Assembly: GCA_020073185.1 (NCBI GenBank)
Contig: JAIQFT010000018.1
Coordinates: forward strand, 1-64,000
Reading direction: 5' to 3'
Length of the DNA stretch: 64,000 nt
Origin: Terriglobia bacterium
GTDB lineage: Bacteria > Acidobacteriota > Terriglobia > Terriglobales > Acidobacteriaceae
Shown: in pieces, positions 1 through 64,000 of the stretch
Numbering within the stretch: the stretch's first letter is position 1
Layout: the number at the start of each line of letters is the position of its first letter
Position numbers and translations under genes: made by a program
Notes under the pieces: generated by a model
Told to the model about the DNA's origin: nothing
The model's input: only the letters and a program-made list of their open reading frames with translations
Database searches by the model: none

Positions 1-52
1 CGTACGCCACCAAAATCCTCCGCCGCAGATCGTCGGAAAAGGCTCGTGCCAT
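1..52 (-). CDS. IS630-family transposase, N-terminal 17 codons only
   Basis: An ATG at 52 (minus strand) opens a frame that runs off the window start and reads MARAFSDDLRRRILVAY. This is the typical beginning of the helix-turn-helix DNA-binding part of IS630-family transposases, which commonly start MARAYSxDLRxxIL. Only this fragment is visible, so the DDE catalytic domain and the intactness of the gene cannot be judged. The call rests on the recognisable N-terminus alone. Confidence 0.55.
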   Translation of the reverse strand, partial: MARAFSDDLRRRILVAY

Positions 53-134
53 CAGCTGTATTCGCAGAGACCGCCAGCACCAGCAGCTTACGTCCAAACA
101 CTCATTCGCGGGTATATCTACTCGGGAACCGCTC
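1..134 (-). mobile_element. Left end of an IS630-like insertion sequence (cut by window edge)
   Basis: The minus strand carries the first codons of an IS630-type transposase (see the CDS at 1-52) and about 80 bases of leader between it and a TA dinucleotide at 135-136. IS630/Tc1/mariner elements insert at TA, so position 134 is a candidate element boundary, lying just beyond the stop codon of the short hicB-like gene. The other end is outside the window and the terminal inverted repeat cannot be confirmed. Confidence 0.45.
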
Positions 135-139
135 TAAGG

Positions 140-304
140 TCAGGAGGGAAATTCTTCGAGGTAAAGCTCTGTCGCTTCCTTCAGATTGGCCACTGCTTCT
201 TCGACGGTCGTGCCCTGGCTCACCGTGCCGATCTCAGGACAATCGGTGACGTAGAGGTTCTTCTCTTCCTGGTGCACGACGGCGGTCAAGCGGCGCACCG
301 CCAT
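140..304 (-). CDS. Short HicB-like antitoxin (UPF0150 fold), probably truncated
   Basis: This 54-residue product has the HicB/UPF0150 pattern: an N-terminal beta strand (LTAVVHQEEKNLYV), the DCPEIGTVSQG turn and the helix EEAVANLKEATELYLEE. HicB antitoxins neutralise HicA mRNA interferases by binding them, and usually carry an extra C-terminal segment. Here the frame stops directly after LEEFPS, about six bases from the candidate IS630 boundary, so the tail may have been lost on insertion. No hicA lies upstream; the space towards the next gene holds a perfect hairpin. The ATG at 304 is preferred over the upstream ATG at 343, which lies inside the hairpin. Confidence 0.6.
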   Translation of the reverse strand: MAVRRLTAVVHQEEKNLYVTDCPEIGTVSQGTTVEEAVANLKEATELYLEEFPS

Positions 305-316
305 AGGCAAACAATA

Positions 317-356
317 ACACGGAGACACGGAAGATTGAACCACCGTGTCTCCGTGT
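317..356. repeat. Perfect 14-bp inverted repeat (hairpin) between hicB-like gene and fadE
   Basis: The arms at 317-330 and 343-356 are exact reverse complements separated by 12 bases. Their CACGGAGACACGG wording belongs to the same family of dispersed palindromes as the copies beside the GxxExxY gene and in the lysC-asd gap. It lies just past the fadE stop codon and could also end that transcript, but no T-run follows. Confidence 0.75.
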
Positions 357-372
357 GTTTATCGCCTCAAAA

Positions 373-2160
373 TTACGCGGTTACGTACTTGCCTTGCTCG
401 ATCACGCGCGCGGCGATCTTCTCCCGCAGCGCGATCGTGTTGATGGGTTCGTACTTGAGCAAGCGGCGCAGGATTGCCATCTGGGTGCGCAGCATGTCGC
501 CCTCGGCGATGGCGGCGATTACCTTGCGCGCCGCTGCCTCGACGGTTTCCATGGCGCGCGCCACGTAGACCTGCGTCATGGCGGTGGCGAGTTCGCCATC
601 GCGCCCGCCCAGCTTTTCCGCGCGCAGCAGCGCCGACTCCATGCAGTAGGTCTCGATGATGATGTCGGCCAGCGCGCCCATGATCTCCTGCTGGTCCACC
701 AGCTTCTGCATGTATTTCTGCGACGCGGCGCCGGCGGTGAACAGCGCGATCTTCTTTGCGTTGCTCACGATCGCCTTCTCCGCGCCCAGCGGCCCTTCCG
801 GAGTTTCCGACATCGAGGGCCCGCCCAGAACCTCGTCCATCAGCCTCTTGATGGCGGGCATGAGCGGCAACTGTCCGGTCATGGCGCGTTTCATCAAAAA
901 GCCAGTGATGATGAGGCGATTGATTTCGTTGGTGCCCTCGAAGATGCGGTTGACGCGCGAATCGCGGTAGGCGCGCTCCGCCGGGTACTCTTCCACGAAG
1001 CCGTAGCCGCCATAGATCTGCACCGTGGCGTCCACGGCGCGGTCCAGCGCCTCCGAGCCCCACACCTTGATGATGGAGCACTCGACGGCATACTCTTCGA
1101 TGGCTTTACGGACTTCGCGCGCCGCGTCGGGCGAGCTCTTGTCAATTTCGCCGAGCGCGACGTCCATCATGCCGACCGTGCGATAGACCGCACTTTCACC
1201 GGTCCAGATGTCGACCGCCATGTCGGCGATCATTTCGCGAATCAGGCCGAACTGCGAAATAGTGGTGTTGAAGGCCTTGCGCTGCTTGGCGTAAGCGATG
1301 GCGTCCTGCAGCGCGGTGCGCGCGCCGCCGACGCATCCGGCGCCGAGTTTGAAGCGGCCGACGTTAAGAATATTAAACGCGATGATGTGACCCTTGCCGA
1401 TATCACCCAGCAGGTTCTCCACCGGGACCTGGCAGTCGTTGAGGATGAGTGGGCAGGTGGACGAGCCGCGGATGCCCATCTTGTGCTCTTCGGCGCCGAC
1501 CGCGAAGCCGGGGAAAGTCTTTTCGACGATGAAGGCGGTGAACTTTTCGCCGTCGACTTTGGCGAAGATAATGAACACGTCGGCGAAGTTGGCGTTGGTG
1601 ATCCACATTTTTTCGCCGTTGAGGATGTAGTGCTTGCCGTCGGGCGAGAGCACGGCCTTGGTGCGGCAATTCAGCGCGTCGGAGCCGGAGGAGGATTCCG
1701 ACAGCGCGTAGGCGCCGACAAATTCCGCCGTCGCCAGCTTGGGCAAATATTTCCGCTTCTGTTCTTCGGTGCCGAAATAGACGATGGGTAGCGTGCCGAT
1801 GCCGGAGTGCGCGCCGAAGGTCACGACAAAGCTGCCGTACTTGGCGATACGCTCCGCGACGATGGCGGCGCTGACCTTGTCCATGTCCATGCCGCCGTAG
1901 GTTTCGGGGACTTCCACCGAGGTCAGCCCGAGCTCGCTGGCCTTGGTCAGCAGCTCGCGAGTAAGCGCCCAGTCCTTTTTCTCCAGCTTGTCGGCCACGG
2001 GAGCGATTTCTTTGAGCGCGAATTCGTCGGTCGTTTGCGCGATCTGACGGTGCTCGTCGGTGAAATCCTCGGGCGTGAAGACTTCATCGAGCCGGCGTTC
2101 TTCAATGAGAAAACTGCCGCCGGTGATTTTCGTGCGTGTTACAGGTGTTGCTGTCGCCAT
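373..2160 (-). CDS. Acyl-CoA dehydrogenase (FadE/VLCAD-like)
   Basis: This enzyme is predicted to oxidise acyl-CoA to trans-2-enoyl-CoA with FAD as acceptor, the first step of beta-oxidation. The 595-residue length fits the long bacterial FadE/VLCAD-like group, which has a C-terminal extension beyond the roughly 380-residue core. Visible signatures are YALSESSSGSDA at about residues 151-162 (flavin/substrate loop), QIYGGYGF at 381-388 and IFEGTNEINR at 406-415, all hallmark ACAD motifs. It is the last gene of a minus-strand series with the thiolase and the FadB-type enzyme, separated from the thiolase by a GxxExxY gene and repeats. Chain-length preference cannot be read from sequence. Confidence 0.93.
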   Translation of the reverse strand: MATATPVTRTKITGGSFLIEERRLDEVFTPEDFTDEHRQIAQTTDEFALKEIAPVADKLEKKDWALTRELLTKASELGLTSVEVPETYGGMDMDKVSAAIVAERIAKYGSFVVTFGAHSGIGTLPIVYFGTEEQKRKYLPKLATAEFVGAYALSESSSGSDALNCRTKAVLSPDGKHYILNGEKMWITNANFADVFIIFAKVDGEKFTAFIVEKTFPGFAVGAEEHKMGIRGSSTCPLILNDCQVPVENLLGDIGKGHIIAFNILNVGRFKLGAGCVGGARTALQDAIAYAKQRKAFNTTISQFGLIREMIADMAVDIWTGESAVYRTVGMMDVALGEIDKSSPDAAREVRKAIEEYAVECSIIKVWGSEALDRAVDATVQIYGGYGFVEEYPAERAYRDSRVNRIFEGTNEINRLIITGFLMKRAMTGQLPLMPAIKRLMDEVLGGPSMSETPEGPLGAEKAIVSNAKKIALFTAGAASQKYMQKLVDQQEIMGALADIIIETYCMESALLRAEKLGGRDGELATAMTQVYVARAMETVEAAARKVIAAIAEGDMLRTQMAILRRLLKYEPINTIALREKIAARVIEQGKYVTA

Positions 2161-2179
2161 AAGTCCTCTCTCTTATCTC

Positions 2180-2602
2180 TTACGAAACCACAGAGGCCAC
2201 AGAGGCTCGCAGAGGCTTCTCCCAACCTCTTCCTTCGACGAACCTCTTGATGCCGTCCCGCAAATGCTTGACGTTGAAATTGATCAGCAGCCCGACCGGC
2301 CTGCCGCTGAGCTTGAGGTATGAAATCAATTGCGCTTCGTATACAGGCGTAATGCCTTCGCAAGCTTTCAGTTCTACGATCACCAAATCCTCGACCAGCA
2401 GATCGATTCTGTATCCAGCGTCAATCCGAACGCCGTCATAGATAACCGGCAACTCAACTTGCGAAGCAGCTTTCAAACCGCGCTTCCGCAATTCATGTAA
2501 CAAACACGCTTCGTAGGCTTTCTCGAGAAGGCCGGGTCCCAGGGCCGTATGCACCTTCATTGCGCTGTCGATGATTTCAGAGGTGATGTCATTGATTTCC
2601 AT
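2180..2602 (-). CDS. GxxExxY family protein (PD-(D/E)XK-like)
   Basis: The 140-residue product contains GPGLLEKAYEACL near residue 20, which is the namesake GxxExxY motif, followed by RIDLLVEDLVIVELKA, a nuclease-like core with the acidic-x-acidic-x-lysine pattern (ELK). Members of this family are very common in Acidobacteria, Bacteroidetes and Planctomycetes; their biological role is not established. The start at 2602 (MEINDITSEI) is chosen because the longer frame would translate the CACAGAGG repeat (NHRGHRGTQRE). The C-terminal residues after about FVEGRGW also come from the repeat. The gene sits between thiolase and fadE and looks like an inserted passenger. Confidence 0.85.
   Translation of the reverse strand: MEINDITSEIIDSAMKVHTALGPGLLEKAYEACLLHELRKRGLKAASQVELPVIYDGVRIDAGYRIDLLVEDLVIVELKACEGITPVYEAQLISYLKLSGRPVGLLINFNVKHLRDGIKRFVEGRGWEKPLRASVASVVS
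2183..2215. repeat. CCACAGAGG-type dispersed repeat, left copy
   Basis: ACCACAGAGG, CCACAGAGG and CGCAGAGG words are repeated in tandem here. The same wording occurs in opposite orientation at 2608-2641, so the pair brackets the GxxExxY gene as an imperfect inverted repeat. This copy overlaps the 3-prime end of that gene's coding sequence. Confidence 0.65.
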
Positions 2603-2607
2603 TCTCT

Positions 2608-2641
2608 TTTCCCTCTGTGTACCTCTGTGCCCTCTGTGGTT
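2608..2641. repeat. CCTCTGTG-type dispersed repeat, right copy
   Basis: CCCTCTGTG, ACCTCTGTG and CCCTCTGTGG words follow one another, the reverse complement of the copy at 2183-2215. This copy covers the presumed leader of the GxxExxY gene and abuts the thiolase stop codon. Confidence 0.65.
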
Positions 2642-3818
2642 AAGGAACATTCTCAAAAATTCCAGCCGCGCCCATGCCGCCGCCGACGCACATGGTCACG
2701 ATGCCGTAGCGTCCGTTGCGGCGCTTGAGTTCGCGAATGATGGTGGCCGTCAGCTTGGCGCCGGTGCAGCCCAGGGGATGCCCGAGCGCCACCGCGCCAC
2801 CGTTGGGATTCACGCGCGCCGGATCCAGCCGCGCTTCCTGAATCACGCAGAGCGACTGGGCGGCGAACGCTTCGTTGAGTTCGATGACGTCGATGTCGGA
2901 AAGTTTGAGCCCTGCGATTTTCAGTGCTTTCGGAATCGCGTAGACCGGCCCCACGCCCATTTCCTCCGGTTTGTAACCGGCGGTAGCGAACGCAACAAAA
3001 CGAGCCAGTGGCTTGATGCCAAGCTGCTGCGCTCGGTCCGCGGACATGACCACGGCGGCCGCCGCGCCGTCGGACATCTGCGAGGAACTGCCGGCGGTCA
3101 CGATGCCATGGGCATGGAACGCGGGCCGCAGCGCGCCCAGGACTTCCATGGACGTATCGGCGCGCGGGCCTTCGTCAACCTTAAAGATGATTTCCTGACG
3201 CTTCGGCTTCGAGCCGTTCGGCGTGGTGAAGCTGACGGGCACGGGAACGATTTCTTCTTCGAAGCGCCCCGCCTCGATCGCCGCAATCGCTTTTTTGTGC
3301 GAGTTGAGCGAGAACTCGTCGGACATTTCGCGGGTCACGCCGAAGCGTTTGGCAATGCGCTCGGCGGTCAGGCCCATGGAGAGGTAGGCGTCGGGATAAT
3401 TCGCCACCAGCCAGGGGTTGGCCGAGACCTTGTGCCCGCCCATGGGAATCATGGTCATGGATTCCAGACCGCCGGCCAGAATCACCTCGGCGCCACCCGC
3501 CATGATGCGCTCGGCCGCCATGGCAATCGCCTGCAGGCCGGAAGAGCAAAAGCGGTTCACGGTCATGGCCGAACATTCCACCGGCAGGCCGGCGCGCAGC
3601 GAGGCGATGCGGGCGACGTTCATGCCCTGCTCGGCTTCGGGCATGGCGCAGCCCATGATGACGTCTTCGATCTCTTTGGGATCGACTTGCGGCACTCTTT
3701 CGAGTGCGCCGCGAATGGCGATGGCGCCCAGTTCATCGGGTCGGGTGGCGCGCAGCGTGCCCTTGTAGGCCTTGCCGACGGGCGTGCGGACGGAACTAGC
3801 AATGATTACTTCACGCAT
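2640..3818 (-). CDS. fadA: Acetyl-CoA C-acyltransferase (thiolase)
   Basis: Thiolytic cleavage of 3-ketoacyl-CoA to acetyl-CoA and a shortened acyl-CoA is the last step of beta-oxidation. The 392-residue product has the three thiolase landmarks: the nucleophilic cysteine in NRFCSSGLQA (about residue 91), GGAVALGHPLGCTGA with the general-base histidine, and the C-terminal CVGGGMGAAG cysteine loop. The start at 3818 (MREVIIASSVRTPVGK) matches other thiolases; 13 codons of open frame precede it. It overlaps the preceding hypothetical gene by 8 bases, suggesting translational coupling. A biosynthetic acetoacetyl-CoA thiolase is possible, but the FadB and FadE neighbours favour degradation. Confidence 0.92.
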   Translation of the reverse strand: MREVIIASSVRTPVGKAYKGTLRATRPDELGAIAIRGALERVPQVDPKEIEDVIMGCAMPEAEQGMNVARIASLRAGLPVECSAMTVNRFCSSGLQAIAMAAERIMAGGAEVILAGGLESMTMIPMGGHKVSANPWLVANYPDAYLSMGLTAERIAKRFGVTREMSDEFSLNSHKKAIAAIEAGRFEEEIVPVPVSFTTPNGSKPKRQEIIFKVDEGPRADTSMEVLGALRPAFHAHGIVTAGSSSQMSDGAAAAVVMSADRAQQLGIKPLARFVAFATAGYKPEEMGVGPVYAIPKALKIAGLKLSDIDVIELNEAFAAQSLCVIQEARLDPARVNPNGGAVALGHPLGCTGAKLTATIIRELKRRNGRYGIVTMCVGGGMGAAGIFENVP

Positions 3819-4296
3819 TTTGTACCTTCGCACAGAAACTCTTTGCTGCTTCAACAATGTCGGCAGCCAGTTTAGTTCTCAAATACGGATTATCTTCGTA
3901 CTCGCTGCCCAGACCGACAAAGGGGAGTAGCTCTACAGGCTCGCCTACTTTGTGATAGATTCGGCGCCAGATAACATTCGCGCCTTCGTACGGATCCAAG
4001 CGGCCTTCACAAATATCTTCAGCAATCGCTCGACTCAGTGTCAGTGCGGCGTCTTTCTGCGACGTGGAAACAGTGCCGAGCTCGTCAAAGAATTGCGACA
4101 GTGTGTGAGAAATTTCGCGAAGCGTAGGGCCATTCAAGGCGGCAATGAACCGAATGCTCGGGCCATCAAACCCACGCTCCAGCGCGCGTTGTGCGATTTC
4201 AGGTAAACCCTCCGGCGGAAGAACACCGACCATATGTGCTGCCCTGAAGAGCACCGGATCAAACCTGTCCTTGAAATACCCACCAAAGCTGAACAT
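3811..4296 (-). CDS. Conserved hypothetical protein between fadB/hicAB and fadA
   Basis: The 161-residue product starts MFSFGGYFKDRF, behind a good ribosome site (GAGGAA). It is acidic and mostly helical in appearance, with no signal peptide or membrane segment. No family was recognised; the wording GLGSEYEDNPYLR near the C-terminus is typical of small soluble proteins of unknown function found beside toxin-antitoxin modules, but that comparison is impressionistic. It overlaps the thiolase start by 8 bases. Its leader contains a degenerate copy of the fadB 3-prime end, which implies that it once followed fadB directly, before hicAB arrived. Confidence 0.6.
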   Translation of the reverse strand: MFSFGGYFKDRFDPVLFRAAHMVGVLPPEGLPEIAQRALERGFDGPSIRFIAALNGPTLREISHTLSQFFDELGTVSTSQKDAALTLSRAIAEDICEGRLDPYEGANVIWRRIYHKVGEPVELLPFVGLGSEYEDNPYLRTKLAADIVEAAKSFCAKVQNA

Positions 4297-4342
4297 CAAT
4301 TCCTCAGCGGTTTCCCCGTCACAGCGTGAACGCAATCCGCTC
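4294..4342. repeat. Degenerate second copy of the fadB 3-prime end
   Basis: About 49 bases match the last 50 bases of fadB at 5078-5127 in the same orientation, with roughly six substitutions and a one-base gap that breaks the reading frame. The two copies form direct repeats enclosing hicA, hicB and the frameshifted hicB. Confidence 0.75.
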
Positions 4343-4354
4343 TCGGATTTGTTG

Positions 4355-4566
4355 TCAATCGCCGACCGTCACGTACTCCGTAACCGTGCTTGGTTCCGGA
4401 ATCGGCTCCCCGTGCATGCGCATACCTTCGAGATGAAATTCAATGGCTTCACGGACGAGCTGCTTCACCTCTTCCATGGTTGCGCCGGCCAACCGAGCCC
4501 TGGCAAGTCGGGAACATACGCGCCCCAGCCAGTGCCTGATTCTTCGAAAATGACTGCGTACTTCAT
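4355..4566 (-). pseudogene. hicB pseudogene (single frameshift)
   Basis: Frame one begins MKYAVIFEESGTGWGAYVPDLPGL. After about 4493 the homology continues in another frame as LAGATMEEVKQLVREAIEF and on to VTEYVTVGD before a stop at 4355. Joined, this aligns end to end with the intact HicB at 4681-4893 (MKYAVVFEESATGYAAYVPDLPG ... TEYIAVGD), so one base has been lost. It is a tandem duplicate of hicB inactivated by a frameshift. The DNA between the two copies (4567-4680) shows no gene. Confidence 0.85.
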
Positions 4567-4680
4567 TTCGTGCCGTCCTTGTGGGACTCGGTTGTTTTCT
4601 TGCGCGTATCCCGGTGGCTCACGCCACCTGCTAGGTTCAACCCCAACTGGGCAAGAAGTAGCCGCACGGCTGAAGGTGAT

Positions 4681-4893
4681 TCAGTCTCCGACCGCAATGT
4701 ATTCCGTTTTTGTAGTCGGCTGGGGCACCGGCTCCCCGTGTTCGCGAAGGCTCTCGATGTGAAATTCAATCGCCTCGCGGATTAGCCGTTCGGTCTCATC
4801 GAGCGTTTTTCCTGTCGTGACGCAACCGGGCAAGTCCGGCACGTAGGCCGCATATCCGGTAGCCGACTCTTCAAAAACGACTGCGTACTTCAT
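4681..4893 (-). CDS. hicB: HicB family antitoxin
   Basis: This 70-residue protein has the HicB partial RNase-H fold pattern: MKYAVVFEE, YVPDLPGCVTTGKTLDE and the helix ETERLIREAIEFHIESLREHG, then a short strand ending TEYIAVGD. It should bind and inhibit the HicA toxin next to it. It overlaps hicA by 4 bases (stop of hicA inside its start), giving the usual toxin-first operon with coupled translation. There is no C-terminal DNA-binding domain, so autoregulation would rely on another mode or be absent. Confidence 0.88.
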   Translation of the reverse strand: MKYAVVFEESATGYAAYVPDLPGCVTTGKTLDETERLIREAIEFHIESLREHGEPVPQPTTKTEYIAVGD

Positions 4894-5075
4894 TTCAGCC
4901 CTGCCTGTTTCTTGATGCTGTTCAGCGTCCCGGGCGGAAGGTCGTCGCCGGGATGTCCGGGGACAGTCACCGTACCAGCCTTACTCGAATGGCGGTATTG
5001 TCGATGACTACCCTTGACCCGTTTGAGTCTCCAGCCTTCCTGTTCCATCCACTTGATGACGTCACGAACTTTCAT
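4890..5075 (-). CDS. hicA: HicA family mRNA interferase toxin
   Basis: This 61-residue protein is a small double-stranded-RNA-binding-domain-like toxin expected to cleave mRNA independently of the ribosome. It shows the family features VRDVIKWMEQEGW, the catalytic histidine context KGSHRQYRH, then GTVTVPGHPGDDLPPGTLNSIKKQAGL, the standard HicA C-terminus. It lies immediately (4 bases) downstream of the fadB stop codon and overlaps hicB, so it may be transcribed with fadB. The full motif set suggests an active toxin. Confidence 0.9.
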   Translation of the reverse strand: MKVRDVIKWMEQEGWRLKRVKGSHRQYRHSSKAGTVTVPGHPGDDLPPGTLNSIKKQAGLK

Positions 5076-5077
5076 GA

Positions 5078-5127
5078 CGTCAGTTCCTCAGCGGCTTCCC
5101 CGTCTTCAGCGTGAAGGCAATGCGCTC
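5078..5127. repeat. fadB 3-prime end, intact member of a direct-repeat pair
   Basis: These bases encode the last residues of fadB (TLKTGKPLRN region) and its stop codon. They recur in degraded form at 4294-4342. The arrangement resembles the regenerated gene end left by an insertion. Confidence 0.7.
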
Positions 5128-7503
5128 CTGCGTTTTCTTCTCGCCGCAGAGCGACTTGAACGCCTCGCGCTCGCAATCGAGCAGATATTGCTCGCTTACA
5201 GGCGTGCCGGGCGTGATCGCGCCGCCGCAGAGGACTTCCGCGACTTTGTTGCCGACCTTAACTTCGTGCTCGGTGACGTACTCCCCTTGCCGCATTAGAT
5301 GGACGCCAAGCTTTAAAGTCGCCAAAATGCTTTCGCCCGGCGCGGGAATGTCGATGCGCGGGCGCGGCGGCTTGTACGAACGCGTCAGTTCGAGCACGTG
5401 CGCCTTGGCGTCAGCGAGGACGCGGTCGCGGTTCATGGTGACCTGGTCAACCGGCGCGAGAAAGCCGAAGGCGCGCGCTTCGGCGACCGAGGTTGAGACT
5501 TTGGCCATTGCGACGGTCTCGAACGCTTTCTTCATCGCCTCCATGAGTTCGACCGACTCCCCGCGGCCGTCGGGCCTAATGGAAGCCGCCGCGTCCACCG
5601 CGCGCAGCGTCATCTCCTTGCATCCGCCGCCGCCGGGCAGCAGGCCAACGCCAACTTCCACCAGTCCCATGTAGAGCTCGGCGTGCGGATGCCGCGCCGC
5701 GCCGTGCAGGGAGATCTCGCAACCGCCGCCCAAGGTCATCCCGAAAGGCGCCACCACCACGGGTTTCGGAGAGAATTTGATCGCCTGCGTCATCCCCTGG
5801 AACTGGCGGATGATCATGTCAATCTCGTCCCACTCCTCTTCCTGGATGGCCATCAGCAGCAGCATGATGTTGGCGCCGGCGGAAAAGTGCTGGCCGTCGT
5901 TGGTGATGACGAAAGCGTCGAAGTTATCGCCAGGGCCACCGGGCTTTAGCGTCTGGGTTACAAGTTGAATGATGTCGCCGCCGATGGCGTTCATCTTGGT
6001 GTGGAACTCGATGCAGCCGACGCCGTCGCCTAGGTCCACCAGCGTCGCGCCCGCATTCTTCTTGACCACACCGCCGGATTTTTTCGCCACCTGCACCGAC
6101 CAGATTCCGGGCGGCACTTGCTGGCTCTTGTAGCTGGCGGTGGCTACATCGAAGTACGCCACGCCCGAAGACGCGCCCACTGCGTCGCTGTACCACGTTT
6201 TCTTGCCGGAGGCGAGCAGGCGGGAGACATTTTCCGCCACCGGGCGGCCTTCCTTCTTCATGCGAGCGACCGTGGGTTCGACCCCGGCCGCATCCCACAA
6301 CTCGAACGGGCCCATCTCCCAGTTGAAGCCGAGGCGCATGGCGCGATCAATCTCGACAATCGAATCACAGATTTCGCCGATGCGGTTGGCCGAGTACGTC
6401 CACAGGTCCGATAGCACCGACCACAGGAACTGGCCGGCGCGGTCGCCTTTCTGCGGGCCGCTGCCGTCGGTGCCGAGCAGCGTGCGCAGGCGCTGCGCGG
6501 TGTCCTCGATCTGCTTCGCCATGTCGAGGGCGGGGAACTTCGCCTTCTGCCGCGGGCGATACTCCAGCGTCTTCCAATCCAGCGCCAGCCGCTCGTCGTC
6601 TTTGCCCGGCGCGCCTTTGGTTTTCTTGTAGAAGCCGCCCTTGGATTTGTCGCCCAGCCACTTGCGCTCGAGCATGGCGTTGAAGAAATCGGGCAGTTTG
6701 AGGTCGCTGCGCTCGTCCTTCAAGCTGCGCGTCATGTTCGATACGACGTGCCCAAGAACGTCGAGCCCGACCATGTCGGCCAGGCGAAAGGTGCCCATCT
6801 TCGGCCAGCCGACCGCGCTGCCGGTGAGCGCATCCACTTCCTCGATGATGAGGTCCATCTCCTGCATCAGGCGCATAACGTTGAGCGCGGAAAACGTGCC
6901 GATGCGGTTGGCGATGAAGTTGGGCGTGTCTTTGGAGACGACGATCCCCTTGCCCAGGCGCACGTCGCAAAAGTGCGAGATCGCCTCGACCGCGGCGCGA
7001 TCGCTGTCCTCGGTGGGTATGATTTCCAGCAGGCGCATGTAGCGCGGCGGATTGAAAAAGTGCGTGCCGAACCAGTGGCGGCGGAAGTCGTCACTGAAGC
7101 CCTCGGCGATCTTGGCCACCGGCAGGCCGCTGGTATTGGTGGTGACGATGGCGCCCGGCCTGCGAGTGGCCTCCACTTTCTTCAGCAGCGTGCGCTTGAT
7201 GGCCAGATCTTCGACCACCGCCTCGATCACCCAATCGGCCTCGGCCACATACTTCATGTGGTCTTCGAAGTTGCCGATAGTGATCAGGCGCGCCAGCGAC
7301 GTCTCGAAAAACGCCGCCGGCTTCGACTTGCGCGCGGCCTCCAGGCCGCCGGCGGCGACGCGGTTGCGCGCCTCGCCGTCGGCGTCGGGCACAATGATGT
7401 CCAGCAGGTAGGAGGGAACAGCGGCGTTGGCCAGGTGGGCGGCAATGCGCGCGCCCATGGTCCCGGCGCCCAGGACAGCAACCTTCTCAATTTGTTTCAT
7501 CAT
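5080..7503 (-). CDS. fadB: Bifunctional 3-hydroxyacyl-CoA dehydrogenase / enoyl-CoA hydratase (FadB/FadJ type)
   Basis: The roughly 807-residue protein combines two beta-oxidation steps: hydration of enoyl-CoA and NAD-dependent oxidation of 3-hydroxyacyl-CoA. The N-terminal half is the dehydrogenase: AVLGAGTMGARIAAHLA is the Rossmann glycine loop, and THFFNPPRYMRLLEIIP carries the family's NPP signature with the catalytic histidine. A second dehydrogenase C-terminal domain follows, and the crotonase domain is near the C-terminus (FSAGANIMLLL and the oxyanion-hole loop TLGGGCEISLHG). This domain order is the reverse of E. coli FadB and is known in other bacteria. The start is one of two adjacent ATGs at 7503/7500; the open frame to 7539 lacks a good ribosome site. 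Confidence 0.92.
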   Translation of the reverse strand: MMKQIEKVAVLGAGTMGARIAAHLANAAVPSYLLDIIVPDADGEARNRVAAGGLEAARKSKPAAFFETSLARLITIGNFEDHMKYVAEADWVIEAVVEDLAIKRTLLKKVEATRRPGAIVTTNTSGLPVAKIAEGFSDDFRRHWFGTHFFNPPRYMRLLEIIPTEDSDRAAVEAISHFCDVRLGKGIVVSKDTPNFIANRIGTFSALNVMRLMQEMDLIIEEVDALTGSAVGWPKMGTFRLADMVGLDVLGHVVSNMTRSLKDERSDLKLPDFFNAMLERKWLGDKSKGGFYKKTKGAPGKDDERLALDWKTLEYRPRQKAKFPALDMAKQIEDTAQRLRTLLGTDGSGPQKGDRAGQFLWSVLSDLWTYSANRIGEICDSIVEIDRAMRLGFNWEMGPFELWDAAGVEPTVARMKKEGRPVAENVSRLLASGKKTWYSDAVGASSGVAYFDVATASYKSQQVPPGIWSVQVAKKSGGVVKKNAGATLVDLGDGVGCIEFHTKMNAIGGDIIQLVTQTLKPGGPGDNFDAFVITNDGQHFSAGANIMLLLMAIQEEEWDEIDMIIRQFQGMTQAIKFSPKPVVVAPFGMTLGGGCEISLHGAARHPHAELYMGLVEVGVGLLPGGGGCKEMTLRAVDAAASIRPDGRGESVELMEAMKKAFETVAMAKVSTSVAEARAFGFLAPVDQVTMNRDRVLADAKAHVLELTRSYKPPRPRIDIPAPGESILATLKLGVHLMRQGEYVTEHEVKVGNKVAEVLCGGAITPGTPVSEQYLLDCEREAFKSLCGEKKTQERIAFTLKTGKPLRN

Positions 7504-7648
7504 GGCGGAATCCGGGGGGAGGGGTACCCCGGCGGACAATATAGCAGCTTGATCCCCGTCTAGCCTGTGATGTGGACGCTGAGGACAGCGAAAAATTAGC
7601 GCGCGATTGGGAAGGAATTATTGCGGGAATTGAGGCCCAAAACAATTT

Positions 7649-7693
7649 GGGCGCGCCGCGTAGATGTGGGGTGAGGATGGCAGCGGCGCGCCC
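7649..7693. repeat. 11-bp perfect inverted repeat in the gap upstream of fadB
   Basis: Arms GGGCGCGCCGC (7649-7659) and GCGGCGCGCCC (7683-7693) flank a 23-base loop and are followed on the plus strand by TTTCTATT. It could be a terminator-like structure or a regulatory site in the leader of fadB. The rest of 7504-7766 contains no gene I can support. Confidence 0.5.
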
Positions 7694-7766
7694 TTTCTAT
7701 TAAGTTGTATACACATTACCGGAAGTGTCCTGCGGACGTCAAGATAAATCCTTGCGGCTCTGCAGT

Positions 7767-7952
7767 TTACGAGGTGAGCGCGGGTAACATATAAGTTGCT
7801 CCGGGGGCAAGTGCACCGGTCACCAATGCTTGTGATACGCTCCGAAATGGAACTGCACCGGTGAAGGTACTGATCAGTGCCCCAGTGAACCGTCCCTTGA
7901 CGCGGCCGAACACCGTCACCAACGTGGGGTCGAGGTGCGGCGTCCGTGGCAT
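7767..7952 (-). CDS. Small hypothetical ORF downstream of NUDIX gene
   Basis: This 61-codon frame starting MPRTPHLDPTLV lies 10 bases after the NUDIX stop codon on the same strand. No family, signal peptide or convincing ribosome site is seen. The composition is moderately protein-like (few rare residues, hydrophobic alternation), but it may be a chance frame. Confidence 0.25.
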   Translation of the reverse strand: MPRTPHLDPTLVTVFGRVKGRFTGALISTFTGAVPFRSVSQALVTGALAPGATYMLPALTS

Positions 7953-7962
7953 GGCGGCCTCG

Positions 7963-8430
7963 CTAAGGTTCCGGATGAGCCGCCAGATATCGCTGTGCAA
8001 GCTTCACCACGTCGCGCTCGCCACGGTAGCTGAGCTTGCCCGGGGCCTCATCCAAGGGGAGCCAGAGGGACTGGCGGACTTCGCGCCGCATCGCCGGGGT
8101 AATGTGGCCGATGCGCCCGCTGCGGTACATCAGCAGGAAAAAGCTGACGCTCTTGAACACGCGCTCGCGGCCGCCCCAGGAGCGAATGTAGATGTACTCG
8201 ATATCGGTGAGCTTGGAGAGCAGGTCGGCCTCCACACCGGTTTCTTCGCGCACCTCGCGGACTGCCGTTTCCTCCGGCTTTTCCCCTTTGTCCACGTTGC
8301 CCTTGGGCAGTGCGAGCACGCTGGCGGGAGCGCCGGGTTTACGCCGGCTCTGCGGCTCGATCACGGCCACCCACCACCGTTCCTGCATGCGGCGGAGGAC
8401 CACGCCTCCGGCAGAAAATTCGCGCACCAT
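7963..8430 (-). CDS. NUDIX hydrolase
   Basis: This 155-residue enzyme should hydrolyse a nucleoside diphosphate linked to another moiety. The complete Nudix box is present at about residues 45-67: GNVDKGEKPEETAVREVREETGV fits G-x5-E-x7-REUxEExGU. The N-terminus EFSAGGVVLRR is the usual first strand. Similarity in layout to diadenosine polyphosphate and (di)nucleotide clean-up enzymes is likely, but the substrate is unknown. It is divergent from the patatin gene at 8581. ATG at 8430 is chosen over an in-frame TTG one codon earlier. Confidence 0.88.
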   Translation of the reverse strand: MVREFSAGGVVLRRMQERWWVAVIEPQSRRKPGAPASVLALPKGNVDKGEKPEETAVREVREETGVEADLLSKLTDIEYIYIRSWGGRERVFKSVSFFLLMYRSGRIGHITPAMRREVRQSLWLPLDEAPGKLSYRGERDVVKLAQRYLAAHPEP

Positions 8431-8580
8431 CAAAGAGTAGCCTCAGTAACCTCGGGTATGGCGCGCGGTGACCACGGTATTCTGGCGTCGCCGGCTGCAC
8501 TTCTGAATCATGGGAACAGCACGGGGCATCATAGCCAATACAGCGTCCGCGTGGGGCCGGATGTACGCTGGATCATAGGT

Positions 8581-9486
8581 ATGTTACACAAAATAGCGCG
8601 CTCGGTTCGCGCGTTCGCGCGCGGGCTGAAACGCATCTCAGACTCGCCGCTTGCACCGGCGGCGCCACTACCACCTTCGGTCGGACTGGCGCTGGGCGGC
8701 GGTTTTGCCCGCGGCCTGGCCCACATCGGCGTGCTCAAGGTTTTCGAGCAAGAAGGTATTCCCGTCAACTTCATCGCCGGTACGAGCGTGGGCTCGGTGA
8801 TCGGCGCGGCATACTGCAGCGGCATCTCCGCCAAGGAACTGGAGGAGATGGCAGCCCGGGTGCGCTTTCGGGATTTCGCGCGCTGGACGATCTCGCGCTA
8901 CGGTCTGGCCAGCAACGATCGCATGGCGACGTTTCTCGGCAAGATGCTGAAGAGCCGCACGTTTGAGGACCTAAAGATTCCCTTGGCTGTGGCCGCCACC
9001 GATTTTGCCAGCGGGGAAGGAGTGGTTTTCCGCGCCGGGCCGCTGGTGGACGCGGTGCGCGCCAGTTGCGCCTATCCCGGGATGTTCAGCCCGGTTAAGG
9101 TGGGCGGCCGCCTGCTGGTGGACGGCCTACTCGCGCACGCGGTTCCCACCGGTCCCTTGCGCGACATGGGCGCGCAGCGCGTCATTGCCGTCTACCTCAG
9201 CGCGCCCTGGGCGAGTGCGGATGGCCCACGACACATACTTGACGTCATCGGGCAGTGCTTCTCGATCGCGCAGTCGAAGATGTGCGGATTGTGGGAAGCC
9301 GCCGCCGACGTAGTGCTCCAGCCCGAAGTGCGCGGCTTCAGCTACGACCACTTCGAGCGCGCACCGGAATTGATTCGGGCGGGTGAGGTAGCAGCCCGTG
9401 CCGCGCTGCCCGCGATCAAGCAGTGGTTCGGACCGCCGGAGCCGGTGACGCTGACAACCCCGGTGAAGGCGCCCTCGCCGGCTTAG
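8581..9486 (+). CDS. Patatin-like phospholipase (RssA-type)
   Basis: This 301-residue serine acyl hydrolase has the patatin elements: the oxyanion loop LALGGGFARGLAHIGVL at about residues 38-55, the nucleophile elbow GTSVGS, and the Asp of the catalytic dyad in VDGLLAHAVP. Bacterial members of this size (RssA/YchK) act on lipids or lysophospholipids in the cytoplasm; substrate unknown. A frame remains open back to 7861, but only the ATG at 8581 gives the normal family N-terminus, and the upstream part overlaps the NUDIX gene on the other strand. Confidence 0.9.
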   Translation: MLHKIARSVRAFARGLKRISDSPLAPAAPLPPSVGLALGGGFARGLAHIGVLKVFEQEGIPVNFIAGTSVGSVIGAAYCSGISAKELEEMAARVRFRDFARWTISRYGLASNDRMATFLGKMLKSRTFEDLKIPLAVAATDFASGEGVVFRAGPLVDAVRASCAYPGMFSPVKVGGRLLVDGLLAHAVPTGPLRDMGAQRVIAVYLSAPWASADGPRHILDVIGQCFSIAQSKMCGLWEAAADVVLQPEVRGFSYDHFERAPELIRAGEVAARAALPAIKQWFGPPEPVTLTTPVKAPSPA

Positions 9487-9550
9487 ATAACAGGCTCGAC
9501 AGCGGCGCTGATCTCGGCGGCATCCGCGGTCTCCGACTCTTCCAGGAGAG

Positions 9551-10414
9551 TTACGAAGGCTGCTTGTTTTCTCGCAGCAACTCTTGGAATTCCTTGCGGG
9601 TCAATTGCTCGTGGGTAGCGAACCATCGCAAGACCGCGCTGCCGAGCTGGATTGCGGCAGCGGACCCAGCCGGTGCGGAGGTCGCCGTAGCGGCCGCCCT
9701 CTGAGGCTCCCCGCTGAGTTCAGCAATCGCCTGGCGGAGCTTCTCCATCTCGCCGGGCGGGACATCGGTGAATTCCACTCCCATACCCATGTTGAGCTGG
9801 GCCATGCGGACGATGGCCGGCAAACTCAAGGCATGGCCGCTAAAGTTGATGTCGAGGCGGATCGGGGTGCCGACGCGCATGGGCGACATCATTTCCACAT
9901 AGCAGCCGCACATTGAAATATCCAGGACGCGGCCTTCCGAACCGAAATGGCTGTTTGACTCGCGCACGCTGGCAATGCCGGCGCAATTGTAGCGTGGGTA
10001 TCGCCTCCGTTCGCCCTGGCGACGATCGCCTGCACGACGCTCCGCTCCATGCGTCGATGACGCCGCAGATTGCACTGCAGGCGGCGGCGAGTAGGTGTCA
10101 ACCTCATCGTGTATGCCCGCCGAGGGTGGCAAATGATCGCCAAAAAGCAGCCTGGCCCCTTCCACACCCTCCAATCCCAGCGTGGCAGTGTCCTTTTCCA
10201 TCCAGACAACGCGGTAGCGCCCCCGCTTATCTTTGTATTGCACCCGCACGATGTCGCCAGGGCCGCGGACGCAACGAATTCCCTTGAGCCGGATGCCACA
10301 CCAACTGATGTCCACTGTTTTCGCCTTCTGCACAAACGGGTCGCCATTCATGTCGAAGCCGGAAACGGACACGGGCAACTCGATCTGCAGCCGCTTGCCT
10401 TTTCGCGCACCCAT
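9551..10414 (-). CDS. Protein with two PilZ domains
   Basis: The 287-residue protein contains two PilZ-type barrels: the first at about residues 5-90 (KRLQIELPVSVSG ... VDISWCGIRLKG), the second at about 130-245 (GERRRYPRYNCAG ... LDISMCGCYVEM). PilZ domains bind cyclic di-GMP through RxxxR and (D/N)xSxxG; the second domain has RRYPR and DISMCG, the first has DISWCG but no clear RxxxR, so only the second is confidently a binder. A Pro/Ala/Arg-rich linker joins them. It probably relays c-di-GMP level to motility, adhesion or envelope functions; no effector domain is attached. The tail after about 250 is Ala-rich and variable. Confidence 0.85.
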   Translation of the reverse strand: MGARKGKRLQIELPVSVSGFDMNGDPFVQKAKTVDISWCGIRLKGIRCVRGPGDIVRVQYKDKRGRYRVVWMEKDTATLGLEGVEGARLLFGDHLPPSAGIHDEVDTYSPPPAVQSAASSTHGAERRAGDRRQGERRRYPRYNCAGIASVRESNSHFGSEGRVLDISMCGCYVEMMSPMRVGTPIRLDINFSGHALSLPAIVRMAQLNMGMGVEFTDVPPGEMEKLRQAIAELSGEPQRAAATATSAPAGSAAAIQLGSAVLRWFATHEQLTRKEFQELLRENKQPS

Positions 10415-10554
10415 CGACGTTGCCCCTCAGTGCTGGCGTCAGCCGTCGTCGAGATCGACGCCAGCACAAAACCGCCAAAAGTATCAACCGTTTTATTGAC
10501 CCGGCAAATCTGGGCGGATAGATTTAGAATATTCCCATCGTTCAGGTTACTGCC

Positions 10555-11157
10555 GTGAAATCTTATCGTTCTGCGCGGGTAGTACTGGAGGCCGTGGAGC
10601 AAGTATTGGCGCCCAAACCCCGGCTTGCCTCGCGTGGGCGGCTGCCGCTGCGCGAAATCCGCGGCGCGCAGAATCCCAAGTCGCCGTTGGACGCGGTCGC
10701 CGGGCTGCTGCAAAGCTCGCGGCAATACTTCGCGGTCACGATCTATCTGGCGACGGGCGAAGGCCTGCTGCGGGTCGCCTCGGCGGGACCTGCGCCGCGC
10801 TGCGACTGCATGCGCGTGGGCGAGGGCAATGTCGGCGAGGCGGCGAAAACCGGTAGGGCGAAGGTCGTGCCCGACGTCAGCCGCGATCCGCAGTACTTCC
10901 AAGTTTTCCGCGAGACCCGTTCCGAGTTGGTCACGCCCATCAAGATCGGCACGCACGTGATCGGCGTGATGGACGTTGAAAGCGACCGCCGGAACGCGTC
11001 TGCCTACGAAGAACGCGTTCTGCTGTATGAAGTCGCCAGCGTGCTCGCGCAATTCCTCAGCGGACGCGGAAAATACCTAGTGATGCAGTCCGGCCACCCT
11101 CAAACCGAAAGGCAGGTGCCTTTGCGCCCCGCCGCAGGAGACAGAGTCCGTTCATGA
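10555..11157 (+). CDS. GAF domain protein
   Basis: This 200-residue protein contains one GAF domain at about residues 45-170: ITIYLATGEGL-like strands, DCMRVGEGNVGEAAKTGRAKVVPDVSRDPQYF, then SELVTPIKIGTHVIGVMDVESDR. That is the standard small-ligand or free methionine sulfoxide reductase-type GAF wording, but with no output domain. The catalytic cysteines of fRMsr cannot be assigned with certainty; DCMR has one suitably placed cysteine. It ends 4 bases into the transketolase gene (ATGA overlap), so it is translated with it and may sense a metabolite of that pathway. Confidence 0.82.
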   Translation: MKSYRSARVVLEAVEQVLAPKPRLASRGRLPLREIRGAQNPKSPLDAVAGLLQSSRQYFAVTIYLATGEGLLRVASAGPAPRCDCMRVGEGNVGEAAKTGRAKVVPDVSRDPQYFQVFRETRSELVTPIKIGTHVIGVMDVESDRRNASAYEERVLLYEVASVLAQFLSGRGKYLVMQSGHPQTERQVPLRPAAGDRVRS

Positions 11158-11993
11158 GCACCCTGGTGGAGCCGATTACCAACCTCAAGCAGGTCGCCAA
11201 CCGCATTCGTATTGAAATCGTGAAGATGATTGGCGCGGCCGGCAGCGGTCACCCGGGCGGATCGCTCTCCGCGGTGGAGTTGCTGGTCGCGCTTTATTTC
11301 CGCGTGCTGCAGCACGATCCCCAGCGCCCCGACTGGCCCGAGCGTGACCGCTTCGTGCTCTCCAAGGGACATGGCGTTCCCGTGCTCTATGCCACGCTGG
11401 CCGAGGCCGGCTATCTCGACCCGGCCCTGCTGTCCACGTTGCGCAAGCTGGGGTCGCCGCTGCAAGGTCATCCCGACAAGCGGATGCTGCCGGTTTTGGA
11501 AGCCTCCACCGGATCGCTGGGGCAGGGAATTTCCATTGGTATCGGCATGGCGCTGGCGGCGCGTCTGGACAAGCGCGACTGGCACACCTTTGTCATGGTC
11601 GGCGACGGTGAAATCCAGGAAGGGCAGATCTGGGAAGCCGCCATGTACGCGGGTTTCCACCGCCTCTCGAACCTGACCGTGATCGTGGACTACAACCAGC
11701 AGCAACTCGACGGCTTCCTCGTTGACATCCTCGATCCCGCGCCGGTCGCGGAAAAATTCCGCTCGTTCAACTGGAACGTCATCGAGATCGATGGCCACGA
11801 CCTGGAGCAATGCATTGCCGCCCTGCAGCAGGCGCGCGCCGGGCTGACTTCGCGTCCCACGGCGGTGATTGCCCATACCATCAAGGGCAAAGGCGTGTCG
11901 TTCATGGAGAATAATCCGGAGTGGCACGGCATGGCGCCGAAAAAAGAACAGGTCGAGGCGGCGCTGAAGGAGCTGGAGGCCAACGCGCGGTGA
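11154..11993 (+). CDS. Transketolase, N-terminal subunit
   Basis: This is the thiamine-diphosphate-binding half of a split transketolase (279 residues; intact enzymes are about 660). GAAGSGHPGGSLSAVELLVAL and the DPQRPDWPERDRFVLSKGH loop are family signatures, and VGDGEIQEGQIWEA is the ThDP/Mg motif GDG-x(about 25)-N, with VDYNQQQLDG supplying the asparagine. The enzyme transfers two-carbon units in the pentose phosphate pathway. It overlaps both neighbours by 4 bases, so GAF protein, N-subunit and C-subunit form a coupled operon. Confidence 0.93.
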   Translation: MSTLVEPITNLKQVANRIRIEIVKMIGAAGSGHPGGSLSAVELLVALYFRVLQHDPQRPDWPERDRFVLSKGHGVPVLYATLAEAGYLDPALLSTLRKLGSPLQGHPDKRMLPVLEASTGSLGQGISIGIGMALAARLDKRDWHTFVMVGDGEIQEGQIWEAAMYAGFHRLSNLTVIVDYNQQQLDGFLVDILDPAPVAEKFRSFNWNVIEIDGHDLEQCIAALQQARAGLTSRPTAVIAHTIKGKGVSFMENNPEWHGMAPKKEQVEAALKELEANAR

Positions 11994-12979
11994 AGACCAC
12001 GAGTAACAAATTCGAGCTCAAGATGGGCGTAGCCACGCGCGAGGCCTACGGACAGGCGCTGGTGGAGTTGGGCCGGGCCAATCCCAACGTGGTTGCCCTC
12101 GATGCCGACCTCGCCAAGTCCACCTACAGCGCGAAATTCGGCAAGGAATTTCCCGACCGCTTCTTCACCGTCGGCATCGCCGAGGCCAACATGGTCGGCA
12201 TGGCGGGCGGACTGGCGCTCAACGGAAAAATTCCCTTTGCGTCGTCCTTCGCTGTCTTCCTCATGGACAAGGGCTACGACCAGTTGCGCATGTCGGTGGC
12301 GTACCCGCACGTTAACGCCAAGTTCGTCGGCTCGCACGGCGGCATTTCCATTGGCGAGGACGGCCCCAGCCAGATGGCCGTCGAAGACCTCGCGCTGGCC
12401 TGCGGCTTGGCCGGGTTCGTGGTGCTCATACCTTCCGACGAGTTTTGTGCTCGCGCCCTGGTGCACCGCATGGCCGAGTGGAATGGCCCCTGCTACATGC
12501 GCACCGGACGCCCCAAGGCGCCTATCCTTTACACCGCAGAAGATAAGTTTGAAATCGGCAGAGCCAAGCAACACGGAGTTGGACGCGACGTCGCCATCGT
12601 CGCCTGCGGCTTGGAAGTCGGTTACGCGTTGCAAGCCCAGGCGCAACTGGAAGACGAGGGCATTTCCGCGCGCGTGCTCGACATGCACACCGTCAAGCCG
12701 CTTGACGATGAGGCTGTGGCCGGCGCGGCGCGCGAGTGCGGCGCCATCGTTACCGCCGAGGAGCATCTGCTCGACGGCGGCCTGGGCGCGCAGGTGGCGA
12801 AATCCGTCGCCGCTTCGCATCCCGTGCCCATGGAGTTCGTCGGCATCCAGAATACCTATGCCGAATCCGGCACACCCGACCAGTTGATGGAAAAGTACGG
12901 ACTGACTGCGCCGCACATCGTTTCCGCAGTGAAACGCGTCCTGAAAAGGAAAGAACCGAAGGCCATGGCACACATGTGA
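11990..12979 (+). CDS. Transketolase, C-terminal subunit
   Basis: This 329-residue partner holds the pyrimidine-binding and C-terminal domains. GVATREAYGQALVELGRANPNVVALDADLAKST begins the PYR domain, and FFTVGIAEANMVGMAGGLAL contains the catalytic glutamate (GIAEANM). The C-terminal domain has VDMHTVKPLD-like wording (LDMHTVKPLDDEAV) and EEHLLDGGLG. The GTG start at 11990 overlaps the N-subunit stop codon (GTGA). An ATG-started frame from 11921 would overlap the upstream gene by 73 bases and is rejected. Split transketolases are usual in Archaea, Thermotoga and Acidobacteria. Confidence 0.93.
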   Translation: MKTTSNKFELKMGVATREAYGQALVELGRANPNVVALDADLAKSTYSAKFGKEFPDRFFTVGIAEANMVGMAGGLALNGKIPFASSFAVFLMDKGYDQLRMSVAYPHVNAKFVGSHGGISIGEDGPSQMAVEDLALACGLAGFVVLIPSDEFCARALVHRMAEWNGPCYMRTGRPKAPILYTAEDKFEIGRAKQHGVGRDVAIVACGLEVGYALQAQAQLEDEGISARVLDMHTVKPLDDEAVAGAARECGAIVTAEEHLLDGGLGAQVAKSVAASHPVPMEFVGIQNTYAESGTPDQLMEKYGLTAPHIVSAVKRVLKRKEPKAMAHM

Positions 12980-13016
12980 CCTCGCTCGTCCGGCGGGGAA
13001 GTGCTAGGTTGGGATT

Positions 13017-13238
13017 GTGCTAAGGCGCGTGATACGAAAATGCACGCGAATTCACGGTGAAGAGCAGATCGCAAGCCTGATCGCCGCCGCCGGTGTCATC
13101 TGGGGGGTCAAGGTCGTCACCAGCGGCCCGCTGCCCGCGACGGCCATTGTCCTCCCTCTCGGGCCGCTGGGAACCTGCGGCGTCGGCATTCTCATTTGGC
13201 TTCACGCCAAGTGGAGACGCTCGCTGAAAAACGAGTGA
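13017..13238 (+). CDS. Small hypothetical membrane protein
   Basis: A GTG-started frame gives 73 residues with two probable membrane helices (SLIAAAGVIWGVKVV and AIVLPLGPLGTCGVGILIWL), a basic N-terminus (RRVIRKCTR) and a basic C-terminal tail. No family recognised. It follows the transketolase operon by about 40 bases on the same strand and is convergent to thiC. The start is uncertain because the ribosome site is weak. Confidence 0.45.
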   Translation: MLRRVIRKCTRIHGEEQIASLIAAAGVIWGVKVVTSGPLPATAIVLPLGPLGTCGVGILIWLHAKWRRSLKNE

Positions 13239-13278
13239 CCGGCCCCCAGGCGAGTCCCAATTCCCGCCAGGCTCAAGA

Positions 13279-13309
13279 CAAAACAAAAAGCCGCGAACAC
13301 CGCGGCTTT
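13279..13309 (-). terminator. Rho-independent terminator of thiC
   Basis: Read on the minus strand, a 9-bp stem (AAAGCCGCG/CGCGGCTTT, arms 13287-13295 and 13301-13309) with a 5-base loop is followed by TTTTTGTTTTG. It lies about 30 bases past the thiC stop codon. Confidence 0.8.
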
Positions 13310-13338
13310 GGTTTCCTCTGCGGCCTGAAGCCTGTCGC

Positions 13339-15445
<2,107 letters not shown>

Positions 15446-15449
<4 letters not shown>

Positions 15450-16156
15450 GCCTTTCGCAACCAACGATAACTGATCCGGAATCCGCGCCCGCCATCGTCC
15501 TCAGCGAGGTCACCAAACTGTACGGGCGCTTTGCCGCCCTGCGCGGCGTCAGCGCCGAGTTCGTGTCTGCCCGCCTCTATCTTGTACTTGGCGACAATGG
15601 GGCAGGGAAGTCGACTCTGCTGCGCGCCATCGCCGGCCTGATGCGCCCCTCACGCGGCACGGTCAGCGTGCTCGGCTCCTCGCTACCGCGTTCCGTCGCC
15701 GCCCAGATTGGCTACATGGCGCACGCCCCGCTGCTCTACGACGAAATGGACGGCATGGAGAACCTGCGCTACTTCGCGCAACTCTATGGCATCCGCGGCG
15801 ACGAGCGCTGCGCCGAGGTCATGCGCGCCGTCGGCCTTGATCCCGCTCTCCCGCGCCGCGTCGGCCAGTATTCACAGGGCATGCGGCAGCGGCTGTCGCT
15901 GGCCCGCGCCATCCTCAATAACCCCGTCGTGGTCCTGCTCGATGAGCCCTTCTCCAACGTGGACATCGTGTCCGCCCGCGAGATGGTCCGCCTGCTTGGC
16001 GAAATGCGCGACGCCGGGAAAGCGGTTTTTGTGGTAACCCACCAGCCCGCCCTGCTCGACGGCGTGGCCGACGAATCCATCTTCATGGACGCCGGCGTGA
16101 TCACCGAGCGCCGCACCCAGGTTCGCGACGAGCTGCCTTCGCCGAGGGTTTCGTGA
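15446..16156 (+). CDS. ccmA: Heme ABC exporter ATP-binding protein CcmA
   Basis: CcmA is the ATPase of the CcmABCD complex that releases holo-CcmE from CcmC. The 236-residue product shows Walker A GDNGAGKST, the signature YSQGMRQRLSLARA and Walker B VVLLDEPFSNVD, followed by the switch histidine in FVVTHQ. The GTG start at 15446 overlaps the ccmE stop codon, which is more economical than a longer ATG-started frame from 15320 that would run inside ccmE. It overlaps the next gene by 4 bases. Confidence 0.92.
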
Positions 16157-16668
16157 ACACCGTGCTCATTGCTCTCCGGGCCGTCGTGGTAGTGTGCCTG
16201 TTCGTATGGCTGTGGGCCTGGGTCGCGCTGGGCCTTCGCTCCTACGACCCGCGGTTCAGGCTCACGCTACCTGACTGGACCGGACTGCTGGCGGTTCCCG
16301 TCATGCTCGCCGGCGCGGCGATTGGGCTGACGTGCGTCGCCACGTTCGTCTTCCGCGGCCGCGGCACTCCGGCGCCCTTTGATCCGCCACGCCAGTTTGT
16401 TGCTGTTGGACTGTACCGCTACGTGCGCAATCCCATGTACATCGGCGGCTCAGTGCTGCTGGCGGGCTTTGCGCTCTTCCTTCGCTCCGGTGCAGCCCTG
16501 CTGTTTTGTCTGCCATGGCTATTGCTGGGTCACATTTTCGTCTTGCTCTACGAAGAACCGACGCTGCGGAGAAAATTCGGCGCCACCTATGAAGAGTACT
16601 GCCGGACGGTCCCGCGCTGGATTCCGCGAAAACCCCGGCGCGGCGCCGATGCGGGAGGACGCCCATGA
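16153..16668 (+). CDS. ICMT-like integral membrane methyltransferase inside the ccm operon
   Basis: This 171-residue membrane protein has about four hydrophobic segments and the C-terminal signature of the isoprenylcysteine carboxyl methyltransferase / phospholipid methyltransferase group: VGLYRYVRNPMYIGG (RxxRNPMY) and a second SAM/substrate element near LYEEPTLRRKFGATYEEYCRTVPRWIP. Bacterial members methylate small molecules, phospholipids or unknown acceptors. It overlaps ccmA upstream and ccmB downstream by 4 bases each, which ties its expression to heme export. A role in cytochrome maturation is inference from location only. Confidence 0.82.
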   Translation: MNTVLIALRAVVVVCLFVWLWAWVALGLRSYDPRFRLTLPDWTGLLAVPVMLAGAAIGLTCVATFVFRGRGTPAPFDPPRQFVAVGLYRYVRNPMYIGGSVLLAGFALFLRSGAALLFCLPWLLLGHIFVLLYEEPTLRRKFGATYEEYCRTVPRWIPRKPRRGADAGGRP

Positions 16669-17342
16669 GCGCGTTCCTTCCCGTCCTCCGCGTCACCCTG
16701 GCCAAGGACATGCGCCTGGAATGGCGCTCCAAGGACGCCATCAACTCGATGCTGTTTTTTGCCCTGCTGGTAGTGGTGATCTTCAGCTTTTCTTTCGACC
16801 TCACGGCCGAAGAATCCCGCCGCATTGCCGGCGGACTGGTGTGGGTAGCACTGCTGTTCGCTGCCGTGGTCGCGCTCAATCAGACCTGGGCGCGCGAGTT
16901 GCGCAATCAAGTGCTGGACGCCTACCGCGTATCCCCCGCGCCCGCCGAATCGCTGTTCCTGGCCAAGGCGATCGGCAACTTTCTCTTCGTCATCATCCTG
17001 GTGGCGCTGATGACGCCGCTGTTCGTCGTCTTCTACGACCTGCGCAGCGTCGGACCTGCCTATCAACTGGTTTTCGCCGCGGTGCTGGGGACTTGGGCGC
17101 TGGTGGTGAATGGCACGTTTTTCGCGGCGATGTCCATCCGTACCCGCAGTCGAGAAGTCATGCTGCCGCTGCTGTTGTTCCCCATCTCGATCCCCGCGCT
17201 GCTGGCCATGGTCGCGGCCACGACCGCCATTCTCACCGGCGACAACTCGCCCTACCTCCCGCTCGTCTTCCTCGCCGTGTACGATATAGTGTTCACCATC
17301 GTGGGATTTTTCCTGTTCGAAACGGTGTTGCACGCGGAATGA
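16665..17342 (+). CDS. ccmB: Heme exporter permease CcmB
   Basis: The 225-residue, six-helix membrane protein is the permease partner of CcmA. The N-terminus KDMRLEWRSKDAINSMLFFALLVVVIFSF is typical (KDLRxExRxK...), and the mid-section NQTWARELRNQVLDAYRVSPAPAESLFLAK matches CcmB proteins. Length is normal for the family. It overlaps ccmC by 4 bases (ATGA). Confidence 0.92.
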   Translation: MSAFLPVLRVTLAKDMRLEWRSKDAINSMLFFALLVVVIFSFSFDLTAEESRRIAGGLVWVALLFAAVVALNQTWARELRNQVLDAYRVSPAPAESLFLAKAIGNFLFVIILVALMTPLFVVFYDLRSVGPAYQLVFAAVLGTWALVVNGTFFAAMSIRTRSREVMLPLLLFPISIPALLAMVAATTAILTGDNSPYLPLVFLAVYDIVFTIVGFFLFETVLHAE

Positions 17343-18037
17343 AATCGGCCTTCTCCATCTTCGCCCTCATCACCCTCGCGCTGCTCTCCTATGGGCTCTA
17401 CCAGGGACTGATCGTCGCTCCCAAGGAAATGACCATGGGCGACGTGCAGCGCATTTTTTACTACCACGTGCCCTCGGCCTGGACGGCGTTCCTCTGCTTC
17501 TTCGCTAACTTTGTTGCCTCCCTCTGGTATCTAGCCTCGCGCAACTTGAAGGCCGATGCCGTTGCCCTCTCCACCGCGGAAGTGGGCGTGGTGTTTTGTA
17601 CGGTCGTGCTGGTCACCGGGCCCATCTGGGCGAAGCCGATATGGGGCATCTGGTGGACTTGGGACGCGCGCCTCACCTCCACCCTGGTTCTCTGGCTCAT
17701 CTACGTCAGCTACCTGCTGCTGCGCCGCTATTCGACCGCCGGGCAGAACCCTGTGCTCGCCTCGGTGCTCGCTATTTTCGGCGCGGTTGACGTGGTCTTC
17801 GTCTACATGGCCATCCGCTGGTTCCGCACCCAGCATCCGCAGCCGGTGATCGGCGGCGGCCAGGGTTCCGGCATTGATCCGCGCATGATGCAGGCCCTGC
17901 TCATCAACTGGTTCGGATTCCTGGCGCTCGCATTCCTGGTGCTCTGGATCCGCTACCGGCTCGAGCGGCTGCGCCAGCAGGTGGAAGAGGCGCACGCCAT
18001 GAGAGCGATCGCCGGCGTGAAAGGAGTAGCGCGATGA
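17339..18037 (+). CDS. ccmC: Heme-handling protein CcmC
   Basis: CcmC presents heme to CcmE from a tryptophan-rich periplasmic face. The 232-residue product has six probable membrane helices, the conserved tryptophan-rich loop WGIWWTWDARLTS at about residues 102-114, and flanking heme-ligand histidine regions (FYYHVPSAW; TQHPQP). The ATG at 17339 overlaps the ccmB stop; a much longer frame from 16379 is only an out-of-frame reading of ccmB. It overlaps ccmD by 4 bases. Confidence 0.93.
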   Translation: MKSAFSIFALITLALLSYGLYQGLIVAPKEMTMGDVQRIFYYHVPSAWTAFLCFFANFVASLWYLASRNLKADAVALSTAEVGVVFCTVVLVTGPIWAKPIWGIWWTWDARLTSTLVLWLIYVSYLLLRRYSTAGQNPVLASVLAIFGAVDVVFVYMAIRWFRTQHPQPVIGGGQGSGIDPRMMQALLINWFGFLALAFLVLWIRYRLERLRQQVEEAHAMRAIAGVKGVAR

Positions 18038-18153
18038 AATGGGTTTACGCCGCTTACGGCGCCGCCTGGGCGATCCACATCGTTTATCTGATCATTCTCA
18101 CCCGCGGCTACCAGCGCCTGCGCAACGATATCGATGACCTCAACCGCAGCTAA
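18034..18153 (+). CDS. ccmD: CcmD-like small membrane protein
   Basis: A 39-residue frame, MKWVYAAYGAAWAIHIVYLI followed by a charged tail, starts at an ATG inside the ccmC stop codon (ATGA). One membrane helix with a basic and then acidic C-terminus, and its place directly after ccmC, are what is expected of CcmD, which holds CcmABC and CcmE together. Sequence conservation in this family is low, so the call leans on size, topology and location. Confidence 0.75.
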   Translation: MKWVYAAYGAAWAIHIVYLIILTRGYQRLRNDIDDLNRS

Positions 18154-18233
18154 GCCGATTCGTCGCGAGCTGCGAATTCCGCGCGACACCGCTCCCGACT
18201 TGGGGTTAAAGTAGGGAGTATAGGGGTATTTTT

Positions 18234-18434
18234 GTGGGCGAAATCGGACTTCCCGAACTGCTGGTCATCTTCGGCATTGCCCTGCTGATCTTCGGCCCGC
18301 GCAAGATTGGCGAGCTGGGCAAAGGTCTGGGCGAAGGCATCCGCGGGTTCAAATCCGCGCTTTCTGGCGAAGAGAAGAAAGAGCCACCCAAGGATGAGTC
18401 CAAGCAAGAGCCTGTCGAAACCAAGCAGGCCTGA
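18234..18434 (+). CDS. tatA: Sec-independent translocase subunit TatA/E
   Basis: The 66-residue protein starts with the short hydrophobic helix GLPELLVIFGIALLIFGPRKI, the FGP hinge, an amphipathic helix (GELGKGLGEGIRGFKSAL) and a charged tail, the complete TatA plan. It forms the pore of the twin-arginine export system for folded proteins. GTG start; about 80 bases separate it from ccmD, so it may have its own promoter. No tatB or tatC is in the window. Confidence 0.92.
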   Translation: MGEIGLPELLVIFGIALLIFGPRKIGELGKGLGEGIRGFKSALSGEEKKEPPKDESKQEPVETKQA

Positions 18435-18478
18435 CTACGGCGGACTACCAACTACCGACTGCGAACTAGCCGAAACCC
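18434..18478. repeat. Short-word tandem repeat between tatA and SUMF1-like gene
   Basis: Variants of the word ACTAC/CGAACTA (ctacggcgg-actaccaactacc-gactgcgaactag) follow each other. Similar word repeats with other wording occur in many gaps of this window. Confidence 0.5.
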
Positions 18479-19180
18479 ATAATCCGCATACTGAAACTCC
18501 GGCGGAATGCTCGATCTGGTATGGCACTTGGAATTCTTGACGTGGTGCCTCCACGAGCCACCCCTCGACGCCCGCCTCGAACCGTTCTCCGGCCCGCGCG
18601 GATTGCGCTCCGGCGAATGCAAGTAGTAGGAAGCGTCGAACCAGTCGCCGCACCACTCGTGCACGTTCTCGCACATCTCGTACAAGCCGTATGCATTCGG
18701 CTCGCTGTGCCCCACCGGCTCCGGGCCCGTCTTCCACTTTGACGCATATCCCGCACGCGACTGCGGCGGCTCGTCACCCCACGGATACGGCTTGTCGTCT
18801 GCTCCCCCGCGCGCCGCCCGCTCCCACTCCGTCTCCGTCGGCAGGCGATACTGCCGCCCCGTTGCCGCGCTCAGCCACTCGCAGTACGCCACCGCCTCGG
18901 ACCACGACACCGCCACTACGGGCTGCTCGGGATCGCTGAAATCCGGATTGTCGAAATACGGAGGCGGCACCGCGCCAGTCGTGCTCAGGTAGCGCGCGTA
19001 GTCACGATGGGTGACCTGCAATGCGGCCATCTCGATTCCATCCACCCACACTCGATGCCGCGGACGCTCGCAGTCCAGGCCCTCGTCGCTGCCCATCCAG
19101 AACCAGCCTTCGGGCACGCGCACCATCACCGGTTCGGCAACTGTGGTTTCGCGCACACCTGTGGTTTTGGAAACACCCAT
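18452..19180 (-). CDS. SUMF1/formylglycine-generating-enzyme-like protein
   Basis: The 242-residue protein has the FGE-sulfatase/EgtB fold signatures: VPEGWFWMGSDEGLDCERPRHRVWVD at the N-terminus, VVAVSWSEAVAYCEWLSAATGRQYRLPTETEWERAARGG in the middle and GLYEMCENVHEWCGDWF, then RGGSW and DYGFRLVR at the end. True formylglycine-generating enzymes need a cysteine pair in the RGGSW region; here the segment has only a single cysteine (SKCHTRS), so sulfatase activation is doubtful. The start at 19180 (MGVSKTTG) avoids 51 upstream codons rich in basic residues. Function otherwise unknown. Confidence 0.82.
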   Translation of the reverse strand: MGVSKTTGVRETTVAEPVMVRVPEGWFWMGSDEGLDCERPRHRVWVDGIEMAALQVTHRDYARYLSTTGAVPPPYFDNPDFSDPEQPVVAVSWSEAVAYCEWLSAATGRQYRLPTETEWERAARGGADDKPYPWGDEPPQSRAGYASKWKTGPEPVGHSEPNAYGLYEMCENVHEWCGDWFDASYYLHSPERNPRGPENGSRRASRGGSWRHHVKNSKCHTRSSIPPEFQYADYGFRLVRSR

Positions 19181-19429
19181 ATCGTCGAGGCTAGCACACG
19201 CCGTCCTTACCCAGCGCCTTATTAACCAGAATGACACTACGCCGGGAAGAAATCGGCGGAAAAAAACTTTGCCCCTTCCTGCCCAGATTCCCTCGAAGCT
19301 GGTACTCTTGTACCGCCTTAAGAGGGCAAGCAACCGCTACTTCGGTCTAGAGATCGCGAGCCACACTCGGCAGTGTCTTGGTTGTCTCCGAGCAAGCCCC
19401 AATCAACGGACCTCTACCGCGAGGAAAAC

Positions 19430-19768
19430 ATGAAGAACATATATGTGGGCAACCTGGACTTCAGGACTACCGAGGAGGAGCTGCGCCAGCTCTTCGAGGG
19501 CTTCGGCACGGTCGAGCGCGTCAATATGATCCGCGATCGAGATACCGGCCAGCCGCGCGGCTTCGCCTTCGTCGAGATGACCAACGACGCCGAGGCGGAA
19601 AAGGCGATTGCCGGCACCAACGGCGCCAACCTGGGCGGACGCAACTTAAACGTTAGCGAAGCCCGCCCCAAGCCCGAACGCAGCGGCGGCGGTGGTGGTG
19701 GCGGCGGCCGTGGTGGACGCGGCGGCCGCGGTGGCGGTGGTGGTGGCGGCTACGGTCGCGGCTACTAG
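19430..19768 (+). CDS. RNA-binding protein with one RRM and glycine-rich tail
   Basis: This 113-residue protein is a bacterial Rbp-type RRM protein: RNP2 IYVGNL at residues 3-8, RNP1 RGFAFVEM at about 44-51, and a C-terminal Gly/Arg-rich tail from about residue 85. It should bind single-stranded RNA and act as a post-transcriptional or cold-shock factor. The ATG at 19430 has a good ribosome site (GAGGAA). The upstream 250 bases form a long leader without a gene, as is common for cold-regulated genes. Confidence 0.92.
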   Translation: MKNIYVGNLDFRTTEEELRQLFEGFGTVERVNMIRDRDTGQPRGFAFVEMTNDAEAEKAIAGTNGANLGGRNLNVSEARPKPERSGGGGGGGGRGGRGGRGGGGGGGYGRGY

Positions 19769-19990
19769 ATACTTACTGAAGCTGCAATGCAAGTACGTTG
19801 GCATTGATCCTGAGGTCGCTGCCTCTATGGCGCGGCCTCAGGAGCCATGCTGTTTCTGAACCCTCCGCGCAGTGCCCAGCCCCGCCGTGATGTGCCGCAC
19901 CTAGGCGCGTGACGTCCTCGTTTTCATCACTGAAATCCGCTATAATCCGCACCGCTTTTCGTCCTGTCGTTTATCTCTCGAGGAGGCGAC

Positions 19991-20401
19991 GTGAAGAGTT
20001 CGAAACTGTTTATTGTAATGTTGGGCTTCGCCCTGCTGGTGGTCATGTGCGGCCTCGCCTTTACCGCGGATAAGACCCCGCAGGACACTTACATCCTCAA
20101 GGGCAATCCCATGGGCGGCGTGAAATTCATGCATTCAGCTCACGCCAAGGACCGCAAGATCAAGTGCGAGACCTGCCACCACGCGTCCAAGCCGGAAAAA
20201 CCGGCTACCGCCAAACAGCAGGCTTGCAGCGACTGCCACACCAAGGTGGCTGTGGCTCCGATGAAAACCACCTACAAGCTCGCATTCCACGATGCGATGG
20301 CCAAGAAAGGCACCTGCATTGATTGTCACACGGCCGAGAACGCCAAGGGCAAGAAGGCCCCGACCAAATGCACGGAATGCCACCAGAAAGCCAACGTCTG
20401 A
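19991..20401 (+). CDS. Secreted tetraheme cytochrome c (c3/c7-like)
   Basis: The 136-residue precursor has an N-terminal signal (LFIVMLGFALLVVMCGLAFTA) and four CxxCH heme sites: CETCH, CSDCH, CIDCH and CTECH. Extra histidines (FMHSAHA, AFHDAM) can act as distal ligands. Small low-potential multiheme cytochromes of this type shuttle electrons in the periplasm. It is a single-gene unit with its own terminator at 20436-20466, and could connect with the large cytochrome cluster at 39-50 kb, though nothing in the DNA here shows the GTGA-N6-TCAC box. Confidence 0.9.
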   Translation: MKSSKLFIVMLGFALLVVMCGLAFTADKTPQDTYILKGNPMGGVKFMHSAHAKDRKIKCETCHHASKPEKPATAKQQACSDCHTKVAVAPMKTTYKLAFHDAMAKKGTCIDCHTAENAKGKKAPTKCTECHQKANV

Positions 20402-20435
20402 TCCAAGCGATCTGATCTCGTCGGGAACTCTCTCT

Positions 20436-20466
20436 CGCGCCGGCCTCATCCGCCGGCGCGTTTTTT
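20436..20466 (+). terminator. Rho-independent terminator of the tetraheme cytochrome gene
   Basis: A perfect 9-bp GC stem (CGCGCCGGC/GCCGGCGCG) with a 7-base loop is followed by six T residues, 35 bases after the stop codon. Confidence 0.93.
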
Positions 20467-20520
20467 GGTAGTCCGTAGCCGGCAGCCGGTAGCCTGGGAC
20501 CGCGGATTACGAACTACGAT
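20467..20520. repeat. Short-word repeat after the terminator
   Basis: Words such as GTAGCCGGCAGCCGGTAGCC and ATTACGAACTACGA repeat with small changes up to the stop codon of the convergent TPR gene. Confidence 0.5.
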
Positions 20521-22377
20521 TTATTGTCCCCGTAACGCAATGGCCTTTTGATATTCCGCGAATGCTTGCTCGGACTTTCCCTGCTTGCGCAAACACTCTG
20601 CCAGGTAGGCGTGCGCCTCGAAACTGGTCGGATCCATATGCGCGGCGTGCGAGAGGTGCTGCGCCGCGCCCTCCAGCTTTCCCTGTACCAGCAGCGCCGA
20701 ACCAAGTTTCACCTCGGCAACGGCGCTCGCCGGCATCAACTCGACCGCGCGCGCCAAGTGCGGCTCCGCTTCCGCGGGGCGCTTCTGCTCGATCAGCAGC
20801 ACGCCGAGGTTGTACTGCGGCTCCGGAAGTTCGGGGTTGATTCGCGCCGCCGCTGAGTATTCCGCGAGCGCCCGCTTGATGTCGCCGCTTCTCTGATATG
20901 CCGCTCCGAGATTGTTGTGCACTGCCGAATACTCCGGGTTCAACTCCGCCGCGCGCTTCAGGTTTGCGATGGCGGTAGTCAGATCGCCGCGCTCGCTGGC
21001 CGTCAATCCCAGTCCGGCCCACGCCGCCCACGCCTGCGGATTGCGCATGATCGTCGCTCGCCACAGCGTGTCCTCGCCCTTATAGTTCCGGGCCTGCATG
21101 AACGTGAGGGCGCCGAGCACCACTATGACGGCGGCGGCCATCGCCGGGTGCGCCACCTTGGCGAATCGCGCGTTTCCGGAATGGCTCATGCTTTCGCGTC
21201 CCACTCTGGCACGCGGCCGGGCGAGATTCGCAACCGCCGAAACCACCAGGGCGATCGGGGCAATCATTGCCGGATACTGGTAATGGTCGGCGACCGGCGC
21301 GAATTGCATCCACGCCATGTCGAGCAACCCAAGGACCGGCAGCAGCATGGCAACGTAGCAGGCCAGCGCCACCAGGGGCCCGCGTCCCCAGCGCGCGCGC
21401 ATTCTCCACAATAGTGCCGCCAGCGCAATCAGCGGGACGAGGCTTGCGACCGTGAGCGCATCAAGCCCGCTGTGCCGCCATCGCGGGTTGAAGAAAATCA
21501 GCTCGCGCGGAACCAACAGCTTCGACAAGTAGAACCACGCGGCCCTGATTGCCTGCGCAACTCTTGTGTCCAAGCCGCCGAGCGGAATGCGTTCCGTGCC
21601 GATGGCGCGCTGCTGATACCAGATCGTGACCACCGCAAACACCGCCGACAGCGCAAAGAACGGCGCGCTGCGCAACCCGTCGACGCGCGCGACCGCGCCA
21701 CGCTTCCACCACGCCAGCAGCAGCAGGACCACCGGCAGCATGATTACCGCAGGTTTGGCGCACAGCGCCAACGCAAACGCCGCCACCGCTGGCCAATACC
21801 TTCGCGGGCGCGTGTTGGAATCCAGGTAGAGCAGCAACGCGACTGCCGCGAGCAGCAGCGACAACGGGTTCTTCTCCTCCGCCACCCACGCCACCGATTC
21901 CGCGCACACCGGATGCACCGCGAAGATGGCCGCGGCGATCCATGCGCCGCGCACCTCCAGCCGGCGCAGCACGCGCCACAGCATCGCCACGGCTCCGCCG
22001 TGGAGCAGCACGTTCACTGCGTGGAACGCGGTCGCGCTGTCGCGCCAGATGCTCCATTGCAGCCGGTACAGAGTGTAGGTGAGCGGCAGGTAATCAATCG
22101 CGTCCGGCGCGAACCACAGGCGCCAGAGCGGGGAGCGCATCAGGCTGCCCTGCGTCAGGTACATGCGATCGTCCCAGATGAATCCACCGCCCAGCGCGGG
22201 AAAGTAGGCGATGATCGAGAGCACGATCAGCGCCGCGGCGCGCAACCAGGCTGCGTTCCACCATGGTTCCGCGCTGGCGGATGCGGCTGTTGGCTGGGGA
22301 CGTGATCGGCTGCGGGAAGACAACAGGAGTCCTCGATGCTGACGCGATCTTAGCTGATTGCGCGCCGCGTCTGACAA
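20521..22377 (-). CDS. TMTC-like polytopic membrane protein with C-terminal TPR repeats
   Basis: The 618-residue protein has a membrane domain of about nine to ten helices (residues about 45-430) and then tetratricopeptide repeats (about 440-600, e.g. WAAWAGLGLTASERGDLTTAIANLKRAAELNPEYSAVHNNLGAAYQ). The first loop has FIWDDRMYLTQG and later AVHPVCAESVAWVAEEKNPLSLLL, which are signatures of the TMTC/DUF1736 glycosyltransferase-C-like family; in animals TMTC proteins transfer mannose to protein O-linked sites. In bacteria the sugar and acceptor are unknown. The TPR part probably recruits a partner or acceptor. The gene stands alone. Confidence 0.8.
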   Translation of the reverse strand: MSDAARNQLRSRQHRGLLLSSRSRSRPQPTAASASAEPWWNAAWLRAAALIVLSIIAYFPALGGGFIWDDRMYLTQGSLMRSPLWRLWFAPDAIDYLPLTYTLYRLQWSIWRDSATAFHAVNVLLHGGAVAMLWRVLRRLEVRGAWIAAAIFAVHPVCAESVAWVAEEKNPLSLLLAAVALLLYLDSNTRPRRYWPAVAAFALALCAKPAVIMLPVVLLLLAWWKRGAVARVDGLRSAPFFALSAVFAVVTIWYQQRAIGTERIPLGGLDTRVAQAIRAAWFYLSKLLVPRELIFFNPRWRHSGLDALTVASLVPLIALAALLWRMRARWGRGPLVALACYVAMLLPVLGLLDMAWMQFAPVADHYQYPAMIAPIALVVSAVANLARPRARVGRESMSHSGNARFAKVAHPAMAAAVIVVLGALTFMQARNYKGEDTLWRATIMRNPQAWAAWAGLGLTASERGDLTTAIANLKRAAELNPEYSAVHNNLGAAYQRSGDIKRALAEYSAAARINPELPEPQYNLGVLLIEQKRPAEAEPHLARAVELMPASAVAEVKLGSALLVQGKLEGAAQHLSHAAHMDPTSFEAHAYLAECLRKQGKSEQAFAEYQKAIALRGQ

Positions 22378-22427
22378 CGAGAATTAGGAGGTCAGAATGA
22401 AGAATGAATGAGAGTGGCAGCGAGTCT

Positions 22428-22456
22428 TCGACTTCTGACTTCTGACTTCTTAGTTC
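22428..22456. repeat. CTTCTGA word repeat
   Basis: CTTCTGACTTCTGACTTCTTAG is a tandem of the 7-8 base word ACTTCTG. It is the same word found at 53699-53785 and 58604-58632. Confidence 0.6.
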
Positions 22457-22570
22457 TTCATCTCGCTGCCATGCCTGCGTGCGTGAAGCGACGGATTCGC
22501 CGGTGAGCACGATGGTTCACGCCCGCACGTAATCTCTCCGGGCGCGCCGACCGCGCTAAACTGAGCACGA

Positions 22571-22981
22571 ATGGACGCAAGCGTGGTGCAGAAGCTCAGC
22601 ACATCGGCCCGCGTGCGGCTCGCTCTCGCCATGGTGCTGGTGGTGATCGGGCTGGCGCTCGGCGTCGCCCGGGCGGCCAACCGCGCCGGCTGGGTGCCGC
22701 ATCGCGAGGACACGACCGTGTACTTTGGCCGCGGCGAATGGGCCGCGAGCGAAGAGCGCAACTGCATCGCCTTGCCGGAGAGCGACGGCGCCATTATTTT
22801 TCTCGGCTGCGTCGAACGGCGCACGCCGGAAATCTCGCCCGAGGTGTGGCCGGTCACCTACTGGGGCCAGACCCGCCGGGTTGACATGTACGAGCACGTC
22901 CACGCCGATCCCGGCATCAACACTTGGAATTGGCGCTGCCGCCGTAATCGCAACTCGCTTACCTGCTGGGCCATCAACTAA
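22571..22981 (+). CDS. Hypothetical membrane-anchored protein
   Basis: The 136-residue product has one N-terminal hydrophobic helix (LALAMVLVVIGLALGVA) and then a soluble domain of about 95 residues with four to five cysteines (ERNCIALP, FLGCVERR, WRCRRNRNSLTCWAIN) that could form disulfides outside the membrane. No family recognised. It is a single gene; a long frame on the opposite strand lacks protein-like features and is rejected. Confidence 0.55.
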   Translation: MDASVVQKLSTSARVRLALAMVLVVIGLALGVARAANRAGWVPHREDTTVYFGRGEWAASEERNCIALPESDGAIIFLGCVERRTPEISPEVWPVTYWGQTRRVDMYEHVHADPGINTWNWRCRRNRNSLTCWAIN

Positions 22982-22990
22982 TGCAACTAG

Positions 22991-23040
22991 GAGTTCCCCC
23001 GGCTCTGCCGGGGAGGCTCCCAAAGTTTGACAGTTCCGGG
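22991..23040. repeat. GC hairpin of dispersed-repeat type
   Basis: CCCCCGGCTCTGCCGGGG forms a tight hairpin, followed by a CTCCCAAAGTTTGACAG stretch. The hairpin-plus-tail looks like a short mobile repeat unit rather than a terminator, since no T-run follows. A tandem of the word AGAAACTAGAAACC follows at 23139-23165. Confidence 0.45.
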
Positions 23041-23242
23041 AGTATGCCGTCGCATTGTTTGCGCGTGCGATTGAGCAGCGTGTGCGTGGCGGTTTTGCAA
23101 GCGCACAGCTTTCACTTTCAAGTTCCAGTTTCGGGTTTTCACTAGAAACCAGAAACTAGAAACTGCTTTCCCTCACGTCTGCAGGATATCGGGCCGATTG
23201 AGTGCCTGCTGCCACTGGATTTCCGCCGCAGGCGGAGTGACC

Positions 23243-23518
23243 TTATAGAGCCTCGGTCTGCGCCATGGCGAATTGCTGCGCCGCTGTGCAGGAGGGTTGG
23301 TTGTGCGCCGAAGCCACGGCCTGCTTGCGCGTAAAGTCGAAGACGATAGCGGTCCAGCAGGAGGGCGCCTCACAGGTGAGCAAGAGGGCGACTTCGGGGT
23401 GCTGCAGGATGGCGAAAACACGGTCGCCAGTGCGGTACGGTTCGCTTTTGCCCCAGACTTTCACGGCGATACCTCCGTCGCGCTGGAAAGTTCTATGCGC
23501 AACGGCAAGCTGCGTCAA
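23243..23518 (-). CDS. Hypothetical protein (weak)
   Basis: This 91-codon frame shows a plausible soluble pattern (GDRVFAILQHPEVALLLTCEAPSCWTAIVFDFTRKQ) with two cysteines, but no family, no clear ribosome site and overlapping open frames on the other strand. If it is not real, 22982-23611 is a gene-free stretch of about 630 bases holding only the hairpin and word repeat noted above. Confidence 0.3.
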   Translation of the reverse strand: MTQLAVAHRTFQRDGGIAVKVWGKSEPYRTGDRVFAILQHPEVALLLTCEAPSCWTAIVFDFTRKQAVASAHNQPSCTAAQQFAMAQTEAL

Positions 23519-23611
23519 GATGGTTGTTGCCTTGATTCGGGCGCAAGGAGACAGAGCGCGGCACAGCGAGCCTGGACCCGCGAGGGCGCGCCTGCCACTG
23601 GTTACGGGAAC

Positions 23612-24040
23612 TCAGTCAGGCTTGGCCTTAATCGAAGGCGAGGAGGCGGTGGCAGGCTGATCGTCTTCGGCGCGGATTGTGCCGGTGTCGTCGGCGAAGA
23701 AAGCGCGGTGAGCGGGGTCAAACTGCTTGGGCACCATGGAGAGGGAGAAATTCTTGCCGGTGGAGGTGAAGTGGACGGTGTAGTCGCCGCGGTCAGGATT
23801 GGTCATGCGGCGGGTGAAGGAACTGGAGCCGACCAATGACCGCAGCGAGGTGGCGTAAGAGCCGTGCTTTTTGTAATAGACGTGCTGAGCGTAGAGAACG
23901 GTGCGCATATAGCCGAGCGCGGCGGCCTCGGCGATGGAGTGGGCGGGGTCGCCCTTGAATTGCGGCGTGTATGGGGTTTGCGCAGGGGCGAGGAGCGAGA
24001 ACGCCAGGGAGGCGGCGGCGATGCGGACCGTATTGCGCAT
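23612..24040 (-). CDS. Secreted hypothetical protein, type IV pilin-like C-terminal fold
   Basis: The 142-residue precursor has a signal peptide (IAAASLAFSLLAPAQT) and then AAALGYMRTVLYAQHVYYKKHGSYATSLRSL followed by short strands (GDYTVHFTSTGKNFSLSMVPK, RAFFADDTGTIR). The helix with spaced Y/A residues followed by YATSL and a beta-sheet resembles the globular part of pilin-like proteins that are common in Acidobacteria, but the prepilin-peptidase site and N-terminal pilin helix are absent. Probably a periplasmic protein; function unknown. Confidence 0.6.
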   Translation of the reverse strand: MRNTVRIAAASLAFSLLAPAQTPYTPQFKGDPAHSIAEAAALGYMRTVLYAQHVYYKKHGSYATSLRSLVGSSSFTRRMTNPDRGDYTVHFTSTGKNFSLSMVPKQFDPAHRAFFADDTGTIRAEDDQPATASSPSIKAKPD

Positions 24041-24301
24041 GGCGTGATCCTCAGTGCAGTCGGTACAAGCTAGCGCAGAAGTACGGCGAGTGGGAAGAGG
24101 CGAGGGTGACCATGGGCCCCGCGAGCCCGGCGTTGAAGTGCCGCGCTGGGCATCCTAAAGTCCCAGCGCATCCATTTTCGGCTTCTCGTACTCGGCGTTT
24201 TCGCCGGGCTAGCGCAGTCTCGTGTCGAAGCCGCCCGACTCTTTCGCCAACGCCCATACAAGACTCTCGCCCGGACGGATGCAGACTAGCGCGAGGACGG
24301 G

Positions 24302-24610
24302 TTAGTGGCGGTCCCTGTCATCATCATGATCCGGATGTTCGCGGCGCCACTTCCAGTATTGCGACTGCTCCTTGGCCTTCAGCTTGGAGAATTCCCGGTG
24401 GGTTTTGTGCTTAACCTCCAGCCATTTTTGGTAGGCACGGTCTTCGCGGTCGTCCCAGCTATGGCACACCTTACGGTCACGATCGTAGTATGCCTTGTCG
24501 GGGCAGTTGTGATCCTTGTCCTTATCTCTATCTTTGGCCTGCATGCCTGCGGGCGTAATCAGGGCTGCACCCAGCAGAAGAGAACCTAGATACCAATACA
24601 ATCGCTGCAT
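24302..24610 (-). CDS. Small secreted, highly charged protein
   Basis: The 102-residue product has a clear signal peptide (LGSLLLGAALITPAGMQA) and a mature part made almost entirely of D, K, R, H and W residues, ending DHDDDRDRH. Two cysteines (HNCPD, KVCHSW) may pair. The ATG at 24610 is chosen for its strong ribosome site (AAGGAG); the longer open frame upstream has no support. No family recognised; the acidic/His-rich tail could bind metal. Confidence 0.65.
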   Translation of the reverse strand: MQRLYWYLGSLLLGAALITPAGMQAKDRDKDKDHNCPDKAYYDRDRKVCHSWDDREDRAYQKWLEVKHKTHREFSKLKAKEQSQYWKWRREHPDHDDDRDRH

Positions 24611-24800
24611 GTATTTCTCCTTAGAAAGCGGGACACCAGTGTTTTGACGCGCTGGTTCCGACCGCAGTTGTACGAGACGTGCAAGTTGGAACGGTTCAGG
24701 GATTCCATGCGCGGTCCCTGCGGGGCTCGACGTTTGCGAAGGGCAGGCTGGACACCGCAACGCCGATCCGCGCGCGCTCTCGCTCAAAGGCAGTTCCGGC

Positions 24801-25337
24801 CTACTCCTTCGACCAAGGCGGCACAACTCCGCTCATGCGCGCGTAGGCGACCAACTGCCCCATGTGTTCATTGTTGTGAATGATCAGACGCAGGAAGACA
24901 GCGTCCGCGGTGGTCTCTCGCTTGAAGAGCGTGACCTTGCGATCGAGGTCGGCGGGCTTGGCGGCTGCATGGGCGGACTTGACGGCGTCCAGCGAGCGCT
25001 TCAGCCAGTCGATAACCTCGGCCTTGGCGGTAACGGCTTTCGCCATGTCTGGCTTCAAGTCGGCGGGCATCTTGGTTCCTGGTCCCGTCATGCTGAGCAG
25101 GTAGAAATTGGCGGAAACGATGTGCATGTACACTTCGCTGGTGGAGCGCACGCCCGGCGCCGGGCGCCAGGCGAATTTCTCGGCGGGAGTCGCTTCGGCG
25201 AGTGCGATCAGTTGCCGGGAAACATGCCCGAACTCCCCGTCATAACCCTGACCAACGCCCTCCGGTACTTGCTGGGCAAACAGTCCTTGTGCGGCCAGGC
25301 AGACCAGCAAGAGCAGCAATACGGTTTGTCTTGTCAT
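24801..25337 (-). CDS. DinB-like protein with signal peptide
   Basis: The 178-residue precursor begins with a signal peptide (VLLLLLVCLAAQGLFA) and then has the four-helix DinB/DUF664 pattern: EFGHVSRQLIALAEATPAEKFAWRPAPGVRSTSEVYMHIVSANFYLL in front and RLIIHNNEHMGQLVAYARMSGVVPPWS at the end. The metal-binding histidines are in YMHIV, and in HNNEHMGQ. Exported DinB-like proteins are frequent in Acidobacteria; many DinB-fold enzymes are thiol-dependent transferases, but this one's reaction is unknown. Confidence 0.85.
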   Translation of the reverse strand: MTRQTVLLLLLVCLAAQGLFAQQVPEGVGQGYDGEFGHVSRQLIALAEATPAEKFAWRPAPGVRSTSEVYMHIVSANFYLLSMTGPGTKMPADLKPDMAKAVTAKAEVIDWLKRSLDAVKSAHAAAKPADLDRKVTLFKRETTADAVFLRLIIHNNEHMGQLVAYARMSGVVPPWSKE

Positions 25338-25409
25338 GGTAGTGCGGCTCCTCGACCGCGCAGTGCCAAGCCTTATACGCGGAGGCGATGAAGCGCGTCA
25401 ATGAGGACG

Positions 25410-26426
25410 TTATTCGTTCAACTGCTGCGCCAGGCGGGAGAGCCGGGATTCGTCAAGTGGAACGTCGTACGGTGTGTAGAGCGCGACTCGATCGAGCAGG
25501 CCGGCGTAACGCTCGCGGAGCTGGGAGCCGATGGTGTCCCAAGTTCCGGTGACGGCGATGGTGGAGAGCATTTCGTCGGTGATGAGTGCGGCCATGCCTT
25601 TCCAGTCTCCTTGCAGGGATTTGTCATGGAGCTCGGGCGTGATTCCCTCCCAGCCGTGGGCGGCGAGCACGGGCTCGTAAGTGCGGGTGGAGGCGTAGAA
25701 GGCGATCTGCTGGCGGACGGCTTCGGCGTTGCGAGCGCGCTCCTGCTCGGTCTCACCAAGGATGACAAAGGCGGCGGTGGCGTAGTGGAAGTCCTGGCGC
25801 AAGCGGCCGGAGGAGCCCAGGCCTTCGTCCACGGCGGGGTGAACGTATTCGCGCAGGTACTTCGGGGTGTGGAAGGGGTGGACGTGCAGGCCGTCGCAGA
25901 CCTCGCCTGCTGTGCGGCACATGAAGTGGTTGACGCCGGCGATGAAGACCGGAATTTTCGGGTGCGCGATGGGTCCGGGATTGAAGAAGGGCGTCATCAG
26001 GTCGAACTGATAAAACCGGCCGTGGAACCTGAGCGGCGCGCCATTCTGCCAGCAGTCCCAGATGGCGCGCAGAGCGAGGACCACCTCGCGCAGCTTGGGG
26101 CCGGGGGCTTCGAATTTTACCGAGAAGCGGCGCTGGTTGTGCGCCCTCACCTGCGAGCCGAGACCGAGGATGAAGCGCCCGGCGGAGGCTTTCTGCAGGT
26201 CCCAGGCGGTGTAGGCGAGGACCATCGGGCTGCGCGGGAAGGCGACGGCAATGGACGTGCCGAGCTTGATTTTCGACGTGGCGGCGGCGGCGGCGGCGAG
26301 CGGGAGGAAGGGGTCGTGCTGGGTTTCGGAGGTCCAGAGGCAATCACAGCCGGCGGATTCGACCTGACGCGCGTAGGCGGCAACGGTGCCAAGGTCGTAG
26401 TCGCGCAAGCCGATGTCGAGTTTCAT
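25410..26426 (-). CDS. Luciferase-like (LLM) flavin/F420-dependent oxidoreductase
   Basis: The 338-residue TIM-barrel protein belongs to the LLM class. Seen are the N-terminal strand KLDIGLRDYDLG, the SETQHDPFLPLA loop, ATSKIKLGTSIAVAFPRSPMVLAYTAWDLQKASAGRFILGLGSQV (substrate and cofactor face) and IPVFIAGVNHFMCRTAGEVCDGL. It resembles the TIGR03617 subfamily, which is assigned to F420 use in Mycobacteria. Whether this organism makes F420 cannot be seen here; FMN use is the alternative. Single gene; a word repeat (CAGGCTTCAGGCTTCGGCC) fills the gap upstream at about 26432-26470. Confidence 0.87.
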   Translation of the reverse strand: MKLDIGLRDYDLGTVAAYARQVESAGCDCLWTSETQHDPFLPLAAAAAATSKIKLGTSIAVAFPRSPMVLAYTAWDLQKASAGRFILGLGSQVRAHNQRRFSVKFEAPGPKLREVVLALRAIWDCWQNGAPLRFHGRFYQFDLMTPFFNPGPIAHPKIPVFIAGVNHFMCRTAGEVCDGLHVHPFHTPKYLREYVHPAVDEGLGSSGRLRQDFHYATAAFVILGETEQERARNAEAVRQQIAFYASTRTYEPVLAAHGWEGITPELHDKSLQGDWKGMAALITDEMLSTIAVTGTWDTIGSQLRERYAGLLDRVALYTPYDVPLDESRLSRLAQQLNE

Positions 26427-26490
26427 GATCAGGCTCCAGGCTTCAGGCTTCGGCCTTCAGGCGTCGGACGAAAGTGTTTCACCTTGAATC

Positions 26491-26937
26491 CTAAGGTGCT
26501 TTTGCGGGATTAATCTCGGTTACGGGGAGGTCCCAGTGGGCGAGGAGAATTTGGAAGCGGCGCTGCTCCTCGCGCTGGAACGTTTCCTGGTCGGGGTAGA
26601 GCTGCTTGATGAGCGCTTCTTCGCCGGGATTGGCGGTGGTGGCCAGGGTGGAGTTCTTGTATTTGAGGGTGACGCGGTAGTCCCAGCGGGCATCCTCGGT
26701 CATGTGGTTGGCCGGAGTTTCGATTTTGATGGAAAGGATGCGGCCTGTCTCGACGCTTTTCTTCAGCAACGGGTAGTGGTTCTTGAGGAAGAGTTGCAGG
26801 AACTCCTGCTGATGACCCCATTGGACCTTGTAGTAATACTCCAGGGTGTAGGGCTGGTCGGCGGAGACCTGCGGGGGAGCGCCCTGGGCGAACAGGGTGG
26901 AGGTGGAGAGCAGGCTGGCGAGCAAGATATTTTTCAT
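26491..26937 (-). CDS. Secreted hypothetical protein
   Basis: The 148-residue precursor has a signal peptide (ILLASLLSTSTLFAQG). The mature part (YTLEYYYKVQWGHQQEFLQLFLKNHYPLLKKSVETGRILSIKIETP) looks like a dimeric alpha/beta-barrel ferredoxin-like fold with the shape of EthD/NIPSNAP proteins, an inference from pattern only. A run of GATCGGTC-type words lies just upstream at 26954-26984. Confidence 0.6.
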   Translation of the reverse strand: MKNILLASLLSTSTLFAQGAPPQVSADQPYTLEYYYKVQWGHQQEFLQLFLKNHYPLLKKSVETGRILSIKIETPANHMTEDARWDYRVTLKYKNSTLATTANPGEEALIKQLYPDQETFQREEQRRFQILLAHWDLPVTEINPAKAP

Positions 26938-26953
26938 CGGTCCTCCAACATCA

Positions 26954-26984
26954 GTCGATCGGTCTGTCGGTCGATCGGGTCATC
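26954..26984. promoter_or_regulatory. Repeated TCGATCGG/TCTGTCGG words between divergent genes
   Basis: TCGATCGG occurs twice around TCTGTCGG, giving a near-palindromic cluster between the divergent secreted-protein and LuxR genes. It could be an operator; no regulator can be assigned. Confidence 0.3.
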
Positions 26985-27087
26985 GCGACGTGAACCGCGA
27001 CAGACCAAGGATGTCACTACGGGACATGGCCGGAGGTACATTGTCCGAAATCCGAATTGAGGTATGCTACGCGCCAAGGACAAGAAT

Positions 27088-27741
27088 ATGAAACCGCCGC
27101 CCCCGAAGAAACCCAAAATCCGCATAGCCGTGATTGAGCCGGACCCACTGCGCCTGGTCGGGTTCCGCTCTTTGTTTGATACCGAACCCGAATTTGAGCT
27201 GGTGTCGGTTCCCCTCGACAAAGTGGCCGCCGAACCGGACCTCGACCTGGTGATGCTGGGCAGCCACGGATCGCAGAACTTGTTCGACGTGATGGCCGGG
27301 CTGAAGGCGGCGCGTCCGGATTTTCGGCTGCTGGTGTGCGGCTCGGGCGCGGACGATGAGACCATTCTGAAGGCGCTGGCGGCGGGCGCGAAGGGCTACG
27401 TGGACGAGGCGGCGTCGCCGGAGGAGTTCGTGATGGCAATCCGCATCGTGAACCAGGGATCGGTGTGGGCGCCGCGGCGGGTGCTGTCCCTGTTTATCGA
27501 ACGCGTGACGACGTCTCCGGGGAGGATTTTTCCGGCGGGGCGCGTGACCTTTACCGACCGCGAAAAAGAGGTCTTGGAGATGCTGGTGGTGGGCCGTTCG
27601 AACAAGGAGATCGGCGCGGCCCTTGGGATTGAGGAGCGCACGGTCAAGGCGCACGTCGCCAAGCTGATGCGGAAGGTCGGCGTGCAGAACCGGATCGCGC
27701 TGTCGGTGCACGCGATCACGCATTCGCTGGTTACGAAATAG
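27088..27741 (+). CDS. NarL/FixJ (LuxR) family regulator with degenerate receiver
   Basis: The 217-residue protein has an N-terminal receiver-like domain (about 10-125) and a C-terminal LuxR helix-turn-helix (TDREKEVLEMLVVGRSNKEIGAALGIEERTVKAHVAKLMRKVGV). In normal receivers the third strand ends in the phosphorylated Asp (VLMD); here it reads DLVMLGSHG, so the Asp is missing. The lysine of strand five is also replaced (GAKGYVDEAA for GAKGYLLK). It therefore probably works without phosphorylation. The ATG at 27088 has an AAGGA ribosome site. No histidine kinase is adjacent. Confidence 0.88.
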   Translation: MKPPPPKKPKIRIAVIEPDPLRLVGFRSLFDTEPEFELVSVPLDKVAAEPDLDLVMLGSHGSQNLFDVMAGLKAARPDFRLLVCGSGADDETILKALAAGAKGYVDEAASPEEFVMAIRIVNQGSVWAPRRVLSLFIERVTTSPGRIFPAGRVTFTDREKEVLEMLVVGRSNKEIGAALGIEERTVKAHVAKLMRKVGVQNRIALSVHAITHSLVTK

Positions 27742-27752
27742 AAAACAATTCG

Positions 27753-27835
27753 ACCACGGATTTCCGCGGATGAGCACGGATCGGAACAAATGTTTTCATG
27801 ATCAATCCGTGAACATTCGTGGCGATTTGTGGTCA
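27753..27835. repeat. Dispersed imperfect palindrome (CACGGATT type)
   Basis: ACCACGGATTTCCGCGGATG at the left end is mirrored by ATTCGTGGCGATTTGTGGT at the right, about 20 of 29 positions matching as reverse complements. It occupies the space after the LuxR gene and looks like a non-coding repeat element. Confidence 0.6.
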
Positions 27836-27995
27836 TTCGTTTGGGGGCCTGGAGACGGCGTTACTTTTGGTCAAGGACTGGCGAGATTTGCGCGGTCCGG
27901 GGAATCGAAGCATACTGCGCTCACCTACCACAGAACCCTGGGAGAGCATTACCCCGGTAGCGGACGCACAAACCGCGTGCCGGGCCGAAAGGAAG

Positions 27996-28028
27996 CCGGG
28001 ATCGAACTGGGCCTCGATCCCGGTTTTT
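27996..28028 (+). terminator. Terminator-like hairpin in a gene-free gap
   Basis: A perfect 10-bp stem (CCGGGATCGA/TCGATCCCGG) with an 8-base loop and a following T-run (TTTTTA). It lies 255 bases after the LuxR stop codon and 120 before the SYLF gene, so it might end a small untranslated RNA or a long 3-prime extension. 27742-28149 has no gene I can support; a 127-codon frame there starts in the repeat and is rejected. Confidence 0.7.
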
Positions 28029-28149
28029 ATTTCCACACCTCCATCGATTTCCAAGAACCATGGACCTTTTTTTCGGCGCACCCACGACGTCAACACCGCA
28101 GGCCGCATCTCAGTATTAGTATGAAAAGGCGCGCCACGGAGAACCTGCC

Positions 28150-28884
28150 ATGAAGAAATTTCTCGTTGTTGTGCTACTGACAGTGTTTGCAAGTCTGAGC
28201 TGGGCGCAGGGCGACCGCGACAAGGTGATCGACCGGGTGGATGAAGCGGGCACGGTAATGAACGAAATCATGGGGGCGCCCGACAAGGGGATCCCAGAGG
28301 AAATCCTGGGCTCGGCGGAGTGCATTGCGGTGGTCCCGTCGATGCTGAAAGGCGGATTCGTGGTGGGTGCCGCCTATGGCAAGGGGTTGGCTAGCTGCAA
28401 AACGGCAAACGGCTGGAGCGCACCGGCCTTTTTCCGGGTGGAAGGCGGCAGCTTCGGCTTCCAGATCGGCGGCCAGGCGGTGGACCTGGTGATGGTGATC
28501 ATGAACGAGCGCGGCATGCGCGCGCTGCTGTCCAGCAAGTTCAAGCTGGGCGCGGACGCGTCGGTGGCGGCGGGGCCGGTGGGACGCCACGCCGAAGGCG
28601 CCACCGACTGGAAGATGCGGGCGCAGGTGCTGACCTATTCGCGGGCGCGCGGCGTGTTTGCCGGGATATCGCTGAACGGTGCGGTGATCAAGCAGGACCG
28701 CGACGACACGCGCGCGTTCTACGGTCGCATGGTGCCGTATCGCTCGCTGCTGAACGGGGCGCACCCGGCGCCGGCGGATGCGAATCCGTTTTTGGAGACG
28801 CTGCGGACTTACGCGCCGGTGAAAACGGCGGATATTCCCAAAGAAACGACCCCTGCGGCGGACAAGCAGGCGGAAAAACAGTAG
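28150..28884 (+). CDS. Lipid-binding SYLF (Ysc84) domain protein
   Basis: The 244-residue precursor has a signal peptide (KFLVVVLLTVFASLSWAQ) and a SYLF/YSC84 domain covering about residues 30-220: AGTVMNEIMGAPDKGIPEEILGSAECIAVVPSMLKGGFVVGAAYGKG, then FQIGGQAVDLVMVIMN and GPVGRHAEGATDWKMRAQVLTYSRARGVFAGISLNGAVI. The domain binds phosphoinositide or other anionic lipid in eukaryotes. In bacteria it is a periplasmic/outer-membrane-facing protein of unknown role. Followed after 18 bases by the convergent cytochrome gene. Confidence 0.9.
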   Translation: MKKFLVVVLLTVFASLSWAQGDRDKVIDRVDEAGTVMNEIMGAPDKGIPEEILGSAECIAVVPSMLKGGFVVGAAYGKGLASCKTANGWSAPAFFRVEGGSFGFQIGGQAVDLVMVIMNERGMRALLSSKFKLGADASVAAGPVGRHAEGATDWKMRAQVLTYSRARGVFAGISLNGAVIKQDRDDTRAFYGRMVPYRSLLNGAHPAPADANPFLETLRTYAPVKTADIPKETTPAADKQAEKQ

Positions 28885-28902
28885 TTAGCAGTAGCTCCTA
28901 CG

Positions 28903-29466
28903 TCAGTGCTTGTGCTCCGGGCCTTCTTGCGACTGCTTGTGCTCGTGCGACCCGGCAGCCGCACCGTGTTCGGCGTGCTGGTGCTCCTCTTCTGATTCCT
29001 TATAAATCGGCGGCGCGCCCAGCGATCCTTTGGGGGGCAGGTGGCGGAGGAAGCGGATGATGGCCCACTGCTCGTTGTCGTCGAGGATGCCGTTCCAGCC
29101 GGGCATGCCGGTAAAGCGGATGCCGTTCTGAATAATCCATTTCAATTGGCCGTCGGAGTAAGCCTGCACGCTCTTATCGCCCAGGTCGGCGACGGGCGGC
29201 GACAGCAGGTCGGCAAAGGGGACGCCGGTGTTGTGGCCGTCCAGGCCGTGGCAAATCTGGCAGTGATGCTGGAAGTGCTCAGCGCCGGTCTTCTGGGTGT
29301 CGGGCGTATCGGATAGCGGGTTCTTCCAGTCATTGCCACCGATGCTTTCCTTCTTGATCTCCCTGACTAGGGCGGCCTCGGCGCTGCCGGGGGCCTTGGC
29401 GCGGCAGGCGGCGAGAAGGCCCCCGGCGACGAGTGCAAGCATGATCAGCGCGCGGTTGAATTTCAT
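28903..29466 (-). CDS. Monoheme cytochrome c lipoprotein
   Basis: The 187-residue precursor has a lipobox (GGLLAAC at about residues 15-21), one CQICH heme site at about residue 69-73 and an FTGMPGW loop with the methionine ligand, so a class I cytochrome c. The C-terminus is a long His/Glu-rich tail (HQHAEHGAAAGSHEHK), likely metal-binding or a flexible end. Probably an electron carrier anchored on the periplasmic side of a membrane. No oxidase genes adjoin it. Confidence 0.9.
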   Translation of the reverse strand: MKFNRALIMLALVAGGLLAACRAKAPGSAEAALVREIKKESIGGNDWKNPLSDTPDTQKTGAEHFQHHCQICHGLDGHNTGVPFADLLSPPVADLGDKSVQAYSDGQLKWIIQNGIRFTGMPGWNGILDDNEQWAIIRFLRHLPPKGSLGAPPIYKESEEEHQHAEHGAAAGSHEHKQSQEGPEHKH

Positions 29467-29593
29467 CCCATCCTCTGAGCGGAGATGATAACCGGTCAGG
29501 GGAAAGGTTGACGAGCGGCGTGGGCGGATAGTGGGTGGCTGGTGGTCGGTTTGACAGCTGAAATTGCGGGTGCTAGCGTCCGGTCAGCTTCGA

Positions 29594-30493
29594 ATGCGGC
29601 ATCGACTTGAGTATGCGCTGGTCTGGCCCGTGGTGAAGATGCTGGGGCTATTGCCGCGTCCGCTGGCGCGCGCGGCGGCGATCCTGCTGGCCGGGGCGGT
29701 ATATCACCTGCACCGGCGATTGCGGCGCGTGGGTGTGCGCAACCTGGAATTGGCGTATCCGCAGATGTCGCGGCGGGCGCGGCGGCGGATCGTGCGCGGG
29801 GTGTTTGTGTCGCTGGGACGGCAACTGGCGGAGTTTTGCCAGTTCCCACGCTATACCCGGGAAACCGTCTCGCAGGTGGCGGTGTACGAGGGCTTCGAAA
29901 ATTTCGACGCGGCGTTGCGTCGCGGCAAGGGCGTGCTGTTCCTGACGGCCCACCTGGGAGGATGGGAGGTTGGGTCGTTCGTTCATTCGATTCACGGGCA
30001 CAGGCTGCAGATCGTGGTGCGCGCGCTGGATAATCCCTACCTCGACCGGATGGTGGAGCGGTATCGCACGCTGCACGGCAACTCGACGTTCGAGAAACAG
30101 GATTTTGCGCGCGGGCTGATCTCGGCGATGCGCGCGGGCGAGACGGTCGGGCTGCTGATGGACCAGAACATGACGCCGCCGGCGGGAGTGTTCGTGGATT
30201 TCTTCGGCATCAAGGCGTGCACGGCGAGCGGAACTGCACGGGTAGCGCTGCGGACGGACGCGTCGGTGGTCCCGGCGTTTACCATTTGGGACGCCACCCT
30301 GCGAAAGTACCGGATTACGTTTGGGCCGCCGCTGACGCTGCCGCGCACCGGCGATGATGAGCGCGACGTGGTGCAGGCGACGCAGTTATTCACCAGCGTG
30401 ATCGAGGAGTACGTGCGGAAAAACCCTGATCAGTGGCTGTGGGTGCACCGCCGATGGAAGACGAGGCCGGAAGGGGAAGCGTCACGGTACTAG
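29594..30493 (+). CDS. LpxL/HtrB-family lysophospholipid/lipid A acyltransferase
   Basis: The 299-residue inner-membrane enzyme should add a secondary acyl chain to lipid A (or act on a related lysolipid). The N-terminal helix and VYHLHRRLRRVGVRNLELAYPQMSRRARRRIVRGVF are typical. The catalytic H-x4-E is TAHLGGWE, and later LLMDQNMTP and PDQWLWVHRRWKTRP match the family's other blocks. It lies 31 bases ahead of lpxD on the same strand. ATG at 29594 is taken instead of the in-frame start at 29564 because it gives the normal N-terminus. Confidence 0.9.
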   Translation: MRHRLEYALVWPVVKMLGLLPRPLARAAAILLAGAVYHLHRRLRRVGVRNLELAYPQMSRRARRRIVRGVFVSLGRQLAEFCQFPRYTRETVSQVAVYEGFENFDAALRRGKGVLFLTAHLGGWEVGSFVHSIHGHRLQIVVRALDNPYLDRMVERYRTLHGNSTFEKQDFARGLISAMRAGETVGLLMDQNMTPPAGVFVDFFGIKACTASGTARVALRTDASVVPAFTIWDATLRKYRITFGPPLTLPRTGDDERDVVQATQLFTSVIEEYVRKNPDQWLWVHRRWKTRPEGEASRY

Positions 30494-30520
30494 TTGCGAG
30501 TTCCGAGTTGCGAGCAAACT
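30491..30520. repeat. GAGTTGCGAGTTCC word repeat
   Basis: AGTTGCGAGTTCCGAGTTGCGAG repeats the 7-8 base word AGTTGCG in the acyltransferase-lpxD gap. Confidence 0.5.
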
Positions 30521-30524
30521 AAAG

Positions 30525-31547
30525 ATGAGGCTCAGCGAAATCGCAAAGCACGTTGGCGGGCGGGTGGTGGGTGGCGACGTCGAGGCCGGCGGCGTCGCGA
30601 GCATCGAGTCGGCGACGGCGAGGGAGGTCGTTTTTGTCGAAAGTGAGAAGCATTTGGCGGCAGCGCTGGCATCGAAAGCAGCGGCGGTGATTGCGGGGGA
30701 GTTTGCTGACGTAGCGACCACTGAGACGCCGAGATCACCGAGAATCCCCGAGAAACGACATTCCAAGCCGCTCATCATTGCGAAGCAGCCGCGGCTGGCG
30801 TTTGCGCGGGCGGCGGAGTTGTTGTGTCCGGGAAGAGAGGCGGGAACGGGGGTTCATGCGACCGCAGTCGTGCATGAGAGTGCGCGGCTGGGCAAGGGAG
30901 TGTCGGTCGGGGTGCTGGCGGTGCTGTCGGAGAATGTCATCATTGGTGACAAGAGCGCGATTGGGTCGGGAACCTTGGTCGGCGCAGGCGTGCGCATCGG
31001 TGCCGATTGCGACATCAAATCGAATGTTAGCATTTATCCGGGCACGACCATCGGCGACCGCGTAATTGTTCACGCTGGGGCGGTGCTGGGAAGCGACGGA
31101 TTTGGTTTCGTACGCGATGAGCACACGGGGCGATACGCGAAGTTTCCGCAGGTGGGCAGGCTGGAGATCGGGGACGAGGTCGAAATCGGCGCCAACAGCA
31201 CGGTAGACCGGGGCGCGCTGGACGCGACGGTAATCGGGCGCGGAACGAAGCTGGACAACCTGGTGCATGTCGGACATAACGTGCGCATCGGCGAGAACGT
31301 GGTGATCGCCGCGCAGACGGGGATTTCAGGCAGCTCGGTGATCGAAGACGGCGCGGTGATCGCGGGGCAGGTGGGCATCGCCGACCACGTTACCATCCAG
31401 AGCGGCGCGATTCTGGGCGCGCAATGCGGAGTGCCCAGCGGGAAGGTGATACGCGGGAAAGGTACCTTGTTCTGGGGAACGCCGGCGCGGCCGATCAAGC
31501 AGTATTTGAAGGAACTGGCGGTGTTGGCGAGGCTGGCGAAGAAGTAG
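30525..31547 (+). CDS. lpxD: UDP-3-O-acylglucosamine N-acyltransferase LpxD
   Basis: LpxD adds the amide-linked 3-hydroxyacyl chain to UDP-3-O-acylglucosamine in lipid A synthesis. The 340-residue product has the N-terminal uridine-binding domain (about 1-100) and a left-handed beta-helix of hexapeptide repeats (about 105-305), with the catalytic histidine in LDNLVHVGHNVRIG, GSDGFGFVRDEHTGRYAKFPQVG and the C-terminal helices (RPIKQYLKELAVL). Residues about 61-80 (ADVATTETPRSPRIPEKRHS) are an extra loop whose DNA looks like a CACTGAGACGCCGAGA dispersed repeat inserted in frame. Confidence 0.94.
   Translation: MRLSEIAKHVGGRVVGGDVEAGGVASIESATAREVVFVESEKHLAAALASKAAAVIAGEFADVATTETPRSPRIPEKRHSKPLIIAKQPRLAFARAAELLCPGREAGTGVHATAVVHESARLGKGVSVGVLAVLSENVIIGDKSAIGSGTLVGAGVRIGADCDIKSNVSIYPGTTIGDRVIVHAGAVLGSDGFGFVRDEHTGRYAKFPQVGRLEIGDEVEIGANSTVDRGALDATVIGRGTKLDNLVHVGHNVRIGENVVIAAQTGISGSSVIEDGAVIAGQVGIADHVTIQSGAILGAQCGVPSGKVIRGKGTLFWGTPARPIKQYLKELAVLARLAKK
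30717..30752 (+). repeat. Dispersed-repeat sequence inside lpxD
   Basis: ACCACTGAGACGCCGAGA followed by CACCGAGAATCCCCGAG has the same purine-rich CCAC-GAGA-CACCGAGA wording as the intergenic palindromes at 317-356, 2183-2215 and 62187-62300. It is translated within LpxD without breaking the frame. Confidence 0.55.
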
Positions 31548-31593
31548 TTGGGAGTGAGTAGCGAGGAGCTGGAGCCCTGCGCATTTTGGGCGC

Positions 31594-32229
31594 ATGTGGT
31601 TCATCGACATGCCGATCGTTGTCATTGGCGGACATTCGCGGAGTGTGGGCAAAACCAGCGTGGTGGCGGGGCTGATTGCCGCCATGCCGGAGCGGCACTG
31701 GACTGCTGTCAAGATCACGCAGTACGGGCACGGGATCTGCTCGGCGAATGGAGAGCGGTGCGATTGCGCCTCCGACGAGCACTCGTGGGAGATCACGGAA
31801 GAGCGCGACCGGTCGGGGGAGAGTGACACTTCGCACTTCCTGGTGGCGGGAGCGGAGCGCTCACTGTGGGTGCGGACGCAGCAGGGAAACCTGGCGGAAG
31901 CGATGCCGGCGCTGCGCAAGCAAATTGCGGGCGCGGAGAACGTGATTGTCGAGTCCAACAGCGTGATGAAGTTTCTGCGCCCGGACTTGTATATGACCGT
32001 GCTCGATTACGGTACGGCAGATTTCAAGGCAACGGCGCGGGAGTACCTGGATTTGGCATCGGCGGTGATTCTGCATGATGGGCCGCCGGATGCGCTCCCG
32101 GCATGGAGCGGGGTGTCGTTGAAGCTGATCCAAGGGAAGCCGGTGTTCCGGGTGCGTCCGCCGCAGTATGTGAACGAGCAGATCGTTTCGTTTGTGCGGG
32201 AGAGGCTGGGGACGGTGCGGCATTCATGA
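31594..32229 (+). CDS. P-loop NTPase, MobB-like
   Basis: The 211-residue protein starts with a strand and P-loop VVIGGHSRSVGKTSVVAGLIAAM (GxxxxGKTS), like MobB, which binds GTP and aids molybdenum-cofactor guanylation, and like other SIMIBI-class NTPases. Other features: WTAVKITQYGHG, a cysteine pair region (ICSANGERCDCAS) and IVESNSVMKFLRPD where MobB-type proteins have VEG(F). It lies between lpxD and a RibD-like gene on the same strand, without other molybdopterin genes, so the MobB role is doubtful. Confidence 0.62.
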   Translation: MWFIDMPIVVIGGHSRSVGKTSVVAGLIAAMPERHWTAVKITQYGHGICSANGERCDCASDEHSWEITEERDRSGESDTSHFLVAGAERSLWVRTQQGNLAEAMPALRKQIAGAENVIVESNSVMKFLRPDLYMTVLDYGTADFKATAREYLDLASAVILHDGPPDALPAWSGVSLKLIQGKPVFRVRPPQYVNEQIVSFVRERLGTVRHS

Positions 32230-32373
32230 TTCAGAAACTGGGCGCTGGGTGACATCTACAGACTTCTGCCTTGATCAGTACGTCAGATTTGTCTCGCTCG
32301 GACAACTTCAGGACTGACAAAGCGAGACTGACACGACGAAACGCCGCACTTAGGGGCAACGTACAATTCCGTC

Positions 32374-33240
32374 ATGCGCAAGTTTGAGGTGCTGTTCGAC
32401 GAGGGCGAGGCGTCGCCGGTGGAGGATGCGGCGTACGGGCCGTACGGACGGCTGGGATTTCCGCCGGTGCCGGCGGGCAGGCCATGGATTTTCTCCAACT
32501 TCGTGCAGTCGCTGGACGGGATTGTGTCGTTCAAGGGCAAGCACGCGGCCGGCGCGGACATCTCGCGCTCGCAAGAAGACCGCTGGCTGATGGACCTGCT
32601 GCGGGCGCACGCCGACGCGGTGCTGATCGGGGTCAATACTCTGCGAGACGAAACCGAGCTCGGGGAGCGGCCGCGTGGGCCGGTGTTCCGCATCATGGAC
32701 CCGGAGTTGTGCCGGCTGCGGCAGAAGCTGGGGAAGCGGCGAGAGATGAACATCTTGGTCACCGGCGCGGCCACGCTGGATTTGTCGGCATTCCGGGTGT
32801 TCGATGGCGAGCTAGTGGACGCGGTGGTGGTGACCACAAATGCCGGGGCGAAGCGTTTGGCGGAGAAGCGCAGCCATCCGCACCTGAAGGTGATCGCCTC
32901 GGGCGGGGAGAGGTACGTGGACTTGCGCGAGACCGCCGGTCGGCTTCGGCGGGAGCTGGGTATCGAGTACCTGCTGTGCGAAGGCGGGCCGACGTTGTAC
33001 GGATACCTGTCGCGCGCGGGGCTGGTGGACGAGAAGTTTGTGACCGTGTCGCCGGTGGAGGTCGGACAACTGACGCCGCCGGAACAGGAGAGATCGGTGG
33101 CGGATGAACGCAGCCCGTCACCGTATCGTCCCACGACATTCAACGCGCCCGGGTTTACCGTGGATAATGCGCCGTGGTGGAAGTGGGTGAGCTGCCGGAA
33201 GGTGGGGGAGCACCAGTTTTCGAGATACAGAAGGAAGTAG
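32374..33240 (+). CDS. RibD C-terminal-domain (DHFR-like) reductase
   Basis: This 288-residue protein matches the NADPH-dependent reductase half of RibD: WIFSNFVQSLDGIVSFKGK (substrate strand), DRWLMDLLRAHADAVLIGVNTLRDE, then LGIEYLLCEGGPTLYGYLSRAGLVDEKFVTVSPV near the end. The deaminase half is absent. Free-standing members reduce pyrimidine or pterin-like substrates; it could serve riboflavin synthesis or be a relative with another substrate. No rib genes adjoin it. Confidence 0.86.
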   Translation: MRKFEVLFDEGEASPVEDAAYGPYGRLGFPPVPAGRPWIFSNFVQSLDGIVSFKGKHAAGADISRSQEDRWLMDLLRAHADAVLIGVNTLRDETELGERPRGPVFRIMDPELCRLRQKLGKRREMNILVTGAATLDLSAFRVFDGELVDAVVVTTNAGAKRLAEKRSHPHLKVIASGGERYVDLRETAGRLRRELGIEYLLCEGGPTLYGYLSRAGLVDEKFVTVSPVEVGQLTPPEQERSVADERSPSPYRPTTFNAPGFTVDNAPWWKWVSCRKVGEHQFSRYRRK

Positions 33241-33310
33241 TTGCCAGTTTCTGGTTGCCAGTGACCGTCTCCAAAGCCGGCGCAGGAATCCGTTTGCAAG
33301 TGCCAGTTCG
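33239..33310. repeat. TTGCCAGT word repeat
   Basis: AGTTGCCAGTTTCTGGTTGCCAGTGACC and a later CAAGTGCCAGTTCG repeat the word TGCCAGT in the gap after the RibD-like gene. Confidence 0.45.
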
Positions 33311-33322
33311 TAACCGTAGCGC

Positions 33323-33430
33323 TTACAAGCCGGCGCTGCGCAAGCGGTCCAGATTAATCTGCTCGGAGCGGCGGCGGAATAGATAACGCGCCACCAGAAG
33401 CCCGATCCAGAAATAAATCATTCGCCACAT
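33323..33430 (-). CDS. 35-residue membrane mini-protein
   Basis: An ATG at 33430 preceded by a strong ribosome site (AAGGAGA, 6-7 bases away) opens a short frame: MWRMIYFWIGLLVARYLFRRR and a polar tail ending RSAGL. One membrane helix with a positive cytoplasmic end is clear. The open frame extends further upstream, but only as low-complexity basic sequence. No family is recognised. The rest of 33241-33802 holds repeats, a GC hairpin at 33477-33494, a tRNA-like relic and a terminator. Confidence 0.5.
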   Translation of the reverse strand: MWRMIYFWIGLLVARYLFRRRSEQINLDRLRSAGL

Positions 33431-33671
33431 AACCGCTCTCCTTGCGAAGCGCTCCACCGTCCTTGGACGGGCGCGACCCGGCAGGATTGCCGGGCCGCGT
33501 CCATTTGGCCCTCGAGAGACGATGCCAGTCTCCAACTGCCGCGAAGGTATCGCGGCCACGGGACGCGGTAAAGATAGCGAGCGTAATCGCGTGGGAGTTA
33601 CCTTTGTTTGTGGGCGGAGTCTCGATGGGCCGGCCTTCCAGTTCATCGGCGTTTCCTTTATTTCAACGGCA

Positions 33672-33749
33672 GCGCGGCGGGCAGGGCTCGAACGCGGGGA
33701 CCTGAGTTACCGGCCTACCGCAACCCTGATCAACTGGGCGAGCTACATA
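33672..33749 (-). other. tRNA-like relic
   Basis: On the minus strand the stretch reads like a tRNA: GTAGCTC...CAGTTGATCAG (D arm), a CGGTAAC loop, CAGGTC and GCGTTCGAGCCC (T-loop TTCGAG). But the acceptor ends do not pair, the T stem is mismatched and the base before the presumed anticodon GGT is C instead of T. It is best seen as a decayed tRNA or chance likeness, not a working gene. Confidence 0.3.
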
Positions 33750-33750
33750 A

Positions 33751-33776
33751 GAAAAAAGCCCCGGCGCCGGGGCTCT
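33751..33776 (-). terminator. Rho-independent terminator of the lipoprotein gene
   Basis: The perfect palindrome AGCCCCGGCGCCGGGGCT (33757-33774) is followed on the minus strand by TTTTTTC. It lies about 27 bases after the stop codon of the large lipoprotein gene. Confidence 0.88.
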
Positions 33777-33802
33777 TTCTACGGGCCGCGATCTGGCAGC
33801 GA

Positions 33803-36631
33803 TTACGGCCAGGTGATCTGCTTCATAAAGCCGGCCGTAGCCGGGTTGGAAGCCGGGGTGTGAGCGGCATCGCCCGTCGTTCCGGTGCGCGACATTTTGG
33901 TTTTGTCCACGATGTCGGTCATATTGATCTGAACAACGCTCTTGAAGCTACCGGCGAGTAGATAGCCGTAGGTCCGACCGTCGGAATTGTTGTGCACGAT
34001 ACCGACGGCGTGCGGATCGGTGGCGTAGAAGTAGCCGGTGAATGCGGTGGACACATCACCGTAGATCCAGTCGCTCAGGCCTTGCCAGCCGGCCGTGGCG
34101 TCGGCCGGATGGGCCGGATCGTCGAGCTTGCCCACACCCCAACTCGTGGAGAAGCCGGCCATGAACAGCGCGAGGTGACTGCTGCTGTCCACCGCCGAAC
34201 CTGAGAATACGGGAAATGGGCTGGTTCCAAAGCTGACCAACTTTCCCGCGGTCGCAGGCAGAGCAAGCGTGTTCGGTGCTCCCGCCGCTCCCGCCGTCTT
34301 GGTTCCGGCACCCAGGTTGAGGAACAGCGCAGTGTTCGTATCCTCGTAGGTGAGGATGCCAACTTGCAGTCCGGTATCCACGGAGTCGCCGTCAATGTCG
34401 AGGTCCCAGCTCGAGTTGAAGCCGGTCGGCAGGCCCGACAGGAAATCCGCCACATAGGAGACGGGCGTGGTCGTGGAGCTAATGTCTATGAACTGGATGC
34501 CTTGGTAGTTGCCACACAGCAGGAAGTTGTGCGTCGTGTCGCCGCCGAGGTTCTCCGCCAGGAACAGGTTGGTGGGAACCGGCACCGGCGTGCCGAGCGT
34601 GGGCGGGCTGGTGCGCAGGTCGAAGAAAGCGTAGCCATCGGCAGTCGCCAGCCACACGCCCGCGCCAGCCACCGGGATGCCGCCCGCGATGAAGGCCGAG
34701 CCGCCGCTAAAGCCGACGGGGAATGTCGCCGCTATCGGCAGGTCAGCTTCGTAGTCAATCAACCCGGCAGGAACTGAATTATCGGTAGGTGGAGTGCCCG
34801 TCGCCAGCATCTCGGCGTTAACCACTGCGATGTGCTTGCTCCCATAAGCGAACACGACCGCCTGGGCGTGTGCCGCGGTGCCGATGACCGGGATGACTCC
34901 GCCGACCGCCTGGTTCTTAAACGCTGTCGTGTACAGCCCCTTCCAGGACTTGGCTGTGGGAGCGGTGGGATCGGTGACGTCCGCTACTGCAACCCCCGAC
35001 GTGTGCGCCGCAATGAACACATACTGATGGCCGCTGAAGCTCAACTGGCCGATAGCGCCCGAACTGGATGCTCCGATGCCGGCCGAGGGAGGCGTCGCCG
35101 GGCTGCTAGCGATCGCAGCCGAAATGGCGCTGACGACGGAGGAAACCGTGCTGATCATCGAGGGTGGCGGCGGCGAGCCCGCGGGCACGCCATTCTCCTT
35201 GGTCAATTCGGTGTTCGGGCTGGTCACATAAGTCTGCACGCAACTTAAGAAGTCAGTGTCGCCGGCATATTGGGAAAGAGGGATGCCGGGAGTGCCCGTG
35301 CCCGGGATGAACACCTGCGCCTTTGCGCCGCCCTTCAGGCCGAAGCCGTCGAAGACGCCATCGGCGATGTCGGCGCCGAGCGCCTTGACGAAGTTGCCGG
35401 GATCCACGGTCGGGAACGCGGCCAGGGCTTTGTGCGCGCACTCCAGCATGGCGCCACTCAGCAGGCCGACTTTGAAGCCGTCGGTACTGGCTGCGCCGAT
35501 ACTGCTCGTTGGGGTTGTTTTCTCGGGGTCGCTCTTGACGCCCCAGTGGCCGCTGATCAGGGTTTTCATGGTGGCGTGGGTGCTGGAAGCGGTGCCGCCG
35601 GCAGCCAGGGTCTTGATCGAGCTGGCGCTGCCGCCGAGCGCGGCTTGAGTCGCCGAACTGATCATGTCGGTGATGGGGGTGATCGCCAGACCGCTGACAC
35701 TGACCGAGCCATCGTCAAGGAGAGTCGCGAGCGTGATGGTGTTTACGATCGGCGGATTGGTGACGTTGGTTTCGTCAACGTAGGTGCCGCCGCTGACTTC
35801 CACGCGCAGCGGAGCGCCGGCCGTGGGGAGCGACGACAAGGAGACGCTGAAGACGCCGTTGGCGTCGGTCTTGCCTGTGCCCAGGGCGGCGCCGACGTCA
35901 GCGCCGGTGCTCGGACTTACCGCGAAGATACTTACGCTGGCGCCGTTGAGCAGGCCTTTGGCCGCGGTGCCTGCGATCACCACGGGATTCGCCGCCGTCA
36001 GGTTGGCGGTGGTGGTCGAAGTGGCCGACCCGGGATCGGGGTTCTTCACGGAAAAGGTGACACTGCCCGCGCTGGTCACCGTGACCGTAGCGGTCAGAGA
36101 GGTCGGGCTGGCCACGGTTGCCGCTACGCTGCTGCTGCCGAAGACGACTTGCGCGCCGGAAACAAAGTTGGCGCCGGTGACGGTGATGCCGGTGGCAACC
36201 CCCACCAGCAGGCTACCGCCGCCGGTGACGGCGACGCTGGTGACCGTAGCGATCGGATTCAACAGCGACAGCGAGACTCCGGCCGAGGTGACGCCCCCCG
36301 CGCTGGCGGTGATGGTCACGGTGGTCGGATTCGCCAGCGCGGTGGCGCCCACCGCCGGCGGAGTGTACTTGCCGATGCTGTCAATGGTTCCGGTGGTGGC
36401 GCTGCCGCCGGCGACCCCGTTCACCGCCCAAGTGTAGCCGCCACTGCCTCCGGTGGCCGTGAATTGCACCGCGGCATCGCCCAGACGCGCACTGGAGCCA
36501 GCCGAAGAGACCGTGATGGTGGAAGTCGCAGTGGAGGAGGAAGAAGACAAACGGCCCGAAGGAGTGAATCCACAACCTGCCAGCCACGCAGTGGCGAAAA
36601 TCGCGAGCAGCACCAGACACACTTTGCGCAT
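33803..36631 (-). CDS. Large surface lipoprotein with Ig-like and LVIVD-type repeats
   Basis: The 942-residue precursor has a lipoprotein signal (VCLVLLAIFATAWLAGC). A Ser/Thr-rich linker is followed by Ig-like repeats (about 30-215, e.g. VTSVAVTGGGSLLVGVATGITVTGANFVSGAQVVFG, an IPT/TIG type), a carboxypeptidase-regulatory-like domain (about 220-300), then a region with LVIVD-type beta-propeller motifs (HQYVFIAAHTSGVAVADVTDPTAP; GIQFIDISSTTTP) to the end. It is probably displayed on the cell surface or in the periplasm, binding other molecules. The ATG at 36631 has a GGAG site 6 bases away; two upstream ATGs are less good. A TTTGTCAC/GTGACAAA palindrome lies in its leader. Confidence 0.8.
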   Translation of the reverse strand: MRKVCLVLLAIFATAWLAGCGFTPSGRLSSSSSTATSTITVSSAGSSARLGDAAVQFTATGGSGGYTWAVNGVAGGSATTGTIDSIGKYTPPAVGATALANPTTVTITASAGGVTSAGVSLSLLNPIATVTSVAVTGGGSLLVGVATGITVTGANFVSGAQVVFGSSSVAATVASPTSLTATVTVTSAGSVTFSVKNPDPGSATSTTTANLTAANPVVIAGTAAKGLLNGASVSIFAVSPSTGADVGAALGTGKTDANGVFSVSLSSLPTAGAPLRVEVSGGTYVDETNVTNPPIVNTITLATLLDDGSVSVSGLAITPITDMISSATQAALGGSASSIKTLAAGGTASSTHATMKTLISGHWGVKSDPEKTTPTSSIGAASTDGFKVGLLSGAMLECAHKALAAFPTVDPGNFVKALGADIADGVFDGFGLKGGAKAQVFIPGTGTPGIPLSQYAGDTDFLSCVQTYVTSPNTELTKENGVPAGSPPPPSMISTVSSVVSAISAAIASSPATPPSAGIGASSSGAIGQLSFSGHQYVFIAAHTSGVAVADVTDPTAPTAKSWKGLYTTAFKNQAVGGVIPVIGTAAHAQAVVFAYGSKHIAVVNAEMLATGTPPTDNSVPAGLIDYEADLPIAATFPVGFSGGSAFIAGGIPVAGAGVWLATADGYAFFDLRTSPPTLGTPVPVPTNLFLAENLGGDTTHNFLLCGNYQGIQFIDISSTTTPVSYVADFLSGLPTGFNSSWDLDIDGDSVDTGLQVGILTYEDTNTALFLNLGAGTKTAGAAGAPNTLALPATAGKLVSFGTSPFPVFSGSAVDSSSHLALFMAGFSTSWGVGKLDDPAHPADATAGWQGLSDWIYGDVSTAFTGYFYATDPHAVGIVHNNSDGRTYGYLLAGSFKSVVQINMTDIVDKTKMSRTGTTGDAAHTPASNPATAGFMKQITWP

Positions 36632-36753
36632 GAGCGTCTCCATGACACCACGTCCAATTCTCTGCGCAATGGCCAATTCACCGGCCACTGCGAACCTGGT
36701 CGGTCTAGGGCTTGGGGGGAATAATGCCGGCCATGACCGGCATGGGTGTGATG

Positions 36754-36777
36754 TTTGTCACCTTATCGTGTGACAAA
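36754..36777. promoter_or_regulatory. TTTGTCAC-N8-GTGACAAA palindrome
   Basis: Two exact 8-base arms separated by 8 bases, 123 bases ahead of the lipoprotein start codon and 82 bases past the stop of the PEBP gene (same strand). The inner TCAC/GTGA halves are those of the CRP-like boxes seen further on, but in the opposite order, so it may belong to another regulator. Confidence 0.55.
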
Positions 36778-36859
36778 GCTGGTGTCAATCTTGACCAACT
36801 CGATAATGCGCGCCGCTGATCCCAAGCGGATGCGGCCACCAGGAGCGCGGGTTGCGGCC

Positions 36860-37471
36860 TCAGCGCCCATAGCGTCCCATGAGTTCGCCGCGGGCGACGG
36901 AGTGACCCCGCATGGCCCGTTCGAGTTCGCCGCGGCCGGCGCCCGCTTTCAATCCCAGCACCGTGTCCAGCGCATACAAGCGGAAGAAATAGCGGTGAGG
37001 CTTTCCGGGCGGCGGACAGGGGCCGCCGTAGCCCAGTTTGCCGAAGTCATTGCGCCCCTGATTTCCGCCGGCGGGCAATTGCGCGGTCTTGGGCGCATTT
37101 TCCGCCAGTTCGCGCGCCGCGGCGGGAATGTCCCACAGGAGCCAGTGGGTGAAGGTTCCGCCGGGAGCGTCAGGATCGTCAAGGATCACGGCAAACGATT
37201 TGGCGGAGGCGGGTACGTCGCTCCAGGCCAAGTGGGGGGAAATATCCCCACCGTCGCATGTGTTCCGTTTTGGGAATTCGCCGCCGGGGGGAATCATTTT
37301 GCTATTGACCTGCATGGCTGCCTCCGTGTTGGCGGCCGCAGACGCGGCCGCGGGGCGCGCGGAGGATGCTCCGGGACCGCGCCAACCCCTGATTTCATGC
37401 GCCTCCGCCCCAGTCCGCGTGTACACCGCCACGGTGAGCAAGGTCACAAAGAGTATGGACATGGGCCACAT
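36860..37471 (-). CDS. YbhB/YbcL (PEBP, Raf-kinase-inhibitor-like) protein
   Basis: The 203-residue protein has an N-terminal hydrophobic segment (MSILFVTLLTVAVY, signal or anchor), an Ala-rich linker and a PEBP domain (about 55-203) with ISPHLAWSDVPASAKSFAVILDDPDAPGGTFTHWLLWDIP and GPCPPPGKPHRYFFRLYALD, including the DPDAP and GxHRY anion-pocket motifs. Bacterial members are periplasmic or cytoplasmic proteins without a known reaction. It is divergent from the CRP/FNR gene, with a double GAAC-N4-GTTC palindrome between them. Confidence 0.88.
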   Translation of the reverse strand: MWPMSILFVTLLTVAVYTRTGAEAHEIRGWRGPGASSARPAAASAAANTEAAMQVNSKMIPPGGEFPKRNTCDGGDISPHLAWSDVPASAKSFAVILDDPDAPGGTFTHWLLWDIPAAARELAENAPKTAQLPAGGNQGRNDFGKLGYGGPCPPPGKPHRYFFRLYALDTVLGLKAGAGRGELERAMRGHSVARGELMGRYGR

Positions 37472-37566
37472 CGTGGGATCATTTCACCAGAACGTCTCCG
37501 GCTTGCCAAGGGGCGGATGCGTGGCGCAGCGAAGCCAGTGTTTATGAGGGTAGCAGCGGGTTGCGA

Positions 37567-37600
37567 CGAACGCTCGTTCGGCGCACCGAATGAGCGTTCG
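37567..37600. promoter_or_regulatory. 15-bp hairpin made of two GAAC-N4-GTTC-like boxes
   Basis: CGAACGCTCGTTCGG (37567-37581) and CCGAATGAGCGTTCG (37586-37600) pair over 15 positions with one G-T wobble. Each arm is also its own small palindrome (GAAC-GCTC-GTTC; GAAT-GAGC-GTTC), the shape of a Gram-positive LexA box. It lies in the divergent gap between PEBP and CRP/FNR genes, 54 bases ahead of the latter's start codon. Confidence 0.6.
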
Positions 37601-37653
37601 AACGATATTCCTTGACGCCCATCGTAAGATGGAATGTCACAGGGGGTTGTGTC

Positions 37654-38373
37654 GTGTTATCACCTTATGGACTTGACATCATAGAAAGCTGCTTCACCTG
37701 TAAGCTGAGGGCGGACAGAATTTTCTGCGATTTGCCCACAGCCGCCCTGCAATCATTCGAAGCCATTAAATATGCCAGTGCGTATCCGAAGGGCGCCGTG
37801 CTGTTTGTCGAAGGCCAGGCGCCCCGCGGAATCTTTGTTCTCTGCAAAGGGCGGGTGAAGCTCTCCATTTGTTCCACCGACGGAAAAACGCTGATCCTGA
37901 AAATCGCCGAACCGGGCGAAGTCCTCGGGCTCAGCGCCACCGTTTCCGGCAAACCATACGAACTCACGGCGGAGACGATCGATCCCTGCCAGGTGAACTT
38001 CGTCAAGCGCGAGGATTTCCTGCGCTTCCTGCGCGAGCACAGCGAAGCGTGCTTCCGCGTAGCCGAGCAATTGAGCGACAAGTACAACACCGCTTGCCAC
38101 GAAATCCGCTCGCTGGGGCTTTCGCACTCGGCGGCGGAAAAGCTGGCCAAGCTGCTGCTGGAGTGGAGCTCAAAGAACGGGGAAGCGGCCAAGCAGGAGC
38201 CGCGCGTGAAGATGGCGCTCACGCACGAGGAGATCGCACAGATGATCGGCACCTCGCGCGAGACGGTCACGCGGCTGTTCGCCGAACTGAAGAAGCGGCA
38301 GATTGTGCACGCCAAGGGGTCGACGCTGCTGATCCGCAACAAGGCGGCCTTGAAGGCGCTGGCCAGCAGCTAG
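37654..38373 (+). CDS. Crp/Fnr-family transcription factor with N-terminal cysteine motif
   Basis: The 239-residue protein has a cyclic-nucleotide-binding-like sensor domain (about 25-145, including KGAVLFVEGQAPRGIFVLCKGRVKLS and AEPGEVLGLSATVSGKPYELTAETID), a long dimer helix and a winged helix-turn-helix (LTHEEIAQMIGTSRETVTRLFAELKKRQIV). The N-terminus has Cys13-x2-Cys16-x8-Cys25, reminiscent of FNR's cluster ligands but with different spacing; a fourth ligand could be one of the cysteines at LSICSTD or DPCQVN. It may sense oxygen, NO or redox. GTG at 37654 is chosen behind a GGGGG site. Adjacent to the HTH-less paralog and the cytochrome cluster. Confidence 0.9.
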   Translation: MLSPYGLDIIESCFTCKLRADRIFCDLPTAALQSFEAIKYASAYPKGAVLFVEGQAPRGIFVLCKGRVKLSICSTDGKTLILKIAEPGEVLGLSATVSGKPYELTAETIDPCQVNFVKREDFLRFLREHSEACFRVAEQLSDKYNTACHEIRSLGLSHSAAEKLAKLLLEWSSKNGEAAKQEPRVKMALTHEEIAQMIGTSRETVTRLFAELKKRQIVHAKGSTLLIRNKAALKALASS

Positions 38374-38494
38374 GCCGCTGTGCAAGCTTGCCATCGCTCC
38401 GCCGCGCGCCTCCGGATGCAGCGGCGGAGAGACGCTTTATTGTTTTCCCTCGCAACCCCGCCCGGGACGCGCCTCTTGGGTTACGCATCACCAT

Positions 38495-38518
38495 AAACAG
38501 TGATAGGAATCACTGTTT
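38495..38518. promoter_or_regulatory. GTGA-N6-TCAC box upstream of the HTH-less CRP gene
   Basis: AAACAGTGAT-AGGA-ATCACTGTTT, a perfect 10-bp inverted repeat containing GTGA (38500-38503), six bases, TCAC (38510-38513). It lies 33 bases ahead of the start codon, where a CRP/FNR protein could act as repressor or from which it could activate depending on the promoter position. Confidence 0.75.
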
Positions 38519-38550
38519 TGGCTCGCCGCAGCAAGCATCATTCCAGTGTT

Positions 38551-39069
38551 ATGGAGAGCGCAAAGGATCATAGCTGCTTCGCCTGCGAGTTGCGGCCGGA
38601 CCGCGTATTTTGCGATCTTCCCGCCGAAGCGCTGCAGGCATTCGACGCCATCAAGAGCACGACGGTGGTTCCGCGGGGTGCGACGCTGTTTGCCGAAGGC
38701 AAGCAGCCGCGCGGCATTTACGTGTTGTGCGAGGGCCGCGCCAAGCTCTCGGTTTGTGCCGACAGTCGCAAGCGCCTGATGCTGCGCGTGGCCGGGCCGG
38801 GCGAGGTGCTGGGGCTGAGCGCCTGCATGTCGGGCAAGCCGAACGAAGTGACGGCGGAAATGGTGGACACCTCGCAGGTGGCGTTCGTACGGCGCAAGGA
38901 CCTGCTGCACTTCTTGCGCGATCACCGCGTAGCCTGCCTGCAGGTCGTGCACCTGCTGAGCCAGGACCTGCACCAGGCTTACGACCGGGTGAGGTCGATC
39001 GGGCTGGCGCGCGCGCGCCGTCCGCACCCGCTGCACTTGTCCGCGCATGCCGCGGAGCACAGCAACTGA
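38551..39069 (+). CDS. CRP/FNR-like sensor protein lacking the DNA-binding domain
   Basis: The 172-residue protein is colinear with the sensor part of its upstream neighbour (SCFACELRPDRVFCDLP; TLFAEGKQPRGIYVLCEGRAKLS; GPGEVLGLSACMSGKPNEVTAEMVD) and with the start of the dimer helix, then ends RARRPHPLHLSAHAAEHSN. No helix-turn-helix follows in any frame before the terminator at 39089. Cys9-x2-Cys12-x8-Cys21 is kept. It cannot bind DNA as a homodimer in the normal way. It may form heterodimers with the full-length paralog, titrate a signal, or be decaying; good codon structure and a strong promoter palindrome argue for use. Confidence 0.85.
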   Translation: MESAKDHSCFACELRPDRVFCDLPAEALQAFDAIKSTTVVPRGATLFAEGKQPRGIYVLCEGRAKLSVCADSRKRLMLRVAGPGEVLGLSACMSGKPNEVTAEMVDTSQVAFVRRKDLLHFLRDHRVACLQVVHLLSQDLHQAYDRVRSIGLARARRPHPLHLSAHAAEHSN

Positions 39070-39088
39070 CAAGTTAGCATTGCGCAAG

Positions 39089-39112
39089 CGCCCGCTGCGG
39101 CGGGCGTTTTTT
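39089..39112 (+). terminator. Rho-independent terminator after the HTH-less CRP gene
   Basis: Stem CGCCCGC/GCGGGCG with a 4-base loop is followed by TTTTTT. It sits 20 bases after the stop codon and separates the regulator from the cytochrome operon. Confidence 0.88.
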
Positions 39113-39181
39113 CCTGCCTGGAAGGGCGGGGAGAGTTTTGCACAGAAGCAGCCGGAAAGCGCAAAGCACGTCACCGAGCTA

Positions 39182-39197
39182 TGTGAGCGATCTCACA
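39182..39197. promoter_or_regulatory. CRP-type palindrome upstream of the decaheme gene
   Basis: TGTGAGCGATCTCACA is an exact match to the TGTGA-N6-TCACA form of a CRP site, 89 bases ahead of the decaheme start codon. Confidence 0.75.
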
Positions 39198-39285
39198 GCC
39201 TCTCCGCCCATGGATATCCGATGCTACCTGTGCCGTCCGGGGTCCGATGCGGATCCGCCCCGGTTCTGCCTAGGAGCTAATAGCA

Positions 39286-40305
39286 ATGAACGAATTCAAA
39301 AATCATAAGCGGTTCGCGATCTCCCTGGCCGCTGTGATGCTGGTCATGCTCGTGGTGGCCGGCGTCAGCGTCGCCGGCGAGCTGCCCAAGGCGGCTCCCG
39401 CCCCGGCCGCCGACAGCGACTACGTCGGCAGCGATACCTGCATTACATGCCATGATGATCAAAACCGCCGCTTCAAGAATACTGTGATGGGGAAAGCTTT
39501 TGCGAATCCCCACACAGCCGACGAAAAACTTGGATGCGAGTCTTGCCACGGACCCGGCAAGGCTCACGTGGAAGCCGGCGGCGGCAAGGACACCATCCCC
39601 ATCACTTATGGCAAAGACACCAAGACCTCAGTCGAGGAACAGAACCAGTCTTGCGCGCAGTGCCACAAGAGAGGCAACCGCATGTTCTGGGCCGGCAGCC
39701 CGCACGAATCGCGTGGTATGCGGTGCGTCGACTGCCACCAGGTCAAGCAGCAGCTAAAAAGGTCCTTGAGCGGCGAGGCATTCTTGACGGAGCCGCTGAA
39801 GGACACCGGAGGTCTAGTCAAGCCCGAGACCGAGCTCTGCCTGCAGTGCCACCAGATGCGGCGCGCGCAACTGCAGCGCTCTTCGCACATGCCGTTCCGG
39901 GAAGGCAAGGTTACTTGCACGAGCTGCCACAACCCGCACGGTTCGCCCAATCCGGCGCAACTGAAACAGGCCACCGTGAACGAGAACTGCTATAGCTGCC
40001 ATGCCGAGCGGCGCGGCCCCTTCCTGTGGGCGCATCAGCCGGTGACGGAAAACTGCGACTCCTGCCACGAGCCGCATGGTTCCTTCAATCCGCAGTTGCT
40101 GAAAGCGCGCATTCCGCGGCTCTGCCAAGAGTGCCACAACGAATTCGCGCACGGGACGGGCACCATCGGCTACCCCCTGGGTAACGTCTCCGCCAAGGGC
40201 CAGCCCATGGGCTATCCCAACAAGACCTTGAACCGTGGCTGTGCGAACTGCCACTCCAAAATCCACGGGACCAACGCCCCGTCGGGTACGTTCTTCCTGC
40301 GCTAG
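39286..40305 (+). CDS. Periplasmic decaheme cytochrome c, DmsE/MtrA type
   Basis: The 339-residue precursor has a signal peptide (AAVMLVMLVVAGVSVAG) and ten CxxCH motifs (CITCH, CESCH, CAQCH, CVDCH, CLQCH, CTSCH, CYSCH, CDSCH, CQECH, CANCH). Size, number and spacing (paired hemes, CHNPHGSPNPAQL and CHEPHGSFNPQLL blocks) match the DmsE/MtrA/PioA family, which sits inside an MtrB-type barrel as a heme wire through the outer membrane. The next gene, 18 bases on, is such a barrel. Direction of flow (metal or mineral reduction versus external donor oxidation) is not visible. Confidence 0.93.
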   Translation: MNEFKNHKRFAISLAAVMLVMLVVAGVSVAGELPKAAPAPAADSDYVGSDTCITCHDDQNRRFKNTVMGKAFANPHTADEKLGCESCHGPGKAHVEAGGGKDTIPITYGKDTKTSVEEQNQSCAQCHKRGNRMFWAGSPHESRGMRCVDCHQVKQQLKRSLSGEAFLTEPLKDTGGLVKPETELCLQCHQMRRAQLQRSSHMPFREGKVTCTSCHNPHGSPNPAQLKQATVNENCYSCHAERRGPFLWAHQPVTENCDSCHEPHGSFNPQLLKARIPRLCQECHNEFAHGTGTIGYPLGNVSAKGQPMGYPNKTLNRGCANCHSKIHGTNAPSGTFFLR

Positions 40306-40323
40306 GAAAAAGGAGAGAGAGCA

Positions 40324-42999
40324 ATGAAAATATTCAAGCTGTTTGCGCTTTGTACACTGCTCGCGCTCCTGCTTGTTCCGGCGGCGGTTTTCGCCCAGGA
40401 ACAGGCGGCTCCCGAGCGCGGCGTCGTGGAGTTTGGCTTCCGCGGGGTTACGGGCGAGGTTTACGGTCGCACTTTCCCTGCATCAACGGCGTTACCCGGA
40501 TCAACCTTCAGTCCCGATGTGTTGAACTCCGGCCTTAACACTTATCAGGATCACAGAAGCGGCTTCTACATTCCGAAGTTCAACGCCTTACTGGACGGCA
40601 TTTTCGGCTCCAACAACTACCTCCGGATTCAGTCGGCCAGCAACGGCTTTGCCTTTGAGGGCGGAGGAAGTCTGACTCGAGATCAGAGCGTACTGGTTAC
40701 GTTTGGTCAATACGGACATTACAAGATGCAATTCCGCTTTGACGAAACGCCGCACATCTTCAGCGGCACCACGCGTACGCTGTTCAGCAGTAACGGCGCG
40801 GGCGGGTGGACGCTGCCTGCGGGCGTGCAATCCACCACGTATGCCTGCCTCAACGGAACACCAAACGCCGGCGGGATAACGGGATGCCCGATTACGAATC
40901 AAATGTTTGCGGGCTTTACCACGAGCGCCGCTAATAGCGCTATCAGAACCAACGGCACCATATCGAGCTTGGTGGCCGGCGGCCTGGTAGCAGGCGTGGA
41001 TGCGCAACCGTTTACCCAGCAGGAGAGCCGGAAAGCACTTACCGGTTCGATGAGCTGGAACATCACACCCGACGTGAACGTGAACGCCTTGTTCTCGCGG
41101 GAGCACCAACTCGGCACGCGGCCGATTGGCTTCGTGATGGGCAACGGCTCGACCGGCTATGCGGCCGAGGCGCCGGAGTCGATCGACTACTACACCAACA
41201 ATGTGAAGATCGCCACCGAGTTCGGCCGGAAGAACTGGGACGCATCGCTGGGATACCAGGGGTCGTTCTTCCAGAACGACACTCCCAGCATGGTGGTGGA
41301 GAACCCGTTCTCGACCGTGTACAACAACACGACGGTGGGACCCGCCACGGGACGGATGGACCTGTACCCGGACAATAAGTACCAGCAGTTTGTGGGCCAG
41401 GGTGCAGTCCAGATTGGCAAACACATCAGCTTGATGGCGAATGTCACCCCTGGGTGGATGTCGCAGAATGCGAATTTTCAGCCTCTGACGACCAACACTT
41501 ATGTGAACTTAACTCCAGATCCTGGTTACCCCGCTTTCCTGCCGGCGCAGAGTCTGAACGGCAAGGTGGACACGCTGGCCATGAACTACACCGCGGTATT
41601 GAAGGCAACGAAAGACCTGAAATTCGTAGCCAAGTACCAGCATTACAAGTACGACGACGGCACTCCGGAAATGCTGGTCAGGCCGGTCATAGCCGATACG
41701 GCATTCCTGACCAGCTTCCACGGTGCGACAGCCTGGTTTGACCCGCTGCATCCAGCGGAGAGCCAGCTCGCTGCCGCTACCAATTCACCAACGGTCGCGA
41801 ACTATAGATACTATGCCCCCTCCGAACACAGCTCGTTCACGACCAGGCTGTTCGATATCGGCGGTACATGGTTCTTTACCAAGAAGAACTCGGTGAAGTT
41901 CGGCTACCAGCGGGGCTGGACCGACCGCACCCAACGCGAGGTTGCCGAGAGCATCGAGGACTCGGTATACGCTGCCCTCGACATGCGCCTGCGCAAGGAT
42001 CTGACGTTCCGGGTTTCGGGGCGTCACCAGAACCGCGTGCCGCAGGAGTACGAGATCGACACAAGCAACTACTATTCCCGCATGTTGGATCAATCGTCAC
42101 GCGTTCGTAACCGCGGCGATGTGTCGCTGCAGTGGGATGCCACTCAGAAGCTGAGCCTCTCGGCCTTCTGGGGAACGTTGCAGGACAACTACAACCAGCG
42201 CGGCGGAGTCAACAGCCCGGTGCCGCTCGGCGACGCCACGTATAGCGCAGGGACCGGCGTTCCGACACCGATCTATGGACCGTATTACGCCTACGGGTTG
42301 CTGACCAACGTGGGGCGCAACTACGGCGTGGATGTCAATTACGCGCTCACTCCAAAGGTCGTGCTGTTCGCGGAGTATGCGCGTGAGAAGAACACCGGCA
42401 TCATGATCGAGGGCAGGGGACTCAACACCCCCGCAACCTGTACACCCACGGGGGCCGGCTTCGTTTATCCGAGTTCCTGCGACCCAATCAACGACCTGCT
42501 GACCGCTCCCAAGGATGTGGTCAACAGCTATTATGGCGGAGTGGATGTCACTGCCTCCAAGAAGCTCGACTTCAGCCTGTATTACAGCTTGTCGCTGGCG
42601 CAGAGCTTCAATTTTAGCGATGGCGTGAACTGCCAGATCGGCAACGGCTGGACCACAGGGACCTCCCGTTGCGACACGCAATTCACTAACTGGAGCCTGG
42701 ATCAGGCTGCCTATCCTGCCGTGAATTTCGGTTATCCGCAGAACGTCAACCGGATTCATGAGGTGGGCGTCGTTACCAGGTTCAAGCTGACGGATAGCCT
42801 AGTACCGAAGTTCCAGTACGTGTTCCGGCAGTTCGCCAACAACGATTGGCAGACCGGCGCTGTGAATCCTTACAGCTTTGCCGGGACTACCGCTGACTCG
42901 GGCGGCGCGACTGCGTTGCAGAAGATGCTGTTCCTGGGCGCGGATCAGCCGTCGTACCGGGCGCACGTCTTCACGGCTACGCTGGAGTACCACTTCTAG
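40324..42999 (+). CDS. MtrB/PioB-family outer-membrane beta-barrel
   Basis: The 891-residue precursor has a signal peptide (LFALCTLLALLLVPAAVFAQ) and then a long series of alternating polar/nonpolar strands, ending in the terminal aromatic (ATLEYHF) used by the BAM complex, so a very large porin. Strand wording (DRTQREVAESIEDSVYAALDMRLRKDLTFRVSGRHQNRVPQEYEID) matches MtrB/PioB proteins. It should sheathe the decaheme protein. The N-terminal CxxC seen in Shewanella MtrB is absent; cysteines occur only as loop pairs (TYACLN/GCPIT; ATCTPTG/SSCDP). It ends in a strong terminator. Confidence 0.9.
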   Translation: MKIFKLFALCTLLALLLVPAAVFAQEQAAPERGVVEFGFRGVTGEVYGRTFPASTALPGSTFSPDVLNSGLNTYQDHRSGFYIPKFNALLDGIFGSNNYLRIQSASNGFAFEGGGSLTRDQSVLVTFGQYGHYKMQFRFDETPHIFSGTTRTLFSSNGAGGWTLPAGVQSTTYACLNGTPNAGGITGCPITNQMFAGFTTSAANSAIRTNGTISSLVAGGLVAGVDAQPFTQQESRKALTGSMSWNITPDVNVNALFSREHQLGTRPIGFVMGNGSTGYAAEAPESIDYYTNNVKIATEFGRKNWDASLGYQGSFFQNDTPSMVVENPFSTVYNNTTVGPATGRMDLYPDNKYQQFVGQGAVQIGKHISLMANVTPGWMSQNANFQPLTTNTYVNLTPDPGYPAFLPAQSLNGKVDTLAMNYTAVLKATKDLKFVAKYQHYKYDDGTPEMLVRPVIADTAFLTSFHGATAWFDPLHPAESQLAAATNSPTVANYRYYAPSEHSSFTTRLFDIGGTWFFTKKNSVKFGYQRGWTDRTQREVAESIEDSVYAALDMRLRKDLTFRVSGRHQNRVPQEYEIDTSNYYSRMLDQSSRVRNRGDVSLQWDATQKLSLSAFWGTLQDNYNQRGGVNSPVPLGDATYSAGTGVPTPIYGPYYAYGLLTNVGRNYGVDVNYALTPKVVLFAEYAREKNTGIMIEGRGLNTPATCTPTGAGFVYPSSCDPINDLLTAPKDVVNSYYGGVDVTASKKLDFSLYYSLSLAQSFNFSDGVNCQIGNGWTTGTSRCDTQFTNWSLDQAAYPAVNFGYPQNVNRIHEVGVVTRFKLTDSLVPKFQYVFRQFANNDWQTGAVNPYSFAGTTADSGGATALQKMLFLGADQPSYRAHVFTATLEYHF

Positions 43000-43023
43000 T
43001 TCTGTAGTTTATGTAGTCTTAGG

Positions 43024-43056
43024 CGAGGGCGGCCCACCGGCCGCCCTCGGTTTTTT
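43024..43056 (+). terminator. Rho-independent terminator after the MtrB-like gene
   Basis: Perfect 11-bp stem CGAGGGCGGCC/GGCCGCCCTCG with CACC loop, followed by GTTTTTT. It ends the decaheme-barrel operon. Confidence 0.95.
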
Positions 43057-43171
43057 CCGCTGCCGCAGTTGGACGCAACGCCGCCATCCCGAAAATCGGC
43101 CGCGATAGGGGACGAATGGTCCGACCCACCGGTGATGCGGCTCACGGCGAAATGTGACGCACATGGCGGGG

Positions 43172-43185
43172 GTGATTCATGTCAC
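43172..43185. promoter_or_regulatory. GTGA-N6-TCAC box 1 upstream of the 19-heme gene
   Basis: GTGATTCATGTCAC, 131 bases before the start codon. It is one of a pair, centre to centre 22 bases apart. Confidence 0.7.
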
Positions 43186-43193
43186 GTTCAGGG

Positions 43194-43207
43194 GTGAGGT
43201 GTCTCAC
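43194..43207. promoter_or_regulatory. GTGA-N6-TCAC box 2 upstream of the 19-heme gene
   Basis: GTGAGGTGTCTCAC, 109 bases before the start codon. With box 1 it makes two sites on the same face of the helix (about two turns apart). Confidence 0.7.
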
Positions 43208-43315
43208 AGCCGCATGTTCGCCGATTTGAGAACGTAGTGTTGGCCCCGCCTGCCTGACCTGCGTCACCGGCGGCAGGTTGCCGGGGCCGAACCCGGGCGA
43301 GCGAGTAGGTGCTGG

Positions 43316-45340
43316 ATGAAGGTATCGCGACAAACCGGCGGCCGCAGGCGCACCTTGCCGGGGCTGTTGTTGTTGACCACGGTCTTACTCGCCGCCGGCG
43401 TGGCCGCGCGCGCGGCGGAAGACCCGAACGAAACCTGTTTTGCCTGCCACAGCGACAGGACGCTCACCACCAAGCGCGCTGGGCGTACCGTGTCGCTCTA
43501 CGTGGAAGCCAAGAGGTTCCAGGGTTCCATCCACGGCTCGCTGCCCTGCACCAGTTGCCACGCCGACCTGGAAGGCAAGGAGCTGCCGCACGAGACGCCG
43601 CTGAAGCGTGTGGACTGCGGTACCTGCCATGGCGAGGAGGCCAAGCAGCACGCCCGGTCGCTGCATGGACGGGCGGTGGCGCGCGGAGACGCGCTGGCGC
43701 CGCGCTGCGTCAACTGCCACGGAAACCACGACATCCTTTCGGTCAAAGACCCGCGCTCGCCAGTGTCGCCGTTGCAGGTGCCGTTTACCTGCGGCAAGTG
43801 CCATCGCGAGGGCACGCCGGTGCAGACGCAGCGCAAGATCGAGCAGCACAACATCATAGAGAATTATGCGGAGAGCATGCACGGCGAGGCCCTGCTGAAG
43901 AAGGGCCTGGTGGTGGCGGCGAACTGCGCGTCGTGCCACACGGCGCACAACATCCTGCCGCATACCGATCCCAACTCCTCGATTGCGCGCGCCAACATCG
44001 CCAAGACCTGCACCAAGTGCCACGCCCAGATCGAGGCGGTGCATCGCAAGACGATCAAGGGCGAGCTGTGGGAGAAAGAGGCGCACGTGCTGCCGGCGTG
44101 CGTCGATTGCCACCAGCCGCACAAGGTGCGCAAGGTCTTCTACACCCAGGGCATGGCCGACGCCGACTGCATGCGCTGCCACGGCAACGCGAATCTGAAG
44201 TCGCACGACGGCCGATCGCTGGCGGTGAATGCCGCCGAGGTGGCGTCATCGCGTCACGCCAAGGTGGCTTGCAGCCAGTGCCATTCCGAGGTCAACGCCT
44301 CGCGTGTGCGCCCCTGTGAAACCATCACGTCGGCGGTGGACTGCTCGAAATGCCACGAGCAGATCGGGCAGGACTACCAGCGCAGCCTGCACGGGCAGCT
44401 GTTCGCCAAGAAAGACCCCAATGCGCCCGTCTGCAAGGAATGCCACGGCACGCATAAGGTGCTGGGAAAGCATGATCCCCAGTCGGTGACCTTCGCCACC
44501 AACGTGCCCACGCTTTGCGCTCGTTGCCATCGCGAAGGCAAGAGGGCGGCGGTGCGCTACACCGGAGTGCAGCACGAGATCATCCCGCACTATCAGGAGA
44601 GCATCCACGGCAAGGGCCTGCTGAAGAGCGGGCTGACAGTGACGGCCACCTGCACCAGTTGCCACACCGCGCACCGCGAACTGCCGAAGTCGGACCCTGA
44701 GTCCACGGTCAATCCGAAAAACTTGCCCGCGACCTGCGGCCAGTGCCACCACGGCATCCAGGAGCAGTTCGTCAACAGCGTGCACTCGCGCACCGTAACC
44801 AGCACCAAGGAAGAGCTGCCGGTGTGCAGCGACTGCCACAGCGCGCACCAGATCCGGCGCGCCGACGAAGACGGCTTCAAACTCGACATTATGGCCAAGT
44901 GCGGCCGCTGCCACGCCGAGATCGCGAAAACCTACTTCGACACTTATCACGGCAAAGTGTCGCGGCTGGGCTACACCAAGACGGCCAAGTGCTACGACTG
45001 CCACGGTGCGCACGACATCCTCAAGGTCACCGACCCGCGCTCGCACCTGAGCCGCGCCAACGTAGTGGAGACCTGCCGCAAGTGCCACGCCGATGCGACG
45101 CGGCGCTTCGCCGGGTATCTGACGCACGCCACGCACCACGATCCGAAGAAGTACCCGTTCCTGTTCTGGACGTTCTGGGGCATGACGTCGCTGCTGGTCG
45201 GGACTTTCATCGCCGGGGGCGTGCACACGCTGTTGTGGCTGCCGCGCGCGTTCCAGATGCGGGCCGAACTGCGCGCCGAGGAGGCCAAGGAAGCGGCCGA
45301 ACTAAAAGGGCGAGAGGAGAAGCGCGATGGCGACCGTTAA
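43316..45340 (+). CDS. 19-heme cytochrome c with C-terminal membrane anchor
   Basis: The 674-residue precursor has a signal peptide (LLLLTTVLLAAGVAARA), 19 CxxCH motifs spread from about residue 41 to 595, and one C-terminal membrane helix (FLFWTFWGMTSLLVGTFIAGGVHTLLW) with a charged cytoplasmic tail. The motifs sit in repeated modules of the form SxHG...CxxCHxxHxI...DPxS...CxxCH, and two long stretches (about 85-240 and 335-510) are internal duplicates. It should be a periplasmic heme wire fixed to the inner membrane. It overlaps the b-type cytochrome gene by 14 bases. Confidence 0.92.
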   Translation: MKVSRQTGGRRRTLPGLLLLTTVLLAAGVAARAAEDPNETCFACHSDRTLTTKRAGRTVSLYVEAKRFQGSIHGSLPCTSCHADLEGKELPHETPLKRVDCGTCHGEEAKQHARSLHGRAVARGDALAPRCVNCHGNHDILSVKDPRSPVSPLQVPFTCGKCHREGTPVQTQRKIEQHNIIENYAESMHGEALLKKGLVVAANCASCHTAHNILPHTDPNSSIARANIAKTCTKCHAQIEAVHRKTIKGELWEKEAHVLPACVDCHQPHKVRKVFYTQGMADADCMRCHGNANLKSHDGRSLAVNAAEVASSRHAKVACSQCHSEVNASRVRPCETITSAVDCSKCHEQIGQDYQRSLHGQLFAKKDPNAPVCKECHGTHKVLGKHDPQSVTFATNVPTLCARCHREGKRAAVRYTGVQHEIIPHYQESIHGKGLLKSGLTVTATCTSCHTAHRELPKSDPESTVNPKNLPATCGQCHHGIQEQFVNSVHSRTVTSTKEELPVCSDCHSAHQIRRADEDGFKLDIMAKCGRCHAEIAKTYFDTYHGKVSRLGYTKTAKCYDCHGAHDILKVTDPRSHLSRANVVETCRKCHADATRRFAGYLTHATHHDPKKYPFLFWTFWGMTSLLVGTFIAGGVHTLLWLPRAFQMRAELRAEEAKEAAELKGREEKRDGDR

Positions 45341-46280
45341 AGAGGAAATGGAAACCGTCGTGGCGCAACCCAACCCCGCGGTTGCTATCCCCGCCGCGGC
45401 GCACGAGACGGCGGTAATTGCGAGCGACGAGTGGGGGCCGGAAGCGCCGCCCGACCACCGCGAGTTCGTGCGCTTCACCCGCCTGCACCGCGCCCTGCAC
45501 GCCTGCATGATCGTCAGTTTCATTACGCTGGCACTGACCGGCCTGTCGCTGAAGTTCTCCTTCACCGGGTGGGCGCGGTTCCTGTCGCGCATGCTGGGCG
45601 GGTTCCAGGCCGCCGGCTTCATCCATCGGACCGCCGCGGTGATCATGTTCGCCACCTTCATCGCTCACATCGTGGACCTGTTCAAGCTCAAGAAGCGCGA
45701 GTACGGATCGTGGAAGGCGCTGCTGCTGGGGCCCAATTCCATGATCCCCATGAAGCCCGACTTGCTGGAATTCATCGCCACCATGAAGTGGTTCGTCGGA
45801 CTGGGCCCGCGGCCGCAGTACGGGCGCTGGACGTACTGGGAAAAATTCGATTACTTCGCCGTGTTCTGGGGCGTGTTTATCATCGGCTCCACCGGCCTGA
45901 CGCTGTGGTTCCCGGTATTCTTCACGCGCTTTATTCCCGGCTCGTTCATTAACGTCGCCACCATCATTCACAGCGACGAGGCGCTGCTCGCCACCGGCTT
46001 CATCTTCACCGTCCACTTCTTCAACACGCACCTGCGGCCGGAAAAATTTCCCATGGACACCACCGTCTTCACCGGCCACATGAAGCTGGCGGAGTTGAAG
46101 CGCGACAAGCCGCGCGAGTACGAGGCGCTGCTGGCGAGCGGGCGCATGGAGCGGCACCTGGCCGAACCGCATCCGGCGATCGTGGTGAAGACCATCCGCG
46201 TGTTCGCGTGGATGGCGTTGTCCATCGGGTTCAGCATCATTGTGTGGATCATCTACGCGATGCTGTTCGCGTACCGGTAG
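45327..46280 (+). CDS. b-type cytochrome (b561/formate dehydrogenase-gamma-like) membrane subunit
   Basis: The 317-residue protein has an extra soluble N-terminus and four to five helices with histidines for two b hemes (FTRLHRALHACMIVSFITLALTGLSLKF; AGFIHRTAAVIMFATFIAHIVDLF; VATIIHSDEALLATGFIFTVHFFNTH). It should oxidise quinol and pass electrons to the multiheme partner encoded just before it, from which it is read by a 14-base overlap. Sequence and topology match the C-terminal half of the fused protein at 46311. The motif STGLTLWFP is the usual helix-four heme face. Confidence 0.88.
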   Translation: MATVKEEMETVVAQPNPAVAIPAAAHETAVIASDEWGPEAPPDHREFVRFTRLHRALHACMIVSFITLALTGLSLKFSFTGWARFLSRMLGGFQAAGFIHRTAAVIMFATFIAHIVDLFKLKKREYGSWKALLLGPNSMIPMKPDLLEFIATMKWFVGLGPRPQYGRWTYWEKFDYFAVFWGVFIIGSTGLTLWFPVFFTRFIPGSFINVATIIHSDEALLATGFIFTVHFFNTHLRPEKFPMDTTVFTGHMKLAELKRDKPREYEALLASGRMERHLAEPHPAIVVKTIRVFAWMALSIGFSIIVWIIYAMLFAYR

Positions 46281-46310
46281 GCGCCGGCGCGCAGAGAGAA
46301 GGGTCCTGGC

Positions 46311-48335
46311 ATGCTGAAACGCAACGGAGCACGCACTGCGGTCGCGCTGGCTTTCCTATTCCTGATATTCTCCGGCGCGTCGTCCTGGGCCGCCAAACAA
46401 CCGAAGCAGCCCAAGATAACCGACGCCGAATGCATCGCCTGTCATGCCGACGCGGGCCTGACCAAGGAAGTGAACGGCAAACCGGTATCGCTCGCGGTCG
46501 ACCAGGAAAAGTTCAAGGGCTCGGTGCACGGCATGTTCGGCTGCACCGATTGCCATACCGACATCAAGTCGGCGCCGCATGAAACCCCGCCGGCGACACC
46601 GAAGTGCGCCACCTGCCACGCGGAGGAGAATGCCGCCTACAACCGCGGCTTCCACGCGCAGGCGGTCAAGCACGGCGACAAGCTGGCAGCCACCTGCCAG
46701 GACTGCCATGGCAGGGTGCACGAGATCCTGCCCATTACCGATCCCAAGTCCAAGGTGCATCGCTCCAACATTCCGGCCACCTGCGGCACCTGCCACGGGC
46801 AGAAATTCGTGATGGAGGCCAGCGGGCACAGTGCGCAGCCGTTCATCAATTACGAAGAGAGTGTGCACGGCAAATCCGTCGCCAAGGAAGGCGACAAGAG
46901 CAAGGCCGCGGTCTGCACTGACTGCCACGGCGCGCACGACATTTTGAACGGCGCCGATCCGAAATCTTCCATCGCGAAAGCCAACGTTCCCTTTACGTGC
47001 GGCAAGTGCCACACCGAAGTGGAACAGAAGTACATTGCCAGCATCCACGGCCAAGCCGTCACTAAGGGTAACTGGCAGGCCCCGGTGTGCACCGACTGCC
47101 ACGGCATCCACACCATCAAGGCGCCCAGCAACCCCTCGTCTTCGGTTAGCGCGCTGAACATCTCCCGGTACACCTGCGGGCGCTGCCATGAGAACGTGCG
47201 CTTGGCGAGCGAGTTCGGTATGCCCGCGGGACGCGAAAGCACGTATTTGGCGAGCTATCACGGCCTGGCCTCGGAGAGCGGGTCCACGGTGGTGGCCAAT
47301 TGCGCCAGTTGCCATGGCGCGCACGATATCCTGCCCTCGTCCGATCCCAGGTCGAAGGTCAACCACGCCAATCTGAAGGCCACCTGCGGCCAGTGCCATC
47401 GCGGTATCAGCGACAAGTTTCTGCAGGGCAAGGTGCACGTCAATGCGCCGCTCTCCGCCGATATCGGCAGCGTGGTGGTGCGCTGGATCCGGCGCATGTA
47501 TCTGACGTTGATTCTGGTGACGATCGGGGCCATGCTGTTGCACAACCTGATCATCTGGCGCCGCAAGGCGCTGCTGCGCCGCGACGCGCACCGCCGCATC
47601 GTGCGCCGCATGGACACTAACCAGCGCATCCAGCACCTGACGCTGCTGATCAGTTTCTTCGTCCTGGTGATCACCGGGTTTGCCCTGAAGTTCCCGGACT
47701 CGTGGTTTGCCGAGTTGCTGAACCTGAACGAGACCTTGCGCAGCATCCTGCACCGCACCGCCGGCGGCGTGCTGATCGCTGCCGGCTTGTACCACGTCGG
47801 CTATCTCCTCATCAGCGCCGAAGGGCGGCGGCTGATGCTGGCCATGTTGCCTGAGCCCAAGGACGTGGTGGACGCGCTCGACAACATGCGTCACTACCTC
47901 GGGTTGAATGTGTCCAAGCCGCAATTCAAGCGCTTCAACTACGCCGAGAAGGCGGAATACTGGGCGCTGGTCTGGGGAACGATCGTGATGGCTGGCACCG
48001 GCTTGGCCCTGTGGTTCAAGGTGCAGGTTGGGCACACGCTGCCGCGCTGGTGGCTCGACGTCGCTACCGCCATCCACTTCTACGAGGCGGTGCTGGCGAC
48101 GCTGGCGATCATCGTGTGGCACTTCTACCAGGTGTTTTTCGACCCCGACGTGTACCCGATGAACTGGGCCTGGTACGACGGAAAAGTCTCCGTCGAGCAT
48201 TACCAGGACGAGCACGGCCTGGACATCGAAACGGTGCGCCGCGCGGTGGACGTAGCTGCGGCGGAAAGTGGCGAGCCGGAACCAGTGCCGCCGGCGTCGG
48301 AGGAAGAGAAACAGCCGGTTGGTCCGCGGCATTAA
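46311..48335 (+). CDS. 11-heme cytochrome c fused to a b-type cytochrome
   Basis: The 674-residue protein carries a signal peptide, 11 CxxCH sites (about residues 41-365; CIACH to CGQCH) in SxHG/CxxCHGxHxI modules, and then a membrane domain with diheme b-type helices (QRIQHLTLLISFFVLVITGFALKF; RSILHRTAGGVLIAAGLYHVGYLL; VATAIHFYEAVLATLAIIVWHFYQ). It is therefore a one-chain version of the two preceding genes, to which both halves are clearly related. It should take electrons from quinol (or give them) and route them to periplasmic acceptors. About 30 bases follow the previous stop. Confidence 0.93.
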   Translation: MLKRNGARTAVALAFLFLIFSGASSWAAKQPKQPKITDAECIACHADAGLTKEVNGKPVSLAVDQEKFKGSVHGMFGCTDCHTDIKSAPHETPPATPKCATCHAEENAAYNRGFHAQAVKHGDKLAATCQDCHGRVHEILPITDPKSKVHRSNIPATCGTCHGQKFVMEASGHSAQPFINYEESVHGKSVAKEGDKSKAAVCTDCHGAHDILNGADPKSSIAKANVPFTCGKCHTEVEQKYIASIHGQAVTKGNWQAPVCTDCHGIHTIKAPSNPSSSVSALNISRYTCGRCHENVRLASEFGMPAGRESTYLASYHGLASESGSTVVANCASCHGAHDILPSSDPRSKVNHANLKATCGQCHRGISDKFLQGKVHVNAPLSADIGSVVVRWIRRMYLTLILVTIGAMLLHNLIIWRRKALLRRDAHRRIVRRMDTNQRIQHLTLLISFFVLVITGFALKFPDSWFAELLNLNETLRSILHRTAGGVLIAAGLYHVGYLLISAEGRRLMLAMLPEPKDVVDALDNMRHYLGLNVSKPQFKRFNYAEKAEYWALVWGTIVMAGTGLALWFKVQVGHTLPRWWLDVATAIHFYEAVLATLAIIVWHFYQVFFDPDVYPMNWAWYDGKVSVEHYQDEHGLDIETVRRAVDVAAAESGEPEPVPPASEEEKQPVGPRH

Positions 48336-48356
48336 CCAGCGGCGGGCAAGGTTGAT

Positions 48357-48403
48357 GGCCCGTGGCGTGAATCACTGGTGATTGTGATCTGCGCCCACGG
48401 GCC
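48357..48403. repeat. 9-bp stem enclosing ATCAC/GTGAT words
   Basis: GGCCCGTGG (48357-48365) pairs with CCACGGGCC (48395-48403). The 29-base loop carries GTGAATCACTGGTGATTGTGATC, itself partly palindromic (ATCAC-TG-GTGAT). No T-run follows; it may be a regulatory site for the NapC-like gene. Confidence 0.5.
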
Positions 48404-48513
48404 GAGGTTTGTCAGGAGTTTATCTTTGGCGTAAGCTGCCCGGTTGCCGTTTCTCCCAGCGCGGCCACTGGCGCCTGATCGCCGCGCGCAGCAAGAACCT
48501 GGAGGAGTTTTGG

Positions 48514-50058
<1,545 letters not shown>

Positions 50059-50103
50059 GAACAGTAAGCTGTAGCGGACACGAGATTGCAGTTAAGCGGC
50101 GCT

Positions 50104-50140
50104 CCGTAACTTGTGATAGGGCGATTTAGCGACAGTTACG
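50104..50140. repeat. Left hairpin end of a small cassette
   Basis: CGTAACTTGTGATAGGGC ... GACAGTTACG: its ends CGTAACT/AGTTACG pair with each other, and the whole matches the reverse complement of 50499-50535 (13, 5 and 8 identical bases in blocks). It starts 46 bases after the 7-heme gene. Confidence 0.7.
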
Positions 50141-50148
50141 CCATACAT

Positions 50149-50454
50149 CTACAGATCCAGCCGTATTGGCCCGTCCTGCGGCGCAAGAGCAAGTTCTGCC
50201 GGAACCAACCGAAACGAAAGAACAGCTAAGCCGAAGTAGACCACGGCGAAAAGAACCAACCATCTGAAGTGCCCACTGAGGGTGAGATTCTCCACGGGAT
50301 ACCACCGATATGTAATCAGCAGGTCAACTAAACCACAACTGATGCCTCGTGGCCATCGCCACTTGCCATAGAAATAGACCTTGGCTCCGCAGTGACGGCA
50401 TCTCCGGGGCAAGTCCCTTGGCCGAACCTTAGCTTTGCACTGTGGACATCGCAT
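50149..50454 (-). CDS. Zinc-ribbon membrane mini-protein inside an inverted-repeat cassette
   Basis: The 101-residue protein begins MRCPQCKAKVRPRDLPRRCRHCGAKVYFYGKW, a two-CxxC zinc ribbon, followed by two membrane helices (CGLVDLLITYRWYP region; WLVLFAVVYFGLAVLSFRLV). It is on the opposite strand to its neighbours and bounded by the 37-base inverted repeats at 50104 and 50499, with lower GC content than the genes around it. It is likely a newly inserted passenger. Function unknown. ATG at 50454 is preferred to 50490. Confidence 0.62.
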   Translation of the reverse strand: MRCPQCKAKVRPRDLPRRCRHCGAKVYFYGKWRWPRGISCGLVDLLITYRWYPVENLTLSGHFRWLVLFAVVYFGLAVLSFRLVPAELALAPQDGPIRLDL

Positions 50455-50498
50455 TTCGGCTGATATTCGCACAGCCCGAGAAAAAACCAAAGAAGCTG

Positions 50499-50535
50499 CC
50501 GTAACTGGCGGTAACAGCCCTGATCACAAGTTACG
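50499..50535. repeat. Right hairpin end of the cassette
   Basis: CCGTAACTGGCGG ... CTGATCACAAGTTACG is the mate of 50104-50140 in inverted orientation. Confidence 0.7.
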
Positions 50536-50550
50536 CGCGAAGCGTGCTGG

Positions 50551-50564
50551 GTGACCCTTCTCAC
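50551..50564. promoter_or_regulatory. GTGA-N6-TCAC box 1 upstream of radical SAM gene
   Basis: GTGACCCTTCTCAC, 76 bases before the start codon; it forms a pair with the next box, 22 bases centre to centre. Confidence 0.75.
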
Positions 50565-50572
50565 ACCAGGTT

Positions 50573-50586
50573 GTGACGACTGTCAC
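50573..50586. promoter_or_regulatory. GTGA-N6-TCAC box 2 upstream of radical SAM gene
   Basis: GTGACGACTGTCAC, 54 bases before the start codon. The 22-base spacing repeats that seen upstream of the 19-heme gene. Confidence 0.75.
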
Positions 50587-50639
50587 GGCCTCATGTTCTC
50601 CTCCGGGTCTAGCCTTGAACCAAGTAGAGGAGAATGAGG

Positions 50640-51875
50640 ATGGAAACCGGAACCGGCCCCAAAGCGCAGTCCAAGCCGCGGCTGATTTTCTGGGAAGTCA
50701 CCAAGGGCTGTAACCTGCGCTGCATCCATTGCCGCGCCACCGCCACCGAGCTGAGTTCGCCGACCGACCTGCCCACCGACCGCGCCCTCGACATCATCAC
50801 GCAAATCGCCGCCTACACCAGCCCCATCCTGGTGTTGAGCGGAGGCGAGCCGCTGTACCGGCGCGACATTTTTCAGCTTGCCCGTTTCGCCACCGACCGC
50901 GGACTGCGGGTCGCGCTGGCCACCAACGGCACGATGGTGACCAAGGAACTGGCCCGCCGCATCGTGGATTCCGGCGTGCGCCGCGTTTCCATCAGCCTCG
51001 ACGGCTCCGACTCCCTCACCCACGACACCTTCCGCGGTATTCCCGGCGCCTTCGATGCCGCCGTGTACGGGCTGCGCAACCTGAAGGAGCTGGGCATGTC
51101 GGTGCAGATCAACACGACCATCGCGCGCCACAACGCCCACCAGTTGCCGCAGGTGCTGGAGCTGGCGCGAGCCCTCGGCGCCGACGCGCTGCACACGTTC
51201 TTGTTGGTGCCGGTCGGCTGCGGCGTGGACATCGCGGCCGAGCAGATGGTCCCTCCCGAGCAATACGAGGAGATGCTGAACTGGTTCTACGACCGCTCGC
51301 TGGAGGGTGGCATCGAGCTGAAGGCGACCTGCGCGCCGCATTATTTCCGCGTGGCTCGCCAGCGCCGCGCCGCAGACCGCCGCGCGGCTTCGGGCAGCGG
51401 AACGGGAGCCGGGATCGGTCCGACCGACATGATGATGCCGGGCTCCACCGGCGTCGAGATTCATCCGCAGGGCGGCAATCACGCCGCCAAGAACGCTGAG
51501 CACGCCGGCATGGGCGGTCATCCCGACGGCATGAACGCCATGACCAAGGGCTGCCTGGCGGGAACCGGCGTGTGCTTCATCTCGCACGAAGGGGAAGTGT
51601 TCCCTTGCGGCTACCTGCCGGCGGTTGCGGGCGACTTGCGCAAGCAGACGTTTGCCGACATCTGGGAAAACTCGGTGGTGTTCAACCAGCTCCGCGACAC
51701 CGACAACCTGAAAGGGAAGTGCGGCTGCTGCGAGTTCCGCAACATCTGCATGGGATGCCGCGCGCGCGCCTACGCCGCAACCGGCGATTATCTCGACGAG
51801 GAACCGTTCTGCGTCTATCAGCCGCGCAGCGAAGCGCTGAAGACGCGCAAGACGGTTGCGGTGACGAACGACTGA
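50640..51875 (+). CDS. Radical SAM/SPASM protein, AhbD/NirJ-like (heme-modifying)
   Basis: The 411-residue enzyme has the radical SAM cluster motif C24-x3-C28-x2-C31 (KGCNLRCIHCRA), VLSGGEPLYRRDIF, SISLDGSDSLTHDTFRGIPGAF and a C-terminal SPASM-type iron-sulfur region (GVCFISHEGEVFPCGYLPAVAGDL; GKCGCCEFRNICMGCRARAYAATGDYLDEEPFCVY). That C-terminus is shared by AhbD (heme synthesis from iron-coproporphyrin) and NirJ (heme d1). Residues about 251-302 form a Gly/Met/His-rich insertion (TDMMMPGST, HPQGGNH, EHAGMGGHPDGMNAM) not expected in either. ATG at 50640 has GAGGAG at 7 bases. It may provide heme for the cytochromes. Confidence 0.85.
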   Translation: METGTGPKAQSKPRLIFWEVTKGCNLRCIHCRATATELSSPTDLPTDRALDIITQIAAYTSPILVLSGGEPLYRRDIFQLARFATDRGLRVALATNGTMVTKELARRIVDSGVRRVSISLDGSDSLTHDTFRGIPGAFDAAVYGLRNLKELGMSVQINTTIARHNAHQLPQVLELARALGADALHTFLLVPVGCGVDIAAEQMVPPEQYEEMLNWFYDRSLEGGIELKATCAPHYFRVARQRRAADRRAASGSGTGAGIGPTDMMMPGSTGVEIHPQGGNHAAKNAEHAGMGGHPDGMNAMTKGCLAGTGVCFISHEGEVFPCGYLPAVAGDLRKQTFADIWENSVVFNQLRDTDNLKGKCGCCEFRNICMGCRARAYAATGDYLDEEPFCVYQPRSEALKTRKTVAVTND

Positions 51876-52046
51876 TTTTCTACGGCCGGGAGATCGTGCT
51901 GGTAAGCATCGTCAACCAGCGAGCCGCGGCACGATCTCCCGCAAGAACAGGGTACGGCGCCTGCAGCGGCAGTGGGGCCGCGCGCGCGACTAAAGTCACA
52001 GCCTGGAGTGAGGTTGGCGGCTAACCTTCATCACGACGTTTACGAT

Positions 52047-52901
52047 ATGGCGACGTTCCCTGCCACAGTCAAGCCCGCTCCCGTCGGCAAGGCGCGCATG
52101 CGCGCGCTGGTGATCCCACGCGAGCACGGCGCCTGGGGCCTGCTGCTGATCCCACTGATCACGGGCGCATGTGCGGGACTGGCGGTGCAGCGGAACTGGC
52201 TCTCGCTGGCGCTGTTCACCGTCGCGGCTCTGGCCTTGTTCTGGATACGCACCCCGGTGGAGAGCGCGCTGGGCACGTCGCCGATGCGAGCCCAGTCGGT
52301 GGCAGAGACCAATTGGCTGCTGCTGGCGATCGCGGTACTGGGCTCGACCGCCATGGCCTGTACTACCGTTCTGCTTTTGGAAGGCGACGATCGACTGCTG
52401 GTGCTGGGCGCGGCCGCCGCACTGGCCTTTATCGCGCAAGCGGCGGTGAAAAAGCTGGGACGCGGCGCGCGCATGGCGTCGCAACTCATCGGATCCATCG
52501 GGCTCACGCTCACCGCGCCCGCCGCCTGGTACGTTGTCACCCAACGGCTCGACACGACCGCGCTGGGCTTGTGGCTGGTCAACTGGATTTTCGCCGGCAA
52601 CCAGATCCATTTTGTCCAACTGCGCATTCACGCGGCACGCGCCGCGACTCGGCAGGAAAAGGTTCGTCGCGGACGTGGGTTCCTAATCGGCCAATTTGCC
52701 ATGAGCGCCGCGCTCTTGGCGGCCTGGCGCTTACACCTGGTGCCCGCTCTGGCGCTGCTGGCGTTTGTTCCGCTGCTGGTGCGTGGCTTGCTGTGGTTCA
52801 AAGCCGGTGCAAGGCCGCTTGTGGTCAAGCGCCTCGGATGGACAGAACTGGTGCACGGAGTAAGCTTCGGTTTGCTGCTCGTCACGGCATATCTCCTGTA
52901 G
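52047..52901 (+). CDS. YwiC-like integral membrane protein
   Basis: The 284-residue protein has about eight membrane helices and the YwiC signature PREHGAWGLLLIPLITGAC near its N-terminus. The family is related in layout to UbiA-type prenyltransferases and, in Bacillus, ywiC is beside narK and fnr; here too it lies next to a CRP/FNR gene. Function unproven. ATG at 52047 chosen; the ATG at 52098 directly before PREHG is an alternative. Confidence 0.78.
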   Translation: MATFPATVKPAPVGKARMRALVIPREHGAWGLLLIPLITGACAGLAVQRNWLSLALFTVAALALFWIRTPVESALGTSPMRAQSVAETNWLLLAIAVLGSTAMACTTVLLLEGDDRLLVLGAAAALAFIAQAAVKKLGRGARMASQLIGSIGLTLTAPAAWYVVTQRLDTTALGLWLVNWIFAGNQIHFVQLRIHAARAATRQEKVRRGRGFLIGQFAMSAALLAAWRLHLVPALALLAFVPLLVRGLLWFKAGARPLVVKRLGWTELVHGVSFGLLLVTAYLL

Positions 52902-52978
52902 GGATCCCTCCTTTATCCGTATTTTGCAGACGTGGGTCCGGACTGACGCGCGCCGCCGGGCCGCGTACAATACCGCCA

Positions 52979-53683
52979 ATGCCGACAACCCAAGCCACCG
53001 CAGCCGAGGTTCTGCGCCGCGTGCCGCTTTTCGCCGACCTCTCGGAAACGGAAATCAAGTTCCTCGCCGCGCGCGCTGTCCCGCGCCGCTACGCGCCCGG
53101 CGAACTGGTGTTTGCCGAAGGCGACGCCTGCCCGGGGCTGTTTGTCATCGAGAGCGGCGCCGTCCGCCTGTTCAAGAGCTCGCCCGGGGGACGGGAGCAG
53201 GTGCTCGCCATCGAGAAGTCTGGCAATTCCATCGCCGAGTTGCCCGTTTTTGACGGCGGAAACTATCCCGCCTCCGCCACGGCGATGGACGAAGCGCAGC
53301 TCTTGTTCGTCAGCAAACAGGATTTTCACTCCCTCTGCCTGGTTCACCCCAAAGTCGCGCTCAAGGTATTGCGCGTGGTGGGCAACCGGCTGCGACGGCT
53401 GGTTAACATCATTGAAGAGCTGTCGTTCACCACCATCCGCTCGCGCCTGATCTCGCTCTTGCTGCGCCTGGCCCGCGAGCAGGCCCCCGGCGCCACCGCC
53501 AACGTGCAGATCGCACTGCCCGCCAGCAACCAGGAACTGGCGGCACATATTGGCACCGTGCGCGAGCTGGTGTCGCGCAATATCAGCCGGCTGCAGGCTG
53601 AGGGACTCATCGAGGTAGACGGCCGCACCGTCACCATTCCCAAGCTTGCTGTACTGCGGAACCAGCTCGAAACCGGCGAGTAG
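52979..53683 (+). CDS. Crp/Fnr-family regulator (no N-terminal cysteine motif)
   Basis: The 234-residue protein has the cyclic-nucleotide-binding sensor domain (LRRVPLFADLSETEIKFLAARAVPRRYAPGELVFAEGD; GLFVIESGAVRLFKSSPGGREQVLAI), a dimer helix and a C-terminal winged helix (LPASNQELAAHIGTVRELVSRNISRLQAEGLIEVDGR). It lacks the Cys-x2-Cys-x8-Cys of the regulators at 37-39 kb, so it senses by another route, as in Dnr/NnrR-type (heme) or CRP types. The ATG at 52979 is the proper family start; a longer frame from 52169 overlaps the YwiC gene. Between YwiC-like and RIC genes. Confidence 0.9.
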   Translation: MPTTQATAAEVLRRVPLFADLSETEIKFLAARAVPRRYAPGELVFAEGDACPGLFVIESGAVRLFKSSPGGREQVLAIEKSGNSIAELPVFDGGNYPASATAMDEAQLLFVSKQDFHSLCLVHPKVALKVLRVVGNRLRRLVNIIEELSFTTIRSRLISLLLRLAREQAPGATANVQIALPASNQELAAHIGTVRELVSRNISRLQAEGLIEVDGRTVTIPKLAVLRNQLETGE

Positions 53684-53698
53684 CGCACAAGCAAGAAT

Positions 53699-53785
53699 TA
53701 TGAAGTAAGAAGTCAGAAGGCAGAAGTAACCCCATCGTGAATCGAAATTATCCGTCCGGCTTTCACTTCTTACTTCTGACTTCCT
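53699..53785. repeat. ACTTCTG/CAGAAGT word repeats in inverted arrangement
   Basis: GAAGTAAGAAGTCAGAAGGCAGAAGT (left) is mirrored by CACTTCTTACTTCTGACTTC (right), so the element is a large imperfect hairpin between the CRP/FNR and RIC genes. Confidence 0.65.
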
Positions 53786-53791
53786 CGCCCC

Positions 53792-53805
53792 GTGACAAAA
53801 GTCAT
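53792..53805. promoter_or_regulatory. Near-match GTGA-N6-TCAT box upstream of RIC
   Basis: GTGACAAAAGTCAT differs from the GTGA-N6-TCAC form at the last base. It is 64 bases before the start codon. Confidence 0.55.
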
Positions 53806-53868
53806 CGGCCCCGCCGCCTCGCCTCGCTATCCTTCTGGTCGAGAACGATTGACAGAGGGAGAACAAAG

Positions 53869-54588
53869 ATGAACGTTGACACGGCAAAGACGGTGCGCGA
53901 AGTGGTGCTGGAATATCCGCAAGCTACCCGCGTGTTCGAGAACCTGGGCATTGATTACTGCTGCGGCGGCCAGAAATCGCTGCAGGAAGCCTGCGCGGCG
54001 CGCAACCTTGCCGTGGATGAGGTGCTTGCCTCGCTTGCGGCGCAGGCGGAGCAACCGGCGCCCTCAGCCGATAGGAAGACGGGGTCGTTGGCCGCGCTCA
54101 TCAGCCACATCGTCGGCACGCATCATGCCTACGTGAAGGCGGAAGTACCGCGCCTCGAACAGCTCTTGGCAAAGGTCTGCTCGGTGCATGGGCAGAATCA
54201 TCCTGAGCTGCACCAGATCCGTGAAACCTTCGCCGGCCTCGGCCAGGAACTCTCCATGCACCTGATGAAGGAAGAGAACATCCTGTTTCCGTACATCGTC
54301 GAGATGGAGAATGCGGTGACGTCGCACCAGGCGCCGCGCCGTCCGATGTTCGGCACGGTGAAAAACCCGGTGCAGATGATGATCATGGAGCACGACTCCG
54401 CCGGCGACGCGCTGCGCTCGATTCGCGCGGCCAGCTCGGAGTTCACCGCGCCCGAAGACGCCTGCATCAGCTATCGCACGTTGTACAGCGCGTTCCAGGA
54501 TTTCGAAGCCGACCTGCACCAGCACATCCACCTGGAAAACAACATCCTGTTTCCGCGCGCCGTCGCCATGGAGAGCGGCGCCAACTGA
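53869..54588 (+). CDS. ric: Iron-sulfur cluster repair di-iron protein (RIC/ScdA/YtfE)
   Basis: RIC repairs clusters damaged by NO or oxidants. The 239-residue protein has the N-terminal ScdA/DUF542 domain (TVREVVLEYPQATRVFENLGIDYCCGGQKSLQEAC) and a hemerythrin-like di-iron domain (ALISHIVGTHHAYVKAEVPRLEQLL; LSMHLMKEENILFPYI; MMIMEHDSAGDALRSI; ADLHQHIHLENNILFPRAV), with the histidine and glutamate ligands in place. The ATG at 53869 follows GGGAGAAC; the longer frame reads the word repeat. Its place after a CRP/FNR gene is typical of NO-linked regulation. Confidence 0.94.
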   Translation: MNVDTAKTVREVVLEYPQATRVFENLGIDYCCGGQKSLQEACAARNLAVDEVLASLAAQAEQPAPSADRKTGSLAALISHIVGTHHAYVKAEVPRLEQLLAKVCSVHGQNHPELHQIRETFAGLGQELSMHLMKEENILFPYIVEMENAVTSHQAPRRPMFGTVKNPVQMMIMEHDSAGDALRSIRAASSEFTAPEDACISYRTLYSAFQDFEADLHQHIHLENNILFPRAVAMESGAN

Positions 54589-54660
54589 AGTTTGGGCGTC
54601 CCACATCTGCCCGCCTTTGGCAGGTGTGGGCGTGGCCAACGCTAGCGCAAGGAGATTCGC

Positions 54661-54870
54661 GTGAAGCATCATTACTGCCCGACCTGCCAGCAGCCGTACG
54701 GCTGCCCGCGCGGTGAGGCGGACTGCGGTTCGCCCCACGTGTACGACTGCCTTTGCTGCTATCAGCGGCGCCACCGCCAGGAACTAGCGGCGCTGGTCGC
54801 CTCCGTGGTCACAAGGTTCGGTGACGACCAGAGCTGTGCCGGTTATGGCGACCTTTGCTACGCCCATTAA
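54661..54870 (+). CDS. Cysteine-rich mini-protein downstream of RIC
   Basis: A GTG-started frame with a clear AAGGAG site gives 69 residues containing nine cysteines (YCPTCQQPYGCPRGEADC; DCLCC; QSCAGYGDLCYA). It has a zinc-ribbon-like first half and C-terminal Cys pair. It follows RIC by 72 bases on the same strand. No family recognised; could bind zinc or an iron-sulfur cluster. Confidence 0.6.
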   Translation: MKHHYCPTCQQPYGCPRGEADCGSPHVYDCLCCYQRRHRQELAALVASVVTRFGDDQSCAGYGDLCYAH

Positions 54871-54911
54871 CCGCGCGGCATCCTGGGGCGCCTCCGTTCT
54901 ATAATCACGGC

Positions 54912-55097
54912 GTGCAGGATACTGTCTTGGTGCGCGAATGGGATGCCGAGCAGTTCCACGCCCGCGTCCTGGAACTGGAGGAGCAGGGCTACGTCGCCCG
55001 GCGCGACTCCTACCGCATCACCGCAGAGATGAACCCGGAAACCGGCTGGATCTCGCACGTCCATTCCATCGAACTCGCCAAGCCCGAGGCGAAATAA
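54912..55097 (+). CDS. Small hypothetical protein
   Basis: This GTG-started frame gives 61 residues (VQDTVLVREWDAEQFHARVLELEEQGY then RITAEMNPETGWISHVHSIEL), an alpha-beta-beta pattern with protein-like wording. No family recognised. It is convergent to the TMEM175-like gene. Confidence 0.55.
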   Translation: MQDTVLVREWDAEQFHARVLELEEQGYVARRDSYRITAEMNPETGWISHVHSIELAKPEAK

Positions 55098-55154
55098 CAC
55101 CTTCGACCATCGAGCTCGTCTCCGACGAGGAGGCTGCTTAGTTGTCGCAGCCCT

Positions 55155-55922
55155 TCACAAGGATGAAGCGTGGTCGTGTTTGTGTGCGCTGCGGTCCAGT
55201 TCCTTCGCCCGTCGTCCGAAATACGTACCGCAGGCAGTGGCATAGGCGGGAATGAGGAAATACGCGAATCCCGCCAGACCGGATCTCCCGACGGGCAGCA
55301 GGTGCGCAAGCAGGGCCGAAAACAGTCCAATACAGCCCACACCCACGTTTTCGAACAGCGAGTGCTGGGTAAGCAATGTCTCGTGCGGGTCAAGTTCCAG
55401 TTCGCCGCGTTTGCGGTAGGCGTTGCCGTACAGCAATGCCAGGATGCCGAATACGGCAGCGAAGCCCAATCCGTAGATGGTCATCAGCATGGGCACGTCT
55501 TGCGGGCCGAGCATGGCGTCAAGCGCGGTTCTTCCGCCGACGGTGGCTCCGCCGGTGATGCTCCCGACAAGCGTGGTGAACAGGAATTTCAGCGGGTACA
55601 CATAAAACAGGACCACGAACAACAACCCTGCATTCAGCACTACGGTGACGCCGTCCTGCAAGCCGTACCGCCGAAAGTAGCGATAGTGATAGAACCAGAC
55701 CTGCACCAGGATGGCGAAGCAGACGCCGAAGGCGACGAAGCCGCGCATAGTGTCCATGAGCTCGTCAAACGTGTGTGGCACTTCCAGCGAAACCACGAGC
55801 AGCGTTAGCGCGAAAGCGAAGACGGCATCGCTGAAGCCTTCCAGGCGGGTGATTTCGCCGGCGCGCCAGCGGAAATGCTTCTCCACCCCGACACCGTGCT
55901 CGTGCGCCGTGTTCCTAAACAT
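55155..55922 (-). CDS. TMEM175-family potassium channel-like protein
   Basis: The 255-residue protein has about six membrane helices. The first contains RLEGFSDAVFAFALTLLVVSL, the (R)xxxFSDAVFAxAxTLL signature of TMEM175/DUF1211 proteins, which form potassium-conducting tetramers in bacteria. Length is at the upper end because of a polar N-terminus (residues about 1-20). The gene stands alone between a small hypothetical and a transporter gene. Confidence 0.88.
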   Translation of the reverse strand: MFRNTAHEHGVGVEKHFRWRAGEITRLEGFSDAVFAFALTLLVVSLEVPHTFDELMDTMRGFVAFGVCFAILVQVWFYHYRYFRRYGLQDGVTVVLNAGLLFVVLFYVYPLKFLFTTLVGSITGGATVGGRTALDAMLGPQDVPMLMTIYGLGFAAVFGILALLYGNAYRKRGELELDPHETLLTQHSLFENVGVGCIGLFSALLAHLLPVGRSGLAGFAYFLIPAYATACGTYFGRRAKELDRSAHKHDHASSL

Positions 55923-55931
55923 GATTGTTGC

Positions 55932-55968
55932 CTCAATCTATTCCTAACTCCTAACTCCTAACTACCAA
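55932..55968. repeat. CCTAACT word repeat
   Basis: CTATTCCTAACTCCTAACTC and further CTAACTACC repeat the word CCTAACT between the TMEM175-like and transporter genes. Confidence 0.55.
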
Positions 55969-57343
55969 CCGCCGCCTGCACCGTCTCCGACGGCTGTTCC
56001 TTGCCAAACTCGCCTTCCCAGCGCGCGATCACCACCGTCGCCAGGCAGTTGCCGATCACGTTCACCGAGGTGCGCGCCATGTCCATCAGCTCGTCAATGC
56101 CGAGGATCACGAAAATCGGCCATTCCGGCAGGTGAAACGAGGCCGCCGTGCCCAGCAGGATCACCAGCGACGCCCGCGGCACCCCGGCCACGCCCTTGCT
56201 GGTCAGCATCAGCGTAAACACCATCACCAGTTGCTGTCCGAAGCTGAGGTGAATTCCCGCCGCCTGGGCCACGAACACCGAAGCCAGCGCGAGATAAAGC
56301 GTGCTGCCGTCCAGGTTGAAGCTGTAGCCGGTGGGAATGACGAACGCGACGATCTGCCGCGGCACGCCGATCGCCTCCATCGCTTCCATGGCGCGCGGCA
56401 GCGCCGCCTCTGATGATGTTGTGGCGAACGCGATCGAAGCCGGCTCGGCAATCGCCTTGATAAACCGCCGCAGTGGCACCCGCGCCATCAGCGCCACCGG
56501 CAACAGCACGCCGAGCAGGAAAACGGTCAGTGCGACGTACAGCGTTGCCAGCAGCTTGAACAGGTTTACCAGGATTCCCAGGCCCATGTGCCCCACCGTG
56601 TTGGCTATCGCCGCTCCCACGCCGATGGGCGCGAACATCATCACGATGTTGGTGAACTTGAACATGGTCTCCGACAGGCTCTCGCAGAAGGTCAGCACCG
56701 GCCGTCGTTTCTGATCGTTCAGCAGCGCCAGCGCGATCCCGAAGATGATGCTGAACACCACGATCTGCAGCACCTGCCCCTCGGCCACCGACTTGGCGAT
56801 GTTTTCCGGAAAGGAGTGCAGGAGGATGTCGACCGCGCTCTGCTTCTGTGTCGGCGGCAATTCGGCGTGCAGCGCGGGCGGCGCGTTCACGCCCACCCCG
56901 GCCTTGCTCAGATTGATCGCGCCCAGCCCGATAAACAGCGCGATCGTGGTCACGACTTCGAAGTAAATGAGCGCCTTGATCCCCATGCGCCCCACTTGCT
57001 TCAGGTCGTGATGCCCGGCGATGCCCACTACCAGCGTGCTGAATAGCAGCGGCGCAATGATGGTCTTGATCAGCCGCAGAAAAATTAGACTGAGCACGCG
57101 CAGGTTGACCGCGACGTGCGGGAAGTCGTGCCCAATTTCCGCGCCCACCACCATGCTAACCAGAATCCATGTGGTCAGCGAGCGCTGGACAATGGCATAG
57201 GCGATCAGCGCGATAATGGCGGCCCAGCGCACGACGGCGGTCGCGCTGGCGGGAGTGTGAAAAACACCGTAGCGGTCGCCGACCACGAGCACGGCGGCGA
57301 CGAAGAACAGCGCGAGTGCGGCAATCAGCGAGCGGGCCTTCAT
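55958..57343 (-). CDS. Dicarboxylate/amino acid:cation symporter (DAACS)
   Basis: The 461-residue protein has eight helices plus re-entrant loops, like GltP/DctA. Signatures: LRLIKTIIAPLLFSTLVVGIAG, IAFATTSSEAALPRAMEAMEAIGVPRQIVAFVIPTGYSFNLDGSTLYLALA (serine-rich loop and the NMDGT-like motif, here NLDGS) and GIDELMDMARTSVNVIGNCLATVVIARWE (D-x3-R-T-x2-N-x2-G). Substrates would be acidic amino acids or C4-dicarboxylates, with proton or sodium. Confidence 0.92.
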   Translation of the reverse strand: MKARSLIAALALFFVAAVLVVGDRYGVFHTPASATAVVRWAAIIALIAYAIVQRSLTTWILVSMVVGAEIGHDFPHVAVNLRVLSLIFLRLIKTIIAPLLFSTLVVGIAGHHDLKQVGRMGIKALIYFEVVTTIALFIGLGAINLSKAGVGVNAPPALHAELPPTQKQSAVDILLHSFPENIAKSVAEGQVLQIVVFSIIFGIALALLNDQKRRPVLTFCESLSETMFKFTNIVMMFAPIGVGAAIANTVGHMGLGILVNLFKLLATLYVALTVFLLGVLLPVALMARVPLRRFIKAIAEPASIAFATTSSEAALPRAMEAMEAIGVPRQIVAFVIPTGYSFNLDGSTLYLALASVFVAQAAGIHLSFGQQLVMVFTLMLTSKGVAGVPRASLVILLGTAASFHLPEWPIFVILGIDELMDMARTSVNVIGNCLATVVIARWEGEFGKEQPSETVQAAVGS

Positions 57344-57480
57344 GGAGAGTTTCCGGTTTAATTTTCAGTGTCGCGTTTCAAGTCTATTCTCGCCGGTGCG
57401 GGGCTCGGTCCTCACCGCTTGCAGCGCAACGAGGGGCAGAACGAGGGGGATGTCAAACTGCAACCTCTGTTGACAGTGTC

Positions 57481-57675
57481 TCAGTTTGCCAATTCGTAAT
57501 GTTCGCGGTTCTTGTTGCAAACCCACGCTGGCTGCCGTTTGGTCCCCCGAATGATCTCTCCGCCGTTAGTGCCAGTGCCCACTTGTGACCCAGCAATCGA
57601 CGCGTAGGATTCAAATGTCTGTGTTCCATTGCAGCCAGGATATTTGCAAGGTCGAGTATCGTTCTCGCTCGGCAT
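57481..57675 (-). CDS. Small zinc-finger-like hypothetical
   Basis: The 64-residue product has CKYPGC near the N-terminus and WVCNKNREHYELAN at the C-terminus, a C-x3-C...C-x5-H arrangement that may bind zinc. The start at 57675 follows a GAGG site. No family recognised; single gene. Confidence 0.55.
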   Translation of the reverse strand: MPSENDTRPCKYPGCNGTQTFESYASIAGSQVGTGTNGGEIIRGTKRQPAWVCNKNREHYELAN

Positions 57676-57747
57676 TTCGATGATCCTCGTGTGGGTTAAT
57701 GTTTCAGAAGTGTAATGTCCTCTAGCGTCCAAACGTGCTCTGCCAAG

Positions 57748-58581
57748 CTATCTCAACGCGTCTTCCAGTGCGGCGCTGGCGTCCGTCTTTTCGTCGCGAT
57801 ATTTGATGATCACCGGCGCATACACCGATAATCCCCACTCGATCGCTTTCCCGCGGTTCAACGCCCGCGAGCCCGGCACCACGACCGCATTCTCCGGCAC
57901 CACCAGCGGCTGATCGCCCGACGCGCGGTAGACTTCGTCGCGCACCACGTCGTAGAGCGGCGTCGAGCGTGTCAGGATGGTGCCGGCGCCCAGCACGGCG
58001 CGCCGCCGCACCTGCGTGCCTTCGTAGACACCGCAATTGCCGCCCACCAGCACGTCGTCCTCGATGATCACCGGCGCGGCATTCACCGGTTCGAGCACGC
58101 CGCCGATCTGCGCCGCCGCACTCAGGTGGACGCGCTTCCCAACCTGCGCGCACGATCCCACCAGCGCGTGCGAGTCCACCAGCGAGCCCTCGTCCACGTA
58201 CGCCCCGGCGTTGATGTACATCGGCGGCATGCAGATCACGCCCGGCGCAACATACGCTCCGCTGCGCACCGAGGATCCGCCCGGCACCACTCGCACGCGG
58301 TCCTCGGGCGTGAAGCGGTGCACCGGAAACGTGTCTTTGTCCACGAACGACAGCGCGCCGCCGCCGCTCATGTCCACGATTTCGCCCAGCCGGAACCCGA
58401 GCAGGATGCCCTGTTTCACCCAGACGTTGACCTGCCATGCCCCGTCGCGCTTCTCGGCCGCGCGGATTCGTCCGGCGGTCAGCGCCTCCAGGAACTCGTC
58501 AAATACGCGGCGGGCATCTTGCTTGTCCACGGCGGCGCCCAGCGAAAACAGGCGCTCAATCGAGGGTTGCAAGGATTCCAT
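57748..58581 (-). CDS. dapD: 2,3,4,5-tetrahydropyridine-2,6-dicarboxylate N-succinyltransferase DapD
   Basis: DapD succinylates tetrahydrodipicolinate in lysine and diaminopimelate synthesis. The 277-residue protein has the helical N-domain, then hexapeptide repeats ([65 protein letters not shown]) and [35 protein letters not shown] at its end. It indicates the succinylase branch of the pathway. A MITE-like insert and repeats (58582-59068) separate it from dapA. Confidence 0.94.
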
Positions 58582-58603
58582 GGGGCGGCAGTATATCGAA
58601 GTC

Positions 58604-58629
58604 AGAAGTAAGAAGTCAGAAGTAAGAAG
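58604..58629. repeat. AGAAGTCAGAAGTA word repeat
   Basis: GAAGTCAGAAGTAAGAAGTC and a further AGAAGTAAG are a tandem of the word AGAAGTN next to the MITE-like element. Confidence 0.6.
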
Positions 58630-58833
58630 AAGCTATCTGGCTTTGTTGACATCCTTTCGTTCGCCCTGCTGCATTCCCAAAAGGATAGCGCGGCCTCAGC
58701 CCCGCACGGGCGACAGAACCTAGCCCGGCACGTAAGTGCCGGGAAAGTTGCCTTTAAATTACACAGAGTCCCGTAGGGACGGCACGAAGTGAAACTCGCT
58801 TCCTGCCAGGATCTCAACAAAGCCAAGCTATCT
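58630..58833. mobile_element. MITE-like element with 16-bp terminal inverted repeats and 9-bp target duplication
   Basis: GGCTTTGTTGACATCC (58639-58654) and GGATCTCAACAAAGCC (58809-58824) are inverted repeats with 15 of 16 matching. Directly outside both is the direct repeat AAGCTATCT (58630-58638 and 58825-58833). The 186-bp element has no reading frame of note but contains palindromic stretches (AGCCCGGCAC...GTGCCGGG; CCCGTAGGGACGG). This is the structure of a non-autonomous insertion. Confidence 0.82.
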
Positions 58834-58847
58834 CATGAATGGCGTAG

Positions 58848-58867
58848 GGCACGGCTTCAGCCGTGCC
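58848..58867. repeat. Perfect palindrome GGCACGGCT-TC-AGCCGTGCC
   Basis: A 9-bp stem with a 2-base centre, followed by CGTCGGAGC...GCTTTAGCCCCCGACGG, a second imperfect stem. It looks like a REP-type dispersed palindrome. With the MITE-like element and dapA terminator it fills the 486-base gap, which has no gene I can support. Confidence 0.6.
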
Positions 58868-59014
58868 GTCGGAGCCGCGAATAATGCGAGCTTTAGCCCC
58901 CGACGGAATCCGGACTTCAATGAAATGGTTCGATTACCGCCGAGAGCGTGGCCACCGATTACGAGTAGCCCTGTCAGCGTAGCGGCGGATCTGCAACACA
59001 AACTCGCCGCCGCA

Positions 59015-59040
59015 CAAAAAACGCCCGGCATCACCGGGCG
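59015..59040 (-). terminator. Rho-independent terminator of dapA
   Basis: On the minus strand CGCCCGG-TGATG-CCGGGCG is followed by TTTTTTG, 29 bases after the dapA stop codon. Confidence 0.88.
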
Positions 59041-59068
59041 CCGCCTCCTAACCACCAATTGCCAACCA

Positions 59069-59974
59069 CTACGACGCCACGCTCGCCATCTTTCCCAGTT
59101 CAAGATGCTGCACGATCTTCTCCAGCTTGGCGCGGTTCTCCGGTTTCATGCGCGTCAGCGGCAGCCGGTAGTTTTCCTCGATCTTGCCCATCATGGCGAG
59201 CACCGCCTTCACCGGGATCGGATTCGACTCGATAAAGTTCGCCTGCATCAGCGGCAGGTAGCGCCGACAAATCGCGCGTGCCTTCTTCCAATCGTTGCCC
59301 AGCGCCGCGCGCGTCATCTCGGTCATCTGGCGCGGAATCTCGTTCGACGCCACCGAAATAATGCCCACGCCACCCAGCGAGATCACCGGCAGCGTCATCG
59401 CGTCGTCGCCCGAGAACACCAGGAAGCTCTCCGGTACGGCGTTGAACACATCGGCAATTTGCGACATATTTCCGCTGGCCTCCTTTACCCCGATGATCTT
59501 CGAGATCTGCGCCAGCCGGCCCAGCGTCGCCGGCTCCAGGTTCGCGCCCGTGCGGCCGGGCACGTTGTACAGGATCAGTGGCTTGTCCACCGCCTCGGCG
59601 ATCGCCCGGAAGTGCTGGTACTGCCCCTCCTGCGTCGGCTTGTTGTAATACGGCGACGCCGTCAGGATCGCGTCCACGCCCTGCATCGCCGCCACGGTCT
59701 TCGCCTTCTCGACCGCGTCTTGCGTGCTGTTTGAGGTTGCGCCGGCGACGATCGGCACGCGCCCGTGCGCCACCGTAATCGTCACCTCGACGACCCGCAG
59801 CCATTCTTCACGCGACAGCGTCGGTGTCTCGCCCGTCGTGCCGCAGGGGACAAGAAAGTCAATGCCGCTCTCGACCTGCCATGCGACCAGGTCTTTGAGC
59901 GCGGGCTCGTCAATCGATCCGTCCGCCTTGAAGGGCGTGACAATGGCTGTGCCGCAGCCATAAATCTGCTTCAT
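59069..59974 (-). CDS. dapA: 4-hydroxy-tetrahydrodipicolinate synthase DapA
   Basis: DapA condenses pyruvate with aspartate semialdehyde, the first committed step to lysine. The 301-residue TIM-barrel has VPCGTTGETPTLS (substrate loop), ILYNVPGRTG with the catalytic tyrosine and IIGVKEASGNM with the Schiff-base lysine. Length is normal. It follows dapB by about 65 bases on the same strand, in the order asd-lysC-dapB-dapA. Confidence 0.96.
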   Translation of the reverse strand: MKQIYGCGTAIVTPFKADGSIDEPALKDLVAWQVESGIDFLVPCGTTGETPTLSREEWLRVVEVTITVAHGRVPIVAGATSNSTQDAVEKAKTVAAMQGVDAILTASPYYNKPTQEGQYQHFRAIAEAVDKPLILYNVPGRTGANLEPATLGRLAQISKIIGVKEASGNMSQIADVFNAVPESFLVFSGDDAMTLPVISLGGVGIISVASNEIPRQMTEMTRAALGNDWKKARAICRRYLPLMQANFIESNPIPVKAVLAMMGKIEENYRLPLTRMKPENRAKLEKIVQHLELGKMASVAS

Positions 59975-60039
59975 AAATCACCTGTGATGAAGAAATCGAT
60001 TCGTACAGTCTAAATTCTCGGCCCGGTGAACGGTGAACT

Positions 60040-60723
60040 TTAGCGCAATTCGCGGAAGATGTCTTTGAAATCGTAGAACCCGCTTTTGCCCTGGAGCCAC
60101 TCCGCCGCCCGCACCGCGCCCTCGGCAAATCCGCGTCGCGACTTGGCCTCGTGTACCAGCGTGATGCTGTCGCCCGCCGATTCGAATGTTACCTGGTGCA
60201 TCCCAACCACGTCGCCCTCGCGCTCCGACTCGATCGGCAGCTCCGCCTGCACCGTGTCGCGAATCACGTTGCGGATCGCCACCGCCGTACCCGACGGCGC
60301 ATCCTTTTTATGTACGTGATGTCTCTCCAGGATCCGTCCTTGGTAGCCGTAGCGCACGGCAGGCGCGACCGCGCGTGCGATATCGAAAAACAGGTTGACG
60401 CCGATGGAAAAATTCGCGGCATACAGCAATCCGATTCCGCTCTGCTCGACCAGCGGCTTAATGCGCGGCAACTCGCCGTACCACCCGGTCGTGCCCACCA
60501 CCAGGTTGGCGTGCGACCGAATGCAGGCCGCGATGTTCTCTACCACCGACGTAGGAGTCGTGAAATCGATGACCACGTCGATTGTTTCCAGCAGCCCGGG
60601 CGTGAGCTTGCGCGCGCCTTGGTTGTCGGCGCTCCCGAACACCGTTACCGCATGCCCGCGCTCGCGTGCCACCTCGGCCACCAGCGACCCAGTCTTCCCG
60701 CGGCCCAAAAGTAGCAAATTCAT
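60040..60723 (-). CDS. dapB: 4-hydroxy-tetrahydrodipicolinate reductase DapB
   Basis: The 227-residue product reduces hydroxytetrahydrodipicolinate with NAD(P)H. The N-terminal Rossmann loop is MNLLLLGRGKTGSLVAE, shorter than in E. coli DapB (273 residues). The substrate site HHVHKKDAPSGTAVAIRN has the conserved H-H-x-x-K-x-D-x-P-S-G-T-A, and TTGWYGE and GVNLFFDIAR match short DapBs. Together with its neighbours it forms the lysine operon. Confidence 0.92.
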   Translation of the reverse strand: MNLLLLGRGKTGSLVAEVARERGHAVTVFGSADNQGARKLTPGLLETIDVVIDFTTPTSVVENIAACIRSHANLVVGTTGWYGELPRIKPLVEQSGIGLLYAANFSIGVNLFFDIARAVAPAVRYGYQGRILERHHVHKKDAPSGTAVAIRNVIRDTVQAELPIESEREGDVVGMHQVTFESAGDSITLVHEAKSRRGFAEGAVRAAEWLQGKSGFYDFKDIFRELR

Positions 60724-60751
60724 GATGCCTCCCGGTCATTCCAACGCGGCA

Positions 60752-60785
60752 CTGGAAACTAGAAACCAGAAACTAGGAACTGCGT
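60752..60785. repeat. GAAACTA word repeat
   Basis: GGAAACTAGAAACCAGAAAC and then TAGGAACTGC repeat the word AGAAACT in the dapB-lysC gap. The same words occur at 23139-23165. Confidence 0.6.
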
Positions 60786-60787
60786 GT

Positions 60788-62167
60788 TTAGTCTCTCGCG
60801 AAGACTTCCGGGTCCGGATCGGCGAAAAACTTGTTGTGCAGCCGGCGTACCGCCTCGGGCACGTCGTCCTCGTTGATCACGAACGTGATGTTGATTTCCG
60901 ACGCCCCCTGCGAAATCATGCGCACGTTGATGTCACCCAGCGCCGTGAACACCTTCGCCGCCACGCCAGGGGTCTCGCGGATGTCGTCGCCCACCATGCA
61001 CACGATCGCGTTTCGCCCCCGGTATTGCACGTCCGCCATCTTCTCCAGGTCGGCCGCGATCGCCGGGATCGCCTCGTTGGAATCCACCGTCAGGGAGACG
61101 CTCACCTCCGAGGTCGACACCACGTCCACCGCGCAGCGATGCCGGTCGAACACTTCGAAGATGGACTTCATGAACCCGTGCGCGCCCAGCATGCGCGTCG
61201 CCACGATATCCACGATCGTGATCCGCTTTTTGGCCGCGATTGCCTTGAACGCGTTGCGGCAGTGCGGCGCGCGCGCGGTGATGCGCGTTCCCTCGTTGGC
61301 CGGGTTCCGCGAATTCAGCACGTGCACCGCGATATTTTTCTGAATCGCCGGCAGCAGCGTGGAGGGATGCAGCACCTTCGCCCCGAAATACGCCAGTTCC
61401 GCCGCTTCTTCGAATCCGATGGACTTGATGCGCAGCGCGTCCGGGCAAAGGTTGGGATCGGTGGTCTTCATCCCGTCCACGTCGGTCCAGATCTCGATGC
61501 GCTCGGCGCCCAAGGCCGCACCCACGATGGCCGCGGAGAAATCCGACCCGCCGCGGCCGATCGTCGTGGTCGTGCCTTCGCGGGTCGCCCCGATAAAACC
61601 GCCCATCACCGCCACGCACTTCTTCAGCGCCAGCGGACGCAGGCGCGCGCGCACGTTGTCGTTGGTGTCGTCCATCTGCGGGATGGCCTTGCCGTGATTC
61701 GCGTCGGTGACGATGCACTCGCGCGGGTCGACCAGCACCGCTTTCAGCCCATGCGAGCGGAAAGCCGCCGTCACCAGCTTGCTGGAAAGCCGTTCGCCGT
61801 AGGAGAGCACGTTGTCGGTGGTGCGCGCCGTCAACTCGCCGACCGCCGCGATGCCGCGCAGCAACTCGTCCAGGGCATCGAAATCCGCTTCCAGTTCGCT
61901 GTGAAGCTGTCCGAAGACCGCGCTGCCCAGCAACTCCGATGCCGCGTTGTAGTGCCTTTCGCGGACCGCGCGCGAGAGCTGGAGCGCGCTCTCGCGGTCG
62001 CCCGAACCCGCCGCCCGGGCCATCGCCACCAACTGGTCGGTGACCTTGGCCATGGCGCTGACCACCACCACCGGGTCCTGCGCTAGCCGGCTGCACACGA
62101 TGTCGGCCGCGCGCGCGATCGCCGTCGCGTCTTCCACCGAGGTGCCGCCGAATTTCATCACAATCAT
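60788..62167 (-). CDS. lysC: Aspartate kinase
   Basis: Aspartokinase phosphorylates aspartate, the entry to lysine, threonine and methionine. The 459-residue protein has VMKFGGTSVEDA at its start, the kinase core (TTTIGRGGSDFSAAIVGAALGAERIEIWTDVDGMKTTDPN) and C-terminal ACT domains (ITIVDIVATRMLGAHGFMKSIFEVFDRHRCAVDVVSTSEVSVSLTVD; INVRMISQGASEINITFVI) for feedback control. ATG at 62167 is taken; ten or so extra codons upstream lie in the repeat region. It is followed by a word repeat and dapB. Confidence 0.94.
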   Translation of the reverse strand: MIVMKFGGTSVEDATAIARAADIVCSRLAQDPVVVVSAMAKVTDQLVAMARAAGSGDRESALQLSRAVRERHYNAASELLGSAVFGQLHSELEADFDALDELLRGIAAVGELTARTTDNVLSYGERLSSKLVTAAFRSHGLKAVLVDPRECIVTDANHGKAIPQMDDTNDNVRARLRPLALKKCVAVMGGFIGATREGTTTTIGRGGSDFSAAIVGAALGAERIEIWTDVDGMKTTDPNLCPDALRIKSIGFEEAAELAYFGAKVLHPSTLLPAIQKNIAVHVLNSRNPANEGTRITARAPHCRNAFKAIAAKKRITIVDIVATRMLGAHGFMKSIFEVFDRHRCAVDVVSTSEVSVSLTVDSNEAIPAIAADLEKMADVQYRGRNAIVCMVGDDIRETPGVAAKVFTALGDINVRMISQGASEINITFVINEDDVPEAVRRLHNKFFADPDPEVFARD

Positions 62168-62186
62168 CGGCGGCCCCCGGAATCGA

Positions 62187-62300
62187 GCCACAGAGGACAC
62201 ACAGGTTTTTCAATCTGAAGAAAACAGTTCGTCGCCGGCAGACGAATACCGACGCCCAGGGAAATTGCTATTCCTGTGTTTCCTCCGTGTCCTCTGTGGC
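62187..62300. repeat. CCACAGAGGACAC-type palindromic repeat pair
   Basis: GCCACAGAGGACACACAGG (62187-62205) is mirrored by CCTGTG...CCGTGTCCTCTGTGGC (62273-62300). They enclose about 67 bases without a gene. The wording is that of the repeats at 2183-2215 and 2608-2641. Confidence 0.7.
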
Positions 62301-62325
62301 TAGAAACGGTCATTTGAATCGACGG

Positions 62326-63381
62326 CTAGTCTCCGAGGTATCCCTGCGCCTTGAGCAGCTCGGCATTGAGTAACGCCGCGCCCGCCGCGCCGCGGATGGT
62401 GTTGTGCGAGAGCACCGTGAACTTCCAGTCGAGCACGCCGCACGGCCGCAGACGGCCTACCGTGGCCGACATGCCCGCACCGCGGTCCACGTCGAAGCGC
62501 GGCTGCGGCCGGTCGGGCGCCGTGTCATAAATTACCGGCTGCTCCGGCGCGTTGGGCAGCCGCAACTCCTGCGGCACGCCGCGAAAACTGCGCCACACCT
62601 CGATAATCTCTTCCGCCCGCGCCGGCTTCTCCAGCTTTACCGACACTGACTCGGTATGCCCGTCTTCCACCGCCACGCGGTTGCACTGCGCGCTCATGGC
62701 GAACTCGGCGGAGTGAATGCGCGACGCGTCGGCGCGGCCCAGCAGCTTGCGCGTCTCCGCCTCCATCTTCTCTTCCTCGTTCGCGATATAAGGAATCACG
62801 TTGCCGAGGATGTCGAGCGACGCCACCCCGGGGTAGCCCGCCCCGCTGACCGCCTGCATGGTGACGGCCATCACCTTCTGCAGGCCAAAGCTCCGATGCA
62901 ACGGCCCCAGCGCCATCACTAGCCCGATGGCGGAGCAATTCGGATTGGTGACCACGAATCCGCCGCAGTCCTGCCGCCAGCGTTGCGCGCGGATCACCCT
63001 CACGTGATCGGCATTCACTTCGGGAACCACCAACGGGACGTCTTCCTGCATGCGCAGCGCGCTGGAGTTGGTAACCACGGCGCATCCGCTGGCGGCGAAA
63101 CACGGCTCCAGTTCGCTGGCGATGCCGGCGTCCAGCGCGGCGAAGATCACGCGCGGCGCTCCCTCCGGTGTCGCCGGGGAAATCTTCATCCGCGCCAGGC
63201 GCGCGGGAATCGGCGTTCGCAGCTGCCAGCGCACGATTTCCCCATACACCCGCCCGGCCGAGCGGTCCGACGCCGCCAGCCACGCCGGCTCAAACCACGG
63301 GTGGTGCTCCAGCAGTTGGATGAACCGCTGTCCGACCACTCCCGTCGCGCCCAGGATTCCCACAGGGATTTTCGATGGCAT
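62326..63381 (-). CDS. asd: Aspartate-semialdehyde dehydrogenase
   Basis: This enzyme reduces aspartyl phosphate to aspartate semialdehyde. The 351-residue protein is of the archaeal/fungal length class. Features: GILGATGVVGQRFIQLLEHHPWF (Rossmann loop), the catalytic cysteine in VVTNPNCSAIGLVMAL, and the C-terminal SAEFAMSAQCNRVAVEDGHTESVSVKLEKP with the substrate-binding residues. It heads the minus-strand lysine genes, divergent from galT. Confidence 0.94.
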   Translation of the reverse strand: MPSKIPVGILGATGVVGQRFIQLLEHHPWFEPAWLAASDRSAGRVYGEIVRWQLRTPIPARLARMKISPATPEGAPRVIFAALDAGIASELEPCFAASGCAVVTNSSALRMQEDVPLVVPEVNADHVRVIRAQRWRQDCGGFVVTNPNCSAIGLVMALGPLHRSFGLQKVMAVTMQAVSGAGYPGVASLDILGNVIPYIANEEEKMEAETRKLLGRADASRIHSAEFAMSAQCNRVAVEDGHTESVSVKLEKPARAEEIIEVWRSFRGVPQELRLPNAPEQPVIYDTAPDRPQPRFDVDRGAGMSATVGRLRPCGVLDWKFTVLSHNTIRGAAGAALLNAELLKAQGYLGD

Positions 63382-63552
63382 GGCGTCGTAGCCCTCTTCC
63401 GGTCACCGGGCCGGAGGATGCTCGCACCAGCGCACAAGTTCCGGAAAGGATATTTCGGATTTTACACGAATTCCGCGCTGCTCTTTTCTGTTCGCGCGGT
63501 GATAAGCTCCGCTGTTCAGCGGGGGAGGTCCGTGGTCCCCGACGGAGGCGCC

Positions 63553-64000
63553 ATGCCGGAGCTTCGCCAGAACCGCTTCACCAAGGAGTGGGTCATCATG
63601 GCGACGGAGCGCGCCAAGCGCCCGGAGGATCTCCGCGTCCAGCGCGACTCCCGTCCGCCTCTGCCCGCCTATTCGGAGAAATGCCCGTTCTGCCCTGGCA
63701 ATGAGCGGCTCGCTCCGCCCGCGGTGATGGCCATCCCCGGTGATGGCAAGTGGGAGGTCCGCATTGTGCCCAACAAATTCGCCGCGCTTTCCCGCGAAGG
63801 CGAGCCCTGGCGCAAGATCGAGCGCTCGCGCCGCAGCATGAACGGCGTCGGCATTCACGAGGTCATCGTCGAGACGCCGAACCACGCGCTCACCACCGCG
63901 CTCCTGCCGGTGGAAAACGTCGCCGCAATCCTGCGCGCCTACCGGCGGCGCTTCACCGAGATCAGCGCCGACCCGCGCATCGCCCACGTCACCATCTTCA
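63553..64000 (+). CDS. galT: Galactose-1-phosphate uridylyltransferase, N-terminal part (cut by window end)
   Basis: The frame from ATG 63553 stays open to the end of the window (149 residues). It reads MPELRQNRFTKEWVIMATERAKRPED at the N-terminus, then CPFCPGNE (zinc CxxC) and IVPNKFAAL, and IHEVIVETPNH, all GalT/HIT-superfamily landmarks. The catalytic HxHxQ would lie beyond the window. It transfers UMP from UDP-glucose to galactose-1-phosphate. GGAGG lies a few bases before the start. Confidence 0.92.
   Translation, partial: MPELRQNRFTKEWVIMATERAKRPEDLRVQRDSRPPLPAYSEKCPFCPGNERLAPPAVMAIPGDGKWEVRIVPNKFAALSREGEPWRKIERSRRSMNGVGIHEVIVETPNHALTTALLPVENVAAILRAYRRRFTEISADPRIAHVTIF

Follow-up and report, generated by a model that had tools for sequence, protein, structure and literature searches.

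A Crp/Fnr paralog without a DNA-binding domain, encoded beside its full-length relative and behind a conserved Crp-type operator in a family of Acidobacteriota

The stretch of DNA that was analysed (64 kb, hereafter the window) belongs to a 4.66 Mb genome assembled in 121 contigs and carries two neighbouring genes of the Crp/Fnr type, here called F (product of 37654-38373) and S (product of 38551-39069), with 177 nt between the end of F and the start of S. The features of these two genes are the following.

37654..38373, forward strand: F, full-length Crp/Fnr regulator with a CRP-type recognition helix (SRETVTR), from Pfam and alignment
38495..38518, no strand assigned: operator, perfect inverted repeat with the core GTGA-N6-TCAC (38500-38513), its centre 44.5 nt before the S ATG
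38536..38541, forward strand: -10-like hexamer CATCAT, inferred from the class II expectation, in which case the transcript would begin about 3 nt upstream of the ATG
38551..39069, forward strand: S, Crp/Fnr paralog of 172 aa without a helix-turn-helix (HTH); PF00027 only, AlphaFold2 pLDDT 81
38575..38613, forward strand: N-terminal C-x2-C-x8-C motif, residues 9-21, from alignment
38926..39015, forward strand: C-helix, the predicted dimerisation helix, residues 126-155; AlphaFold2, low dN in genus pairs
39010..39021, forward strand: RxRR cluster, residues 154-157, occupying the place of the hinge that leads to the HTH in F
39086..39109, forward strand: inverted repeat resembling an intrinsic terminator, 3' of S, from the sequence

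Pfam searches identified PF00027, HTH_Crp_2 and Crp in F, all above their cut-offs, whereas PF00027 was the sole domain of S (56.1 bits against a cut-off of 27.5), confirming the preliminary description of a truncated sensor that adjoins its full-length paralog. S aligns with the N-terminal part of its neighbour, as had been described, with 56% identity across S residues 7-153, and the terminator that had been placed at 39089 corresponds to the terminator-like repeat at the end of the gene. No NCBIfam model reached its own cut-off with S, and an Rfam search of positions 37000-40500 gave nothing at the gathering threshold.

An AlphaFold2 model of S, built with 16 S sequences (mean pLDDT 81), consists of a beta-roll and a continuous helix from residue 126 to 155, with low confidence for residues 1-15 and 162-172. 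Its best Foldseek matches were CAP/CRP/GlxR-type proteins, with Thermus CAP at the top (E 2e-11). S therefore has the N-terminal beta-roll of the Crp/Fnr superfamily, resembling a cNMP-binding domain, and the long C-helix, which is kept across the S proteins and whose dimerising role is predicted, but not the C-terminal HTH, which is present in F. The model of F was poor (pLDDT 54) and was left unused.

In an alignment with E. coli CRP, R202, E203 and R207 of F fall in the columns of the residues that we take to read GTGA in CRP, and this recognition helix, or a close variant, was found in 33 of 33 F rows and in 27 of 28 paralog rows. The five residues that we take to be the cAMP contacts of CRP (E72, R82, S83, T127 and S128, mature numbering) are absent from both S and F. 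The nucleotide-binding-like core proposed earlier is thus upheld as a PF00027 fold but not in its E. coli CRP cAMP contacts. In an alignment with E. coli FNR, whose C20, C23, C29 and C122 are presumably the cluster ligands, the columns of C20 and C23 hold Cys in both S and F, the C29 column holds Arg, with a Cys three residues further on, and at the C122 column S has Ala whereas F has Asn, so that S does not have all four cluster cysteines of an FNR-type [4Fe-4S] sensor. Cys 112 of F, considered as an equivalent of FNR C122, was dropped because the FNR alignment places it three residues before that column. Cys 112 and Cys 148 are each kept in 31 of 33 F rows; among 34 S rows, the first of these columns holds Ser in 16, Ala in 11, Val in 4, Gly in 2 and Cys in 1, and the second Tyr in 32 and Phe in 2. 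The likeness to E. coli CRP and FNR lies in the fold and C-helix of S and in the CRP-type recognition residues of F; the differences are the missing DNA-binding domain of S, the absent cAMP contacts and the unmatched FNR cysteine set.

Among 200 genomes sampled from the family to which the host belongs (Acidobacteriota), at least 45 carry a truncated S gene: at least 43 S genes were among the matches listed, and two more were found beside F. The resulting set of 45 loci (the window, L041-L055 and L097-L125) comes from one family and includes close relatives, so that its members are not independent. Forty-one S rows were aligned, 37 of them non-redundant (less than 90% identity to each other). 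Orthologs with 92, 86 and 83% identity occur in three genus mates, and others in further genera of the family; the named relatives that a search with the S alignment brought up are for the most part Terriglobia/Acidobacteria MAGs. These orthologs, which the preliminary description had proposed to look for, lack the HTH in the same way, and the truncation of S belongs to a family-wide ortholog set and is not a local accident. A scan of genome contigs yielded 36 loci, of which 24 were read as S-type, and a class-wide scan of 299 genomes (E <= 1e-50), a threshold at which a diverged S outside the family could be missed, gave non-family matches that were all full length, with open frames of at least 257 codons.

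F lies immediately 5' of S, on the same strand, at 41 of the 45 loci. The four S genes without an adjacent F are found in two genomes of high completeness (G014, 99%; G017, 97%) and in two of 74% or less (G143 and G094). In a tree of 31 S, 19 F and 25 paralog rows, from which the long-branch S rows L052, L054 and L055 and the rows labelled X were left out, S formed a single clade (support 99/96). In a preceding tree, which contained hardly any paralogs, two long S rows (L051 and L054) fell outside the S group, and because of them S needed three changes. S is an old, selected paralog of F whose DNA-binding domain was lost, apparently in a single event, and which has since mostly been passed on along with F.

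Related genes occur in other arrangements as well. Three full-length relatives have no S with them (L126-L128), and at another locus (L060 8216-9016, genome G031) multihaem genes come after an F ortholog (85%) and S is missing from between, which makes this a natural case of F without S. The genome that carries S also codes for another short cNMP-domain protein without an HTH (L059 8095-8643, G000:C24), which measures 162 aa from its ATG and has no Cys motif; similar short proteins were seen in other members of the family (L056, L057 and L132), with non-uniform site spacing. The window also contains a 552-codon frame (52025-53680) whose C-terminal half is Crp/Fnr-like (26% identity to F), preceded by a long N-terminal part.

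A search for remnants of the HTH beyond S was made by tblastn with the F DNA-binding domain at the 45 loci, covering 90 nt before to at most 600 nt after the S stop (308 nt after it at L108 and 81 nt at L125). Four matches at chance level were obtained, the best with E 0.19, and a control search recovered the domain from all 41 F genes. No HTH was found in the S reading frame at any of the 45 S loci or the 24 S-type scan loci. The absence of a remnant in other frames, claimed earlier for this one gene, thus extends to the 45 loci, and orthologs that retain an HTH were not encountered in either set.

Among four genus members (six pairs), dN/dS was 0.10-0.17 for S, below one as had been anticipated, and 0.01-0.04 for F; S is under purifying selection. 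Within S, the C-helix had a dN of 0-0.03 with a dS of 0.18-0.49 in the six pairs, and the tail (residues 156-172) a dN of 0.15-0.44, which in one pair exceeded dS (0.21 against 0.18). The Pro/His/Ala-rich tail to which attention had been drawn is present in the S of the window but is genus-specific; the feature kept across the family is the RxRR cluster after the C-helix. The only sign of decay was an in-frame stop after 102 codons in the S gene of genome G210, near a contig end (81 nt left; L080 and L125 are the same contig), and the decay considered in the preliminary description is not seen across the family. The S rows L123 and L124 are interrupted by runs of N, which were not taken for decay. 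Local deletion, frameshift or decay was rejected for the family on the basis of the orthologs, dN/dS and the downstream HTH search. A dinucleotide run before the tail was considered as the site of a frameshift slip and rejected as well, since family members that differ in sequence at this point stop at nearly the same position.

The best-kept parts of S are the C-helix and the RxRR end. Conservation along the C-helix is periodic (37 rows, permutation p 0.0005 with a single angle grid; 0.0006 if the row that reaches a run of N is omitted), and across these rows the mean entropy was 0.69 at ten CRP-like interface positions, equivalent to those of the CRP dimer interface, against 1.54 at 12 others. 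C129 is kept in 36 of 37 rows, the exception (L124) being the one that runs into N. In the RxRR cluster, R154 is kept in 32, R156 in 35 and R157 in 27 of the 37 non-redundant rows. The N-terminal triplet C9/C12/C21 is complete in 29 of 37 rows and incomplete in the other eight; the Cys motif, said earlier to be kept, is so in this S and in those 29 rows, but Cys 112 and Cys 148 of F are replaced. The C-helices of the two proteins differ at fixed positions, at which F has K143, Y144, N145, C148 and E150 and S has D139, L140, H141, Y144 and R146, so that S could equally be insulated from F and pair with itself. Charge reversals between the helices were considered as proof of heterodimers and rejected, because the geometry of a parallel coiled coil does not require the positions concerned to face each other.

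The palindrome that had been noticed before S is real, with perfect 10-nt arms (38495-38504 and 38509-38518), and its GTGA-N6-TCAC core is kept upstream of S in relatives. In 44 of the 45 S genes, with start codons assigned by rule in 42 genes and by eye in three, this site is no further than 63 nt upstream of the ATG, and in 40 it begins between -47 and -52; the outlier is L052, at -118, and four genes (L054, L110, L112 and L122) have it at -62 or -63. Markov shuffles of the same upstream regions gave an expectation of 0.08 in 42 with a site. The F genes are less uniform, with a site within 260 nt in 20 of 41. The commonest start, -48 (18 of 42), means that the centre of the site is 41.5 nt away from the A of the start codon, on its 5' side. 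A centre at -41.5 is the textbook class II position, from which we infer Crp-type activation and an mRNA with a leader of 0-5 nt. TATCA or TATTA can be read about 12 nt before the ATG in many S rows. Shine-Dalgarno-like words precede S in 6 of 37 rows with sites at -48 to -52 and in 10 of 42 overall, against a background of 19%, and F in 18 of 41; Shine-Dalgarno enrichment is absent before S. Judged by its layout, the S promoter would be class II, Crp-activated and near-leaderless, which fits the CRP-type recognition helix of F; since this helix is common to the paralogs, the activator could be a sister regulator instead of F.

At several loci (L070, L073, L100, L101, L105, L106, L109, L123 and L125), a second GTGA-N6-TCAC lies exactly 22 nt, or about two helical turns, upstream of the first. 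Before F, a near-perfect inverted repeat that is not of the GTGA type is found at 37567-37600 (15-nt arms, 93%, 4 nt apart).

Ten GTGA-N6-TCAC sites occur in the window (36748, 37434, 38500, 39183, 43132, 43172, 43194, 50551, 50573 and 62861), against 0.72 expected and a maximum of three in 100 shuffles. They outline a dense putative Crp-type regulon, with several sites around cytochrome genes.

37434..37447, no strand assigned: GTGA-N6-TCAC, beginning 220 nt before the F start and located inside the 5' part of an opposite-strand ORF
39182..39197, no strand assigned: perfect TGTGA-N6-TCACA before the decaheme cytochrome gene (core from 39183)
39286..40305, forward strand: decaheme c-type cytochrome of the DmsE family, in a likely target operon (TIGR03508, 256 bits, cut-off 192)
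40324..42999, forward strand: MtrB/PioB-type outer-membrane porin (PF11854, 222 bits, cut-off 23)
43316..45340, forward strand: multihaem cytochrome, with the sites 43132, 43172 and 43194 in front

Against NCBIfam TIGR03509, the porin scored 189 bits, below the cut-off of 240. Together, a DmsE-type decaheme cytochrome and an MtrB/PioB porin probably conduct electrons through the outer membrane. At 10 of 16 loci with wider context, S is followed by a decaheme cytochrome gene that belongs to one cluster, and all ten of these loci have a further GTGA-N6-TCAC 3' of S.

Taken together, these observations can be accommodated in a mechanism in which F, or else a sister regulator that shares its recognition helix, would bind the GTGA-N6-TCAC operator and switch on S from a class II promoter, giving a near-leaderless mRNA. 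Because S retains the beta-roll and the whole dimerisation helix, it would most likely pair with F subunits through that helix. A mixed S:F dimer would have one DNA-binding domain only and could not hold the palindrome, so that S would damp the regulon of F. S would then serve as a negative-feedback brake on this regulon, the adjacent decaheme cytochrome/MtrB porin operon included, under whatever signal the pair may sense. We favour this reading of S as an F-induced feedback brake acting by DNA-binding-defective mixed dimers, although we put its chances slightly short of even. The conserved Crp-type operator strengthens the dominant-negative interpretation, for which heterodimers are predicted, and the finding that a DNA-blind copy has a conserved control site of its own suggests a built-in brake or a partner for a switch. 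The preliminary interpretation is borne out in part: the shared truncation and a dN/dS below one agree with it, and its ligand-buffer and redox-adaptor readings do not fare as well.

The main rival, given that the F and S helices differ at fixed positions and that F is missing next to four S genes, is that S works on its own as a sensor or adaptor, forms homodimers and docks by its RxRR end on another protein, such as a sensor kinase, RNA polymerase or a cytochrome maturation factor, and would be an output of the regulon, not its brake. The re-specified C-helix, the strongly kept RxRR cluster and the four loci, out of 45, at which S persists though F does not adjoin it speak for it, and by general helix geometry D139 and Y144, both specific to S, could pair with each other in such a dimer. 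Against it stand the linkage to F at the 41 other loci and the observation that no other gene was as constant in the 16 loci with wider context, the decaheme cluster included; we consider it rather unlikely. Mixed S:F dimers might also be altered and not dead, binding a half-site with the aid of the basic RxRR cluster and redirecting F to other promoters. The cluster does stand where the hinge leading to the DNA-binding domain would begin, but Crp/Fnr proteins normally need both HTHs for DNA binding, which makes this possibility improbable. Marginally less probable again is that S is a redox or ligand buffer holding the cofactor of F: C9, C12 and C21 are all kept in most rows, but the incomplete triplet in the eight others weakens the redox-adaptor proposal, Cys 112 and Cys 148 of F are not kept in S, and the ligand-buffer proposal finds no support in proteins from which the CRP cAMP contacts are absent. 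That S is a pseudogene, a local deletion or an assembly error is hardly credible and already contradicted for the family, for its faster evolution than F, the single pair in which tail dN exceeds dS and the stop in G210 are set against a clade that is deep, a domain under purifying selection and an operator whose spacing is conserved.

Truncated regulators are known from other systems. TrlR of Agrobacterium, a truncated TraR, reportedly blocks its full-length relative through inactive dimers; it resembles S as a truncated regulator and differs in belonging to the LuxR family and in being, it is said, plasmid-borne. CerN of Cereibacter sphaeroides is an HTH-less LuxR relative that weakens DNA binding by CerM when AHL is present (PMC11655674). 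Like S, it is an HTH-less relative of transcription factors, and it antagonises a full-length partner, as S is only predicted to do; CerN differs in being AHL-dependent and of the LuxR, not the Crp/Fnr, family. By sequence, S does not belong to the CerN/TrlR type of antagonists. Another case is CrpR1a of Riemerella anatipestifer, an HTH-less CRP-type protein with a disordered end and a phenotype on deletion; most strains have the short form, with the HTH encoded by a small ORF that overlaps it downstream, and other strains have an in-frame HTH (PMC13277301). S shares with CrpR1a the CRP-type protein without an HTH but differs in having no downstream HTH, in an overlapping ORF or elsewhere within the up to 600 nt covered at the 45 loci, and in the full-length paralog that adjoins it in 41. 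The earlier remark that no named family exists for such a protein was thus nearly right, although CrpR1a is a published HTH-less CRP with a tested phenotype (PMC13277301). Searches of an open-access library turned up no account of the acidobacterial S/F pair. HTH-less LuxR antagonists and one HTH-less CRP are already known; the S/F pair in Acidobacteriota and the conservation of the operator upstream of S are new here.

The Crp/Fnr proteins rank with the most common regulators of bacteria, and those described in textbooks work by means of an HTH. Our findings lead us to propose, more tentatively than the brake itself, that this lineage has a dedicated anti-Crp/Fnr subunit, a DNA-blind sibling induced by F that would form inactive heterodimers and cap an extracellular-electron-transfer regulon. 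If true, this would be, according to the literature found, the first Crp/Fnr counterpart of the Id/CerN-type inhibitors in the form of a family-wide conserved gene pair. S with its own Crp-type promoter would imply a layer of control at the protein level, one that is easily missed because no NCBIfam model reaches its cut-off. The control of a cytochrome/porin operon in soil Acidobacteria that are hard to grow would thereby become testable in a simple E. coli reporter.
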